From assembly GCA_025526995.1 (NCBI GenBank), contig JAHLKG010000019.1, forward strand, positions 186,001 to 250,000: a stretch of DNA of 64,000 nucleotides, given 5' to 3'. The translations under genes were made by a program, and so were the position numbers. Below, piece after piece: positions 1 through 64,000 of the stretch. The first letter of the stretch is position 1. Every line of letters begins with the position of its first letter. The notes beneath the pieces were generated by a model. The model saw nothing but the letters and a program-made list of their open reading frames with translations, made no database searches and was not told the origin of the DNA. This stretch comes from Powellomyces hirtus. Lineage: Eukaryota; Chytridiomycota; Chytridiomycetes; Spizellomycetales; Powellomycetaceae.

Positions 1-12
1 CATGTGTGCATA

Positions 13-80
13 TAGGTCGGTTTTTGCGTCGCCGCGCGTGTGATTGTATTTGTAGGTCGGTTCTTGCGTCGCCGCGCGTG
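13..80. repeat. two-copy 28-bp direct repeat in gypsy 3' region
   Basis: Two near-identical 28-bp units (13-40 and 53-80, one mismatch) share the core GCGTCGCCGCGCGTG and repeat with a 40-bp period. They lie just downstream, in minus-strand sense, of the gypsy pol stop at 137. They therefore sit in the element's 3' untranslated region before its 3' LTR, which is outside the window. Confidence 0.7.
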
Positions 81-136
81 ATGTAAGGAGAGACGAGGCG
101 AAGCCGTTCCGTCATGGTTGAGTAGTGATAAGGATT

Positions 137-901
137 TTACCTTTTTCTACTAGTTGGCTGTATCGCCAAAGAGTTTGGGTGTGCTCTGCGCCATCGTTCG
201 TAGGCAGATGTTTCTCGGAGTTCAGACTCAGGTTCCCATGTAGGGTCGGCCCATCCTGTCCATTTGACCAGGAGGTTTCGCTTATGATGACGTTCATCGA
301 GAATGTCTTCGACAACCCATTCTTGTTCTCCACGAACTTCGACTGGTTCGGGTGGTTGTTGGATTTCACGTTGTGGATATTGGTCTATTGCGTGAGGACG
401 TAGGATATCAACGTGAAAGACAGGCCAAATGCCACTAATCTTTGAAGGCGAAAGATCAAGTTCGTAGGTGTCAGGATGATCACCTTTGGCGATGACTTTG
501 TAGGGTCCGATCCATATAGTAGAGAATTGAGGGCCTCTTCTTATGTCAACCTCGAGGTCTATACCCTTGCGATTGAGGTCGACGAGATCTCCGATATTGT
601 AAGCGATAGGAGTGCGGCCTTTGTCATGTTGTCGAGCGTATTCATCTTGTGCTCGACGTAGATTTTCGCGTACGATTCGGGCTATCTCTTCTTGTCCCTT
701 ATGGTATCTTTCGAGCTCGACCTTGTCGACTCCGCGTAAACAAAGTTCTTGTCCTTCTAGGAGTGGATTCCATCCAGGTAAGATGATTGTACGACCAAGG
801 TGTACTTCGAATGGTGTCAGGCCTTCATATTTGCTTCTAGGAGCAGTGTTGAAGGCGATCTTGACAAGCGGAAGACTTTTGGAGTCCCGACGTATTTCCA
901 T
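137..901 (-). pseudogene. gypsy integrase C-terminus plus chromodomain
   Basis: A 254-codon frame begins inside the integrase core, after the region that should hold the second and third catalytic acidic residues. It continues through the integrase C-terminal domain and ends in a chromodomain. The chromodomain (about residues 195-240, near 175-319) starts WVVEDILDE and keeps the aromatic positions in LVKWTGW and PTWEPE. Chromodomains of this class bind methylated histone H3 tails and direct integration into heterochromatin. The frame does not join the upstream integrase piece: the intervening core, expected to be about 100 residues, is deleted or scrambled around 820-900. Confidence 0.85.
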
Positions 902-2310
902 ACTCGATCCAGAAAAACGGCAGCAAGTTCTTTACCGCCAATGTTTTTGTCGACAGCTGAAAGAATAGCACGTCCTGATAGATAATCGATGCAAGCGAGA
1001 CATGCTTCGTCTCCAATGTAAAAGATATTAAATCCAATAGTATGCCATCTTCCAAGTGGAACAGGAAGTGGTCGTAGAAATCCGTAACGGCAATGACCAG
1101 GTTTGAATTGTCGGCAGGATTTGCATGTTCCGACATACTTCATGACGTCTTGTCTAACGTTAGGCCAATAATAATCGACAAGAATTCGGGCGAGTGTTTT
1201 CTTAATGCCGAGATGACCTCCAGTAGCTAAATCATCGTGAAATTGTCGTAAGACTTTTGGGCGTAGGCTTTCAGGTACGTAAAGGTGTCCTTCATGTAGA
1301 GCGATTCCATCTTGGAAAGTATATCGTCGTTCTCTTGCAGTCTTTTCGTGATCAGGTTTCCGACAGATCTCTTCAAGGTATTCAGAATAGGGGTCTGTAG
1401 CTAGAGCTTGTTTCCATTCTTCGGTAGAATATGTTGGCGTCGTGCTAAGATCTATCGTTGTACCGACTATAGCAGGAATGCCATCTATCATGTTGTTGAT
1501 TTGAGTCTGCATATCGATACGTCTTTGACATTCGACACAACGTGGAGCGTAAATAGCACTTCGAGAAAGAATGTCCGCAATATGATTCCACCTCCCTGGA
1601 ATGTACTGAATCGTAAAATCGTATTCCTGTAGAATTTCGACCCATCAAGCTTGTCTTCGGCTAAGATGAGGTTGGGTTTGGATAAATTCTAAGCCTTTGT
1701 GATTGCTGAAGCACCGAAACGGTCGTCCAACCAGGTATGGTCTATTGGCTACAAGCATCTTGACTAATGCGAGTAATTCTTGTTCATGTGTCGGATACCG
1801 AGTCTCAGCACCCTTCATCTTGCGAGAGTAGAAAATGACAGGTCGGAGGCAAGGTAATTGTTTCCATTCGCCGACGAGACGAGGAAAATTGGTTGGTATA
1901 GTCTCGTCATCATATGGTTGTCCGATCCATCCCGCAATGGCGTAGCCAGACGAATCTGTGTAGACGTAGATAGGTTTACTTTCGTCGATTGTTGCTAAAG
2001 CTGGCGCGTTGATAAGTGCTTCCTTCAGTTTCTGGAAGGCTTGCTCTTGATCGGCTTCCCATTGGAACTTAACTTTTGCCGATTGAATACTGGATAATGG
2101 AAGAGCAATGTTCGAATAATCTTTGACAAAATCGAGGAAGTAGTTGGCGAGACCAAGGAATGATTGAACTCCTTTCGTAGATGTGGGTCTAGGCCAGTCC
2201 TTGATCACTTGGATCTTTGACAGGGGCAATGCGAATTCCATTTCGGCCCAAGACGTGTCTACACCATTCGACTTCGGGCATGGCCCAGACGCATTTGGAA
2301 GGTTTGACAT
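817..2310 (-). pseudogene. gypsy RNase H and N-terminal integrase, broken
   Basis: From 2310 the frame encodes the RT thumb and an RNase H domain (motif YTDSSGYAIAGW, then THEQELLALV) and hits a TGA at about 1645. The codon there aligns with an Arg in the family, so a C-to-T change is likely. The same frame continues beyond the stop and resumes as an open frame from 1512 to 817. That part holds the HHCC zinc-binding region of integrase (HLGIKKTLARILVDYYWP, then C-x2-C) and the start of the catalytic core. At 1027-1029 the first catalytic Asp expected after WHTIGF is Asn. The frame then dissolves near 830. Confidence 0.85.
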
Positions 2311-3715
2311 AAAGTTGATGTTCTTTGAGCTTCTTAAGGACTAGATCGACATGTTTCTGATGTTCTTTGAGTGTCTTTGAGAAAATGAGGATATCGTTGA
2401 GGTATGAGTTAACGAAGTCGTCGTAGTCTTTGTGGAAAATTTTGTTCATTAATCGTTGGAACGCAGCAGGAGCGTTGGTTAAGCCAAAAGGCATGACGAG
2501 GTATTCAAAATGACCAAATCTTGTACGTATAGCGGTCTTTTCCCGATCTTGCTTTCGGATGAGCAAGCAATGATAGGCTTCCTTAATATCGATGAGACTG
2601 AAGTATTCGCATCCTTGAATTTGGTCGCGCATTTCACGGATGTTCGGAAGAGGTGTTCGATCTTTCTTTGTGACGGAGTTGAGACCTCGATAGTCCCAGC
2701 AAATACGTAATCCTCCATCTTTCTTCTTAGCGAAAACGACACTAGCTCCCCATGGGCTTGAGGAGTGCTGTATCCATCCTTTCTCGAGCATCAGTTGAAT
2801 TTGCTTTTTCAGTTCGGCTAATTCTTCCTTATTCATGTGACGAAGAGGTTGCCAAACAGGTTCAGCGCCTTCGACGAGTTCAATTTGGAAATTATCTTCT
2901 CCCTGATCAGGTGGTAAGCCTCGCGGTTCCTTGAATAGAGTATCAACATACTTTTCCAGAGAATCTTTCAAGAGTTCAGGGTTTCCCTTAAACCGTTCAG
3001 GATCCTCTGAAATTTCGTTGAGAGCCAGTCGGCATACAGTATTGTCTTCGAATTTATTTCGTCGCCAGGCTTTGTTGAATTGCTTAGATGTAACTTTGAT
3101 CATTTGGATATTGCGATTAGTAGAGGCTTTGGTGAACTCAGATTGTTTTGTAGATGGAATAGTATCAAAGTGCAAGAGACAATTCCGAGGGAGAAGGTTT
3201 AATGGTTGCCATTTTCGTGATGTTCGTTCGCATTTGATGGTGACAGAGAGTGATGTGTTTGGTATCGGTGAATGATTAGTAAAACGGAAAATAGGTTGTT
3301 TTTTGTGTAAGTATTGTTCAGCATGCGTAAAGAGATTCCAGAAAGGTGTTTCAATGATCGCATCGTATATAAGATCGCTGACAAGCCATGGGATTTGTCC
3401 GACCATAAAAGGCAAACGAGATTCAATGTTCCAAAGTTCTAACGGTTCGGAGACAACGGTGTCTAGGAGGATTTGAGAATTTTTGTCAGCCAGAGTTATT
3501 TGTTGTGATTTGGTAGGCCTAGTTTCGAATTTATGTTTTTTGACGAAAGTCTTGTCGAGGAACATTCCCGTCGCTCCGCTATCGAATAATACTCGGGCAA
3601 ATTTCTTCCCAATACGGCCATGTGCAATCCATAATCTGGTGGCCAAAGGTTTCCATGCATCTTGAACGGTAGGTAGATATGGAGGCCGAACAGAGCTACC
3701 GATGGGCTCTAACAA
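2189..3715 (-). pseudogene. gypsy protease and reverse transcriptase
   Basis: This 508-codon frame overlaps the end of gag by 7 nt. It has a retropepsin motif (FDSGATGMF) near its N-terminus. The reverse transcriptase follows with the usual landmarks: SPWGASVVFAKKKDG, then LPNIREMRDQI, then VMPFGLTNAPAAFQRLMN. The active-site box at 2393-2404 reads YLND instead of the YxDD needed for metal binding, so polymerase activity should be lost. The frame shifts into the RNase H frame near 2200-2300. The family assignment is secure from gene order. Confidence 0.9.
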
Positions 3716-5058
3716 CTGTTGAGAAAACCCACTTGTCGTTGTTGGGCATTAGCGACATCGACTGCGCTTTGAATGGCCGCTTGCACTTGCGGCGTGACAA
3801 TTTGATTTAACTGATTCTGTGTCATGTTGTTGTTCGCCATTCCCTGTGCTTGGTTTTGGTTTTGATTGGATTGGCCTTGACCGGCTCGGCCGCGGCCATT
3901 TCCACGGCCTCGTTGTCCAGGACCGCTGCGTCGATTGCCACGTTGTTGATTTCCGGTATTGTACCAGCAGTCAGCAGACCAGTGTCCCATTCGATTGCAA
4001 ATTGGGCGTGCTTGACGTCGTTGACCGCGGCCTCTCGATTGATAACCTTGTCTAGAATAATTGTACGACGGTCTATAGGTAATGAGGTTGCGGCTCACAC
4101 CAGGTGGATATGGAATGAGATTAAGATTGTTGAAGTCGTCAGTGAGGTTGTCAGTGTTGTCTATTCCGGTTATTCGCGGATTGGAATAAGGAGTATATCG
4201 TTGTTGACCGCCTCGACCGCCTCGGCCACGACCGCTTCCATGACCGTGACCGGATCCGCCGCGCCCACGAGAAGACGTATTAAGAGGATTATTGTCAGAA
4301 AATCCATGAACAACAAAAGCCTGTCGAGCAGCTTCTATGGCTTGCTGAATGGTAATGGGTGCAGCAGCTGCGGTGGCGAGGTTTTGATTGATTTTGAAAG
4401 TATTGATCGCATTGTAGAGATAGTGACCGATGACAGGGTTCTTAAGGAGATCTGCTTTAAAAATACAAACAATATCAGCAGCAGGAATAGTAGCTTGTGT
4501 AGGATCGAGATGCAAAGCGGCATCAAGTTCATGACATTCATCTTGGAACTTTGTAACAAATTCCTCCAATGAGTTCCCAAGAGCGAGGTTGGTCAATCTA
4601 AGTTCGATCGCGTTGCGAAGATTGCGAGGGAAGAATTCGGTAATGAGGGCTGTTTGGAAAGCTGCCCAACTGACAGGTGCTCCTGCGGCAGAAGTAGTAT
4701 TGTACCATTCAAGAGCAGTACCCTTGAGGTAAGATTGGAGAGTGCCAACGTAGTCGGCCATGGGCAATGGTACGGCAGGAACTGCGGGAACAGGAGGAGG
4801 ACCGACAACCGCAGGAATGGCGGGAGTAGCAAGAGCCCAATAAAAGTTACTGTGAGAGGTCAAAAACTCCTCTATCTTTTTGGCGGACTTGGTGCCATCG
4901 TATTTGGAAAGCTTAGCCTTTTGTGCGTCGAGAAGGGTCTTAGCTCGATTGGGGCGAGCGGGAGCTGCAGCAGCAACGACAGGAGCAGCGGCGATAACAC
5001 CGGCAGTAACGGCGGTAACGATAGCAGCTTGTTGAGCGGGAGTAAGTGCAGAGGGCAT
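3709..5058 (-). CDS. gypsy Gag polyprotein
   Basis: This open frame of 449 codons encodes the structural capsid/nucleocapsid protein of the gypsy element. A retrotransposon Gag capsid region spans about residues 110-215 (LKGTALEWYN, then FPRNLRNAIELRLTNL). A Gly/Arg-rich stretch follows, then a zinc-knuckle relic: the second Cys, His and last Cys of CCHC are present (CNRMGHWSADC), but Arg (codon CGC) replaces the first Cys. A Gln/Asn-rich tail ends the protein. The start is the first ATG after the primer binding site. Although open, it belongs to a dead element and its RNA-binding knuckle is probably non-functional. Confidence 0.85.
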   Translation of the reverse strand: MPSALTPAQQAAIVTAVTAGVIAAAPVVAAAAPARPNRAKTLLDAQKAKLSKYDGTKSAKKIEEFLTSHSNFYWALATPAIPAVVGPPPVPAVPAVPLPMADYVGTLQSYLKGTALEWYNTTSAAGAPVSWAAFQTALITEFFPRNLRNAIELRLTNLALGNSLEEFVTKFQDECHELDAALHLDPTQATIPAADIVCIFKADLLKNPVIGHYLYNAINTFKINQNLATAAAAPITIQQAIEAARQAFVVHGFSDNNPLNTSSRGRGGSGHGHGSGRGRGGRGGQQRYTPYSNPRITGIDNTDNLTDDFNNLNLIPYPPGVSRNLITYRPSYNYSRQGYQSRGRGQRRQARPICNRMGHWSADCWYNTGNQQRGNRRSGPGQRGRGNGRGRAGQGQSNQNQNQAQGMANNNMTQNQLNQIVTPQVQAAIQSAVDVANAQQRQVGFLNSC

Positions 5059-5110
5059 GTTTGAAGATACGAGTGGTGTACGTAGGTTTTGTTGATGGTG
5101 CTAACAGGGT

Positions 5111-5120
5111 GGTGCTACCA
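5111..5120 (-). other. gypsy primer binding site
   Basis: On the minus strand TGGTAGCACC follows directly after the LTR end. It begins with the complement of a tRNA CCA tail, and TGGTAGC matches the 3' end typical of initiator tRNA-Met. The exact tRNA is inferred from known yeast and animal iMet ends. Confidence 0.6.
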
Positions 5121-5397
5121 TGTAACGTCAAAGGAAGCTTTAATAGTTGGTAGTAATAAATAGTGTGTATTATCATTGTTGTAAGGTGACGAGCGGAGAA
5201 GGGCGACCAGCGGCTGACAGCTTTATATAATGCGTGTCAGGGTGGCGCAAAGTAATTTATCCGCAAGGCGCTTTATTGCCTATGAGTCAGGAGTCATGTG
5301 TATCAACGATGAACGGGTGGCCAGCCCGAACAAAGGATCGCGTATAACGTAATCAGAAAATCACGGAAAAATATAAGAATATGAGGTTTCCCCGACA
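5121..5397 (-). repeat. gypsy 5' LTR, 277 bp
   Basis: On the minus strand the segment begins TGTCGGGG and ends GTTACA, giving the canonical TG...CA termini. Its outer end coincides with the point where the C1 reading frame breaks, and its inner end abuts the primer binding site. The partner LTR is outside the window, so the limits rest on these two boundaries and the dinucleotides. Confidence 0.75.
5219..5232 (-). promoter_or_regulatory. TATA-like box in gypsy LTR
   Basis: On the minus strand the LTR contains CATTATATAAAG, a good TATA element, about 100 bp before the LTR end. It is the likely core promoter of the gypsy transcript. Confidence 0.45.
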
Positions 5398-6683
5398 GCC
5401 GTAGCGTTGTTCGAAGCCTTTCACTACAAGCCGGGCCTTGTATCGTTGGGGTTGACCATTCAGGTCTCGCTTAATCTTGAATACCCATTTAGTGCGGATG
5501 GGCCGTTGATTGTGTGGTAAGGATTTGGGGTTAATGACTTCCCATGTATCATTGGTATGAAGGGACTTCAATTCGGCATTTATGGCCTCGGTCCACTTCA
5601 GCACGTCGTCTGATGAGAGCGCTTGTTTGTAGGTTTGGGGTTCTTCGGTACTTGCAGCCAAAAGAGCGATCGCCGCCTTCTTGTTGATGTAGTCAGCAAA
5701 GACTGTCAAATGATTGACATTTTCGAGCGGTTCCCATGTATTATCTTCGTCTTCGAATCCTAGCCATTTGCAGAGGAATTCGGGGCCTTCCGGGCCATCA
5801 CGTGAGTCGAGAATCTCTTCGACTTCGTAGAGTTCTTCGGGCAGGATGTAGTCTTTCGCGAGTTTGAGTGCTGAGTTTTTGTCAAACGTTACATTGCGAG
5901 AAATGACTATTTCTTGACGGTTGTCATCCCAACAGCGGTAAGCGCCGTCAAATTCGTAACCGATGAGTTTGAGACCTGTGGCGCGCGGTGCCAACTTTGA
6001 GACTTGTTTTCTCTTGACGAGATGCACAAAGGCATCGGCCCAAATCACACGAGGGTGAGAAAGTGAGGGCTCTTCGCCGTTGAGCCGTTTGTATGGCGAA
6101 ATGCTGTTATTGGACTTGTGGGGTAGGCGATTCCGTAAGTAGACTGATGTAGCCGCTAACTCGGTCCAGAGTTGTTTCGGGATGCCGTATGAGTGTTCCA
6201 ATGAACGAATGGTGTTGAACAGGGTGAGGTTGAACCTTTCAGCTACACTGTTGGACTGTGGGGAATCTGCAGCGGTGAGTTCGTGCAGGATGCCCTTTTT
6301 CGAAATGAATTCTTTCAGATCGTGATTGACAAACTCCCCCCCTCGATCGGAATGAAGTCGTCTGACCCTTTCGTTGGTCTGTTTTTCGATGAAATTGATG
6401 AATTCAATCAATTTTGCAGTAGATTCGCTCTTTGTCTTCAAGAAGAAGATCCATGTGAAGCGTGAAGAGTCATCGATCACAATGAGGGCATATTTCTCAT
6501 CGCCAACCGCGGGTATGTGCGGACCGTTTAGGTCGAAATGTAGGCGATCGAGTGGCATCTTGGACCGTGTCATCGTACCGTTGAATGGTGAGCGCTTGTG
6601 CTTACCAAACTCGCAACCTTTGCAGACTTCGTTGGTCATTGGGAGCTTGAGTTGCTTCATGATGTGAGTGCCAGGATGGCCCA
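5398..6683 (-). pseudogene. C1 integrase, chromodomain and RT start
   Basis: This frame is open from the C2 junction to the gypsy junction. It starts in the pre-integr­ase zinc region (CKGCEFGK). The integrase core follows (about 6060-6550) with Asp in HFDLNGP, Asp in HSDRGGEF and Glu in SVAERFN. A chromodomain sits at about 5686-5829 (YEVEEILDSRDG, FLCKWLGF, NTWEPLEN) with all three cage aromatics. Next comes the copia RT opening (TKWVFKIKRDLNG, then YKARLVVKGFEQRYG), cut by the gypsy LTR. A chromodomain between integrase and RT is rare in copia elements; here it is in frame and well preserved. Confidence 0.9.
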
Positions 6684-6924
6684 TGTTGGTCTGAGAGTAT
6701 CTGAGTAGATGATTGAGGAAGCTTTTAGGGTAGTTGACTGAGCAGAACAACGAAGTAACTTAATCCCGCTCTATTGGAGAAAAAGAGAAAAGTCCCCACC
6801 GATATATTAAGTGTGGAAGGAAAACTACTTATATCGGAGTTGATCACGTGGGTTCACGTGATCGCGTAATACGCCTTGCGATGGCGCAGTTGTGACTCGA
6901 TGACAGAGTCTGTACGTGCTAACA
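6684..6924 (-). repeat. C2 3' LTR
   Basis: This 241-bp direct repeat of 12633-12873 differs at one base (CCGATA versus CCAATA). Plus-strand ends are TGTTGG and CTAACA. It contains a 22-nt palindrome with paired CACGTG cores at 6842-6863. Confidence 0.95.
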
Positions 6925-6934
6925 CCCCCACTCA
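6925..6934 (-). other. C2 polypurine tract
   Basis: On the minus strand TGAGTGGGGG lies directly before the 3' LTR, in the position of the plus-strand primer. Confidence 0.6.
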
Positions 6935-7269
6935 GACCTGTCAGTCTGGCAGTGAGAGAGTTGCTCTATCTACTTTTACTACACAGCCCCGCGCACACCC
7001 CCAAACACCCCCATTTATTTCATTTTTAAAGATACGAGGAATGGCCAGGGTACGTCTATGAGATCCGTGCCAATGAGGCGTACGTTTCTAATTATGTGCC
7101 GGTGTAGTTGTCAGGTTCAGGCAAAGCGAAGCAGACGGCGAGAAAGACAGGACCGCCGGTAACCGCTCCTGCGACGACCACAGCTCCTGCTGTGCCGTCG
7201 TCAGTGGTGCCCTTTGCGCCACAGGGAGGCGCACCCGCTGCGGGGTTGTCCTGAGCGGAGATTCGAACA

Positions 7270-7731
7270 ATGTCGGCAGCGCATGCCCAACAGTTCCACC
7301 GGAAGGACCGTCAAGGGGTTCTTGAACGTCTCATCGAGCAGGCGAAAGACCGGGTGTAAGACCGGGCAAGGTCTGGTACGCCTCTGGGTCGCGCACGGGC
7401 GACCAGGACGCTTGATGGACTGAGGTCCATACTAGAGGACAGGCGGAGCCGGAAGCTGGCGGTTGGGAAGGGCAAGGATACGGCCCAGGCAAAGAAGAGG
7501 ACTGCGGACAAGAAGTCTGCAGCGGAGGTGAAGAGGATGTGGGACATCCTGGAGCGTGAAGCTCCATATAATGATGAGGAAGAGGAGGAGGAGGAGGGGG
7601 CAGCCGAGGAGTTGGAGGGATCATCGATCTCTCCAAGCCGACGCTCACCCTCAAGCGATGAGGATGAGGGAGGAGGGGCAGGCCCATCCTCCTTGGGGGG
7701 CATTGCTTTGGGTTCCGCAATTGCGGTGTAG
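7270..7731 (+). pseudogene. antisense coding-like frame inside C2
   Basis: Between the end of C2 RNase H and its 3' LTR, the plus strand carries a frame opposite to the retrotransposon genes. It starts with ATG at 7270, has one TAA at 7357-7359, and continues open to a TAG at 7731. The product would be a basic helical segment (EDRRSRKLAVGKGKDTAQ), then VKRMWDILEREAPYND, then a Glu/Asp-rich and Ser-rich tail. Composition and length suggest former protein-coding sequence rather than chance, but I recognise no family. A separate short plus-strand stretch upstream (7040-7090) also reads protein-like. It could be a captured host exon or an antisense ORF of the element. Confidence 0.4.
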
Positions 7732-7739
7732 ATGCCAAG

Positions 7740-9454
7740 GTAAGCCAGTGTTGTGAGTAATTCTCCTGACATTGAGCGAGTAACACTTGAGCTCGGTGTG
7801 CTTCCGTAGACGCGCCCTCATTGCGTATCCTTTCATCAAATATATGAGTCCCATTCGTAATCCTCAGGACAGTGTCCTTATGTTTCACAGTGGGAAAAGG
7901 CTTCGTAAAGATGTCCGCCAGTTGATCGTCCGTATTGGTGTCGATGATTTTGATAATTTGCTTTGCGAACGAATCGCGTATAGCATGGTACCGAACGTCG
8001 ATGTGTTTGGTGCGTTGGTTGATAGCCTTAGACTGAATCAAGGCTCCGGCGCTCTGATTATCGACGTGTAGAGGGACCGGTCGAGATTTGTAATCCGGTT
8101 GAGGTCCCAAAACTTCCGCCAAGAGTTGGCGTAGCCATTTGGCTTCGTTGTGGCCGGTACTTGCAGCTATATACTCCGCTTCGGTCGTACTTTGGGCGGT
8201 GCACTTCTGCTTGCTGCTTTTCCACAGAACAGGAAACCCATTGTAAAGGGCCAAAATGCCTGTAGTGGACGTCCGGTGGGTGAGTTCTCCTGCATAATCC
8301 GCATCCGTGAATACGCGTAGGCCACGCGGATCATTTCGTTCGGATGTAAACTTGAGGGCATAATCGCGGGTACCCTTCAAATATCGGAAAATGCGCTTAA
8401 CATTGTTCCAGTCGGAGTTGGTAGGTGCGGCAACACGGCGCGCAATGTAACCGACTGCAGTGGCGATATCCCATCGCCATGTGATAGAGGCCCAAGTGAG
8501 GACCCCCACTGCTTCCTGATACATTTTCAGATTCGTGAATGGTGTCGAATCCTCCGGTTGTTGGTTACGCGCTGACACGGTGTACAGAGTGGAGACAGGA
8601 TGGCAGTCGCTCATGCCGAATTGTGCAAGAGCGTCGTCGATGTACTTGACATTTGAGATTTTGAGGGTACAAACAGGAGAGTTGAAGTCATATTTGTAGA
8701 CGAGACCAAGGTGACTGGTTACGCGACCTTGTTCCGTAAACTTGAACTTGGAGTGTAGCTCCGTTTTGCTCTTCGCCAGAATCTCCGAATGCTTCGCTGC
8801 AATCAGCAGGTCGTCGACGAAGACGAGAATAAGGACCAAATTGTCGTTCGACGGAGGTGTACGGTCATCTGTCGCATACTTGAAAAAGATACACGGGCAT
8901 ACAGAAACCGCTTCGTAGCCGAGCTTCAACAGTGGAGTCTTCAAGGTCTCATACCAAAGAAGAGGTGATTGTTTCAGGCCGTAGAGAGCTTTCAGTAGCT
9001 TCAGGACCCAATCGCCTTTGGGGTGATCCGGATCTTCGAATCCCTCAAACTGCTCGATATAGATATCCTTATCAATATCGCTGTTAAGGAAGGCGGTGAC
9101 GGCGTCCATACTGTGGATGTCCAGCCCGTGCTGGACACAATACGCCAAGAAGAGGCGTAGCGCTGTGAATGGTAGCGTAGGTGAGTATGTATCACCAAAG
9201 TCGCGACCGGGTTGTTGAGAGAAGCCTTGAGCCACTGCTCTGGCTTTGAACTTGTTAAAGGTGCCATCGGGATTGACCTTTGTTCGAAAGACCCATGTTG
9301 TGCCGATCACGCGCTTGTTACGTGGACGCTTGGTGAGTTCCCATGTACCATTGTCGACCAGGGATTGGTACTCGATGCGTGCAGCCTTGAGGAATTCCTC
9401 CTTCTGAGGGGTTTTCATCGCTTGCTTCCATGTCATGGTGTTTTCATTGATCAT
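7740..9454 (-). CDS. C2 reverse transcriptase and RNase H
   Basis: This long open frame carries the complete copia RT (TTWVFRTKVNPDG, then KARAVAQGFSQ, then FVDDLLIA with the catalytic Asp pair). RNase H follows, with FTDADYAGE, TTEAEYIA, HVDNQSAG and DVRYHAIRD supplying the four acidic residues. The domain is complete and ends in the copia C-terminal motif LADIFTKPFP. The open frame runs on to 7331, but below about 7740 it only mirrors the plus-strand coding-like sequence, so the true end is probably near 7740. It is separated from integrase by frame breaks around the chromodomain. Confidence 0.85.
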
Positions 9455-9574
9455 TGCTTGAGTCCGCGCGCGGGCGGCGTATGCAGCGATGGGGTCATTT
9501 CGTCGTGTGCTGACATTGTAGGCGGCTACTCAATTCTCCCAGTCATCCAATGCGATAGTATCGAGTAGTGAAAG

Positions 9575-9695
9575 TCAGGACTCCCACGTAGGTTCTTGAT
9601 ATCCCTCCCACTTCACCAAGTACTCTTTTGTGTGCACCTTACTGCGGCGCTCGTCGATAATCGCCTCCACGGTGTATTTGACGTCATCCTCCTGA
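9575..9695 (-). pseudogene. C2 chromodomain
   Basis: In a frame offset by one base from the integrase frame, the minus strand reads YTVEAIIDERRSK, EYLVKWEGYQ and EPTWE before a stop. These are the hallmarks of a chromodomain, with the Tyr, Trp and Trp of the aromatic cage. It sits directly after integrase and before RT, as in C1. Confidence 0.8.
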
Positions 9696-10343
9696 CTCTC
9701 CTCGTCTAGGATCAAGATGTGCTGGATCCTGCTGATATTTGGGTTCGAGTCCCAAGTCTTCTTTGAAGATCACGTCTCGTGACACTTTGACCTTGTCAGT
9801 GATAGGATCCCAAACCAGATACCCCTTGGTACCTGAGGGTTGAGCATAGCCAACCAAGTAAGCCTTCTTCGCTCGATTCCCCATTTTATCGCGTCCTTTG
9901 CTTGTTAGAACGGAATACGCCACGCAACCGATACGCCGAAGGTGGGCGACATCAGGACGTCGGCCAAATAAGATCTCATGCGGCGTCTTCTTGTTGATGC
10001 GGTTGTACGTAAGGGAATAGATGTATCCAGCCGCTACCAGTAGAGCAGGCCAGAATCTTCGAGGTAGTTTCGTATCCGCAAAGGTGGCGTGGACCCTGTC
10101 CAGCGCCGTGCGATGCCATCGTTCGGCAATCCCGTTTTGCTGACTCGAATAGGCCGCGGACTTTTGATGAGTGATACCATTTTGCAATAGGTACTCTAGA
10201 ACCTCGCCAAAGTATTCGGTGCCTCGATCCGTACGTAGGATCTTGATTTGTGGGTCAGTCTGTTTCTCAATCCAAGCCTTGTAGATGAGAAACTTGTCGA
10301 GTATGACTGCTGAGTCCTTTGAAGGAATAGGGAAAACAGTCAC
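9684..10343 (-). pseudogene. C2 integrase core
   Basis: This 219-codon frame holds most of the copia integrase catalytic core: ILRTDRGTEYF (second Asp), then SQQNGIAERWHRTALD (Glu). It continues into the C-terminal part (FGRRPDVAHLRRIGC, then KAYLVGYA). The first catalytic Asp region lies upstream of 10343, in sequence not in this frame. Family placement is firm from gene order. Confidence 0.8.
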
Positions 10344-10455
10344 GTATCTGGATGTGTGTTCAATGAACTCCAGCGAATAGCGTGATCCTTCGTAACCAGG
10401 GATGCGAAATGGTCCTTGTAGGTCTGAATGAATCAGCTCACAGATCTCCCTGGTT

Positions 10456-11328
10456 TCAACTGTTACCAGGGGAGAATGGAAGACGAGCGGCTTTTCCTAA
10501 CACGCAGGCTTCACAATCTTTGAAGTCGCTTAGATCCCCCACTACGGACCAACCGTCCGTAACCGATGCCATCTTCTCCAGGACGTGTTTGCCAACGTGT
10601 CCAAGACGAGCATGAGCGAGTGTAGGAGAGACTTCAACATTGCATGCTTCTGAGTCTGAGCACAGACTTTCAGACAGCAGCGTACCTTGCAGGTAATACG
10701 CGTTGTTGCAGCGTACGCCTTTGGCAATTTCTTTGCTGTCTCGCGTGAAAATGACGTCTCCATTTGACTTGAAGAGCACGTCAACGCCTTGATCGTTGCA
10801 TTTTGCTACAGATACGAGATCTCGTCGTAGTCCTGGCACATGCAGGACTCCGCCCAACTCGAGCGGATTCAGATAGTCGTTAACTTCTACTGGTACCGTA
10901 CCTCGAACTGTAGAGGGGAGTGATGTTTTGTCGGCAAGCATAACAGCTCTGACATCACTGTACACGGTTGAGTGATCCAAGGTCGCTTTGTGAGGTGTCA
11001 TGTGGTCCGTAGCGCCAGAGTCGATGAGGGCTTCATACGGTTGTTCTTGGCGGACCCAGACGTGTAATGCTTCCACAGCATTTGTGCTAACAGCACCATC
11101 AGACAACTGCTTCGTCTTGTTCTTCTCCATCTCGGATTTGAACTTCTTTAACACTTCGCACTCCTGTGTTTCGGTGTTTAGGGTCTCCACAGGCCCAACA
11201 ACCCAACTTTTGTGATTGTTGACCTTTGTTTGATGGAGTAGATTCCTTATCCTTCTTGCCGTTCGTTGACTTCTCCCCGTGGTTCTTGCCACCCTTTTGT
11301 TTCTTAGAGGCGTCAGTGTGTGCGGCAC
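10456..11328 (-). pseudogene. C2 protease and pre-integrase domain
   Basis: The frame encodes the copia aspartic protease (LIDSGATDHMT) and its downstream strand region (LGGVLHVPGLRRDLVSVAK). The pre-integrase zinc domain follows (ARLGHVGKHVLEKM, then C-x2-C in CEACVLGK). It overlaps the gag frame ending at 11099 in another register, so a frameshift separates Gag from protease. Confidence 0.8.
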
Positions 11329-12628
11329 CTGGTCGCGTATCCGTTGTGGTCCCGCTAGGTTTCTTAGCCATGTTGGCGGCGATCCTGGATGCAGCGGCCT
11401 GTAAACTGCTCAAATCAGTTATGTTTTCTTCATTAGCCTGAACCAAGGCCGCGAGGTCTGGTGTTAGCACGTTGATGAAGTAATCCTGAAGGACGTAATC
11501 CGGTGTTTTCGGCAGAGAAAATGCCAGCATGTTAAACTGAGTGATGTACTCATCCATGCGGCCTTTGGGACGCAATTCCCAGTAATTTCTGCAGCGAATC
11601 CCTAGTGTGGTTTTGTGGCGCGAACCGCGCCAGAAGGGCGGACCTAAAACCGGTGTTGGTTCTTCCTGAATCAACGTCTTCAAAGTCATGCCACGTCGTA
11701 ATTTCGTTCCTTTTATTTGGTGAGAGCGACTGCCACCAAGTGTATGCCCATCCTGTGAGTTTCGTAGCCACAAAATCTACAAGAAACTCGGGCGGAACCA
11801 TTTCGTACTTCACAACCGTCTCAATCTTGTCGATGAACGTTCGAAGTTTGACCATATTGGCTTCCCCGTTGTAAGATCCAATATCTTTCAGCTGTTCCAT
11901 CCACGAAAGCCTTCGCACCTCGACTGTCGACGATTTTGGTCGTCACGCTGTGTATGCTCGATGTCGGTGATGTAGGGCGGCGTTCGAATGGAGAACGTTG
12001 GTATTCCTGTTGAGCTCCAATCTCCTGATTGTACTCTATCCACGGTGCAGCGAACCCGTCCTTGCAAGTGGGTGATGGTGTGCGTACGCTGCCGTTGCGC
12101 CTGTACGTACTTGAGGGTTGACCTGGACTATTCACATCCTGATCCATGCGCCATTTCATTTGGAGCATTTCCGTTAGTTGGGCTAGAGAATTCTCCAGCC
12201 TATCTATCCTATCCACGTCCGCCTCACGCGGGCGGACATGCACGGTGTTCGCTGATTCCCCACTTGGGAATGCCGCTGGAAGTACTGTAGTTGATCGTTC
12301 TGTGATCATCTGTACTGCTTGATAGGGGACGGGTATCGACCTTGCCATCGTGTCGGTCGATGTTTCGGGTACGCCCTTCCAATGCGTCGTCGCTCTCGTT
12401 GGCGTTAACGCTCAAAGGCGTTGGCTCTGCCGGTGTATCGTTACCGGCAGATTTCCCTCCATTGTCTGGTGATGTCCATTCACCAGGCACTCGTGCGCTC
12501 TTCTTAGCGGCACGTTCTACGGCTCGTTGTAGCGTATTGGACCCTGGGGTCTGCCGACCCGTTAGGCGTCTTAACATACTACAAGTGTACCGGGGGCTCG
12601 TTTCGTTGCCTACCATTACAGGGCTCAT
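11099..12628 (-). pseudogene. C2 gag, split over three frames
   Basis: The first ATG (12628) lies inside the primer binding site. The reading then passes through successive frames: 12628-12224, then 12348-11821, then 11918-11550, then 11773-11099. The capsid part is recognisable from FVATKLTGWAYTWWQSL and MDEYITQFNMLAFSLP. A zinc knuckle begins CWACGDPKHRN but its last Cys falls in another frame. At least three one-base shifts are needed to read it through. These may be real decay or indel errors in the assembly. Confidence 0.75.
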
Positions 12629-12632
12629 AACC
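12619..12632 (-). other. C2 primer binding site (half tRNA-iMet type)
   Basis: On the minus strand GGTTATGAGCCCTG abuts the 5' LTR. It is exactly complementary to the anticodon arm of initiator tRNA-Met (CAGGGCTCATAACC in yeast), not to a tRNA 3' end. Drosophila copia is known to prime from such an internal half-tRNA. Confidence 0.8.
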
Positions 12633-12873
12633 TGTTGGTCTGAGAGTATCTGAGTAGATGATTGAGGAAGCTTTTAGGGTAGTTGACTGAGCAGAACAAC
12701 GAAGTAACTTAATCCCGCTCTATTGGAGAAAAAGAGAAAAGTCCCCACCAATATATTAAGTGTGGAAGGAAAACTACTTATATCGGAGTTGATCACGTGG
12801 GTTCACGTGATCGCGTAATACGCCTTGCGATGGCGCAGTTGTGACTCGATGACAGAGTCTGTACGTGCTAACA
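12633..12873 (-). repeat. C2 5' LTR
   Basis: This is the partner of 6684-6924, identical except for one base. It is flanked by GCCCA at 12874-12878. The inner end abuts the primer binding site, and the palindrome with CACGTG cores is at 12791-12812. Confidence 0.95.
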
Positions 12874-13063
12874 GCCCAATCGGTGATGCCAGAGGGTTCC
12901 TTCGTTGACAGGAGAAGAGGGACCAGAACCAGCCCCAGAAGAAGCCGCCAAAGCAGCGGCGACGGCGGCATCGGCGGATGGTGGCCCCAAGGGGGCACCA
13001 TCCTCGGCATCATCCGATGCCTTTGGGGCGGCCGGCCCCCCACCACAGCACCCACAACTCTCA

Positions 13064-13122
13064 CTCTCCAGTGGGGGGCTGGCCAGCCCCAAATTGGGGC
13101 GGCCAGCCCCCTCACTGGAGAG
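13064..13122. repeat. GC-rich 59-nt inverted repeat
   Basis: The segment begins CTCTCCAGTGGGGGG and ends CCCCCTCACTGGAGAG, with GGCTGGCCAGCCCC facing GGGGCGGCCAGCCCC around an AAATT centre. It would form a long, nearly perfect hairpin. It lies in a GC-rich insert (about 12880-13165) between C1 protease and pre-integrase. Confidence 0.85.
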
Positions 13123-13164
13123 TATGGGGCCGGCCCCTCCGACGTGGCTTGGAGCGGGGTAGAA

Positions 13165-15050
13165 CGCGTGACCGAGATGCCGGTAGCGTCTGTTGACAGG
13201 TTGAGCGCTTGAATCGATGTATTGGACGCGTGTGTTGGTACATTGGACGCGTTTGTCCATTTTGTCAATTCGGTAGATGTATTTTTCGACACGTGTGTCG
13301 GTACATTGGACGCGTGTGACCTTGAGCGAGTTTGAGTAGCAAAAGCCATCGGAGTTGGCGAGATGTCATACATTCCTCGAACAAGAGGTATGGTGATGTC
13401 GTTCGTAGTGCCATTGCAGTCTTGAATGATAGCGCTCTCATCTTCAAAGGTGACTCTCTTTCCATCTTTGGCGAGTGCGGAGACCAAGATGAGAGTCTTG
13501 GCGAGCTTCGGAATGTAGAGAACATCTGTGAGGGGTACATCTCCATCTGGAAGCTTCAAGATAGCGTTCCCTTTTGCTTCGGTATCAAGAAAGACGTTGT
13601 TTCCAAATCTGACGCGCGTTGAGTGCTCTTCGTAGGATTCGAGAATGGAAATGTCATTTGTCATGTGCTGTGAGCAGCCCGAATCCAGGTATGCCAATGT
13701 AGTGGCGTTATGTGCTTCTGCAATGTGGGCATTAGCAGCGGGTTTTAAGGCTTCGACTGCCTTGGCTTTGAGGGGACAATTGAATGGGGTATGTTCATTC
13801 GAATTGCATAACCAACAGGGGAAGTTCTGTCTCTTCTTCAAGTCTGTGGTCTTCTTCGCGTCGGTCTTCTTGTGACTTGAGCCGTCTTTCTTTGAAGGTT
13901 GGGCTTCGAGCGCGATGTTTTCGCTCTTTTTGGCGAAACGGTTGTTTTGATTACTCTTGTTACTTCCGTTATCCAGACTCTTGGCAGCTGCCATGAGACC
14001 ATGGAGATCCTTGAAACTTTGAGTTCTGACGAGCAATGCATGATGTTCATTCATTCCGCAAAGATAGAACCACTTGTAGATTTCGAACGGCACCTTCAAG
14101 GGGATCTGACTTGTGATCTTCGTGAATGAGATATTGTACTGCGAGATGGAATGACTTCCTTGTCGGAGTCTTTCAAGTTGAGTGAGCAAAGTCTCTTCGT
14201 GATCGGTTGGTTGGTAACGCAAGAGGAAAGGAGGCTTGAAGGATTCCCAGTCTGTGATGGGCTCCACCATCCCTTGTTCGGCATCTTTCTGGTGATTACA
14301 ATACCATTGTTTTGCTTTGCCAGAGAGCTTCGTGAAGATGAATGAGAGCTGTTCTTCTTCAAATACGGGTTTCAGGCAAAAGACTAGAGTGAGTTGATCA
14401 ATGAAGTCGGCAAGTTTTGAGAGATTTCCCGTCCCGTCGAATGTAGATACTGCATCGATCGCAGATTTGAAGTATGCGAATGATGTACATTGTGCGTCTC
14501 GATCATTGCTCTTTCTGCTGCTCGTAGTTGTTGTGCTCTCCGTTGGGGAAGACGGACGAAAGTGAGGGGCAACTGGGGCTTCAACTTCGCCGTGAGTAAT
14601 GTGTTGATGTAGAAAAGGGTACTCAAGGCCCGCTTTTGGGCTTCTCATCGGTGAAACGGCCATAGGATGACCGCCGATATGAGGCTTTTCGTACTTCTCG
14701 GGTTGTTGATGGGAAGTTGATGTAGCGAGAGGGTTTGAACTAGTCAATAAAGTCCTTTCCAACCTGTCCATCCGATGGTCGAGCTTTTCGTCGATTTCCA
14801 TCTTGAACCTCTGCAGAATTTCCATGACAATGTCAGTCGGTACTTCGGACGGTACTATCGCCGAGTCTGCATGAATTTCTCCATGATTCATCTCATCCAC
14901 ATCGGCATCTGCGTCGTGGGAATCATGGTAGATCGAGGCATCGATATTAACGTCTTCTTCAACGTCAGGACCCTGTTGGGCTTCTTGTGTGGCTTGACGG
15001 GCTTGTTGGCGGGTCTGCACTCCTTGAATGGGAGATCTTGCAGTCGGCAT
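13165..15050 (-). pseudogene. C1 copy A Gag and protease
   Basis: From ATG 15050 the frame encodes a Gag with an acidic coiled N-terminus, a capsid region (KLSGKAKQWYCNH, then RLRQGSHSISQYNISF) and a perfect CCHC knuckle (CWLCNSNEHTPFNC). The copia protease follows (LAYLDSGCSQHMT, then LTDVLYIPKLAKTLILVS). The frame stays open into the GC-rich insert. The pre-integrase motif just before the C2 junction (GTLWHHRLG) is in a different frame, so one shift must occur within 13160-13260 or the insert itself. Gag and protease share one frame, as is common in copia. Confidence 0.85.
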
Positions 15051-15151
15051 CTTGACGGTGTGCTCGGTACTTTCTTGGCACTTGAATTTCGACGGAAGAC
15101 TTGTAGTTTACAGGTTTTACAAAGGGAGAATGATTCGAATTCGACCGGTCT

Positions 15152-15165
15152 CAGGGTTCATAACC
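15152..15165 (-). other. C1 copy A primer binding site
   Basis: On the minus strand GGTTATGAACCCTG adjoins the LTR. It matches the initiator-tRNA anticodon arm complement with one mismatch; copy B (16062-16075) matches perfectly. Confidence 0.75.
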
Positions 15166-15531
15166 TATTGGAGATATCGGCACTTCCAGTACTTTATTGG
15201 AATTGCAGAGGATTGGCCGAATTCGATGTGGCCTCCAGTATACTTTGTAAAGGGGAGTTACAGAGCTCTTCTGTGATGCAGTTGACGATGTAGCGTTGTC
15301 AGATGCACGGAGATGTAATGTATGTGCATGTATTTCTTGTCTTAAAGTCTTATCGGTAATGTCTCGCTTTGAGCGTTCTAATCTACTTTTTCTCCAATCA
15401 CGTGATCACATGTGATCCAATTCAGCTCTTAGCGTTACCGGTATGGTGGTCACACGTTCTAGTTGGAGAATCCAAGTAAGGATCTAATGTAAGGACCAAA
15501 CGTTGAGTACGCAAGTCTCAACATTCCAATA
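15166..15531 (-). repeat. C1 copy A 5' LTR, 366 bp
   Basis: Terminal inverted ends TATTGGA and TCCAATA bound the segment on the plus strand. The inner end abuts the primer binding site. Most copia LTRs start TGTTGG and end CCAACA, so the TA...TA ends are a variant. It is homologous throughout to 16076-16444. A CACGTG-rich palindrome is at 15397-15416. Confidence 0.85.
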
Positions 15532-16444
15532 CTCAAGGCCCGCTTTTGGGCTTCTCATCGGTGAAACGGCCATAGGATGACCACCGATATGAGGCTTTTC
15601 GTACTTCTCGGGTTGTTGATGGGAAGTTGATGTAGCGAGAGGGTTTGAACTAGTCAATAAAGTCCTCTCCAACCTGTCCATCCGATGGTCGAGCTTTTCG
15701 TCGATTTCCATCTTGAACCTCTGCAGAATTTCCATGACAATGTCAGTCGGTACTTTGGACGGTACTATCGCCGAGTCTGCATGAATTTCTCCATGATTCA
15801 TCTCATCCACTTCGGCATCTGCGTCGTGGGAATCATGGTAGATCGAGGCATCGATATTAACGTCTTCTTCAGCGTCAGGACCCCGTTGGGCTTCTCATGT
15901 GGCTTGACGGGCTTGTTGGCGGGTCTGCACTCCTTGAATGGGAGATCTTGCAGTAGGCATCTTGACGGTGTGCTCGGTACTTTCTTGGCACTTGAATTTC
16001 GACGGAAGACTTGTAGTTTACAGGTTTTGGGAAGGGAGAATGATTCGAATTTGACCGGTCTCAGGGCTCATAACCTATTGTAGATATCGGCGTTTCCAGT
16101 ACTTTTTCGGAAATGCAGAGGATTGGCCGAATTCGATGTGGCCTCCAGTATACTTTGTAAGAGGGGGTTACAGAGCTCTTCTGTGATGCAATTGACGATG
16201 TAGCGATGTCAGATGCACGGAGATGTAATGTATGTGAATGTATTTCTTGTCTTAAAGTCTTATCGGTAATGTCTCGCTTCGAGCGTTCTAATCTACCTTT
16301 TTTTCTCCAATCACGTGTTCACACGTGATCCAATTCAGCTCTTAGCGTTATCGGTATGGTGGTCACGCGTTCTAGTCGGAGAATCCAAGTAAGGATCTAA
16401 TGTAAGGACCAAACGTTGAGTACGCAACTCTCAACATTCCAATA
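15532..16444 (-). mobile_element. C1 copy B, 5' fragment
   Basis: This is a second C1 copy, about 910 bp from copy A in register, consisting of an LTR (16076-16444), a primer binding site and the first 544 bp of the internal region. It stops exactly at the outer end of copy A's LTR, as expected if copy A inserted into copy B's gag. Gag starts with ATG at 15960, but an early CAA-type codon is TGA here and other substitutions are present. The remainder of copy B should lie left of copy A's missing 3' LTR. Confidence 0.8.
16076..16444 (-). repeat. C1 copy B LTR, 369 bp
   Basis: Homologous to 15166-15531 with scattered substitutions and small indels. It has the same TATTG start and CCAATA end, and a CACGTG palindrome at 16310-16329. 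The right flank (CTTTC) is host sequence. Confidence 0.85.
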
Positions 16445-16977
16445 CTTTCACTACCCCTATTCCCATGGAGGCGAATTTTTGTTTTTTAGGTTCTGTTTTC
16501 AGTTCAACACAGATACGATCCTATTCACAATAATATTCGTAAATAACGAACAATGAAACCTAGAATTGCGTAGATAGTGACCTCAGCTTATCCGTTCATT
16601 CTTTCAAATCTGTCAGTCAGCCACCACCTGTCTAGTTTCTTGATATCCTCTGCGCATCTTGGTGCAGTGTAAAAGGCCATATATCACAACACAGTCAAGT
16701 TGGCAGTGTGTCGATCGCAGCAATTAATCTCAATGATGCTTTGAATACTAGAATTTTGTATGAGCAAATGCAAATTCATTACTGTACACTGTTCTAACTG
16801 CACAACATTCTTTCACACATTTTAATCCTGAAAAAAATCAATAGTTGGGTTGAACGACTTCAAGTGTCTTTTGGATTGGATCGACATACAAAGTATCAGT
16901 ATCAATGAGTGACTGACGGTGGATATGGATCTTTCAGAGTAACTTGACAAAGTGAGAGGTGTGAACAGAACTTGGTG
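16445..16977. other. intergenic, retrotransposon block to ureF
   Basis: AT-rich spacer of 533 bp. I see no reading frame, repeat or RNA gene. It presumably holds the ureF promoter. Confidence 0.5.
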
Positions 16978-18195
16978 ATGGAGCCGTCCAGCACACTGTC
17001 AATAGGGCAGGTAGGAATGCCTGCGTATTACGCGCAGGCCTCGCGTCAAGAATTCGAGACATTCCCCCGCCTCCGCATGGCGGCGACGGCACTGAGGATG
17101 CGGGAAGACTGGCTGCTATGCATGATATCCGATTCGGCCCTCCCGACGGGCGGGTTTGTTTCGTCAGGCGGACTCGAAGCCGCCGTTCAAGCCGGTCACG
17201 TCACCTCCTCTTCACTCCTCGCCTATCTGAACGCCTCGGTCCATTCCTACGCCCATTCAGGGGTGCCGTATGTTCGCGCCGCATGGCAGTGTTTGGAGGA
17301 GAGTCGGGCAGGGGAGGGGATTGATTTGGATGGGATAAGTAAATAACATGTCAGAATTCCAATATAAGTAACCGCCCTGAATGTCTGCCGGTGCTCACAT
17401 TCTGTCGCCTTGAATTGTTTTCTTGCGCGAATAGTTTCGAAACTTACCGGGCTGGACCACGGCTGTGACGTCTTGACAGGAACAAATCACATCGCACGGC
17501 GAGCTTCGAGGTAGCACACCCATTTCATATAGCGAAAACCCACATATCATGTTTGCAGCCGCACGACCCACTCCTTGTCTCGATTTGCCCAGAGCACAGG
17601 GCGCCGCGTATCTGACCCTCGCCGTACGCGGCTTTCCCACAGAACGTGGCATTGTTATCGTCAAAGCGTTCAAGACTGAAGTCCGAGTAAGAACCCATTC
17701 ATTAGCTTCACCTAGCACTACATCCAGTCCAAGTATTCATGGCTTGTCTGCTTGTTTGCTAGGCGTCCAGAACACCCGGTCATTTGGTATTGTGTTTCAC
17801 CATTGTATGCTGGTGTCTGGGCATACCATTAGGTACGCGAACATACCAACATCTCGAAGAACGCATAACAGTACTCAAGGTATATATTCACAGATCGAAC
17901 AGAACATCTTCTCGTCTTCCTCTACGTCAGATCCCTGCTATCAGCTGCGATCCGGCTGAATCTTGTAGGACCGTATCAAGGCCAGCAATTGCTACTCGCT
18001 CTCCAGAAGGAGGTTGAGCACGCGTTACGTTTGGTTCAGCGTCGAATGGAGGGTCATCACATCCCACAACAATCTCTAGCTGGGCCAGATACCATTTCGA
18101 TTGCTGCTGCTACGTCAGCGTGTCAAACATCCCCCGTTGTGGATATCTTGCAAGGCCTCCATGGTCAGCTGTATTCTCGCATGTTCAATAGTTAG
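16978..18195 (+). CDS. ureF: urease accessory protein UreF
   Basis: Five exons (16978-17338, 17435-17510, 17593-17686, 17763-17832, 17894-18195) join in phase to a protein of 300 residues. UreF acts with UreD/UreG to insert nickel into urease in the cytosol. Family signatures are SDSALPTGGFVSSGGLEAA in exon 1, NHIARRAS across exon 2, then RAQGAAYLTL, GHLVLCFTIV, and LLSAAIRLNLVGPYQGQ in exon 5. The start is the first in-frame ATG; Met 17014 is an alternative. No urease or other accessory gene is nearby. It is convergent with the M13 peptidase gene. Confidence 0.9.
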
Positions 18196-18597
18196 GAGCG
18201 ATTGGGAGAGCGTATAGTTGTAAATAGAAGGATAGATACGGGTTTTCGCGAATCCCGCTCTGCCTTCATGAATCATGGGACAAACCTGGTCGCATAAACC
18301 CCAAAACACAAACATATATACATATGCACGCACGCCTATCCGAGGGGATCAACAAGAGTAGAAGAAAGAAAGCAAAGTGTTGATTGTCTGATGTTGACGC
18401 AGAAAGATAGCAGGCGATCCACATATATGTACACTGGTGTGTAGAAGATACGCAAGGGGGGTTAAATACGTCTTCAACTACGCCGTGGTGGGAATAAAAG
18501 ATATGACAAGAAAAAGTAGTGAAGCATACTACAAGGAAATCCCAATCCTACCGCCGGTGGGTATGGTTTTGTAACTCGGGATTGGTATCCGCGGAAT
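18196..18597. other. intergenic, convergent 3' ends
   Basis: 402 bp between the stops of ureF and the M13 peptidase gene. No frame or structure seen. Confidence 0.5.
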
Positions 18598-21011
18598 CTA
18601 ATACAAGAAACACCGTTCCCTCTCCGGGTTCATCCTCGACCCGCGCTCACACTTGAAACTCTTTGCAAAAACCGGGTTATTATGCAACGCCGCATTAACA
18701 CGGACACGGTTGGGCGCATGTTCATCATTCTTCAGAAGCTCGAGTTCATGTTTAGGATCTTTGGGCGCAGTGCACCAGGTTTGGGCAAACGCGAGGTAAA
18801 AGAGTTGGTGTTTGGTCAGGGTTTGGAAGCCCGGTTCCGGAGTGTCGAGAATGGAGGTTGGGTTGTTCGAGGTGGAGTGAGAGGAGTGCACTTTGAGTTC
18901 AGCAGCGACCCAGGCGTCGTAGGCCACATCCAGTCCGCCATTATCAGCGACGTTTTCCCCCAAAGTCAACTCGCCATCAACGCGATGTCTTGATCCGTCC
19001 GCCAGAGTGATGTGGTGTTGGGCGTACTGCCGTTTAAAGCACTGCCCACCCTTTTCGAAATTCTTGAGGGAGTGATCCGTCCACCAGGCTCGTTTAACGC
19101 CATCCTTATCGAGTTGGTATCCCGACGAATCAAAACCATGAGTGATTTCATGGCCAATGACCATCCCTAAGGATCCATAGTTGAGGGCGAGCGGGTTGCG
19201 GGCCGAGAAGAGGGGTCGCTGGAGGATTCCCGGGTTGATCTGGATCTGGACGTAGTCGGTAATGTGGAAGGCGTTGAGTTGCCACGGGTAGCCAAAGTAG
19301 ATCTGGTCGCGCTGGAAGCCCTTGGCGGTGTTCTGGGCTTGGTGAATGGAGGGCGCGAAATGAGTGAAGGCTTGGGCTTGGACGGCGTTTTCAAAGTAGT
19401 GAGTGGGAGAGAGACGGATTGGGGCGTGGTAGGCAGCGACCGTGTGCGCATCAGCGAGCCATTCGGGGTATCCTACGATTTCAATCTGATTGTCGAGTTT
19501 TTGGCGTGCGGCCCTTTGAGTGGCTTCGTCCATCCAGGGGAGTTGACTCAGTTTATGGCTGAAGGCGGTGATGAGTTCCTGGACGAGGGTTGTTGCGGCG
19601 TGCTTTTGCGTGACGTTGAAGGCGTATTTGACAAAAACGTGACCGGACAGGTATCCCAACTGCACACCGACTTCCGTCACACAATCCTGCTGGAAAATGT
19701 CGGTCTGGTCCGAGGGGTCATCCGAGACCGAATGCGCAACGGGCTGAATTTCGTCTGCCCAGATCTTATAGTACTTCTCCGACAGTTTGTTGAAATGGGA
19801 TGCGCCGAGCCGCCACAGGAGAAAGTAACGAAGATCTTGGTGTTTGTAGTGTTTGAGGGCATTGACTGTGTCGATCCACACGTCGGCGTCGCCCCAAAAG
19901 TAGACGTTGGCGGAGGGTCCCACGAGGGTCATGTTGAGAGCGGCGGTATATAGCGTCCAATCCTGATGCGTGCGCTGGTTGAGCTCCTGCATCGAGATGA
20001 ACTGATCAGGCTGGAGTCCTTGGCCTTTGGTTTGTTCGGCGTTGAGGGTGTCCTGGAACTTGCCGACCTCCGTCTCGATGGCAACCACCCAATCCACAAT
20101 TTGATTCAGATTGGCATGGGTAGGAAGGCGCAGGACGTCATGTCGGACGAATTCCTCGAGAACTTTTTTCACGGTGTGGCGGGAGGCCTGGTACGCAGGG
20201 GCCGGGTAGAACTGCAATCGCAGATCGGTCGGCGAGTTGTCCTGGACTTTGGTGTAGGATGTTTTGAAAAGAGCAGAGACGCCATTCTGGTGTAAGTGGC
20301 CGAATAGTTCTGGCAATGATTTGGACGTTTCGGTGTAAGCCAGGAGATCCGCTGCGTATGGGAGAATCGGCGAGAAGCCGCGGTTTTGAATCGTTGCCGT
20401 ATCCCGGCACGAGTCGTAGTATGCGCGCGTCTTGTCAAAGAGTTCCTTGTCGGTGGCCGTCTTGGCGAGCAGGTCACGAGGTTGTTGCAGAATTGTCTCC
20501 ATCAAGAGCTATAGCGAACGGACAGGATGAAAGAAAGTGAGTTGAGTGTCAACGTTGGCCAAAGGAGAAAGGAAAGCAGCGGAGACCAATAGAGGCATCC
20601 TCGCACATGCTTAAAGCCCCATGTTGCTCTCCCCAGATAAGACGTCTCTCTTTTTTGCTCCAATCCTTCCAAAGCCCATTCTACACTATCGCACGTGTCA
20701 ACACCTACCGAACTACTCTGCTCCATCAAATTCAGCACATCCGTATTTGTCATGTCCTTGTACCGCTCTCTAAACCCCCCACAGGCATGTTCGTAGAAAT
20801 CATCACATGGATCCACTCGCTCGTCCTTCCACGACTGAACCCGCTCGTAGCCGAGCAGGTGGGGAAAGTCGCGGGTTAGACGAGGTTGAAATTCTTCATT
20901 TCGCGGGGACAGTTGTGGAGAGCTGGTATGCGTTGTTGCGACCGTAATGGTTGTGGTGAAGCAGAGGGCGAGGGAGAGGAGGAGGGTTGGTGGGAGGGTG
21001 AGTAAGTGCAT
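18598..21011 (-). CDS. secreted M13 (neprilysin-like) zinc metallopeptidase
   Basis: Two exons (20709-21011 and 18598-20508) encode 737 residues. An N-terminal signal peptide (LLLSLALCFTTTITVA) predicts secretion or membrane anchoring. Next comes the M13 motif VDPCDDFYEHACGGF, a long helical N-terminal domain, and the catalytic domain with HEITH at residues 554-558 and GENVADNGG at about 618. The last residues carry the family-typical C-x-G-x-R-MNP-x-x-x-x-C ending. These enzymes cleave short peptides outside the cell. The intron of 200 nt has GT at 20708 and AG at 20509. Catalytic His, Glu and Asp residues are intact. Confidence 0.93.
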
Positions 21012-21334
21012 TGCTTTGGGACTGACTGTACAAGCGGGAGGGATTAGAAGACTAAACGTATATGTTATGTACTATTCTATGTGGTAACTATGCTGAGGAC
21101 ATTGTGCAGAAACGGGAAGTGGAGTTGGGGTATATATACTGCGGAGAACAAACATATGCCCGTTTGCGAAATGCCTTCCTGCGAAGCAAATGCTGAGTGG
21201 ATATCCCCATCTACTCAGCCATAGCTCTGCCATAGCGTGTGAAAAACTTGTCACTTGCGCCGCGCGTCGCGTTTTCACACTCGGCTTCGCCACACCCGCG
21301 TCAACGGTTATCCCCTCTGGCCAACAAGCTCAGT
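21012..21334. promoter_or_regulatory. divergent promoter region, M13 peptidase and ATP-grasp
   Basis: 323 bp separate two divergent start codons. A TATA-like stretch (GGTATATATAC) lies at about 21128-21139, suitably placed for the peptidase gene. Which gene it serves is inferred. Confidence 0.35.
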
Positions 21335-22916
21335 ATGTCAGGAAGGGAAGATACCACTCATGTATTGATCTTGGATGAAGTGGGCACTCCCTCAATATCC
21401 AATGCCGTCTCCTATTCGTCCTTCCTGAGTCTGTCCGATAACGTCGAGCTCTTGGTCATCACATCCAAAGGCGCCCTCTCGCAGGGTAAGTGCTGCTCTG
21501 CTGCCACTGCGCTTAGAGCCGTGATGAAATGTCTATCAAAAAACCATTGTCTCAAAGCCTCTCGTAGGTGACAAGGACAAATGTCTCGCATATGAAGAGA
21601 TTGCCACACCCACCACAAACGGACTGCTCGAAGTCCTTGCCCTGCGACTTCACGACAAGTACCGGATAGACAAAATCTACACAAAGCAGGAAGATCTCAT
21701 CCTGCGCGCCTCTCTTCTTCGCGACGCCCTCGGCATCAAGTCGGGATTATCCCATTCATCCGCATTGCTCTACCGGGACAAGGAGCTGATGAAGCGACAC
21801 ATTGCTGCTTCCGGGTTCCCAGTCCCACCATATGCCAGGATCTACTCTCCTGCCTCCATCTTGTCGTTTCTGCGCGATAACCCGTTCCCTATCATCATTA
21901 AACCAACATTGGGATCCGCATCCGCCGGCGTGACGGTCGTGAGAAGTCAAACCCACCTGGAAGCGTACTTGGAGAAGGAGTTTTACACCCGCATCGACGA
22001 CGGAGGCAAATGCATGGACTATTCAGGTGATATGATCGTAGAGGGATTCGTGAATGGGAATATGTTTCATGTTAACGGGCATGCACATGACGGACACTTG
22101 GAGGACGTGTGGCCGTTTTCGTATGTGAAAACCAATCTTGGATTCACGACGGGACAGGCCTATGGGAATGTGTTGATCCCTCAAGGCGATCCAATGTGGA
22201 AGAAACTGATTGATGCAACAGAACGGGTGCTCGCGGCATTGCCTGCGGTCGATGATCTCGTGTTTCACCTCGAGTTGTTCAATGTTGTCAATGATGGGAA
22301 GCCTGATCAACTCGTGCTCTGCGAGATTGCAGCTAGACGACCAGGTGGGAGTATCGGGATGCTTATCAACGCGAGCGAAGGCGGTGCCATCAGCTCATCG
22401 TCGCCCCGTGCCGCAACAACAACCATCGGCGTTTCCCCTGCTAATCCCTTAACGCTCTTCTCTGAAATGGAATTCCGATTATCGCTTGGCTTAGCTCTCC
22501 GCCAAAACCGGTCGCACTCTTCGCTGATAAAGCGATATAAGAATTTCACAATAGGAGATCTACTGATCCCACGCAAAGTAGGACAACTGCAATCGATACC
22601 AGAGGCAACGTCATGTCCGCTAGCCAACACGCACTACTTTCCCATCGCGAAAGTTGGCACCACGTATACGGGTTTCCATATGACCACGATGAACACTGCG
22701 GCACGCTTTGTTGTTTCGCTGGAGGATGGAAGCGTGGCAAAGATGGAAGAAGCTCTGGCTAATGCACAGGCTTGGTTCGAGAATGCAGTCGTATATGAGC
22801 CACCTTCATTGCCGGTCTTGAAGCCATCTCATATCGCCAAGCCCGAAAGTCAGGTCCAAGCTTCCTTGCTACCATCAAGCCCACGACTATGGACAGATCG
22901 GACATTAGCGCAGTAG
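21335..22916 (+). CDS. ATP-grasp carboxylate ligase
   Basis: Two exons (21335-21485 and 21568-22916, joined in phase 1) encode 499 residues. The ATP-grasp fold is seen in FPIIIKPTLGSASAGVTVV (nucleotide-binding loop and Lys), then EGFVNGNMFHVNGHA, and HLELFNV followed by LCEIAARRPGG (metal and phosphate ligands). The family joins a carboxylate to an amine using ATP. The closest types are the D-Ala-D-Ala-ligase-like and carnosine-synthase-like groups; the substrate cannot be told. It looks cytosolic. A 3' tail of about 90 residues after FHMTTMNTAARF is less conserved in type. Confidence 0.8.
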
Positions 22917-23609
22917 AAGTCCTTCCATTATCCATGGAGACAACGTCAGACGGACATACAGATCAACAATCATATCTCTGTAACTGATGTATCGGGCCTC
23001 ATAAGCTGGACTAATAAATGAAACTCGGAGCGTGCTTGCATCATCTTGCAGTAAGCACTTGGAGTTTCTTCAATAGAGATGGTTCTGGCTCTCGCAGTCG
23101 ATGTTGTTATTGAAGTTTTCCAAATTTCTCCGATAAACAATAGACTGCATGCGCATATCACCAGCATCAGAAGTCCAAACTTGTAGGGTGACATTGGGGC
23201 TTCCAAACGACAGTTTGCTAGCCATGCCACCCTATGTCTTTACCGTATGCATCATGTCCATGTCAAGACGCAAGCCTTGCCCCATACCTATGGATTCTAG
23301 AACAAAGACAAAGGAGGTGTATGTGAGGGTTTCACAGCACACGCGCGCGACGCGGACTCAGCATCGAGAGCCTCCCGCTTCCGCCGCGCGTACCAAGTAC
23401 AAGTGTGCGAAGTGTGCCAGAAGTGTCACACCTCCATCAGCTCCACCCACAGTATGCCCACCTCCGTTTTACATAAGATATCCTCGTTAGAACAATAATC
23501 CTACCTGCTAATTAGTTTCTTCTAAAAGCCTAAGTGTATTTGAATAAAGATATTTGCAAGTTTTCCACCCCACCTCGCACACCTGTACAGAACCTCACTT
23601 TCGTTGATC
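22917..23609. other. intergenic, 693 bp
   Basis: No convincing gene. Short open frames here lack coding character. It probably contains the ATP-grasp 3' UTR and the alcohol-oxidase promoter. Confidence 0.45.
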
Positions 23610-26061
23610 ATGTCAACCTCTGCGGACGTCACGACAGCACCGGCTTTGACGAGCAACATTCAAAAGCTCGAGCGCAAAATAGCTGCCAACACACTTTCCC
23701 TCACTCAAAGCTCTGACGGCGCCTTCACACCAACCCAACTTGCGGTTCTCGACGCCTTCGTCAACGCCATTGTTGCCCCTGTTAGTCCCTCTCACCTTCC
23801 TTCCACCAGCGCCAGCTCCAACGAACCCTATGCCCAAACAACCGCCAACTCGCTCCCGGGATTCACTCATATCCTTCCCATGCTCATGGATATTATGCGA
23901 CCCAACCAGCTAGCAGCCACCAAGGCGTTTCTCTCCATGCTGGGCTCGCAGCCGGTCTGTTGGGCATTCACAGGCTACGGGACCCCGTTTCATCTCTTGG
24001 ATCAGGAAAACAGGGCGCGTGCCATCACGACTCTGTACCAAAGCAGGCTGGCTCCTGTGCGAGTTCTCACCAGGGCGCTCTACAAAATCTCCTGTGTGTG
24101 CTTATATGGTGTTGGCTCAGAGGAGGGTCATCCGTTGCTCAAGGCGATTGGATATAATACTCACCCCAGCCACGAACGTCCCTTGCCGCCCCCCGACTCG
24201 ATCTGGGAACCCACCTTTGTCAACTTCTCATCGGCAACAGCCTCCTCCGCCACCGCCACCGATCCCCCGACCGTGCAGTTGACCTGCGATGTGGTTATCG
24301 TGGGATCAGGGGCCGGCGGTGGGGTGGTCGCGTCTGAACTCGCAGCTGCGGGATACAGTGTGATCGTTCTCGAGAAAGCAACGTACCAACACCCAACGAA
24401 CTTTCTTTTCCAGGAGAAAGAGTCCATATCCGGCCTGTTTGAACATTACGGGTCGCTGCAGACCGAAGACGGATCTTTATCCGTCTTGGCAGGCAGTGCG
24501 TTCGGTGGTGGGACGACCGTCAACTGGTCCGCATCCCTCGCACTCCCCTCGTCAGTCCGCACCGAATGGGCCGAGCAGCACGGACTGCCTTATTTTCAGT
24601 CTTCTGCGTACAGCACTGTAGTCGATACCGTGGCCAAACGCATCGGTGTGTCGACGGATGGGATCAAACACAACCCGGCCAACAAGCTGTTCATGGAGGG
24701 CTCGCGGCGATGCGGAATGACGCATTCTTTGATTCCCCAGAACACCGGAGGCAAACCCCACGAATGCGGCTATTGCACATATGGTTGCGCGTACGGCGAA
24801 AAACAAGGGTCGCATATGACGTTCCTCAAAGACGCGGCCGACACCGGCAACACCCGTTTCGTGCAGAGTGTGACAGTCACCAAAATCAAACGGCGCGGCA
24901 GCGATGGTCTCGCTGTGGGTGTCATCGGAATCGTCCGGAACGGAAACGATGGTGCTGTCACTCATCTGAGAGTCAATGCGAAGAAAGTGGTTGTTTCCGG
25001 CGGGTCCATCAACACGCCGGCATTGTTGCTCAGATCAGGCTTTAGGAACCCGAACGTGGGACGGCACCTCAGATTGCATCCCGCGACAATGGTATTTGGC
25101 GTGTTTGGGAAGGAGGAACAACCGCTGAACCCGTGGTCGGGATCCATCATGACGGTAAGGAGATTAATCACCACCCCGGGTGCAAACAAAGAGAAAGAGC
25201 AATTTTGGCTAACGTTTTCCTCTTTCCCATCTAAACAGGTCCTCAACTCGGCCCCCGACAACGCGCACGGGGACGGCTACGGTGCCCGAATTGAAGTTCC
25301 CGCCAGTCACCCCGCCTTCTTCTCCACTTTCATCCCCTTCCATTCCGCCGAAAACCACAAAAAGAAGATGCTCCAACTGCCCTACACGTTACCCCTCGTC
25401 GTGATCTGCCGCGACAGCGACGGCTCAACCGGCCGCATCACCTTGCCCAAAACACCCAATGAACCCGCTGTCGTCAATTACGCCCTCGGGTCCAAGGACC
25501 AAATGACTCTTGTCGCAGGCGTCGAAACCGCCGTCCGCGCTCTGGTCGCTGCGGGTGCGACCGAGGTGTACACTACCCAACAAGGCATTGACTCGTTTGT
25601 GCGTCCACCCTCTGACAGTGAACACGGTGAAGATGTGATGACTGGCGTCCCGCTGAGAGAATACCTGGACAAGGTCCGACACCATGGCTATGTACCCAAC
25701 TGGCAGGCGATTGGGTCGGCACATCAAATGGGATCGTGTCGGTTGGCGAGCACACCGCGGGAGGGTGTGTGTGACCCCGAGGGACGTACTTGGGATACGC
25801 GAAACTGCTATGTTGCCGATGCGAGTTTGTTCCCAACTGCTAGTGGTGTCAAGTAAGTTCATACAAATCAAACTCCAATCATATATATGTCCTGCGCTGC
25901 CGCCTCACCAGACAAATGCTGACTTTCATTTCTCTCTCCCGTGCCTCCCTAATAGCCCAATGCTGACAACTTTCAGCGTCGCCTACATGGTGGCGCAGAC
26001 GGTCAAGAAGGATTTGGCTCACGAGGCCGCTGGTCCGGCGGCGGCGCCTGCCAGGCTGTAG
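23610..26061 (+). CDS. long-chain fatty alcohol oxidase (GMC family)
   Basis: Three exons (23610-25154, 25239-25852, 25956-26061) encode 754 residues. The enzyme oxidises long-chain alcohols to aldehydes with O2 and FAD, typically at peroxisomal or microsomal membranes in omega-oxidation. Evidence includes the FAD motif VVIVGSGAGGGVVASELAAAG near residue 230, the Cys-rich CGYCTYGCAYGEKQG box, GSAFGGGTTVNW, and the C-terminal GSAHQMGSCRL and DASLFPTASGVNP. The first intron (25155-25238, 84 nt) is a multiple of three without stops, so the frame reads through it; removal restores the conserved alignment. The start is the first ATG upstream of the conserved domain. Confidence 0.9.
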
Positions 26062-26305
26062 CCGACCTTCTAACACATTTCCGCAATATCTTTTCCGAGT
26101 TCGAGTTGTTTGCCTTGGTCCTTTGCGCGCCCTCTTTTCTCTTGTACACAATCTCAGTATATACATCTCAAATGCATCCGTTTCACATGCTTCTGTATCC
26201 GTCTGATTATGCGTTCACAACCACCCCTCATTCCCATGTGCCGCTACCTATCTCTATCTACTTTCTCACGGTACCTAAAACTAAAACTGCATAACCCAAC
26301 CCCCC
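26062..26305. other. intergenic, convergent 3' ends
   Basis: 244 bp between the alcohol oxidase and the cNMP-binding gene. Nothing else seen. Confidence 0.5.
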
Positions 26306-28350
26306 TCACCATTTCACCTCCACCCTATTCCTTACAAACGCCTCCAAACTCGTATTCGGATCTCTCATCATCTCCCTCACCAACTTATCCATACTGCTCT
26401 TCTTAAACCTCACCCACCGCTTCGCATCCAACAATTCCGCCTTGCGTTCCAATATCCGCGTTTTACTCAACGCGATCTTCGTCAAACTGCTCAACGGTAA
26501 TTGTTCCTCCTGCAGTCGCGCACGGGCGTCGTGGAGTTGAATGTGCCCGATTTCCACTTCTGCCGACATGCATCTGACGGTGATGGGGGAGGACACGGGC
26601 GCGTCCTTGTTGTCGACGTCGTCGTAGTGCAGCACTTGTTCGCCGAAGTAGTCACCGGAGCGGAGGTGCCCGAGGAAGATCTGGCAGTCTACAGGGCCGA
26701 CGATCATGCCTTCATCGACGGAGGAGTCGGAATCAGGGAGTTGTGTGCTAGTGTGTTTGAGGTGGCGTTTCTTTTGAGGGAGGAGAATGGGCGGTGATAA
26801 CAGCGTTTTGTTGGGTACACCCATTGCCTCATCTTCTCGTAACTCGATGTGGACGTATACCCCGCATACACCCGATTTAATGAAACAGAGTTCGGTGAGG
26901 ACTTGGTCTTGCCGGATGACGCGCTGGTTTTTTGTGTGAAATTTCAAAAGCATGGCCTGAGAAACAGAGAAAAAGAGTGAGTTCGGGGGAAACGGAGGGA
27001 AGGGAAGGAGGGATACTTGCGTCGGCTATGAGACTGAGATTTTGGTTGTTAGCGAGCGCGGGGCAGCGTTTCAGAAAGAGGATTTTTTCTTGCCGTTCTT
27101 TTTCGTGGATGAACCTGGGTCACAAAAAAGGGGGGCTCAGTTGCAAAACAACGAGGTATGGATCGCGCTCAATGGGGGAGGCAATGGCAAAGACCAGAAA
27201 TGGAGGTGTTGGAGCGACAATTACTTGACAACCCTCAGATACTCCTCCTTCTCGATCCTCAACAACAAACACGGCTCCACCGTCTTGATCGTCGCGTTAC
27301 GTTTCGCATTATTGCTCAACGCCAAATCTCCAAAATGTCCTCCTTCTCCCAACGTCACCACGACTCGTGTCTCAAACTCTGGGTCTGTTCCAGCTGGCGC
27401 GCCAGGTGGTAGCGGAACTGGTGACGCCGCTGCCATAATTGTCGACCGTCTCAGTCCCGCATTCGGCTGAACCTGTTCCACCGCCAACACATCCACCCGT
27501 CCACGCAGAATAATGTACCACGAAGTAGCCACATCACCCTGTTTGAAGACGGTGCGGTTGGCCTCGATTTCGTTCAGGTGGATGACGCCCATGAGTTGCG
27601 CGACGGTAAAGTCCGAGAGTTTGCTGAAAGCCTGGAGGCGACGTAAGCCAATGAATAGGCGGCGATCGTCAACTGGTTTGCGACTCGCTTGTGGTTGTTG
27701 GAGGAGTTGCACGATTTCTTCGGTTGTGGGGGCCGTCATGGGGGGACCATGTCCCTGCGGCGCATGCACGGAAACCGACACCGTCTGCGCTGGCGGAGGT
27801 GACGCCGATACAGCCGTTTCCTTCTTCTTCTCAACAGTCGCCGACGGTGGTCGCTCCAGCAACTCCACCCCGCCCCGCCTCTGCCTTTGTGGCACCTTTT
27901 TCTTCTTCACAGGACGTCGATTCCATCGTCCATCCCCCGGATCGTTGCGCACGCAGTCGCGGACGGTTTCCATGAAATTTTCGTGAGTCCATTCATCCGG
28001 TTCCAAGTCAGATATTTCTTCTAATCCGCCATTGACGAGTGGGACACCGAGTGTGGCTTCGTGCCCCCAGATGTCCCCCGTAGCGCGAACTAGCCGTCGG
28101 ATGTTGACTTTGAGGTTCTTGGCGCCGGGGGGTGGAGGTGCGGTGTGCGCGAAGAGGGTGCAGGGGTGGGTGTCGTGAAGCTATATGAGATGGGAATCAG
28201 CTTCCCCCTTCCCTTTCTTGGTTCTTCACAGAACGTATTGAAACCACGATATACCTTATGACAAAAGGACTCTAGATATGGCAGTTGTACCGAATAATTG
28301 TACCGGGCTGCTACGGGCTTTATCCGAAGATCTACGCTGCCTGTCCGCAT
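26306..28350 (-). CDS. protein with two cyclic-nucleotide-binding domains
   Basis: Four exons (28255-28350, 27225-28180, 27021-27114, 26306-26956) give 598 residues. After a basic linker (RRPVKKKKVPQRQRR), the first cNMP-binding domain spans about residues 160-290, with VFKQGDVATSWYIILRG and a phosphate-binding cassette FGDLALSNNAKRNATI. The second begins at FLKRCPALANN and carries SGVCGVYV and SGDYFGEQVL with an insertion. There is no kinase, channel or catalytic domain. The third intron has a GC donor (GCAAGT, AG acceptor). Exon 1 is the least certain part. It is probably a cytosolic cAMP/cGMP sensor; partners are unknown. Confidence 0.8.
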
Positions 28351-28511
28351 CGCTCTTGGTCTGACCTCGGGGAAAACGAAAACAAAAGTGACAGTGACAG
28401 CAAGAATGATCGAGGTCCCGTGGGTGACATAAGCAGTCCAGAAGCGCGTTTTTCCTATTTATGGAGAGGGTTGCGACATATGGAATATTATTTGTTCCCT
28501 CAGAAATGTCC

Positions 28512-30356
28512 TCATCCATGCAGACAAAACACCACACCCAAAACCCCAGACAGGGCCCCAAGTACTTCCACCGTATACGCAGTGCACCTATTCCATCTCG
28601 CTTCCCCAATACCCCACATACGCTCCTCCTCCTCCTCATCCCCCGCAATACTTCTAAACAGCATCCCCGGCAAAATATAACACACCGCACTCCCACACGT
28701 CGCCCCAAGAAACACTAGCAGCTGGCTCAGTAACGGTTCAGGGACACATAGGGCGCAGAGGTGGGTTGACAGAAGTAAGGCGATGGTGAGGTAGTTTCGC
28801 GTTCTGGATTCGGGCTTGGTACGGAGAGAGAAGGGGGAAGTGGAAGACGGTATTGTGCGCCGGGATTCGAGGGAAGAATAGGCCGCTAAGCTTGAGGCTG
28901 CGTGGTGCAGGGTGGGTGTAGTGCGGAAGTGGGTTAGGAGGGAATCCAGCGAGGAGCGACACGGGTGCAGTTGGATGGGATAGGAGAAGGCGGAGAGGAG
29001 GACGAAGGAGAGACGGGCTAATGTAGTAGCTGCTATGGGTGTATCTAAGCGAAATGCACATCAGTGTCGATATGGAGGAATAAACAGAACCAGGCCGAGA
29101 AGTTTAGGCTCACTCACAATTATTGATGATCATCACATCGGCTTGATTGCCGAACGTCAAATATCCTGCCCACCCAACAGCAAGATAGATGACAAAACAC
29201 ACACTGATGGCGATATCTGTAATGCGATGGATCTTGTTGAGGTCCTCCGGTTGATCGGACTTGATTGTCTCTGATGCGCGCAGTTCATTGTAGACAGCAA
29301 ACATCTTTGAGATTCCAATATAGAGTATTAGCCTTATGATCAGCCTTTCGTTAGAAGAGCGCCCGCTCTTACATTCTGATGACAAGTAAAAAGAAAAACA
29401 AATATAGGTAAAACACCTATCGTTTTATCAGTGAGTATAAACCACGGTCGCTCGGGTGGCGGCATCGTTGGCGGTGCGGGTGTCTCAGTCGGCACTCCAT
29501 CGCCCGTAATTGCGCACCAGACCACAACAGCGGCGAGATATACCGCGCAAATGAATGCAGTGCCCGAAAACCACTTGAAATCGTCCACATCGCGCGAGAA
29601 GGAGAGTGGGACGAGGAGTACAAGAAATGCTACAGATACTTTAGAGTAATGCTATGGAAATGCACAAAGCAAGCTCTCACGCACCAATGAGCCCTATTTC
29701 CCGACTAAGTATCCACGCCCCGCTTTCTGTCAACGAAGGCACAATTTCCGCCAATATTTGCGGAACACCCTCCGCAATCATCTGTAAATAACTGACCGCA
29801 AATCCAAAGCACGCGAACGCCATAATGAGGTCGACAATGGGCGCTGCATACGATTTGCCAAACGCGGCGCGGCTGAGCGTAGCATACGATGGCGTGTTTT
29901 GTGCCGTCAGTATGGCAGACCGAGTATCATGATAGCTCACTTTCTGCGCCGACTTGACGAGGAGTCGCAGGCTGGACCGGGTGAGAATCGCGAAAAAGAG
30001 AAGTAGGAGAGTGCCCAGACCCGGTCCGAGTTTTCCAAAGGTGTATGCCATGCTGAGCATTTGTGTTCCCACTGGTCTGGAAGAGTCAATTTGAATTGTG
30101 GCCAGAGCTTTGGCTTTTGCGAATGGTTCTAGAGCTTCTCACCAATGGTGTTGATGAGAGCCACGCAGGAGGAGAGTGTTGTAGGGGCGTGAAATCTGTC
30201 GGGATTGGACGTTGCGTCCAGGACGTGGAACCCCAGCACTGGGTGCGCTTCGTCAGAGCCATCGTCGAGGTCGGCCTCGAGATCGCTCGTTAGAGAAATG
30301 TTGGACGTCCGCTGCACGTCAGAGTGCCGGCGGGAGAGGGGTAAGGCTTTGTTCAT
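28512..30356 (-). CDS. amino-acid transporter, AAAP/SLC38 family
   Basis: Five exons (30143-30356, 29685-30071, 29373-29638, 29118-29304, 28512-29044) join in consistent phases to 528 residues. About 60 acidic, soluble residues precede the first transmembrane helix. Hallmarks are GTQMLSMAYTFGKLGPGLG, the loop FLFTCHQNMFAVYNELR, VIYLAVGWAGYLTFG and the last helices with FLGATCGSAVCYILPG. The family moves neutral or cationic amino acids across the vacuolar or plasma membrane with protons or sodium. A long loop rich in Ser and Arg sits between late helices. One intron is only 46 nt (29639-29684). Confidence 0.9.
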
Positions 30357-30631
30357 TTAGGTTGGAAAGATGCGGGATTAGATTTTTCAAGAATTGAACA
30401 ATTTCTTGTGTGTCGCCCTGACTACCTTCCTACACAGATTTCGAGTGCGGCTCAACCCTCAACATTATTGAGTGGATAGCTCTTTCTTACACAGAAGCGG
30501 AGTTTCACAGTGTCGTGGCTTGTGGCTTAGACAAGCCGCACTGGAGTGCACCATCGAGTTCGCGTGAAGCTTCCCACAACGCGTTGCGAGCAACGCTCCG
30601 GTCCTCTCAAACAGATACAATATAACACACC
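30357..30631. promoter_or_regulatory. divergent promoter region
   Basis: 275 bp between the start codons of the transporter (minus) and the His-rich protein (plus). No specific element stands out. Confidence 0.35.
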
Positions 30632-31813
30632 ATGCAGGTTAACGAAGACGCCCTCCAACCTGCCGAATCCCAATCGCAGTCCAAAAATCTCCTGGCTTGT
30701 TTCGCCGAGCTCGGCAATACCTGGCAAACCTATACCGGGATCCAAGCGCAGTGGATCCGGCTCTTTCCTTCGCACCGACGACGGCGGGACACAAGTGAAA
30801 CCGACCACAGCAATAGCGATTTGACAAGTCCAATCCGCAACATGGTTAACATCTGGAACAGTGTGGCCCGCAAACATCGATTGGGCGTGGTCCGGCACGA
30901 CGACGAGTATGATGGTGATGGATGTCGGAGAGACTCGTTTCACCGCGTGTGCCATCGTACAGGGGATAAGTATAAAGCGGGGCATCGGTTATCGGAATAT
31001 CGTATTGAACCGTCGTTTGCTGCGGTGGCCTTGAGGAGGAGGGAGGATAGTGCGTGGGAATGTCCACCGGCTGTGGTGCCGAAACCGGCATTTGGGAAAA
31101 CCGTTTCAGCGACTTCTCCGCGCTCTATGAGCAATTCCTTGGTACTGCGGAATCGGATAGCACCTGCGTATATGGCGCTGCGCGATGATCCGCATCGGGC
31201 CCACCAGCCGATGCCAGCATCACCGTTTATTCAGGACTGTCCTGTTCATGGCCCGATTCTGCATCATCATATTCCGCATGGCCATTTTTGCCGAGCCACG
31301 GTTAGCGCGATGCCGCGGCACTTGCGGGAAATGCCCAGCTTCCACGATCTTGCCCCTGATGCAGGAGGCTTAATGTGGCTGAAAACGGGTTCTGCTCCGC
31401 CATCAGTAACCGACGCCGTAGGCGCACCATCGACAGCTCCATCATCCTTGATGGATTCTTACGACTGGAGTGCCACATTCACAATGGAGGATTTGATGAG
31501 CACCACCGAAACCCCATCGTCACCGTCATCGTCATCAACTCAAAGCATGCAGAGACCCAACCTAGAACTCCACAACCACCACCACCATCAGCACATCCAT
31601 CACCACCACCATCTCAACAGCACTCTCGGCGCACTTTCACCCATTGAAGACGAAGACATTACCAATGTCTTGAGAGATCTCGACGTCTGGGCCGCTGCCC
31701 ATCCGCATTTGGTAAACACACCCTTCACCCTCGATTTCTTCAATACGCCGGGGCCTCCAGATGATCCGCATACGTCCGAAGCCAGCAACACCCACGAAGC
31801 CATGAACATGTGA
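30632..31813 (+). CDS. unknown His-rich protein
   Basis: This single open frame of 393 codons has no family I recognise. The N-terminal third is charged, and the middle is rich in Pro and His (HGPILHHHIPHGHF). A Ser/Thr-rich low-complexity stretch follows, then a run of His (about residues 316-332), then an acidic Leu-containing segment (EDEDITNVLRDLDVW). There is no signal peptide or membrane helix. The His tract could bind metal, or the acidic segment could be an activation-type region; both are speculation. It starts at the first ATG after the divergent promoter. Confidence 0.6.
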   Translation: MQVNEDALQPAESQSQSKNLLACFAELGNTWQTYTGIQAQWIRLFPSHRRRRDTSETDHSNSDLTSPIRNMVNIWNSVARKHRLGVVRHDDEYDGDGCRRDSFHRVCHRTGDKYKAGHRLSEYRIEPSFAAVALRRREDSAWECPPAVVPKPAFGKTVSATSPRSMSNSLVLRNRIAPAYMALRDDPHRAHQPMPASPFIQDCPVHGPILHHHIPHGHFCRATVSAMPRHLREMPSFHDLAPDAGGLMWLKTGSAPPSVTDAVGAPSTAPSSLMDSYDWSATFTMEDLMSTTETPSSPSSSSTQSMQRPNLELHNHHHHQHIHHHHHLNSTLGALSPIEDEDITNVLRDLDVWAAAHPHLVNTPFTLDFFNTPGPPDDPHTSEASNTHEAMNM

Positions 31814-32462
31814 TTAAACTTTTTACTCCGCTGCTTAGTTAGAGACCGACGGATGGACGACGGACTCGACATGACGCGCGAAACCGTCTGAGAAGGGACA
31901 ATTCATCGCGAGCACACTTCCTAACGCAAGCTAATCGTCTAGAGAACATGTCAAGTGCTGCCATAGTTCAACTTTTAGTTCACCTGTCAATTACCCCTCA
32001 ACACATTCAGTTAAACTCCTAATGACATGGACATTCAAAAGATGGCTAGGCGAAAAAGAAAACAGCTCAAGTGTTCTTCCTGACAACCTCGGAAACATAT
32101 CTTGGCGTCTACTGCTCTCTGGGACTGGAGAGTTTACGGGTACTATGGATAGTAATTGATGGTATCATGCCCGCAGAAAACAACAACGGACACTTGAGCC
32201 ATCCATACGGAGGATGGACAAAGTCACGGCCGACCAAAGTGGTTCACATGCTCTCAATACCCATGTCCACTGTGCGGAAGACTCGAGGAGGCCTGTGTAA
32301 TATACTATTGACAGACAGATACATCCTCAATAATGACGTCCTCGTCTTGAATGCTATTGATAAGAACGATGAGTGCTGCGCCACATCCAACATGGAACGC
32401 GCATCGGAACTTGCTTCACCAACTGTCGAAATCCTCCTCCACCACCCTCGTTCGCAAACAAG
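31814..32462. other. intergenic
   Basis: 649 bp. A 221-codon open frame over 32071-32736 has no coding character and overlaps the AlkB-like relic in another frame. I see no gene. Confidence 0.4.
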
Positions 32463-32740
32463 ATGGATAGCCAATACCTTCCCTTATTTCTCTCAGAGAG
32501 CGATGCCGATCGCTTCCTCTCACACTTACAAAACGAACTGGTGTTTCTGGACAGGGCCAGCATTCCCTGGCACATCTATTGAAAATCCGGGCCTTATCCT
32601 CGATCTACGGGGACGTCGAGGCGAGTGCTATTCATCATGGGACCTTGTACGAATGCCTTATTCAAACACGGTGAAAATGCCACCGCCGCGCGCGAAACCC
32701 CCATCAGCCTGGCGTTCCGAAACATCAAGCCCATGAGGGA
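32463..32740 (+). pseudogene. AlkB-like 2OG-Fe(II) oxygenase relic
   Basis: ATG 32463 begins YLPLFLSESDADRFLSHLQNEL, which resembles the N-terminal helix of AlkB-like dioxygenases, and runs into a TGA about 40 codons later. In the same frame past the stop, 32638-32740 reads MGPCTNALFKHGEN, then ETPISLAFRNIKPM, resembling the C-terminal strand region (ISLTFR) of the same family. The middle, which should carry the iron-binding HxD and about 100 residues, is absent. It is probably a deleted, inactive copy. The assignment rests on two short matches by eye. Confidence 0.4.
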
Positions 32741-32751
32741 AGCGCCGCGTC

Positions 32752-32905
32752 CTATTAACGTAGGAAAACAGAAGAGCGTTCTGGCACTTGAGCTAAGGCG
32801 ACGCGCCGGGTCATATTGTGATGTAGAAAAACAGAACAGATAGTCATGTGAAGCTAAGGCGATGTGTCGAGTCGTATTGTACCGTAGGGAAACAGTACAG
32901 TCTGC
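32752..32905. repeat. degenerate tandem repeat, about 62-bp period
   Basis: The units share TATT...GTAGG/AAAACAG and GAGCTAAGGCGA...CGGGTC. The second copy starts near 32814 and a third, partial copy near 32874. They diverge by roughly a quarter of positions. Confidence 0.6.
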
Positions 32906-33284
32906 CAGTTCGTCGTACAACAAACTCCTTTCGGTACCTCTTAATAAGAATGCCTGTTGCGACAACCTTGAGCCGTCCTCCCACTGGCGTCAAAAGCGGG
33001 GTCCAGACCATGTTCACAACTACCAATTGTTTGATGTCGCTTCCGATTGTCCAAGCATGGAGATACAGAAGGGAAAGCAAACGAAAGCCAGTGTACGACA
33101 ATGTCTAAGGAGCCCGATTACGGCACCGCAAGAAATTCACGAGGGATGTAATTCAAGGGTCTGTTATGTAGAGAGAACGAGGCAAGATGAGCGACGGTTC
33201 AACATGAATTTGGTTCCATTCAACAGAAATAGTGCGCCATCAGGGAATTGTAGTTTAAGTTGCCAACACGATGTGTCTCTGGAC
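32906..33284. other. intergenic
   Basis: 379 bp with no supported gene or RNA. Confidence 0.4.
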
Positions 33285-33958
33285 TCAAGGATCATCACTG
33301 GCAATCTCCAAATCTAGCTAAAGGTGTCGTCAACTTACATGGCGATGCTGGACCGATCAAACCTTCGTAGAGTTCTCGCCCAGCGACGAAGGCATAGATT
33401 AGAATCTATCATCTGAAGAATGGGCAAGCCTGCATTAGTGAAATGCAATAAGAACAAATCCCATATTTCGTTTGCTCAGGAAGGAGATCCTTTGGGACTT
33501 CTCAACGATCTTGGTGTATAAAATATGATCCTCATACCCGAAGGTCAGGATTCGAGTTTTTTATCATCATCGAAGTCCCGGATCTCCCTTTCCAAAGCAC
33601 TTCCTCAACAAGGACTTGGCGGGGGTGATTCTGCTGGACATACCTGGCGTTGATGGGCAGCATCAGCCCGTCGAAGGACCTCGTTCTTTGCAAGGAATTT
33701 AACAAGAATGAAAGCGTCTGTCGAGTCAAAAATCGGAAGAAAAGTAAAAATAACTGTGGCGCAGCAACCAGCCACATTTGCTGGTGGCACAGTATTGGTT
33801 CGCTGGTTCCAGTATAGAACACGTGCGTCATCAAAGGGCAATCCAAGCGTGTGGCGTTGGACGTTTAGATTAAGCGTGAGGTTCATGCTTGCCTTGCCGT
33901 TTCCGCCGCGTTCCGAACTGCCCATCCGGAAAGGCCTACGGGGGAGAGTGTCAGACAA
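33285..33958 (-). CDS. small unknown protein, three exons
   Basis: Exons 33644-33958, 33339-33405 and 33285-33313 join in phase to 136 residues. The donor and acceptor sites are GTATGT/TAG and GTAAGT/TAG. Exon 1 has an amphipathic strand pattern (MNLTLNLNVQ) and a hydrophobic stretch (CCATVIFTFLPIF). The last two exons give IYAFVAGRELYEGLIG and LEIASDDP. I do not recognise a family. The 238-nt first intron could hide a further exon. It is divergent from eIF4E with about 190 bp between starts, which supports a real promoter here. Confidence 0.5.
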
Positions 33959-34149
33959 AAGTGAAAGTGAATAGAGCGAAAAAAGAGAGAAGAGGGTGGG
34001 AGCATATCAATATCGAAAAGGAATACTCAAGAAAAGACGTTGTTCACGAAAAACGGCATTCGATAGCCATCTCTTCCCCAAGCGTGTTCCCACTTCACCC
34101 CGGTCTCATTCCCATCATCACCGACTTCCCATCACGTCAAAGCCCCAAT

Positions 34150-34920
34150 ATGACGTCCGATCCGGTTTCAGACGCCACCGTTTCTCGGATGAAGCTTGAG
34201 GCCCCTTCCGCCGCACCCGGTGGTCGCCAAGATGACACCGCAAATCCAGACTCGCATGTCAAGACAGTGTTCCACGACCCCATCCACTTCAACGTCAAGC
34301 ACCCTCTCCAACGGCGATGGACGTTGTTTTTTGACAACCCGCAGGAAAAGTCTGGGATGCACAACTGGGAAATGAACGTCAAGAGCATTGTGACGTTCGA
34401 TACGGTTGAAGACTTTTGGGGGGTGTACAATAACGTGCTGAATGCATCACAGCTGGGAGCTGGGTGCAACTACCATCTCTTCAAGGAGGGTGTCAGGCCT
34501 GCTTGGGAGGACCCGGCGAACGTGAACGGGGGGAAATGGGTTACAGTCTTGCCAAAGACCAGGAGGGCGGAACTGGATCGCATGTGGATGGAAACGGTAA
34601 GGGGAGGCAGCGCAATGGCGGTTGGTCTACGCGCTCTGTTGACTTACGTTGTGGTGCCAATACAGATCCTTGGCGTCGTTGGAGAAACTTTCCCAAAGTC
34701 GGATGAGATCTGCGGCGTCGTCATGTCCATTCGGATAAAGCAAGACCGGCTCTCGCTGTGGACCAAAACCGCTTTGGACGCAGAAGCCACCAAAGCCGCT
34801 GGTCAGCATTGGAAAAAGATCTTGAACTTTGAGGAAATGGAGAGGATTGGGTACCAGGCGCACTCGGATGCTCTGCGGCAAGATTCAAGTTACTTCAATG
34901 ACGACATGTACTCGGTCTGA
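34150..34920 (+). CDS. eIF4E: mRNA cap-binding factor eIF4E
   Basis: Two exons (34150-34596, 34666-34920) give 233 residues. eIF4E binds the 5' cap and recruits eIF4G for translation. Cap-stacking and contact residues are seen in HPLQRRWTLFFDNP, MHNWEMN and RPAWEDPANVNGGKW. The eIF4G-binding surface is VEDFWGVYNN. The C-terminus has ICGVVMSIRIKQDRLSLWTK. The 69-nt intron is a multiple of three without stops, so the frame reads through it; excision restores the normal spacing. The N-terminal 45 residues are unstructured. The frame is open upstream to 33889, but ATG 34150 best fits family length. Confidence 0.93.
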   Translation: MTSDPVSDATVSRMKLEAPSAAPGGRQDDTANPDSHVKTVFHDPIHFNVKHPLQRRWTLFFDNPQEKSGMHNWEMNVKSIVTFDTVEDFWGVYNNVLNASQLGAGCNYHLFKEGVRPAWEDPANVNGGKWVTVLPKTRRAELDRMWMETVRGGSAMAVGLRALLTYVVVPIQILGVVGETFPKSDEICGVVMSIRIKQDRLSLWTKTALDAEATKAAGQHWKKILNFEEMERIGYQAHSDALRQDSSYFNDDMYSV

Positions 34921-35398
34921 GGGCGCCGTCGAGAATGATTCTCCGCGACATTATGCTCACACGAAGATGATTCTGGATCGAGCAGAATCACTCCTGATGA
35001 GCATACACATTCCTTCAGCGGTCAGATTCACACGTGCTGTCAAGAGAGCAATAAGGTTGCACCTATTGTCGTGCAAGTGCTGCACGGCCATCTGTTCGAC
35101 CGCCACCTTGTCCTCGCACAGACCACATGCATATCCCGTGAAGAGAGAGCAGAGGCATTGAAAAACAATTGTACTTGATCAAGACTGTGCCAGGCCATTC
35201 ACGCCGCCCTTTCTTTGTGCACATAAGAAATCTTAAAACAAGCATTGCTTTGATCCCTCTTAGAGTATCAGTGAAGATTACTTTGACGCAAAGGCGCAGG
35301 ACACTGTCCGGTGTGGGATATCTGTACGAGTTGCATGTCCATCATGTGTGGGGCGATCTACAAAGTCAATCACCCGCGCGGCAGTTATCTCGGATAAG
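34921..35398. other. intergenic, convergent 3' ends
   Basis: 478 bp between eIF4E and the next minus-strand gene. No feature seen. Confidence 0.45.
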
Positions 35399-36643
35399 CT
35401 AAGAAGAGTGTGAGCTCCCAAGAGGGTCTGATGCGGTATGGTCAGTAGTTGCGGGTTCCGGTCCGACCTCTGGCGGAGTGGTAAACCCCTGCTCTGTCCC
35501 TCCATCCAGATCTGATGTTTGTCGTGATAAGGCCTCTGGTTGCGGCTGGCTATCAATAACACGCACTGCGGTAGAAACAGGCTGGTGTCGCGGAGAAGAG
35601 GCGGTCTGATATTGACTGAAGATGAAGATTGCGACGAACGGGTTAGAACTTTGATAAGAAAGGCAAAAAAGACAACTCTCAAACAAAAAGCTCTAATTAA
35701 TCGCGAATCCCGCCCTACCCGAATCCTTCATCGTCAGCAGGCAAACCATCATCTAGTGGCGCTGCAAATGACGAGCCGAAGGCAGCGGCAGCAGAGGCAG
35801 CGCTGCTGGCACTTGCACTAGTGCGTTTTTTGGGTCGAAAGGAGGTGAAGGTGGTCATGGGCCGCGCGGCGGGGAATTTGGGAGTTTGTTCGGATTGAGT
35901 TGGGGATTGGGATCGGGTGGACGCTGTGACCGCGGTCTGTGTGATTGAAGACGCCGGCGCAGGCACCGATTCAGTCTGCCCTTCGGAGAGGAATGCGGCA
36001 AGGGGATCATTGGGATCAATGTGCTCTGGCGATGTAGGCGCCGAAACCGCCTGATCGCTCGACGCACTCGGAGATGCCTGTGGCGGCGGTTGTTGTGAGC
36101 GAGGCTAAATTAAAGTTCAGCTCCGTCAATCCAAGATGCACAAAGACGCGGGGGACGCATGCGACAAGTCCTTTTCCCAACCTGCTCGTGTATAAAACTC
36201 GTTATCCGCCGGATCTGCTCATTACTCATCAATTCTGCGTCCTCCTCGTGTCTCAAAAACTCGTCGTTGTTCATCCCATGATGGTGATGGTGGTGACTGG
36301 GCGGCATGGGCCCCGGAACGAGCTCACCCTGGTCACCATCCGTCGGGACCGCTTGGTAGCCACCCACTCTAAATCCTCCGCTCGGGATGAGACTGCCGCC
36401 AACGCTTTGTCTCCGCAGGCGGAATAGCGCAGCTATACGGTTCCACAGCGCGGTGCTTGGTCGCGGCCCGCCGCCAAAAGCTCCGTTGGGGCCGTGTGGA
36501 TCGTTCAGCAGGTTCTCAAACTCCAAGTCGTCGATCTCATCATAGTCAAATGTCAGCTGTGATGGAAGCCCGCGACTGGCGCCGTTGGCCCAGCTTGAAT
36601 TGGGACAACAGGTCGCGGCAGTGGCGGACGGACAGTTTCCCAT
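35399..36643 (-). CDS. putative N-myristoylated unknown protein
   Basis: Exons 36182-36643, 35719-36104 and 35399-35615 give 354 residues. The start MGNCPSATAATCC fits a Gly2 myristoylation signal with adjacent palmitoylatable Cys, suggesting membrane attachment. Then come an acidic segment (DYDEIDDLEFENLLND), a His run, and a helical stretch (NNDEFLRHEEDAELMSNEQI). Long Pro/Ser/Thr/Ala-rich low-complexity regions contain EHIDPNDPLAAFLSEGQ. If the second intron is not removed, the protein stops at 35715 after 283 residues; the donor GTAGGG overlaps that stop. I do not recognise the family. Confidence 0.55.
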
Positions 36644-38030
36644 TGTCACAAATTGATGCTTTCCTATGCAAATATAAGTATTCTCCCGCGAACGGTAGAT
36701 TCCTTCAGGCTGCGGTAGCGGGTTGATGCCCGTCGGCGGAGGGGTGTGGTTGGTGTTTTGTGAAGCAATTTCCTTTGAATGCATCGTCATCAACAGGTCT
36801 CACGCGAGCCATGATTATCACGTGACATGCACTGTCGCCAAATCCGTTTTCCGTTTAGGTCGTTTTGTTGGGACCTACACACTGCGCCATACTGACGCTT
36901 GCCGATCCTTAAATGTTGACGCTAATCCAAAGCGATTGAAAATCAACCGCGGGGCGCCATTTCTGCAAGCCGCTGTGAATTGTGTGCAAAGTTCTGCTTT
37001 TTAGTCCCTTTCTAGTCGGATAGAAAATCGCGTGGTACGGCTTCGAAAGGTTTCTGCCACGGGCACGCCTATCCGACCAGAAAGGACCAGAAATCAGAAC
37101 TCGGTCTTTGCAAATCCTCTGGATGCTTTATCATTAGATTACGGGGGTTCAAATCAACTCGGATCCTCAGAATCTGGACACCACGGAGCCAAGGAACTCA
37201 AATTGGAGGGTCTCTTCGGGGCCAAAAGGAAAGGCGCAAAACCACTGATTTGCCGGCTCAGCATCGGGCCCTGACCGCCAAATGGTGATTTCCAGGGATT
37301 AGCGGTATCTACAAGTGTGTTATCGGATACCCGGCGGCAATTACTCATGCAGCGCCCCCAATTGCAAAGAAACTGCGCAGATGGGGAGTCCAAGTGAAAA
37401 GAAAAACAACGGAGGGGTTTCCCAAAAGTGGGGCTTGACCAAGAAGGGTCGAAGGGACGCGCCTTCGATGTGGCTGGGGAACACGCGTCGTGACTCATGC
37501 ATGCGGTGTGCTCTTTTTGACGGAGCGGGGCTAGTCAATATCGGAACACCGCAACGGAGAGACTGTTTGCACGGGACCCAATGAGAGGGACAGCAATGTA
37601 TATATTACTACATGCTATATCAGCCAGATTATGAATATCAAGGAAGTGCTAAGGGAGACAGACATTTGAGGAGACCAAGGGAGGCAGTTATTGGATAGCC
37701 GGTCTTGATGCCGGCCCAAGGGTGGAGTCTGGACCGACTCTTCAGACCCTACAAATCCTTCCTTCGGATGTAGGCCCTTACCAGCAGATGAATGGCGTGA
37801 AAACCACTAGCCGTGAAAAGCTAGCATGATAAATGATACTGCGTTGAAGGGGGGGGGGGGGGGAAGAAAAAAATAATAGTCACGCCAATTTGTCCCAATA
37901 CATATACCAGCTAGGAACATTTGTCTTCCCTCCAAAACGTCCGTTTAGTCGCGTTCCTCGGTGCGTTCCGTCATACTTTGCCAATCTTCCCACGCACCTC
38001 CCACGTTGCTGCCATCCCCCCGATTTTCCG
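36644..38030. other. long divergent intergenic region
   Basis: 1387 bp between two divergent starts. It contains a run of 15 G (37849-37863) and a short hairpin (CTAG...CTAG) just before it. I see no gene or tRNA. It probably holds two promoters. Confidence 0.45.
37849..37863. repeat. G15 homopolymer
   Basis: Uninterrupted run of 15 G on the plus strand. Its length is likely polymorphic or error-prone. Confidence 0.9.
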
Positions 38031-39291
38031 ATGCAGTCGTTGCGTCAGACTATCGATACTCTTTCCCAAACGAGCGCCGTAGCACCACTAGCCTCCCCAG
38101 AGCTTACCACTATCGCTGAGCGGAGCTATTGTGACGCCTCGGAAGAAGACTTCCCATCGATGAGCGGGACGGGTTATTTTGATACCATTCATTACATTGT
38201 ACGTTGCGATTTTTCACAGCTTTGCGTTGCCGTGCAAGATCAAGTGTAACTGAATGGATATGGGCATTCTTTTGAAGAGCGGAGCAACAGACCACTTCAG
38301 TCAAGCCCGCACGCCGTCTGTCGGATGCCTTTCTTCACCGTATTATGCGGCGTATCCCCATCCCACACCACCGACGTACTTTCCTTATCAGCAGCACTTG
38401 CACACGCCAGAGCCTACCTCCGACGGTCATTCACAGCTAGGGTGGTGCCAGCCGGATTCTCAAGGCTTCGCGGTTCCAGTTTTGCCCACCCCTCCTGTGC
38501 TCACTCCTCCTTGGACGGATGTGCCAACCTTCACAAATCAGCGGATCCCACATCCGCCGCCCCTTCAACCATTCAAGCCGCAGCCATACCGCTATTTACC
38601 AATCCATTCGGCGCCCGCGTTTGAAGCGAAGCCACTTCTTACGCCCAGGCCAGGCGCGTTCTCATCACCCTCGTCACTTCCGTTGACGCCATCGGAGTAC
38701 TGGTTTCCCACTTTGCCTTGCGCGTATGACGAGCAGGCTTACACGTCTGACAAATCCAAGCCAGCTGACCCTCCCATTTTCGAGACCGTTTTGCTGCCGT
38801 CTACAAATATCCCGCCCGTTGCAGCTCCCGATGAAGCAGCAAGTAACTCGACGTGTTCCGCTGCTGATCAGTCTGACGAGCTTCATGAACTCGACACGAG
38901 CAGGGCATCTTCATCGTTGCCAATACCGCCAACGGACGAAGCCGAGCTTGAGCTTGAGTCGGCGTTATCATCATCGGAAGATAGCAGCTCCTCTCCCGAA
39001 CCCGTATTCCAATGTCCCACCTGCTCTCGGACATTCGCCCGACGCCAAAACCTCATATCGCATGCCAAAGTGCACGCGGCGAGCCGCCCTTACAATTGCG
39101 TCAAATGCACCAGGGCCTTTTCGCGCAAACATGATCTGCAACGACACATACGCAGCTTGCATCGTCTGGACCGCCCGTGGGCCTGTGAACGGTGCGGGAA
39201 AACCTTTGCTCGACGAGACGGCCAGAGACGACACGCGGATAGGAACGACGGAAGAGGCGCATGCTTCAACAAAAGACAGCGCTCGGCATGA
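38031..39291 (+). CDS. C2H2 zinc-finger protein, Crz1-like
   Basis: Exons 38031-38198 and 38278-39291 give 393 residues. The N-terminal two-thirds is Pro/Ser-rich and disordered. Three C-terminal fingers follow: FQCPTCSRTFARRQNLISH, then YNCVKCTRAFSRKHDLQRH, then a third beginning WACERCGKTFARRDGQRRH that ends as a C2HC variant. Finger order and helix residues (FARRQNL, FSRKHDL) resemble the calcineurin-responsive Crz1/Prz1 factors, which drive Ca2+ and stress genes. I found no clear calcineurin docking motif, so regulation by calcineurin is only inferred. A nuclear DNA-binding activator is the likely role. Confidence 0.8.
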
Positions 39292-40516
39292 GCACTTGGA
39301 TCTTCGCATTCTCTTCATTTCTCACTGACCACAATTTCCTCATCGCATATAGTCTGGAGCTTTGTTGCTCTGGATGTACGTGCTACTGTAAATATTGCCT
39401 TTGCCCGCTTTCAGACCCACATTGCAGCTATTCACCTTGATTGTCATTTCTGCCTATTCTTTGGCCATTTCTTTTTTTATTCCCTTGACTGTCTCTTAGT
39501 GGGATAGTTTAGAATTGTAACATATACTTCGCACTTGCTTTTTCCAATATATCCTGTTGAGCCAACAACATATCCTGGTAAGGCAAAATTGATTTACAAA
39601 ATGATTTACAACATCTTGTCGCTATTCCAAACCGATCAGTAAGCTGAACCGGCGGCCAATGAAACCTCGGGCTAGAGCAAGCATCGCCACCAATTCGTTT
39701 CCTTTGTAACAATGGTGCAATCCTTGACATCCACGAAACGCATGACGGGTTGTGCCCAGGCGCGTAGGTGGCTCAGCAAACACTCTGGGCGCCCTTCCGT
39801 ATGCCAAGGAAGGCTATCAGGATAGTTAAGAGTTATTTGAGGGTAATGTGAGGGTAGGTTTTCACGGTATTTGAGGGCGATCCGGAGTCGGGCTGACGTC
39901 AGCAAGCTCCGAAGCGTGATCGCGTTCGGGAAGTGTTGTAAGAGCCAAGCGTTGTTGAGTCACCATGGATCACAAACGCCAACCTCGTACGATCTATGTG
40001 GGAATCGCTCCGGCTGACTACATGAGGACGACAACGTCGTAGCGGGTACAGCTGTTCCTAAGTAGTAGATTGATGTAGAGGGCAATCATAATGTGCAAAT
40101 GTATGCGTAGGAAAGGTGCGTTGGCAATGTCTGGACTGCCTACAACACGGGCATTGTAGTTGTGGCTGTAATGTCAGATCCAAATCCGCATTTAGCGCAT
40201 TGCGGCAGCTCGACTTAACCCCCTCCGAATCACAGTTGGCGTGGTCTGCCTTCTGTTCCCCTTTCCCCACGTTGGGGAATCCCCGCGGACACAGTAGCTC
40301 GCCCACTGCCTTTTAACATCAGTCAGAAATACCGCTCTCAACCCGGCACTTCATCCAAACTCGTGCCTCGCTCATCATTTCAGCGCAATCGAGTCAATGC
40401 ATACAACGAAGTCTTTGTATCCTGATGACGGCACTTCAGATAGAGTATTATTCTGCCTAACGCGCCAATGTCCACTAACTACATGGTCTTTCAACTGTAT
40501 CTACAAGTATCCCCTG
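39292..40516. other. intergenic, convergent 3' ends
   Basis: 1225 bp. I read both strands and found no supported gene, tRNA or repeat. Confidence 0.45.
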
Positions 40517-41423
40517 CTACTTTTCCTCATCAGGCTTTGGCAATCGCTTCAGGACCTTTGCCGGGTTGCCCGCCACTACAGTGTACGGCTCTACATCTCT
40601 AGTCACTACGCTGCCCGCGCCTATGGTACAACCATTCCCGATTGTAATGCCCGGCAAGACCGTGCAGTTGCCGCCAAACCATACATCATCGCCAATCTAA
40701 GAATTAGCGGATGGACGTAAATCATATTCATAATAAATTAGACCCGGACGACGGGTGTAAGGGTGAATGGGTGTGATGACGTACCGTGATGGGTTTGCCG
40801 AGCTCGGGTCCCCAGTCTCGTCGCATTGCTGGGTCGAGAGGGTGTGTTGCGGAAAGGAGCGCGACGTTAGGACCGAATAGTCTGCGGACGAGAAAAGAGG
40901 TGGCATATGTAGGCAAATGTTCTCGGAGTGCAGTGCCGGATATGAAAGAGTGGCTTACACGTTGTCTCCGATGGTCACGCGACAAGTGTCCAGGATAATC
41001 ATGCCCCAGTTCTAGGACAAGAAGGAGACCATCAATCAAAGTTGCCGTGCAGACGGTTTCCCAACCGAGCGCTCACCATGAACACTTTATTTCCAATGAA
41101 CGTATTCACCCCCTGAACCAAACAAACGCGTTAAACCTCTCGCGCTGCCGACTTTCCTGGCGGCGCACTAGCAGTATGCCACGCCAACCTACATAATCCA
41201 CGCGAAACGGGCTCAAGATAGCTACATCGTCGCCCACACTTCCCAGCAGCGACTCCAAGATGGTTCTTCGCACAAGTTGGTCATCTTCGCCGTCTGCGCT
41301 GTTGTATTCTCTACACAACTTGGTTGCCTTTGCGCGCTTGGACATGAGCACGGGGTCGCTAGCAAGGTATAGGTCCCCTGCCAGCATCTTTTCTTCTTCG
41401 GTGCGTTCGCGGACGGATGTCAT
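40517..41423 (-). CDS. maltose/galactoside-type O-acetyltransferase
   Basis: Five exons (41193-41423, 41077-41112, 40959-41011, 40785-40881, 40517-40696) give 198 residues, the usual size of the NodL/LacA/Maa group. The N-terminal Mac domain reads [14 protein letters not shown]. The left-handed beta-helix follows, with [33 protein letters not shown] (catalytic His) and [16 protein letters not shown], ending [12 protein letters not shown]. It transfers acetyl from acetyl-CoA to a sugar hydroxyl; the sugar is unknown. Exon 2 is only 36 nt. Confidence 0.92.
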
Positions 41424-41847
41424 TTTTGGGTTGGTTGATGTAATGGAATTTCGTAGGGACCTGGGAAAGTTGCGCGTATCTGAGCGAAGGCCGTACCGCC
41501 ACATCGGATGACTCGGAAGCGACTGTGGCACGCAGCTAAGCCTCACTGCGCATCATGCTAGATAAGGCTTAAGGAAGCAGCCAATCGCAGCAAGTGGCTT
41601 ATCTTTTCTGTGCAATATAAAAATACCAATAATCCTCGAAACGTTCAAACCGTTCCTCCATCTTTTTTCGCCAATCGAATACACATAATGTAGAAAGGTG
41701 AGTTATGCGTGTTCATGTCGATTGAGCACTAGGATAGAAGAAAAACAGCGGAATGATGAATGTGAATCACCGAGATCATTTGAGGACAAACAAACATACA
41801 TGCATCACCATCTGACTTTGCTGAAAGACGAGCGCGGGGAATTTTCA
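41424..41847. other. intergenic
   Basis: 424 bp between the acetyltransferase start and the end of the next putative minus-strand gene. A small upstream frame is not supported. Confidence 0.4.
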
Positions 41848-42483
41848 TTACATGTCTTCTTGAATGTATCGCTGACTTTGTACGTTCCGTTCTTCATAGA
41901 CCTCAAAACATACCTTGTGTCCGCGCTTTGACATGATGATACCGGACAGGATGTCCATGGAATCGAGCAGGACTTGAATATCCTTTCCAGATCTATCGAC
42001 CACCTGGTCCCGGTATGCATCATCAACACATGATAAGGTACTCGAGGCTGGCCTATCGGCCTTTTGGTCTATGATGGCGGCTTTGGAAAATCACAAGGAA
42101 AGAGGGATTCGAGACAATGATGCTTTTTCGTTCATCCGTGTTTCACATGATTACCAAAGATTAAAACCTTGAACTCTGATGTCTCGAATTCCTCTGCTTG
42201 TGGTGGACGAAAGTGCCCCGTGGCTGCATTCTGACGCTTGACGTCCTCTATGTTGCTGGGCCTTTGTGCGTTTGTTCTGTATGATTTTGTCCTCAACTAT
42301 GATAGCTCAGATTGGCTCGTTTGAGAAGGTGGCCCATCTTGGCACGCGATGGCCGAAGCTGACATGTTGCCGTGGGCTACCGGTATTGTCCGAGCAGTAT
42401 TCGTTATGATCAGGCTTTGAGTTCCAGTAGTGTTGAGCATGCTCGTCATACACATGTGTCATCGATATGAAGCCAGTGTCCAT
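41848..42483 (-). CDS. unresolved small gene, unknown product
   Basis: Three separate protein-like stretches lie in order on the minus strand. The first starts with ATG 42483 (MDTGFISMTHVYDEHAQHYW) and stays open to about 42310. The second (about 42168-42265) reads NIEDVKRQNAATGHFRPPQ and ends at a donor GTTTTA. The third (42060-41848) follows AAAAG and reads DRSGKDIQVLLDSMDIL to a stop. Exons 2 and 3 join in phase 0. Exons 1 and 2 do not join with a clean GT-AG intron that I can find, so the model is incomplete. I do not recognise the family. Confidence 0.4.
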
Positions 42484-42794
42484 TGCATGCTTACTCCTGC
42501 CAATGCAGAGTGAGATTTGTTACCGTTAAACGATTCACGGATTCACGCAACTATGTTCTTCTTCTGGTGATGACGAGCTTTCATCATTCAAGTTGTTAGC
42601 CACTTGCGATCAGCCACGTTTGACTTTTTGGGATGATCTCCAAGTTCCAAGTCTGGTAAATGAACGTACCGCTTGTACTTGCGTGGTACCGCGCGTTCAT
42701 CCGCTTCCGCCTGTCAGCGGCTTTAAAAACAACTTGCACAACATTCTACAACCCACTGCTACACACCTCTTTCACAACAACATTTCAAAACAAC
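42484..42794. promoter_or_regulatory. divergent promoter region before SDR
   Basis: 311 bp upstream of the SDR start, presumably shared with the unresolved minus-strand gene. No defined element. Confidence 0.3.
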
Positions 42795-44039
42795 ATGGTT
42801 TTCGGCTTCTTCGAGAAGCACTTTGAGGCCACTGACATCCCCGACCAGACCGGCAAGGTATGGCGTACAGCGCGTAACATGCGTCCATAATGTTTCCAGT
42901 ACTAATGTCTGTAACATAGGTCGTCATTGTCACTGGAGGAAACACTGGTATTGGATACGAGACTTGTTTGCACCTCGCCGAACACAATGCCACCATCTAC
43001 ATGGCCGCGCGTACAGAGTCCCGCGCCATGGCTGCCATGCAGAAGATCAAGGAGAAGAACCCCAACGCCAAGGTTCACTGGTTGAAGATGGATTTGATGG
43101 ACCTGTCGTCTGTGAAGGACGCCGCGGAAGAGTTCGCAAAGAAGGAAACCCGTTTGGATGTTTTGGTGAACAATGCTGGAATTATGGGCTGCCCTTATGA
43201 GCTGAGCAAGGACGGTATTGATGTCCAGTTCCAGACCAACCACCTGGGTGAGTGGATTAGCAACATAGCTTGGCTGCTGTGGCAAGGATTAGTCTGCTTC
43301 CGGACAATCATTAACTTGGTCTCTTTCCACTTTAGGCCACTATCTTTTCACCCGCCTTCTGGAGCCGGTGCTTACAAGCACTTCCCGCCTTCCCGACACA
43401 TCCGTTCGTGTAGTCAACGTATCTTCCATGGCTCACAAGATGGCGAACAGCTCCATGAAATTCGACACTTTTGAGAACGTCAACCAGCAGTATGCCAGCA
43501 CCTGGTTGCGTTACGGCCAAAGCAAACTCAGCAACATCCTCTTCACAAAAGCACTGGCCAAGCGTTGGGGAAACGAAAAGATCTTTGTCAACACATTGCA
43601 TCCCGGTGTTATCAACTCTGGTATGCGAAAACGTACAGGAATACATGCAAAATGAAGAGATGCTGATGCTGACGGCTCCATGTAGAACTTGGCCGAGGAC
43701 CCGCTGCAAGTTACGGCAGAGTTGTCTCTTGGTTCTACGATGTCCTTGGTTCGATTACCTTGATCAACACGTACCAGGGAAGTCTGACGCAGCTATATTG
43801 CGCAGCCAGCAAGGAGATTGAGGAGAAGAACTACCGGTATGTGCAATGCCTAACTGGACACCCGCATTATATATATTATGAATGTGTCATTGACCTTTTG
43901 ATCTTCTAGTGGCCAGTACTTCATTCCGTACGCAAAGCACTCCCAACCAACTGCGCAAGCGCAGGACGAGAAGCTGGCGGATAATCTGTGGGAGCTGTCC
44001 GAGAAGATCCTCGTCGAGAAGGGTTTCCTCAAGGTTTAA
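42795..44039 (+). CDS. short-chain dehydrogenase/reductase
   Basis: Five exons (42795-42857, 42920-43247, 43336-43620, 43686-43836, 43910-44039) give 318 residues. The Rossmann cofactor motif is TGGNTGIG, with an Arg-containing segment (MAARTESRAM) that favours NADP(H). NNAG follows, the catalytic Ser region is VVNVSSMAHK and the catalytic pair is YGQSK. PGVINS and SWFYDVLGSITLINTYQGSLT complete the substrate side. It resembles the retinol dehydrogenase/WWOX-like SDR group. The first exon ends at the first beta strand. Substrate unknown. Confidence 0.92.
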
Positions 44040-44278
44040 ACGGACTACCTTTGTTACATTATGTGGAATTTTTCGCAGCACCTCCCCTGTCTAATGTATC
44101 CTCGCATTTTTGTGCCCCCTTATTCATAGTTTTATAGTAACCATAATAATAGTCTCAATTTCTATGTGTGACAGAAAGTTTTGGGAAGCTGCACTACCGA
44201 TCCCTGGCAAGCTCACGGTTACATTGTTGAGCGAGTGCAGAAGCCTCCGCCGGTGCAGCGTGGCCCTTGACAAATGGA

Positions 44279-45782
44279 ATGGACGCCTTCCTGCAGTGGC
44301 TCGCCATAAATGGCTACCATCAGGATCTCCTTGCCCCAGCAGACTTTCCCGACACGGGTCGGGGAATGAAGGCGCTGCGCGATATCAAAGTAATAAATGG
44401 GAGCAACGTCAAATGTTTAAAGTCAAGGGATTTAACGCGCAACTATATGGTTTGTCTTGTTCAGGCTGGAGACGTGATTGTGGAAATACCCGATGCGCTG
44501 CTTTTCACGGCGACAACAAAGGCTGTGAAGGATGTAACATCGGAGTTGTGTCCGGATGCGTGAGTAATGCGAAGTTTCGAAATGCGTTAAATGCCAATTC
44601 CAACATGGTTGCTTCCTCGGCAGCACCCACCTCTCTGAACATGCTACCCTCGCCCTCTTCCTCGCCTTCCACCGACACGGACCGCACCACCCGCCTCATC
44701 CGAATTTCTCGCCGTACATGGATGTGCTGCCCACTGAATTCAGCACTGTTGGATGTGTGGGCGCGAGCCAACGTGTGCAGAGTGCGATGCCGGCGAGAAT
44801 GCGCAGGCTGTGTGATGCGGTGAAAGGGAGGTTGGATGAGGATTATGCGAGTGTGGGTGGAGGGCAGACGGTTGAGAGAAAAGATTTTGAGTGGGGGTGG
44901 ATGTGTGGTGAGTGCAAAAGGATGATTCGTGAGACATTAAAGCGTAGGAGTCTGAGTGGGAGATGTTGGATTTTGTAGTAAACACCCGCTGCATCTCTCT
45001 CACCCGCAAAACCAACAGCACCACCTCCGCTTCGTGCCCCACTATCGCTCTGGCACCCATGCTCGACCTCCTCAATCACCATCCCGCAACGACCACGACA
45101 GCACTCTACACTCCACATAAACATTTCCGGTTGACCACGCATGAGGATGTAAGGGTGGGAGACCAGGTGTTTATTAGTTATGGCGCGCATGATAATGAGT
45201 TTTTGGCGGCTGAGTATGGGTTTGTGGTTGCGGAAAATATGTGGGATATGGCGGAGGTGGAAGGTATGGATGTTGGAGTGGGAATGGGCAGTGGGGATGG
45301 AGGGGTGGTGGAGGGTGTGCTTAGGGCTTGTGGATTGGATGGGTGAGTTGGTCTATTGTCAAACCCTCTCTTTTTGATCACCAAAACTAACCAAAGCCTG
45401 AACTACTTGGAAAATGTCGGATTTTCTGTTGCATAGCGGCTATACACTGCACGCCGACCACGACCCGCCACCCCGTCTTCTCGCCGCACTTCGGATCCAT
45501 CTCCTCGCCTCGCTCAACTCCCCATCCTCAACCTCACTCCCGCGCGACATTTCAACCACATGCTGGCTGGAGCTTCCGAATCCCACAGCTGAGCAACGCG
45601 TACGTGCACGGGCTCTCGAAATCTGTGAGCGTGTACGCGATCGCGCTGTGATGAAGCGGAGGGAGTTGAATTTGAGAGAGGGAGATGAGGAGTGTGCGAG
45701 GATGGTGGATGTGGTATGGCAGAGTGTAACTGAGATTGCGGAGGGAACGATGAAAACTTTGATAGACGATGGGATAGAGTAG
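44279..45782 (+). pseudogene. SET-domain lysine methyltransferase with a frame break
   Basis: Exons 44279-44389, 44465-44559, 44624-44907, 44979-45342 and 45397-45782 follow the Rubisco-LSMT/SETD4-like layout. After the start MDAFLQWLAINGY comes the AGDVIVEIPDALL strand. FSPYMDVLP and DFEWGWMCVNTRC precede the SET core LAPMLDLLNHHP, VGDQVFISYG and NEFLAAEYGFV. The joined exons total 1240 nt, one base too many. NYLENVGF and GYTLHADHD, which belong together, are in different frames, so there is one extra base (or a sequencing error) between about 45425 and 45445. The catalytic SET part precedes the break. Intron 1 is 75 nt and stop-free. Confidence 0.75.
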
Positions 45783-46530
45783 GAAGCAGTTACCAGTGCT
45801 GTGCGCGAGTTTTCTGTTTTTGGGAAGTGATGCAGACGGCGGAACTTGCTCAGTCTTGCCGAGTATGGCATTGGATGTTTCACATAGGTGCATTTCTTTT
45901 ATTTAGCGTCAATGGGAGTTGTTATTTCCGTAATAGAATCGATAGTTGACTTCAGTTGTCACGGCTATCTCAGTACGAACCATCATTCATGATGACAACT
46001 TAAGTCCTGCACTGTGTTTGTTTGACATCTGCAACGCTCTGTATCTATCTACACAGATATTCACACTCATGCGTACTATTATTCCTGTTCAACTCTTCGC
46101 GTGGCGTAGCTTAGTCATCCGCCACAGCCTCCTCCAAGAAGCCTCATCGTTTCATCATCAGCGGTTATTCTTTCTTTCACACACCGCCACACGTCACCTC
46201 CGCCGCAACCACCTTGGCCGAGTCCAAATTCTACGAGTTTGTCAATCAAAGCCGCATAGCTGGTTGAGTCACTCACCACTGGTTTCACCCCTTCCCAGCT
46301 CTTCGTTGCATGCTGAGACCGTCAATCCTCAGCCTCGGTGTGAAATCGTAGAAAAGTGTGCTTGGGCGCCAAACAAGAAGGAAGGAAAGACAAGACAAAC
46401 CATACCATACGGAATTAGCTTATATCCTCACGCTATCCCCTTTTCGCCACCATCTCCATTTGTTTTGGAAATCTCTCACAATCCCAAAGCCCCCCCCCCC
46501 CCCCACTCCTACCAGCGTTCTCTCACAGCC
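45783..46530. other. intergenic before chitosanase
   Basis: 748 bp. The chitosanase frame happens to stay open upstream to 45946, but nothing in it looks like protein. A run of 15 C lies 26 bp before the start codon. Confidence 0.5.
46490..46504. repeat. C15 homopolymer
   Basis: Fifteen C in a row, just upstream of the chitosanase start codon, in the presumed 5' UTR. Confidence 0.9.
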
Positions 46531-47520
46531 ATGCAGGGTCCAACAATATCAACACTCTCCGCGGCCCTCCTCGCAGCCACCGCCTTCCTGTCCACCCCAA
46601 CCCTCGCCGCCCTAACCGACTGTCAAAAATCTATGGTCCAGCAACTCACAAATACGTTCGAGAACTCGCAGACACATTTTGCATTTGATTACTGCCAAGA
46701 CATTAAAGACGGGCGTGGATTTACCTGTGGAATCGTCGGATTCACAACCTCGACGCGGGACGCCTTCAATGTTGTCAGTACCTACTCTAAGGATCCAGGA
46801 TACTCACAGGAGTTTGAGCCATATCTCGGGAAGCTGTTGGAGTTAAATTCGACACAGTCTGACTCGGCTGAGGGTTTGAGCGGTTTCTGCGACGCATGGT
46901 ACACGGCGGCATCCAACCCGGCATTCCGCGCCGTGCAGGTCGCCAAAGCCGATGCCCTGTACTACACGCCCGCGCAGAAGATCGCCGACAACCTGGGTTT
47001 GACGCTAGCTATTTCCCGCGGCCAACTATACGACGCAGCAATTCAAATGGGAATTGAAAGCGACCCGGATTCCATGCCCTCTATCGTCAACCGCACTGCC
47101 AAACCCGAGGGCATGGATGAGGAAACATGGATTTCCAACTTCATGAAAGAACGTCAACGCACCCTCTGCAACCCATCTACCCCCGCAACTCAGGCTGCGT
47201 GGTGCGCATCCGTGACTCGTGTGGAGTCCTACACCCACCTCCTTGAGACGGGCCAGACCAATTTCACAGAGACATTCAAACCGCTCAATAATGACGGCAA
47301 AGAGTTTACAATCAACTGCAATCTCGATGTCTGGACGCAGTACATTCCTGGAAAGCGATACGGCGAGGAAGGCGGTTCCGGCGGCCTCAGTACTGGCGCT
47401 GTTGCTGCAATTGCGGTCGTGCTTGCGCTGCTGGTCCTGGTCGGTGCATTCTTTGTTCATCGCCGAATCCGCCATGGAACTTGGAGGCCGTTTGGCAAGA
47501 GATCGATGGTCATTGTATAG
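46531..47520 (+). CDS. GH46-type chitosanase, membrane anchored
   Basis: This single exon encodes 329 residues. A signal peptide (SAALLAATAFLSTPTLA) precedes a GH46 domain. The catalytic Glu is in NTFENSQ (residue 44) and the catalytic Asp in DIKDGRG (residue 60), followed by GFTTSTRDAFNVV and FCDAWYTAASNPAFRAVQ, all typical of the family. GH46 enzymes hydrolyse chitosan (deacetylated chitin). After a Gly/Ser linker, a transmembrane helix (about residues 287-309) and a basic tail (HRRIRHG) predict a type I membrane protein at the cell surface. GH46 is mainly bacterial, while fungi usually use GH75, so transfer or an ancient retention is possible. Confidence 0.85.
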   Translation: MQGPTISTLSAALLAATAFLSTPTLAALTDCQKSMVQQLTNTFENSQTHFAFDYCQDIKDGRGFTCGIVGFTTSTRDAFNVVSTYSKDPGYSQEFEPYLGKLLELNSTQSDSAEGLSGFCDAWYTAASNPAFRAVQVAKADALYYTPAQKIADNLGLTLAISRGQLYDAAIQMGIESDPDSMPSIVNRTAKPEGMDEETWISNFMKERQRTLCNPSTPATQAAWCASVTRVESYTHLLETGQTNFTETFKPLNNDGKEFTINCNLDVWTQYIPGKRYGEEGGSGGLSTGAVAAIAVVLALLVLVGAFFVHRRIRHGTWRPFGKRSMVIV

Positions 47521-48203
47521 AATTTCCCGAAGAGTAGAGACCGAACTCAAACTGTCCGCTCTCTGCCATCATCCGCTCTTCACATAGATAGTGAGAAGAC
47601 CACATACATTTGTCCGGGCTATCACCTTCCTGATTTTATTTCTTTACATATATATATTTTGATCTGTCATGGAATTGACGGTGTGCGTTCACGTCTACTT
47701 GCTGGCTGCCAACCCTTTGCGGTAACCTGGAATAGTACGCCAGGATCACGCGGGCCAAAGCTCCGCTCGGCGTTTCTTCGATGGATGCTACCTTGACAAG
47801 AATTCATGGGGGGACACAGGACACAGGAAGCCACCGCGGAGGTAACAAAACAGGGATTGGTATAGAATCGAAGAAAAAATTGCATTATCCCACCCACAAG
47901 AACAAGGAAAAGATTCTATTTCATTACACACACTTGCGCAACTATCAATCTCTAAGCTTCCTGCTCTCGCGTAAATAGAGTTTCCAAGAGCTCCGCCATG
48001 TCTGCCGAAGTAAGCTGTTTTTCGGCACCTAAATACAGGAAGGAAACTACACAGGATACCTGCATCGAGTTTTTGACAAAATGTCCTTTCTTACGTTGCG
48101 GAAGCCCCATCAAGGGGTCTGATTGTGGATGCGTCTCTGGTGGTTTTTCATTTTTATGTCAGTTGTGGCGGTAGCATTTTAATGTGACGGATACGCGAAT
48201 AAT
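47521..48203. other. intergenic, convergent 3' ends
   Basis: 683 bp, AT-rich, with ATATATATATTTT at about 47650. No gene seen. Confidence 0.45.
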
Positions 48204-48907
48204 TCAAAGGCAGGGTTGTAGTGCAGGCGGGAGATTGTTCAAGGTGGGAGTCGGAACGACCTTGGTTTCGAATTTGGGGATGGGGAGGTTCCGCTCCGGA
48301 TGGGAGGCGAGAGCATACGGACTGCTCTCCGCGAAATTGTGCACAGCCTTTTTCAAGAGACGCCCAGTTTCGGCCCAGTGCCGATGACGCCGTAGAGCTT
48401 CGGTGACTTGATGAGCCTCTGCGCGGATGATGAGCATCTCTGTCATGTCGGCCCGGGTGATCGGAGACACTTCAATGACACGTCGATCTGATCGATGAGG
48501 AGAAGTCCTGGATGAGTTGTGTGTCTCGCTCAGCCAACTCCGTCTTCGAACGGGCACTTACCATAGTCCTCAGCAGAATGCGTCTCCATCATCGTTACTT
48601 CTTCCTTAAAATTAACTCGCTTTCTCCGCCCAGTCACCCCTGCGTGCCGCGGTCGATACACCCCATTCTTGCCAAACCGATACTCATGTTCCGTCGCGCA
48701 CGCCACGGCCGGAGTGGGGGGTAGCGGCCAGGTAATGACTTGAGACGGATCCACAATCCCACGGGACCAAATCCGGGAGAGGGGTTCGAGGTCGGGGCGT
48801 TCCAGCTGCTGAAAGGTAGGCATGTGGTAAGAGGTGTAAGCTGAGCGGGGTTTTCCCGCCGCGTTCTTTATGTCGATCTCGATTGGGATGTGGCGAAAGG
48901 TTGACAT
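48204..48907 (-). CDS. unknown protein, two exons
   Basis: Exons 48562-48907 and 48204-48487 give 209 residues, with donor GTAAGT and acceptor ATCAG. The N-terminal half contains IPIEIDIKNAAGKPRSAY and an Arg/Lys patch (RHAGVTGRRKRVNFKEE). The C-terminal half is helical (HQVTEALRRHRHW, then RLLKKAVHNFAES) with a Pro-rich end. No signal peptide or membrane segment. I do not recognise a family. The in-phase splice joining two protein-like halves supports it. Confidence 0.55.
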
Positions 48908-50256
48908 GGTTCTCAGTTGTCAGGTCTGTGGTGGCTGTAAAGTAGAGAGAAAGAGAGAAGGAAAATATAGAATCCTTGGGATTGGGGGATGGTATTTTGC
49001 GTCTTCACCGTTTTTTTTTCTATTAGTTGTATAGTATTGGGAGCGGAGTTGCAGGAAGAGTGTATATATTGAGGGGGGGCAAAGGAGTACGAGGCTACTT
49101 TCCGTTTTATGTCTCCCCTGAGCGGGGCTTTTGAATCCGAGGTACCCCGGAGTGTGAGTAAATAACACGATCTTAAAAGGGGGCGGAGTTCAGCTGATAT
49201 GAGGCTATGAATCAGGGCAAGGGCGCGCACAATGACATGGTTTGACGAGGTTACGCTCTGTTTGTTGTGATAAGCCTCGCTTGTATGGAAACACGATCGT
49301 GGAGCTGAACAATGGAACAAAGAGCGTAGTTTGTTTACGAATCCCGCACGGTAAGGAATTCAGTAGGACACAAATATCGTCGAGTGGGGCTAGAGGACTT
49401 TTCAGATGTTTCAACACTTCAGCAACAATGGACATTCGGACAAAGGCTTACGCGATGCAGCGCCACAACAACTTGGCGCGCGAAGATGAGATATATCGCA
49501 CCATTTAGACCAATGACACCGTCGAGAATCGAAGTGGTTGGTGAGTAATGGCGAAGTATTTTGATGTTGTTTGCTTAAAAATTGAAACCAGTCACAGGAA
49601 GATGGACTGGCCACAGAGTGTAGCAAACGAAAGAAAGAAAAAAAAAAACGACACAAGCAGAAGACATGGGGGTTTCCTCCTTGATTCTTGGGGGTGAGAC
49701 AATCAAACGTTCGGGAATAAGCCTCGTTGAGTTACAGTGCGCAAGACGCACCGCAATCGCATGACTGTGCTATAACGAACCACCTGCCCCGGACCTCCCC
49801 CAAACCACCGCCAGCATACCACCACAATGGCAAGTCTTTGCACAAACGACGGCGGAGTGATGGTGGGAGACGGGGCATAGTACCCGCGGCGAGCGACAGC
49901 ACTTTCTGCCGAGTGTTCGAGGACTTTCCCCAAAGCAAATGGTTGATGTGAGAGTGGTGAGGGACTCTCCGTGTGTGTTGCTTCGAAAGCGATTTTCCGA
50001 GGTGTTCGTCTGTCTGGAAGAAATGAAAGAGGGGAAAAGGCTGGCCATCGCCGCTTTTATACTCGCCGGAATGAAGAAGATAAATGTGGCCAATGAGACG
50101 CCAACCACGTGTAGGGCGCAGTGCGCTGCGCCACGCTACGCGCTCCAGAACGGTATCTACTTCGAGGTTGCCTATCGTGAAGCGCGCTCACCAACTGCCT
50201 AGTTCCCAACCTATGTACACAGGCGAAGCGGGGAGTGCTACAACCGGGGCTTGCCC
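48908..50256. other. intergenic, 1349 bp
   Basis: Several frames of 70-135 codons occur on both strands, none with recognisable motifs. A TATAAAAG on the minus strand at about 50057-50064 could be a promoter for an unseen short transcript. I cannot support a gene. Confidence 0.4.
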
Positions 50257-51958
50257 CTACACGATGACAAGAACATGGCGATGATCAGAGATACGCCAAT
50301 ACTGAGATAACTTCCCAAGGTCGGACCGACCCATCTGTACGTACCCCTTCAGCAGTGCATACCCAGGATGCGTATCCTTTGCGTATCCTAACACCTTCAA
50401 CACAGCTTCACCCAACCGCACGCAATCTCGTTCGTCATTGTACATGTGCAGTGAAACGCGCACGTATTGACGGCCACGGAACGTGAATACGGGGATTTCG
50501 ATACCGTGTTGGTTGCGCAGCGTGTCAGATGATACTGATGTTGTCGGTAACGTATCTTGTTTTGTTGCTGATATCGATGCTAGTGGTGGAGGAGGCAATT
50601 CTATAGTAACCATACTCCCCATCATACTCTCATCCTCAACCAACAACCGCGTGCCCCAAGCCCTGCTCAACAGGCGTCCACACCACGTCGCCAATGCGTG
50701 ATTCCGCTCCACCACCTTCTCATACCCAACCCAGTCCCAAAACTTGACGCTCATGTATAACGCGAGGTACGGCGAATAGTCGGCTGTTCCTTGCCATATA
50801 AAGCGCGCGACGAGTGAGCATTTGTTGGGGTGGCCCCAGGATGTGGTCAGTGGATAGATCAGCGCGTGATGAGTGGGTGCTACATAAAGAATGGCGCAAC
50901 CTCGCGGGTTACAGAACCATTTGTGGGTGTTGGTGACGTAGAAGTCCGCATTGAGGTGGGAGAGATTGAGTGGGATCTGACCTGGGGGCCAGGAGACATA
51001 AGAATGTGATCCACGAGGCATCTCATTTTGTAGGAGGTCGAGAATGTTCATGCATGTTCTCCTTACCGATTGCGTGTGCACCATCGATCATCACCAAAAT
51101 CCCCCATTCATGGCACAGATCAATGAGTTGTTTGACACCCACCAAAATGGCCGTCGGACTAGTGATATGCTGAAAAACCGCCAGCCGAATCCTCCGCTTC
51201 TCATCTCTTCGTCTCCCCTCATTCTCCCTATCATGTTTGTCCAGATACATCCTCAAGTCTTCCAGGCCGCTCCTCCTCGTGATGGGCGAGGTCATATGTA
51301 TCGTCTCCAACTTTGCCCCACTGCGATCACACGCATGTTGTGCAGAATACAGCACGGCTGTATATGTCATGTCAAATGCAAGGATCGTGTCTTGGGCTTG
51401 TAAATCAAGCGATCTGAACACCGATTCCATCCCGACTTCGACGTTGGTGACGAGGACAAGATTGCGCGGCTCTGTGTTTACGTAGCCGGAAACGGACCGG
51501 ATGGAACGAACTATGTAGGGGAAGAGGGTATCGTAGAAAAACCGGACGGGCGAGGACTCCATAAGGAGATTCCAGTGCTGCAGGGCAGACAGAGCAGGAA
51601 CGCATGTCGCGCCGTAGGACCCGTGAGCCAGGAAACTGAATTCTGGCCGCCTTTCGACGATGCTGTGTGCATTGACGGTACTTCTTTTGGGCGGGCTGAG
51701 ATCCAGTTGTGGTTGTGGTATGGTTGTGGAAGGCGTGATGCCAGTCAGATGCGGAAAGAACAACGTTCGCATTACAACCCCGAACGGCGGTGGTCCCTGC
51801 GACGCGAAGTACGTTTCCCAACTTGTTTCGAAGGCAAAACTCGGCGGCGGTACATAAAAGGTACTTTGGTTGTTTTCATCATCGTCATCTCCGTCCTGGC
51901 CGTTTGCAGGTTCGTTGGGAAGGCAGACCCAGTGAGTTACTTTGTCGTAAAGACTCAT
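50257..51958 (-). CDS. PLP aminotransferase class V, isopenicillin-N-epimerase-like
   Basis: Two exons (51067-51958 and 50257-50981) give 538 residues. The fold-type I PLP enzyme is identified by EFSFLAHGSYGATCVPAL (entry motif), NLVLVTNVEVGMESVFRSL, MIDGAHAIG with the PLP-pyridine Asp, and FYVTNTHKWFCNPRGCA with the Schiff-base Lys. The C-terminal VFTFRGRQYVRVSLHMYND closes the domain. Such enzymes act as epimerases or cysteine desulfurase-like lyases on amino acids; the substrate is unknown. An N-terminal extension of about 90 residues is acidic. Its start codon is only 37 bp from a Tc1/mariner insertion. Confidence 0.88.
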
Positions 51959-51995
51959 TGGGGTGGAGGTTTCGGAGATCGATACAGCCCATATA

Positions 51996-52025
51996 CACTG
52001 CCCTCCAAGAAAGACGCGGACCCCC
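51996..52025 (+). repeat. Tc1/mariner left terminal inverted repeat
   Basis: CACTGCCCTCCAAGAAAGAC continuing into GCGGACCCC. It is complementary to 52469-52498 except at one base. Confidence 0.9.
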
Positions 52026-52468
52026 CTGTAGATATATTCTCAGTCACATGACTGAGAAACGCATCATCCCATTGTGGCATGAGATTCTGCAAGATGCTGG
52101 GCTCCATTGCAGCCCAGATATCTTCTACTTCTAGTTCTAGCTGCATCCAAGAGGCAGGTTTGGGTTGGAGACTACAAATACGCTGCTTCATGATAGCCCA
52201 CAGATTTTCAATGGGATTTAAATCAGGGCTGTTGGCTGGCCAATTCATGATGAAAAGTCTCCAAGTCCTTGTGACAGTTCATCTAGACACATTCTGCATG
52301 TGTGTCACCTCATTGATGCTTCTACCACTCCGACGCAAGGTTACGATAGCAGCGCGCTGCGTGGGGCTCAGGGGTGCCATGATGCATGTGCAATGCCGCA
52401 AGAGATCTTGAGATCTCTTGTCTGTCGGCATTGAACTCGTCGCTGGCAAGCCATTACATAAGCGTCTT

Positions 52469-52498
52469 TGGGGTCCGCGTCTTTCTTGAAGGGCAGTG
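52469..52498 (-). repeat. Tc1/mariner right terminal inverted repeat
   Basis: Mirror of the left repeat, with one mismatch (T for C in CCCTTCAAG). TA follows at 52499-52500. Confidence 0.9.
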
Positions 52499-52563
52499 TA
52501 AAACCAAACCGCACACAAATTCCACGAAGTGTCCAAATTTGCAGTTTTCGCCAGAGGGACCTT

Positions 52564-53871
52564 ATGGACATGTGTCGGGACAACCAGGTCCTCGATTCCC
52601 ACGTACGAGACGCATCCGTTTTGGAGGTCGCCAATCTTCCGCTGCAACCGCCAACAGGAGCGGCAAACGTTCCTTCTCCTATTCCTTATTTGTCAAATCT
52701 GCCGCCTGAGCTTGTCGCTTACCTGCTCGCCTTTCTTCCGGGCAACTCTGCTGTTCTCTCAACTGCCCTGCTGGTCTGTCGCCAATGGTACCGCCTCGTC
52801 GTCGCCCGTCACTGGCACACCCTCGCCCCACGCGCATGCTCGCAGTTGCGGACGATCGCTCTTAATGTCGCTATACAACCCCGTAACTCTCTGCTCCTTA
52901 ACTTTGACTCTAATGATGGTGGTGGAATCAGTAACGTCCTAGGCCTGGTCCGCGAAATTGACACAACAAAGTTACAATTGTTCGATGCGGAACCCAGCCT
53001 TCCGTTGAATGCCATCCTCTTCCATACTCGCAATCTGCGGGTTGCGAACTTTTCAAACTGTCTCTGGATCACCGACACTCTCATTACGCCGCTTATCAAT
53101 TGCACACACCTAGTATCTTTGAATTTGAACGGTTGCTCACAGATTACATCTAATATGCTCCCTGCTGGAGCGTTTCCCCAACTCCAAAGCCTCTCTCTCG
53201 CCTACTGCGAAGCCATGAAGATGCTGCCCGAGACGGTGAACACTCTCACGACTGACCGCCTCGCCCACGTGGATCTTCGTGCAAGCTTGCTGCCAGACAT
53301 CAATGTCGCCGTGGCGATGCTGCTCCGCAAGTATGCGCATAGCTTGGAAAGCCTCAATCTGGAATGGGCAAAGTTTATCACCGATTCGGCGTTTAGAAAG
53401 GCACCCGAGCTGCCACACCTGCGAACCCTGGTTCTTACCCGCTGCGACCAGCTTACCGACACGACCCTCGCAGCCCTCTGCGTTCCGGATCTGAAGGAAC
53501 TCACGCTCCAAGGCTGCTTCCGGTTCTCCCCTCGAGCAATATGTCAGCTCGTCGCAACCACACCCAAGTTGTGCTATCTCGACATCTCCAACCTCATCGA
53601 CTTCCAGGACGACGATATGGTTGCTCTCGTTACCACTTTCATCAACTTAGATTCCAAAGCATCCCCTCCCATTCAGCATCTGATACTCAACAATCTGCCT
53701 GCTTTGACCGACACGTCCGTTTATGCTTTGAAAGCGCTGCCGAGTCTCGTCTCTATCAGTTTAGAAAATAATCTGAGGATTACCATGGCCGCCTTGCAGC
53801 AGCTCCTCCCCTCTTGTCCGCGCTTGTCAGTAAGTATCCGGGGACGAAGCCTCCTGAGGCCTGAGCAATGA
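52564..53871 (+). CDS. F-box protein with leucine-rich repeats
   Basis: From ATG 52564 the frame gives 435 residues. An F-box spans about residues 40-85 (LSNLPPELVAYLLAFLPG, then VCRQWYRLV). At least eight amphipathic leucine-rich repeats follow (for example LVSLNLNGCSQIT and LESLNLEWAKFITDSAF). F-box/LRR proteins are substrate receptors of SCF ubiquitin ligases; the target is unknown. The frame stays open upstream into the Tc1/mariner end (to 52468), but that part is transposon sequence. A strong donor GTAAGT at 53830 suggests the last 14 codons are intronic and a further exon lies beyond, perhaps near 53892. Confidence 0.82.
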   Translation: MDMCRDNQVLDSHVRDASVLEVANLPLQPPTGAANVPSPIPYLSNLPPELVAYLLAFLPGNSAVLSTALLVCRQWYRLVVARHWHTLAPRACSQLRTIALNVAIQPRNSLLLNFDSNDGGGISNVLGLVREIDTTKLQLFDAEPSLPLNAILFHTRNLRVANFSNCLWITDTLITPLINCTHLVSLNLNGCSQITSNMLPAGAFPQLQSLSLAYCEAMKMLPETVNTLTTDRLAHVDLRASLLPDINVAVAMLLRKYAHSLESLNLEWAKFITDSAFRKAPELPHLRTLVLTRCDQLTDTTLAALCVPDLKELTLQGCFRFSPRAICQLVATTPKLCYLDISNLIDFQDDDMVALVTTFINLDSKASPPIQHLILNNLPALTDTSVYALKALPSLVSISLENNLRITMAALQQLLPSCPRLSVSIRGRSLLRPEQ

Positions 53872-54275
53872 CACACGAGAGAAAATAGGCAGATCGTAGG
53901 CAAACTATGACCATTCTACTCCATTATCATCATGTAGTGTTCCCGGCACCCGTTGTTTATAGCTCCATATAGCACAAATTGCGTCATTGTCTTCTTTGTC
54001 AATCATATATAGACGGTGTTGCCCAATTTATGTGCCCTATCTTTTCGAGTAATGTGACTGTTGCAGCTTGAAAGGATGATGACACATAGCCTCTGATGTC
54101 AAAGGGAACCAAGCTTCGACTAGGGGCTGCCGTGTTGTAAAAGAAAGCGCTACTGTGCCCCAGGGGCGTATTGTCTGTCCGAATACACTGTCGAGCGAAA
54201 GTGCTCCCATAACATCAGGCCCAACAAATGAATTGAAACAATAGCAGGTAACAGAGAAAACAGCAAAATTAAAGA
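53872..54275. other. intergenic, convergent 3' ends
   Basis: 404 bp that may include a last F-box exon. No other feature seen. Confidence 0.4.
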
Positions 54276-56045
54276 TCAAACAAACAAGACCTGAAACAGA
54301 ATATAGATTGCAAAAGCAGCAGACAGAGCCGGCGGTTTCGCAGACCCAACCTCGGCGTTCGTATACGTAACAAGACTCGCCTTCTTGCCCTGTATGAACG
54401 ACGCGGCCACCTTTTGGAAATCCGCTTTGAATGCTGCAAGGATATCCGGAGACCACGTAGAGCGGTAATCTCGAAACGTTTCCTCTTCATCCTTTTCCCA
54501 CTCGAACAAGCAGATGCCTTTGAGAGCAGGATGGGCGAGCAGGAACGAGCTGTTGGTGATGTACTGACGCCAATAGGCTTGTTTCAGAGTGAGAGACCCG
54601 GGCCCGGCGTCGAGTGCAGTTCTGGGGGGACCGATCATTGAGATGTGAAATGCAGCGGCCGTCTACATGGGAGGAAGGAGCGAACAGGGACTTGGTTATG
54701 CTTCCCCGTATGAAGATCTTGGAATCTCTGGAAGCCTTCTTTTACCTCGGAAATGATCATCGGTTTCTTGAAAGCGCTGGTCGGACCAGAATAGGTATCG
54801 TAGAAGTTGACGCTGGACACAGTTATGTTTCCACGGCGAGTGGAGCCGCCCTCCAACTGATCCAGAAAGTAGTGGCTAGTCGGAAGCTGATTGCGCAGCC
54901 ATGGAAAGGAGCTACGCAGAGGTTGTGGGCACGCGGGTGAACGAGATGCGAGCAAATGCGGAGAGAACCTACAGTCCAAAGTAGTACAACGACAGACCGA
55001 CCCAGTCCACGTATCTGCGAGGCGAAAAGAAAGTGCGTCAGAACATTAACGATATATTCTGGTTGTTTCTGTGCGCAGAAAATAATCATGACGTACTCAG
55101 GGCCCGGCCAATACGGCGAATACGGGTCATCTTCAGAGTCCACAACTCCATCCCTGTTTGTATCCATCAACTTGAAATCATCGGCATGCACCGCGTTCGC
55201 AGCGGTGAAGGGTGCTTGGGAGTCTTTGTAGGGGCTATATGCTCCCCGTGGGAACGGGTACCCATTCCCCGAGTTGGGTGACCAGAGGAAGGCGATGGAA
55301 CCGTTGCTGGCAGGTATTCGTGCCCGAATGGCGTCTACGATACGCCGCCATAGAGCGATGAAATGGATTGGTCGTTGCGAGTATGCGTTCCATCCGCCTT
55401 GAAGGGATGTGGCACTGATTTTAGAATAGAGTCTTTGGCATAACGAGGTGATGCCATGATGGACAAGAAATCGCCAATAGGATGGCAAAACGCACATCAC
55501 CACCGCGCACCCGGGCGCCCGTGAATGCACTCTCAAACCACCACAAACACGCACCATTCATTTCCGACGCAATCCTGATCATCAGCTTCCGTCCGCCCTT
55601 GACATATCCCTCTACCAATTCTACTAGTTCGTCAATGACGCCCTGCGGCGCAAGCTGCTCGTAAGCCTCGTAACCCGTGGCCGAGAAGCTGGGATTCGCT
55701 CTCGGGAACACAGTCATGTACAGTATAGCGTCAGTGTTTGTAGCGTCGAGTAGCTCCACAGGGGGCAGTTCTCCGCTGACCAGTGGGATCTCCACCGCCA
55801 TCTGAAACATGGACGCATTGAAGCCGAGGCGGGCGTTGAAAGCGGCCGGGGTGTCCCGGCCTGAGTGCGTATCTGAAATGCATTCTGAGCTGTCGGTGGG
55901 CAAGGAAGGCGCGATGAGTCACACTGTGTGCCGCACCTAACCATGCCCCGAAGAGCAGTCCGGACGTTGGTTCAAGCGGAGCCGCAGCGTATACTGTGCA
56001 TAACAGCAATGTCAAAAGTACGAAGGGAAACATATTAAGAATCAT
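54276..56045 (-). CDS. GPI-anchored GH26-like glycoside hydrolase
   Basis: Exons 55925-56045, 55555-55872, 55097-55397, 54973-55014, 54746-54911 and 54276-54662 give 444 residues in consistent phases. A signal peptide (FVLLTLLLCTVYAAA) precedes LLFGAWLGA. The catalytic acid/base motif is RIASEMNGGW, then FIALWRRIVDAIR and FLWSPNSGNG, YVDWVGLSLYYFG, and PMIISE with the likely nucleophile Glu. GH26 enzymes cut beta-mannans or related glucans. The C-terminus ends in a hydrophobic tail after a Ser/Gly site, a GPI-anchor signal. The first splice has an equally phased alternative (55942/55889). An Asp-rich loop (DTNRDGVVDSEDD) resembles a calcium-binding dockerin or EF-type loop. Confidence 0.82.
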
Positions 56046-56283
56046 TTTTGACACTCCGGCGACAAGGAAGGCTTTCACATTGACAGGTTCCCCCTTGCAA
56101 TGTTGTTGATGCGCGTCTTTAGCTGACCTAAAATCCGCCACACTTGCAGACGTCCAGACGATAGAGGCGCGTTGCGGCGCATGTGTGGCTTGAATGATGT
56201 GCTTGCAGAACTACAAGATATCTGCGCATTCCCTCTTTGCGACTACATAATCTGTGGATATAATACATACCGGAGAACGCACC
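56046..56283. promoter_or_regulatory. divergent promoter region, GH26 and PNG1
   Basis: 238 bp between divergent starts. No defined element. Confidence 0.35.
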
Positions 56284-57961
56284 ATGAGCGCCATTCAGCA
56301 AACTGCCGCAGAGGTGGCGCGAAAGTAGGCCATCTTTCCCTCTATGTCCTGTCCAATAGAGTGTTCACCAAACATGCATTTCACCTCACAGTTACCTTAT
56401 CTGGAGAAGCCAGAGACCTGCTGTCAGTAGGCCCAACGGAGGTCCGACCCGTCAACGTCTGCGTGATCAAGCCACCTTTCTATCAAAGTACGTCTTAAAG
56501 CGCAACGTCATGTAGCCTATACCGTATCCGCTCATTTATCAATGACACTGATAGCGGCAGAACTTTCGCAGACTGAGAGGAACGATCGACCAGTTTGCTG
56601 AGTACGATAAGATCGAGCTGCAGGTTTGCCGCGCCTCCGATTTAGTGACAAGGTTTGTGTCGCTCATGACATGTTAATAGGACGTTGCTCGTGAAGCGAT
56701 TCCCATCGATCGATTGCACTCAGAGGCACACGCGCAAGTCGAGGCGAACCCGAAAACCCAATTCCATGACCACCTGGTCAAAGCCTTGTTGCGATGGTTC
56801 AAAAACGAGGTAACATGAAACATTCATGGATTGAGTATGGGGTTTGAACGCGCCCGCCGTTAACGAAAGTGTGCAGTACTTCACGTGGGTCAATTCTCCG
56901 CCATGTCAGCATTGTCAGGTACGTGAATCCTTACATTTCTACAACTGTGCCTTGGAGTCTGCATCATAACATTGAGTGTTCCTGCTTATAATTCAGAGTC
57001 CGACCACAGCTGTTGGTGGCGTGAACCCAACACCTGAGGAAATACGATATCAATGCGGCCGCGTCGAGCTCTACAAGTGCAACTTGTGTCATAAGGAGAC
57101 GCGGTTTCCTCGATACAAGTATGGGATGTCGTCGCAATGAAAGTCCGACTCAACACGACTAACGCCCACATACCTGTTCATGTCTGTTTAGCAATCTACG
57201 GAAACTGATGGAGACGCGACGCGGTCGATGTGGAGAGTGGGCGAATGTACGTATGGACACAAGTGCCATGTTGGATGTCTTGCCGCCGTTAGCGTTTTGA
57301 ATCTGAACGTTCTGTTGTCGCTCCTTACTTAGGTGTTCTGCCTATTCTGTAAGACAATGGGATTCGAAACTCGCTACGTGCTGGACTTTACGGACCACGT
57401 ATGGACCGAGATTTACAAGGACGGCAAAGGCTGGGTGAACTGCGATTCGTGCGAAGGCGAAGGATCCTACGACCAGCCGCTCATGTACGAGGCGGGCTGG
57501 GGCAAGAAGCTCACCTATATCTTCAGCATTGGCACATATGAGATTGTCGATGTGATTCGACGGTATACTAACAAACCGGACGAGGTCTTTGCCAGAAGAA
57601 CGGACGTTGATGAGCTGTGGTTGAAACAGGTACTATAATTGGAGAGTTCATGTTAATTGAACCATATATGTAACAGTTTGCTGATGGGGACTGTGTTTGA
57701 TTTTAGACCATCAGCGACCTGACAGCGCGAATGCAGAACACGCTTCCCGCTTCTGCCAAATCCGATCTCGAGCAGCGAGCCGCTCAAGAACAAGCTCAGC
57801 TGAACAAAACCATTGCTAAAGAAGATGAAGGGCCGGTTGCGGCGGTTTTGCACGGGCGAGAGTCGGGAAGCGTTCAGTGGCGCGCGGCGCGTGGAGAGTT
57901 GGGAGCGAATCAGGCACCGGCAGACGAGACGTCGGATGTGAAAAAGAATGCTACATCCTAG
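56284..57961 (+). CDS. PNG1: cytoplasmic peptide:N-glycanase
   Basis: Nine exons (56284-56324, 56392-56487, 56572-56623, 56681-56809, 56877-56918, 56997-57118, 57192-57246, 57333-57629, 57707-57961) give 362 residues, the size of yeast Png1. It removes N-glycans from misfolded glycoproteins during ER-associated degradation. The transglutaminase-like triad is Cys in RRGRCGEWAN (about 173), His in FTDHVWTEIY (201) and Asp in WVNCDSCEGE (217). Zinc-binding C-x2-C pairs are in PPCQHCQ and YKCNLCHKETRF. The second exon is less conserved and its acceptor is the least certain. The Lys/Gln-rich tail is divergent. Confidence 0.92.
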
Positions 57962-58214
57962 ATGGTAGAAGTGTAAATAGAAGTCGTGCCACCCATGCGA
58001 GGATACTTAAGATGACGACGTGAAAGTGAGTTGCCAAGCCCAAAGGTTGCCCCAAATACATTTCCCGGCAAGACACCGTTACATCGGCGTTGCCGTTCAT
58101 TCATTGATAGATACACGTTATCTCTGCTATTACGATGGTAAGTTCACCCTAACAATTTCTGTTTACAACAGACTGTCCGGTTCGGGATTTGCTAGATGTT
58201 ACTCTAAAGCTTAT

Positions 58215-58926
58215 TTACAGCTTCGCAGCTTGTACGGGAGGGAGCTCTTTACCAAGGAAATATGCCAGATGATCCATGCGGTCGCTGCCAAAGAACATCT
58301 GCTCCTGGCCGTCGCCACGGGTCACAAACATTGTCGGGGTTCCAAACATACCCTTCTTCACGGCTTCCTCACATTGAGTGACCAAACCCTTCTTCACAGC
58401 GTCGTCGTTCATGCTGTTCAGAAGGCGTTCCTTGTCACATCCGGCGGGAAGAGCAGCAGCCAGCACCTCGAGCGAATTCATGTCCTGTCCTTGCTCCCAG
58501 TACGCCTTGTAGAGGTTCGCGGTAGTTTCCTCCAACGTTTTCGCGTCGGCATGAGTCTTGACGCCAAAGAGCATCCTTTGGGCTTTGAGCGTGTTGGCTG
58601 GAAAGACTTTCGGAAGGTTCATCGTAAATTTGTGCATCGCAGTCACGCGGGCGAGGTCTTGACCCATATGCCGCAGCTTCTGCTTGTTAAAGGCAGGGGG
58701 CGGCGTATTGACAGTGGGGTTCTGTGTTAAAATCGTCAGTACATAGCCAGCTTCGAGTTGCATGAAACAAACAGGTTACCGAGAGCACGAAGCCCAAGAA
58801 GACGGGCTCGAGCACAAGCTCAAAGCCCCATTGCGAGCGCAATCGCCTCAACAGAGTAAAGGCGACGAACGAATAGGGCGACACCACATCATAGAAAAAA
58901 CGAATTACGGGCTGCTTTGGCGACAT
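58215..58926 (-). CDS. DsbA-fold GST-kappa / HCCA isomerase-like protein
   Basis: Exons 58780-58926 and 58215-58721 give 217 residues. The thioredoxin-like start reads VIRFFYDVVSPYSFVAF, with the Ser that binds glutathione in the kappa class. PPPAFNKQKLRHMGQDLAR follows in the helical insert, and GMFGTPTMFVTRGDGQEQMFFGSDR (split here: GMFGTPTMFV, then MFFGSDRMDH) holds the cis-Pro loop. The family conjugates or isomerises with glutathione in mitochondria or peroxisomes. The C-terminal AKL at the stop is a peroxisomal PTS1-like tripeptide. Its promoter overlaps the Fanzor relic. Confidence 0.9.
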
Positions 58927-58989
58927 TGCGGAAAGGTAGTTCGTTGAACTCTGCGACGCTTCGCGCTGTAACACGTGCGTTATATTTGG

Positions 58990-59889
58990 AATATAATCCA
59001 GACCCCGTGGACACGAATCCGTAGTAGGGGTTTTACATCGGCCCATGCGTTCGTTACGCACGGACCATTTGAGGGGGATGTACAGGAGGTGGGATAAATG
59101 CGTCATGGCTACATGCTACGACTGCGCCTGCCATATTCCATTCCCAGCGTGCTGCCAAGCTTGTGTGTTGTTGTGCACGCAGACTTGTTTCTCGCCCTGT
59201 CAAAGACTGCAGATATGGAATGAGCAGGTTGAGGTACTCTCAATCCTTTGCGGCTCAGATACCACGGCCGAGACAGCGAGGAATCCTACGCTTCGCAGCC
59301 ACATCTCAGAGCCGCGGCAAACGACGTTGCCAGCGCTCTGCAACAACTGGAAAACGCACGTGTTCAAGCGAGGCTCAGACCAGAGATCAAAAAACTTTTA
59401 GCCGACATCCAGCATCTCAACGCGGGGATTGGCAGGCGTGTCAAAGCTCTGCACAGGTTGGCCATAAAATTCGTCACGGCATTCTACGTGATTCAGCACC
59501 CCAAGTTGGACAACCGAATCCATTGGAATAGGCAGACCGGGCCACAATCCTATGTCAAGCACACGTTTTTGCGACTTTCACACTCTACGTATCTTGCAGA
59601 GCTTCGCAGGCGATTGAAGGAGCAAGGCCGCGACGTGCTCATCGTCAACGAGAGCTTTACGACACAGGCATGCTGCGTCTGTGGGTCTCTTTACCGTGTG
59701 GGCTGCAAAAAGATTTATTATTGCCATGTGTGCAACACTTTCCGACATCGGGACGGAAACGCCGCGTGCTCTATCGGCATCTCCAACTGCACGCGTATTC
59801 TCATCTGGGTGGGATTCAGTGCTACTGTTCCCACGGCACTCGCGGCAACCATGGATACTACAATCTTGCCTCTGTCACTTGATTGGTGA
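58990..59889 (+). pseudogene. Fanzor (eukaryotic TnpB-like RNA-guided nuclease) relic
   Basis: The open part (59248-59889) ends with the diagnostic TnpB/Fanzor block. RuvC-II Glu lies in VNESFTTQACCVCGSL, followed by a zinc ribbon of two C-x2-C pairs (the second in YYCHVCNTF), then RuvC-III HRDGNAA. Upstream, RRVKALHRLAIKFVTAFYVI and HPKLDNRIHWN match the helix and strand that follow RuvC-I in Fanzors. A weak RuvC-I candidate (YNPDPVDTNP) is at 58992-59021, in another frame and followed by stops. The N-terminal half is missing, and the family NAARN reads NAACS. It is inactive as it stands unless frames are misread. Confidence 0.8.
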
Positions 59890-59939
59890 ATTATATGACG
59901 AGGCGGGCAAAAGACGTGTACCAAGAGTGTTTATGCGCG

Positions 59940-59955
59940 GTGTGAGATCTCACAC
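59940..59955. repeat. 16-bp perfect palindrome downstream of Fanzor relic
   Basis: GTGTGAGATCTCACAC is a perfect dyad, followed by TCTCACACC, which can also pair with the left arm (GGTGTGAG). It lies 51 bp after the Fanzor stop, where element ends or the guide-RNA scaffold would be expected. Confidence 0.6.
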
Positions 59956-60108
59956 TCTCACACCAGTTTTGAGTTAGGAACGTCGGTGTCCTTCCGACTT
60001 TGTCACTCGTTTGATTATATGATATCAAAATAAGAGCTACAAAGCTAACCACTATGTAGCACTACATACGGAACATCCCAAATCATATGTACATCTATCC
60101 TCTACGGT

Positions 60109-61234
60109 TCAGTAATTTGGGGGTCTTTCTGCTGTGGTAGAGGATGCTTGAGGGTCAAAGGATGCTTGAGGTGGCGGAGCGCTGCTCGGCTCCGAGAAGG
60201 CCGGTGGCAGCGGCATAGGAAACACGGGCGCAGTGCCCGCGCGAGGGGGAGCAGCCGAGGACGACGAGTCCGTAGGAGAATACAACGGTAATGGCTCTTC
60301 GTGAGGGAGCGTATCACCGGTCACTCGCGATCGGAGTTGCATGAACATGCTGGAGAACTCAAAGCCTCCGCTGTTAAGGCAAAGAGTTGGACCCGTCAGC
60401 GCGACTTCTGGAGATCGACGTAGGTAAGAATTTAGTTCATACCCTTCCTTGAATGAGAACTTGACTTGTCCTTGCAGTGTCAGTCCTCCGTTCGGGACCG
60501 GTTGCACGGTGGCTAAAAGTCACCATGAATGAATATTGTCAGATCCTATTCATATCCCACTCCTCCGACTTGCAATCGCAGACTTGTCACATACCTTGAT
60601 AGCAGTTTGCTTGGAACCATGGTTGCTGAAGCGTTCCACCCCTTTCAGAAAGGAAAATGTCAGCAGAAAGTTTGAGAGTGTCAATCGTTTATGTCAAGCG
60701 CTCACTTGAGGTTTTCTAGTGGAACCTATCAGCGGGAGCAGAATAAGTGTCTACGAGTATGAATAAGGTGCAAACGGAACATGTCATTCTTACGTTGAGG
60801 TTTCTGAAATAGTCCATCGGCGGGTGCGAAACGTAGATGACTCGTCGGTTCGCTATGATTACACAGTTGCCTGTCAACAATCTTTCGAATGCCATCAGTC
60901 TCGAATGAACTTACTCAGAAACAAATGCCCTTTTTGAGAGTAGAAGTTGTTGCCTTGTCCGGGGTATCCACTGCCAATTGAGAGTTGCATGAGTATTCCT
61001 CTCTTCCTATTTGACTAGTCCTCAAGCAACCCCAAGCAAAAGGACTCCACCCTGTTACATACTTTCCGCTCTCATATTCCATCAAAACCCCGCCTGTGCC
61101 CAAGTCTGGTAAGTTGAGAGTCCTGGTCAAAAGCGGTTTGTCACCATCCTTTTACCTTGATTGAGGAAGAGTTTTTCGCCGACGATCAGCACCGGGGTGC
61201 CGTCTGGATTGAGGATGGCTCCGTTCAAAGACAT
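60109..61234 (-). CDS. WBP2-like GRAM-domain protein with PPxY
   Basis: Eight exons (61156-61234, 61063-61105, 60915-60970, 60794-60852, 60706-60725, 60595-60641, 60443-60512, 60109-60370) give 211 residues. The GRAM/PH-like domain runs through KGHLFLTNRRVIYVSH, PLENLKGGTLQQPWFQANC and GQVKFSFKEGGGFEFSSM. The C-terminal half is Pro/Ser-rich and ends with PPNY, a WW-domain ligand. WBP2 proteins couple WW-domain partners (such as Nedd4-like ligases) to membranes or transcription. The last intron (60371-60442, 72 nt) is stop-free and a multiple of three. Exon 5 is only 20 nt. Confidence 0.85.
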
Positions 61235-61486
61235 TTTAGAGTTATTGGTTTTGTTTGTAATGGGGTGGTTGCGGCACGGGATGACTGAATAGTTGGGTGT
61301 AACGCGCAGGAGTCCGTATGATTTGGCTTGGCGTAGCTGAATGTGGCTTGCTGACACGTTTGGAACCTCGCGCTTCCCTGCTTTTCTTTTTTTTTTGTTC
61401 AAGCGCACGGTACAAATTGCAAGGAACTTAACTCCTTCACATCTTACAAACATATCTGTCGACCCCTCCTATAGCGTCTAGGAACC
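61235..61486. promoter_or_regulatory. divergent promoter region, WBP2-like and RMT2
   Basis: 252 bp between divergent starts. It includes a T-rich tract at about 61384-61396. No defined element. Confidence 0.35.
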
Positions 61487-62650
61487 ATGGTTGACACGAG
61501 TTCAGAGCTACCTTCCGACCCCACTTCAGCATTACTGGTCTACATCACAACCGTCACTCCGACAACAGACAGCAGTAAGGCCATTGAAACGTATCTCAAA
61601 GACAAGGCCGATCCGCACTACCGAGACGAGGCAGGAGCAAGTATCCTTCATCTTCTTGCAGCAAAGGGAAACAGAGCAGGCGTAACAGCGATTCTGCGAG
61701 CTGGCGCTCAATGGAATGCGGTTGACAAGGCTGGAAAGAGCGTTGGTGAATACGCTCGCGAAGCAGGACATGAGGAGCTGTACCAGTATCTGGTACAAGA
61801 GGGTGTGAGGACCGAGTTTCTCTTGATGGCTTTGGGAGCGTCGTCGACCGATGCATATGAAATGGATGAGGGGGAGGAAGGAGAGGATGAGATCAACGAA
61901 GAAGACAGCAAAGCGAGCCAAGAGGGCGAGCCAGAAGAGCCAGAGTCTTACACAGCCCCGTCTTCGGAGGATGTCACCGTAGCTCCAGCAGGTCCAGCGT
62001 CGGCACACCCATCCAATGCTGACTACCTCTCGCGACGGTTGACTTTCTCACAAGGTCGTTTGCTGGACTCTGACGCCAACGCCGTGATGATGGGTTGGGA
62101 GGCGCCTCTCATGGAACTTCACGCTGCAGTGATATCACCTCGACCAGGCCTCTCAGTGCTGAACGTTGGTTTCGGACTAGGATTGATCGACACCTACCTG
62201 CAATCCCACCAACCAGCATCGCACACCATCATAGAAGCGCACCCGGACGTTTACGCAAAGATGATTGAAGACGGATGGAACAAAAAAGCTGGTGTACGCA
62301 TTCTCTTTGGACGGTGGCAGGACGTATTGAGTGATCTTGAGGTGTATGACGGCATCTTCTTTGACACTTTTGGGGAATACTACGACGACCTGAAACAGTT
62401 TCACGAGCATTTGCCAAACATGCTGAAACACGACGGAATCTACAGCTACTTCAACGGCCTCGCTGGAACGAATTCGTTCTTCCACGACGTAGCATGTGGG
62501 CTTGCGGAGGCGGATTTGGAAGAAATGGGTATTCACACCACGTTCAAAGAGGTTGTTATGGATGATCTGGGAGATGAGACATGGAAGGGTATCAAGAGGG
62601 CGTACTGGTCTTTGCCCCTATACAGACTTCCTGTGTGTACCTTCGAATAG
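61487..62650 (+). CDS. RMT2: Rmt2-type protein arginine N-methyltransferase
   Basis: This single exon encodes 387 residues. An N-terminal ankyrin-repeat region reads GASILHLLAAKGNRAGVTAI, and an acidic linker (DEGEEGEDEINEED) follows. The SAM-binding methyltransferase domain has motif I LNVGFGLGLIDTYLQ, then HTIIEAHPDVYAKM, and YDGIFFDTFGEYYDDLKQFH, with PLYRLPVCTF at the end. Rmt2 methylates the delta nitrogen of arginine in ribosomal protein L12. The ankyrin plus GAMT-like domain arrangement and length agree with yeast Rmt2. Confidence 0.93.
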   Translation: MVDTSSELPSDPTSALLVYITTVTPTTDSSKAIETYLKDKADPHYRDEAGASILHLLAAKGNRAGVTAILRAGAQWNAVDKAGKSVGEYAREAGHEELYQYLVQEGVRTEFLLMALGASSTDAYEMDEGEEGEDEINEEDSKASQEGEPEEPESYTAPSSEDVTVAPAGPASAHPSNADYLSRRLTFSQGRLLDSDANAVMMGWEAPLMELHAAVISPRPGLSVLNVGFGLGLIDTYLQSHQPASHTIIEAHPDVYAKMIEDGWNKKAGVRILFGRWQDVLSDLEVYDGIFFDTFGEYYDDLKQFHEHLPNMLKHDGIYSYFNGLAGTNSFFHDVACGLAEADLEEMGIHTTFKEVVMDDLGDETWKGIKRAYWSLPLYRLPVCTFE

Positions 62651-62791
62651 CTGTATAGACTAGCTGTAGCACATAGATAAATTGTAAGCCCTGTGACACT
62701 ATCGCATGCCAATTGCGCAGGAGAGCAGCGCATGTCCTTTCTATGCTGGAAAGTTCAGAAAAGGATGTCCATAACGCCATCACCATGTTCA

Positions 62792-63232
62792 TCACGCTTC
62801 CTCCCAAAATTGCGCGAATTCGTCGACGCTCATTTCTTGCAGCGGCAGGTCGGATTCAGTGCCCAGGAACCGTTGTGCCGCGACCCGCACTTCGTCCAAC
62901 TTGACGATGAACGTGTCAAGGTATCTGGCGGGCAAGGCGTCGCCGGTGGAGAGGTAAAGTTTTCGTTGGCTTTGTCGCACAAAATACATCGGCAGCTCAT
63001 CCTTTTCGAGCCAGAACATTCTTTTCCGCACAACGTTCTTCTCAATCACGTCCAGGAAAATGCCGGTAGGGGCGGGTTCGTCGGATTCGGCACTGACGTG
63101 ACCCCGTACATCAAAATCGTCCAGCAGGGCATGAATAAGCGCGTCCACTCTGCGAAATGCGGTTCTCAAGGCCTCTTCTGCAACATGACACACAAGGCGC
63201 ATTTCCAGAAAGGTGCATAGGGCCCATATCGC
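62792..63232 (-). CDS. unknown small protein, 5' end uncertain
   Basis: The frame is open from 63232 and reads AIWALCTFLEMRLVCHVAEE, then a charged, mixed alpha/beta sequence (FLDVIEKNVVRKRMFWLEKD, then ARYLDTFIVKLDEVRVAAQ) to the end WEEA. ATG 63202 would give 136 residues. The ten codons before it also look coding and follow an AG, so an upstream exon is possible. A candidate donor at 63267 would make a 35-nt intron, shorter than others here. I do not recognise the family. It is convergent with RMT2. Confidence 0.5.
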   Translation of the reverse strand, partial: AIWALCTFLEMRLVCHVAEEALRTAFRRVDALIHALLDDFDVRGHVSAESDEPAPTGIFLDVIEKNVVRKRMFWLEKDELPMYFVRQSQRKLYLSTGDALPARYLDTFIVKLDEVRVAAQRFLGTESDLPLQEMSVDEFAQFWEEA

Positions 63233-63549
63233 CTCAGTAGTAGCGGATATCGTAAAGGATTACGTACGTGCGATTCAACGCGTCGCACAAATTGGCTTAC
63301 GGAAGCCGCGTGTCGGTGGGAAAGTTTGCTGAAATTTACATAGACACGCAATTGAACCCTCTGGACACTTGAACGACTTGCAAATTCCCTTTCGCGCATT
63401 CCCTTTCCAGAGTCAACAGTATGAGGTCGACTCCTCCTATTCCTTACTCGACGCAAGCAGGTTCGTACTGGTTTGGATTTCGGCAGGCTTGATATTTGCA
63501 AACTCACAGCTTCAGTACCTTATTTCCTGCGCTCATCTTAGGACAACTC
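63233..63549. other. intergenic before repeat array
   Basis: 317 bp that may hold the first exon of the preceding gene. Nothing else is supported. Confidence 0.35.
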
Positions 63550-64000
63550 TCTGCTTCGACGCAAGTTTGTAGGAGCACGTACACGCCCCCTACCAAGAGA
63601 CAGCGGGTCACCCCTATCTCTTCAATGCAAGTCGGTCTGTAGGAGTGCGTCAACGCCTCTTATTCGATCAAGAGACGGCGGGTCGTCCCTATCTCTTTGA
63701 TGCAGCGTCAACACCTCTCATCCGGTTCAAGTCTGTGGGAGCGCGTCAACGCCTCTTACTCAAGTCAAGTCTCAAGTCTGTGGGAGTGCGTCAACGCCTC
63801 TTACCCGGTTCAAGTGTGGGAGCGCGTGAACGCCTCTTTCTCGATTCAAGTCTCAAGTCTGTGGGAGTGCGTCAACGCCTCTTACCCGGTTCAAGTCTGT
63901 GGGAGCGCGTCAACGCCTCTTACTCGAGTCAAGGAGCGCGTGAAAGCCTCTTTCTCGATTCAAGTCTCAAGTCTGTGGGAGTGCGTCAACGCCTCTTACC
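63550..64000. repeat. degenerate tandem repeat array, continues past window
   Basis: At least ten units share GGGAG(T/C)GCGTCAACGCCTCTTA, separated by CCGGTTCAAGTCT or similar linkers. The basic period is about 36-40 bp. A longer unit with AAGAGAC(A/G)GCGGGTC occurs twice near the left edge, and a composite of two basic units repeats further right. No coding frame follows the period. Confidence 0.85.

Follow-up and report, generated by a model that had tools for sequence, protein, structure and literature searches.

A 5′-truncated Fanzor2 gene fragment, its upstream repeat and a recurring 3′ block in Powellomyces hirtus

The window considered here, a 64-kb stretch of the Powellomyces hirtus genome analysed as a whole (C19:186001-250000; genome of 29.26 Mb in 60 contigs), contains a locus with letters of a TnpB/Fanzor nuclease, and it raises the question of whether this is a working RNA-guided nuclease gene, the remains of one, or a zinc-ribbon gene of another kind, and where an element carrying it would have ended. 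Our preferred explanation, which we hold at a probability of about 0.87, is that the locus is a 5′-truncated, non-functional Fanzor2 gene fragment from an ancestral RNA-guided nuclease element that was rearranged, with some 70 bp of 3′ DNA kept. The protein of that element would have comprised a WED/REC half, a split RuvC domain with a repositioned glutamate, and a zinc ribbon. In the Fanzor family a guide RNA is read from the right end of the element, and the ancestral element would have carried such an RNA as well. In the order of events that we infer, a rearrangement would have deleted the 5′ part of the element as far as about RuvC-I, and what was left would have come to lie against a copy of an unrelated repeat, leader-like in character, before a DsbA-like gene. 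The C-terminal half would have stayed, with about 70 bp of 3′ DNA that ends at 59957. The features are collected in Table 1.

Table 1. Features of the Fanzor locus and of related sites; positions are those of the window unless another locus or contig is named
Feature	Position	Strand	Basis or remark
DsbA-like gene (PF01323), two exon-like pieces	58218..58926	-	Pfam; likely start Met at 58926
Leader-like repeat, present in three copies, directly adjoining the Fanzor fragment and not itself Fanzor	58965..59237	-	Genome matches, three-copy alignment
Other copies of the repeat	L009 1336-1760; L010 1335-1700		
5′-truncated Fanzor2 C-terminal fragment	59238..59889	+	Profile, PDB sequence, fold, frame analysis
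Suggested place of RuvC-I DPG, reading YHG in a hand-made ungapped alignment with P0003	59260..59268	+	Inferred
Canonical TnpB RuvC-II glutamate position (Ecan), Pro in the relic	59500..59502	+	Alignment
Repositioned RuvC-II glutamate (Ealt) in NESFTT	59650..59652	+	Regular expression; invariant in 26/26 homologues
C4 zinc ribbon CxxC...CxxC (CCVC, CHVC)	59671..59733	+	Cys codons start at 59671, 59680, 59722 and 59731
RuvC-III aspartate of RDGNAA	59752..59754	+	Regular expression; homologue columns
3′ block beginning in the last ORF codons; candidate for the right end and guide-RNA scaffold	59873..59957	+	Second copy
Perfect 16-bp dyad	59940..59955	.	The L011 copy retains the 6-bp stem, with one base fewer in the loop
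Second copy of the 3′ block	L011 1418-1535 = C19:70234-70351		Same contig as the window

The open frame and its catalytic residues

An open frame of 218 codons spans 59233-59889 on the forward strand, with its stop at 59887-59889. Its product corresponds to the C-terminal half of a TnpB/Fanzor protein, with helices, the NESFTT glutamate, a zinc ribbon, and the RuvC-III RD. The sequence-only reading had named NESFTT, two CxxC pairs and RDGNAA, preceded by a helical region, and all of them lie in this single frame. The Pfam profile of the Cas12f1-like TNB zinc ribbon (PF07282) scored 41.9 bits against a cut-off of 26.3 (E 1.1e-10), and 44.5 bits at the same locus in the genome search. The NCBIfam profile NF040570 (guided_TnpB) aligned at positions 251-386 of its 389, that is, by its C-terminal third only (E 2.4e-10), and its 40.3 bits fell under the full-length cut-off of 100, which is expected for a fragment and is a miss nonetheless. 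Among 34 homologues the best BLASTP match was P0003 (35% identity over 99 residues), and 26 of the 34 scored against the relic in phmmer at E up to 10. Residues 205-418 of P0001, searched alone, recovered no homologue at 1e-3 among 2354 candidates, a result that we count against the explanation as a Fanzor2 fragment.

Structures pointed in the same direction as the profiles. Of 12 PDB entries matched by sequence at E up to 1, the top one was 9b0l, in which the match covers residues 378-508 of the 520 of the mimivirus TnpB-like protein L79 (E 1.2e-8). A model of the relic predicted with 26 homologues (mean pLDDT 74.1) gave 225 fold matches, 10 of them with E up to 0.001, headed again by 9b0l, there titled Fanzor2 (E 1.9e-6, TM 0.53 by query). 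Prokaryotic TnpB and Cas12f structures were also present among the sequence and fold matches. Together, the sequence and model comparisons support a real, decayed TnpB/Fanzor copy, specifically one of Fanzor2 type, in keeping with the decayed Fanzor that had been proposed from the letters. The possibility that the frame instead encodes an unrelated zinc-ribbon protein, which had a weak FYVE_2 match to commend it (E 0.017, 15.8 bits against a cut-off of 27.2), is refuted by the profile results, since PF07282, the PDB matches, the fold, and the regular expression all indicate TnpB/Fanzor.

According to Yoon et al. (PMC10711439), Fanzors are defined by DPG at RuvC-I together with a glutamate that has shifted to lie six residues ahead of the zinc finger (Ealt); a glutamate at Ealt and none at the canonical place (Ecan) is described there also for IS607 TnpBs, mainly cyanobacterial ones. 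The relic reads E-SFTTQA-CCVC-x13-CHVC-x6-D, and the published spacing, E-x6-CxxC-x(12,18)-CxxC-x(4,8)-D, was matched once in the six frames of the window, at the relic, and in 0 of 100 shuffled windows. At the canonical glutamate position, a phage TnpB has E, L79 has G, the other Fanzor copy of this genome (on C2, described below) has S, and the relic has Pro. We counted never-varying columns on the homologues alone, because counting kept residues in an alignment that contains the relic would be circular. From RuvC-I on there were 15 such columns (25 or 26 homologues), of which the relic keeps 10, all from Ealt onward (the Ealt E, a T, four C, a K, an R, a D, and an A), including both the R and the D of RuvC-III that are invariant in 26/26 homologues. 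At the other five it has a gap in three cases (the D and the G of RuvC-I, and a Ser) and a substitution in two (Lys, Arg). By this alignment, the catalytic end is retained and the front lost or altered. MAFFT gaps the relic at the RuvC-I DPG, and the family profile leaves 59260-59268 unaligned; the YHG placed there by hand lies 127 residues before Ealt, and the DPG-to-Ealt distance is printed in PMC10711439 as x(120160), taken here as 120-160. That YHG marks the former place of the DPG is suggestive only, and under either alignment the catalytic Asp of RuvC-I is missing.

The dyad and the recurring 3′ block

A palindrome had been noted at the 3′ side of the relic and interpreted as lying where a transposon end or guide-RNA scaffold would be. 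The perfect dyad GTGTGAGATCTCACAC is indeed present, and by itself we rejected it as evidence, the frequency of such palindromes being near chance: the window has two perfect 16-bp palindromes against 0 to 3 per shuffled window (6 in total in 10), and a search for the dyad with up to 3 mismatches gave 1 match with 0.34 expected. The other perfect palindrome of the window is GGGGCTGGCCAGCCCC, at 13075-13090.

The placement of the dyad gains some support from a recurring block that ends at 59957. The 22-mer AGAGTGTTTATGCGCGGTGTGA occurs at two places in the genome, the window and C19:70319-70340 in L011, with none added at up to 3 mismatches, and the two blocks have in common a 36-bp core at 97%, for which no third copy was found in 29 Mb. 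Comparisons with shuffles made in two-base blocks delimited the similarity. Left of the core, the collinearity score was reached by 0/2000 shuffles both for 59822-59921 and for 59887-59921. Right of 59957 the similarity is gone (573/2000 shuffles reach the score). Within the ORF it is marginal (55/2000 for 59790-59889; 723/2000 for 59800-59873) and, because of this, the start of the block was set at 59873; one local alignment of the window and L011 began at 59839. No match to Fanzor coding sequence was reported at L011 in the searches with the relic, NF040570, PF07282, and P0003. Folding beat shuffles in only one of four stretches, window 59840-59957 (z -2.54), the others being window 59899-59960 (z -0.81) and two stretches of L011 (z 0.09 and -0.27), and we count both results against the reading as a scaffold. 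Known RNA families had no match in the window stretch, and in L008-L011 the single match at E up to 1 was a sub-threshold microRNA in L009 (28.9 against 49 bits). From these comparisons of letters, 59957 may be taken as the end of the element, and 59873-59957 is probably its right end, which would make it a candidate for the former guide-RNA scaffold.

The main rival to a right end is that the block belongs to the host, as a promoter block that the window has in common with the promoter region of an aldehyde-dehydrogenase gene at L011, that now lies beside the Fanzor fragment, and that may drive leftward transcription toward the DsbA-like gene. We consider this a possible, tentative explanation. 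At L011 the block lies upstream of the leftward gene (PF00171, 104.3 bits in Pfam), at about 257 bp from its likely start codon, TATA-like letters are aligned in the two copies (TTATAAAG / TTATATGA), a leftward gene lies on the same side in the window too, with the same orientation of block to neighbouring gene in both, and L011 itself has no reported Fanzor coding match. However, the shared stretch opens where the Fanzor frame closes and runs out a little beyond the dyad, which is what a right end would produce; 36 bp at 97% in two promoters, with no further copy in the genome, is unusual for regulatory sites; and an orientation agreement of 2/2 is weak. A compromise between the two, in which a diverged Fanzor2 right end outlived its nuclease and was reused as a host promoter or control block before the DsbA-like and aldehyde-dehydrogenase genes, seems unlikely to us. 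Such a block would close in a GTGTGA-N3/4-TCACAC hairpin, with the Fanzor half-gene still attached at the DsbA-like copy.

The 5′ boundary and the upstream repeat

The Fanzor part of the locus begins near 59238 and not at 58990, where the sequence-only reading had placed the start of the feature, because 58965-59237 is a separate repeat. The first and sole in-frame Met is codon 207 of 218, and the genome searches with NF040570 and full-length P0003 had no match to the N-terminal WED/REC half at this locus. A family profile built from 26 of the 34 homologues found nothing above the inclusion threshold in the other five frames of 58601-60200 (best -3.2 bits; three frames had negative scores and two were unlisted), and in the relic's own frame the match did not extend upstream, all alignments starting after RuvC-I. 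The weak RuvC-I candidate that had been suggested further upstream was accordingly rejected, since that stretch belongs to a repeat whose other copies, at C19:514 kb and C2:440 kb, are without Fanzor.

Specifically, the match of 58965-59220 is to C19:514044-514298 (89%) and that of 59027-59228 to C2:440550-440748 (73%), and the alignment of all three copies stretches the unit to 59237. Neither of the two other copies had a Fanzor match in the genome searches with the relic, NF040570, PF07282, and P0003. In the window copy the TATA/exon-1 part is missing, its place being taken by the Fanzor fragment. This copy lies 5′ of the DsbA-like gene; the gene that follows the L010 copy scores over cut-off for DUF1687 and under it for ArsC. 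The repeat may be a leader common to different genes, or it may be a small RNA gene. By eye, a TATA box, an exon-like stretch, and a conserved CTGCAG resembling a splice acceptor can be made out in the two other copies, and the repeat hairpin CCGTGCGT...ACGCATGG has a loop whose length differs among copies. Directly after the L009 copy we saw no DsbA-like or DUF1687/ArsC-like gene. The opposite-strand DsbA-like gene sets a limit on how far the Fanzor could have reached on its 5′ side and, with the DNA immediately 5′ being the repeat and then this gene, we judged an intact gene split by introns to be unlikely.

An expressed, domesticated half-protein, in which the zinc ribbon and partial RuvC are under selection and spliced to an upstream exon, would account for several properties of the 218-codon frame. 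Shuffled versions of the fragment had 8.7 stops on average and were stop-free in 3 of 20,000 cases, so the openness of the relic exceeds chance; GC by codon position (0.54/0.44/0.61) is coding-like; and the ten homologue-invariant columns from Ealt on are kept. From the coding-like GC and the fully open frame, continued use could be possible. Against domestication stand the lack of an in-frame ATG before codon 207, the repeat and opposite-strand gene immediately 5′, and the change of two residues that never vary in 26 homologues, and divergence while functional followed by late truncation accounts for the same facts. We therefore regard domestication as improbable, and the simplest reading is that the relic was still a working protein while it diverged and that its truncation came late. 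Without a start codon, the N-terminal half, the RuvC-I Asp, and any recombinase found in the genome, the relic should neither cut DNA nor move; RNA-guided cleavage by a fragment with this sequence is not expected.

Relatives and other copies in the genome

We placed the relic in a tree of 32 rows, comprising 29 of the 34 homologues, the relic, the C2 copy, and one phage TnpB as root. It fell in a 21-row clade (95/91), outside both the C2-copy group, a 16-row clade, and the mamavirus group. Its branch is very long (2.84 changes per column) and, because of this, its place inside Fanzor2 is unsure. A profile of 10 members of the C2 group gave the relic 37.6 bits, against 61.9 bits for the broad family profile. 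Among viral contigs, 0 of 6 stretches matched by the relic alone were confirmed as relatives, while the family alignment recovered at least 27 loci among 600 stretches, at 22-42% identity over their best segments among the matches listed. Judged through the Fanzor alone, a giant-virus provirus had no support. On the profile, structure, viral-contig, and genome comparisons made, it is very improbable that the relic is a bacterial IS200/IS605 or IS607 TnpB, or a contaminant: TnpB profiles do match, and prokaryotic TnpB/Cas12f structures are among the matches, yet the relic has its glutamate at Ealt and none at Ecan, the best matches are a giant-virus Fanzor2 and P0003 of the C2-copy Fanzor2 group, the relatives just described lie on viral contigs, and two more sites in this genome carry copies of the flanking repeat.

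The mimivirus Fanzor2 L79 and the mamavirus putative transposases P0019 and P0022 share the relic's helices, Ealt, C4 ribbon, and RD. L79 is full length (520 aa in 9b0l), whereas the relic, 29% identical to a 131-residue piece of it, is without the N-terminal half and DPG. The C2-copy Fanzor2 group, to which P0003 belongs and outside of which the relic is placed, has the same Ealt arrangement and a similar C-terminal order. In contrast, the Fanzor1 of Spizellomyces punctatus (SPu-1 / SpuFz1) belongs to a different clade and was absent from the relic's 12 PDB matches at E up to 1. This species has an active fungal Fanzor; as given in PMC10432273, 42 of its loci are full (19) or partial, and 134 have element ends and no ORF. 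Partial Fanzor genes and end-only copies are thus already reported from a fungus. Fanzor2 is known in fungi (PMC3627910, PMC10432273), its proteins are stated to reside in IS607-like elements (PMC3627910), and some Fanzor2s are described as having moved onto other eukaryotic transposons (PMC10711439). Titles and the starts of abstracts yielded no literature on Fanzor with Chytridiomycota or on Fanzor pseudogenes. Elements of the IS607 / ISvMimi type combine Fanzor2 with a serine recombinase, unlike the genome of the relic, in which PF00239 had no match in six frames with introns ignored (the control was positive in 10/14).

Intact relatives had been thought probable in the same genome. Searches with the relic, NF040570, PF07282, and full-length P0003, which ignore introns, could miss an intron-split copy and make copy counts lower bounds, found one other Fanzor in the 29.26 Mb, at C2:~1489920-1488301 (-), and no intact relative of the relic. 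The search with the relic's translation that had been advised thus gave a second copy and not an intact one. The C2 copy (L005, L024) is near full-length and retains DPG, Ealt, C4, and RD, and it has several frame changes and stops, so no intact Fanzor copy was found. It belongs to a different subfamily and is 31% identical to the relic over 72 residues, and its read-through protein is 63% identical to P0002, which it adjoins in the tree. The P0003 search gave seven matches: the relic, three pieces of this copy, and three weak ones (E 0.066 to 0.44), of which C2:1489741-1489845 falls within the N-terminal frame of the C2 copy itself and the remaining two are regarded as chance. As a source of the shared ends the C2 copy was rejected, its 3′ similarity being insignificant both to the window (score reached by 482/2000 shuffles) and to L011 (1916/2000).

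With the relic, the genome has a second Fanzor2 lineage, a very diverged one; its only other Fanzor found is also dead, and with both dead the genome looks like one that lost its RNA-guided transposon nucleases. Should the 3′ block be a true right end, it would illustrate what remains after the death of an element and would provide a sequence to seek in related genomes; otherwise, the relic is an ordinary mobile-element fossil. Named relatives of the C2 copy, left out of the tree, come from two Chytridiomycota, Borealophlyctis nickersoniae (P0004, P0009) and Phlyctochytrium arcticum (P0018). Finally, short fragments resembling the upstream flank of the C2 copy lie at C11:352570-352757, C4:1295369-1295455, and C2:171987-172051.
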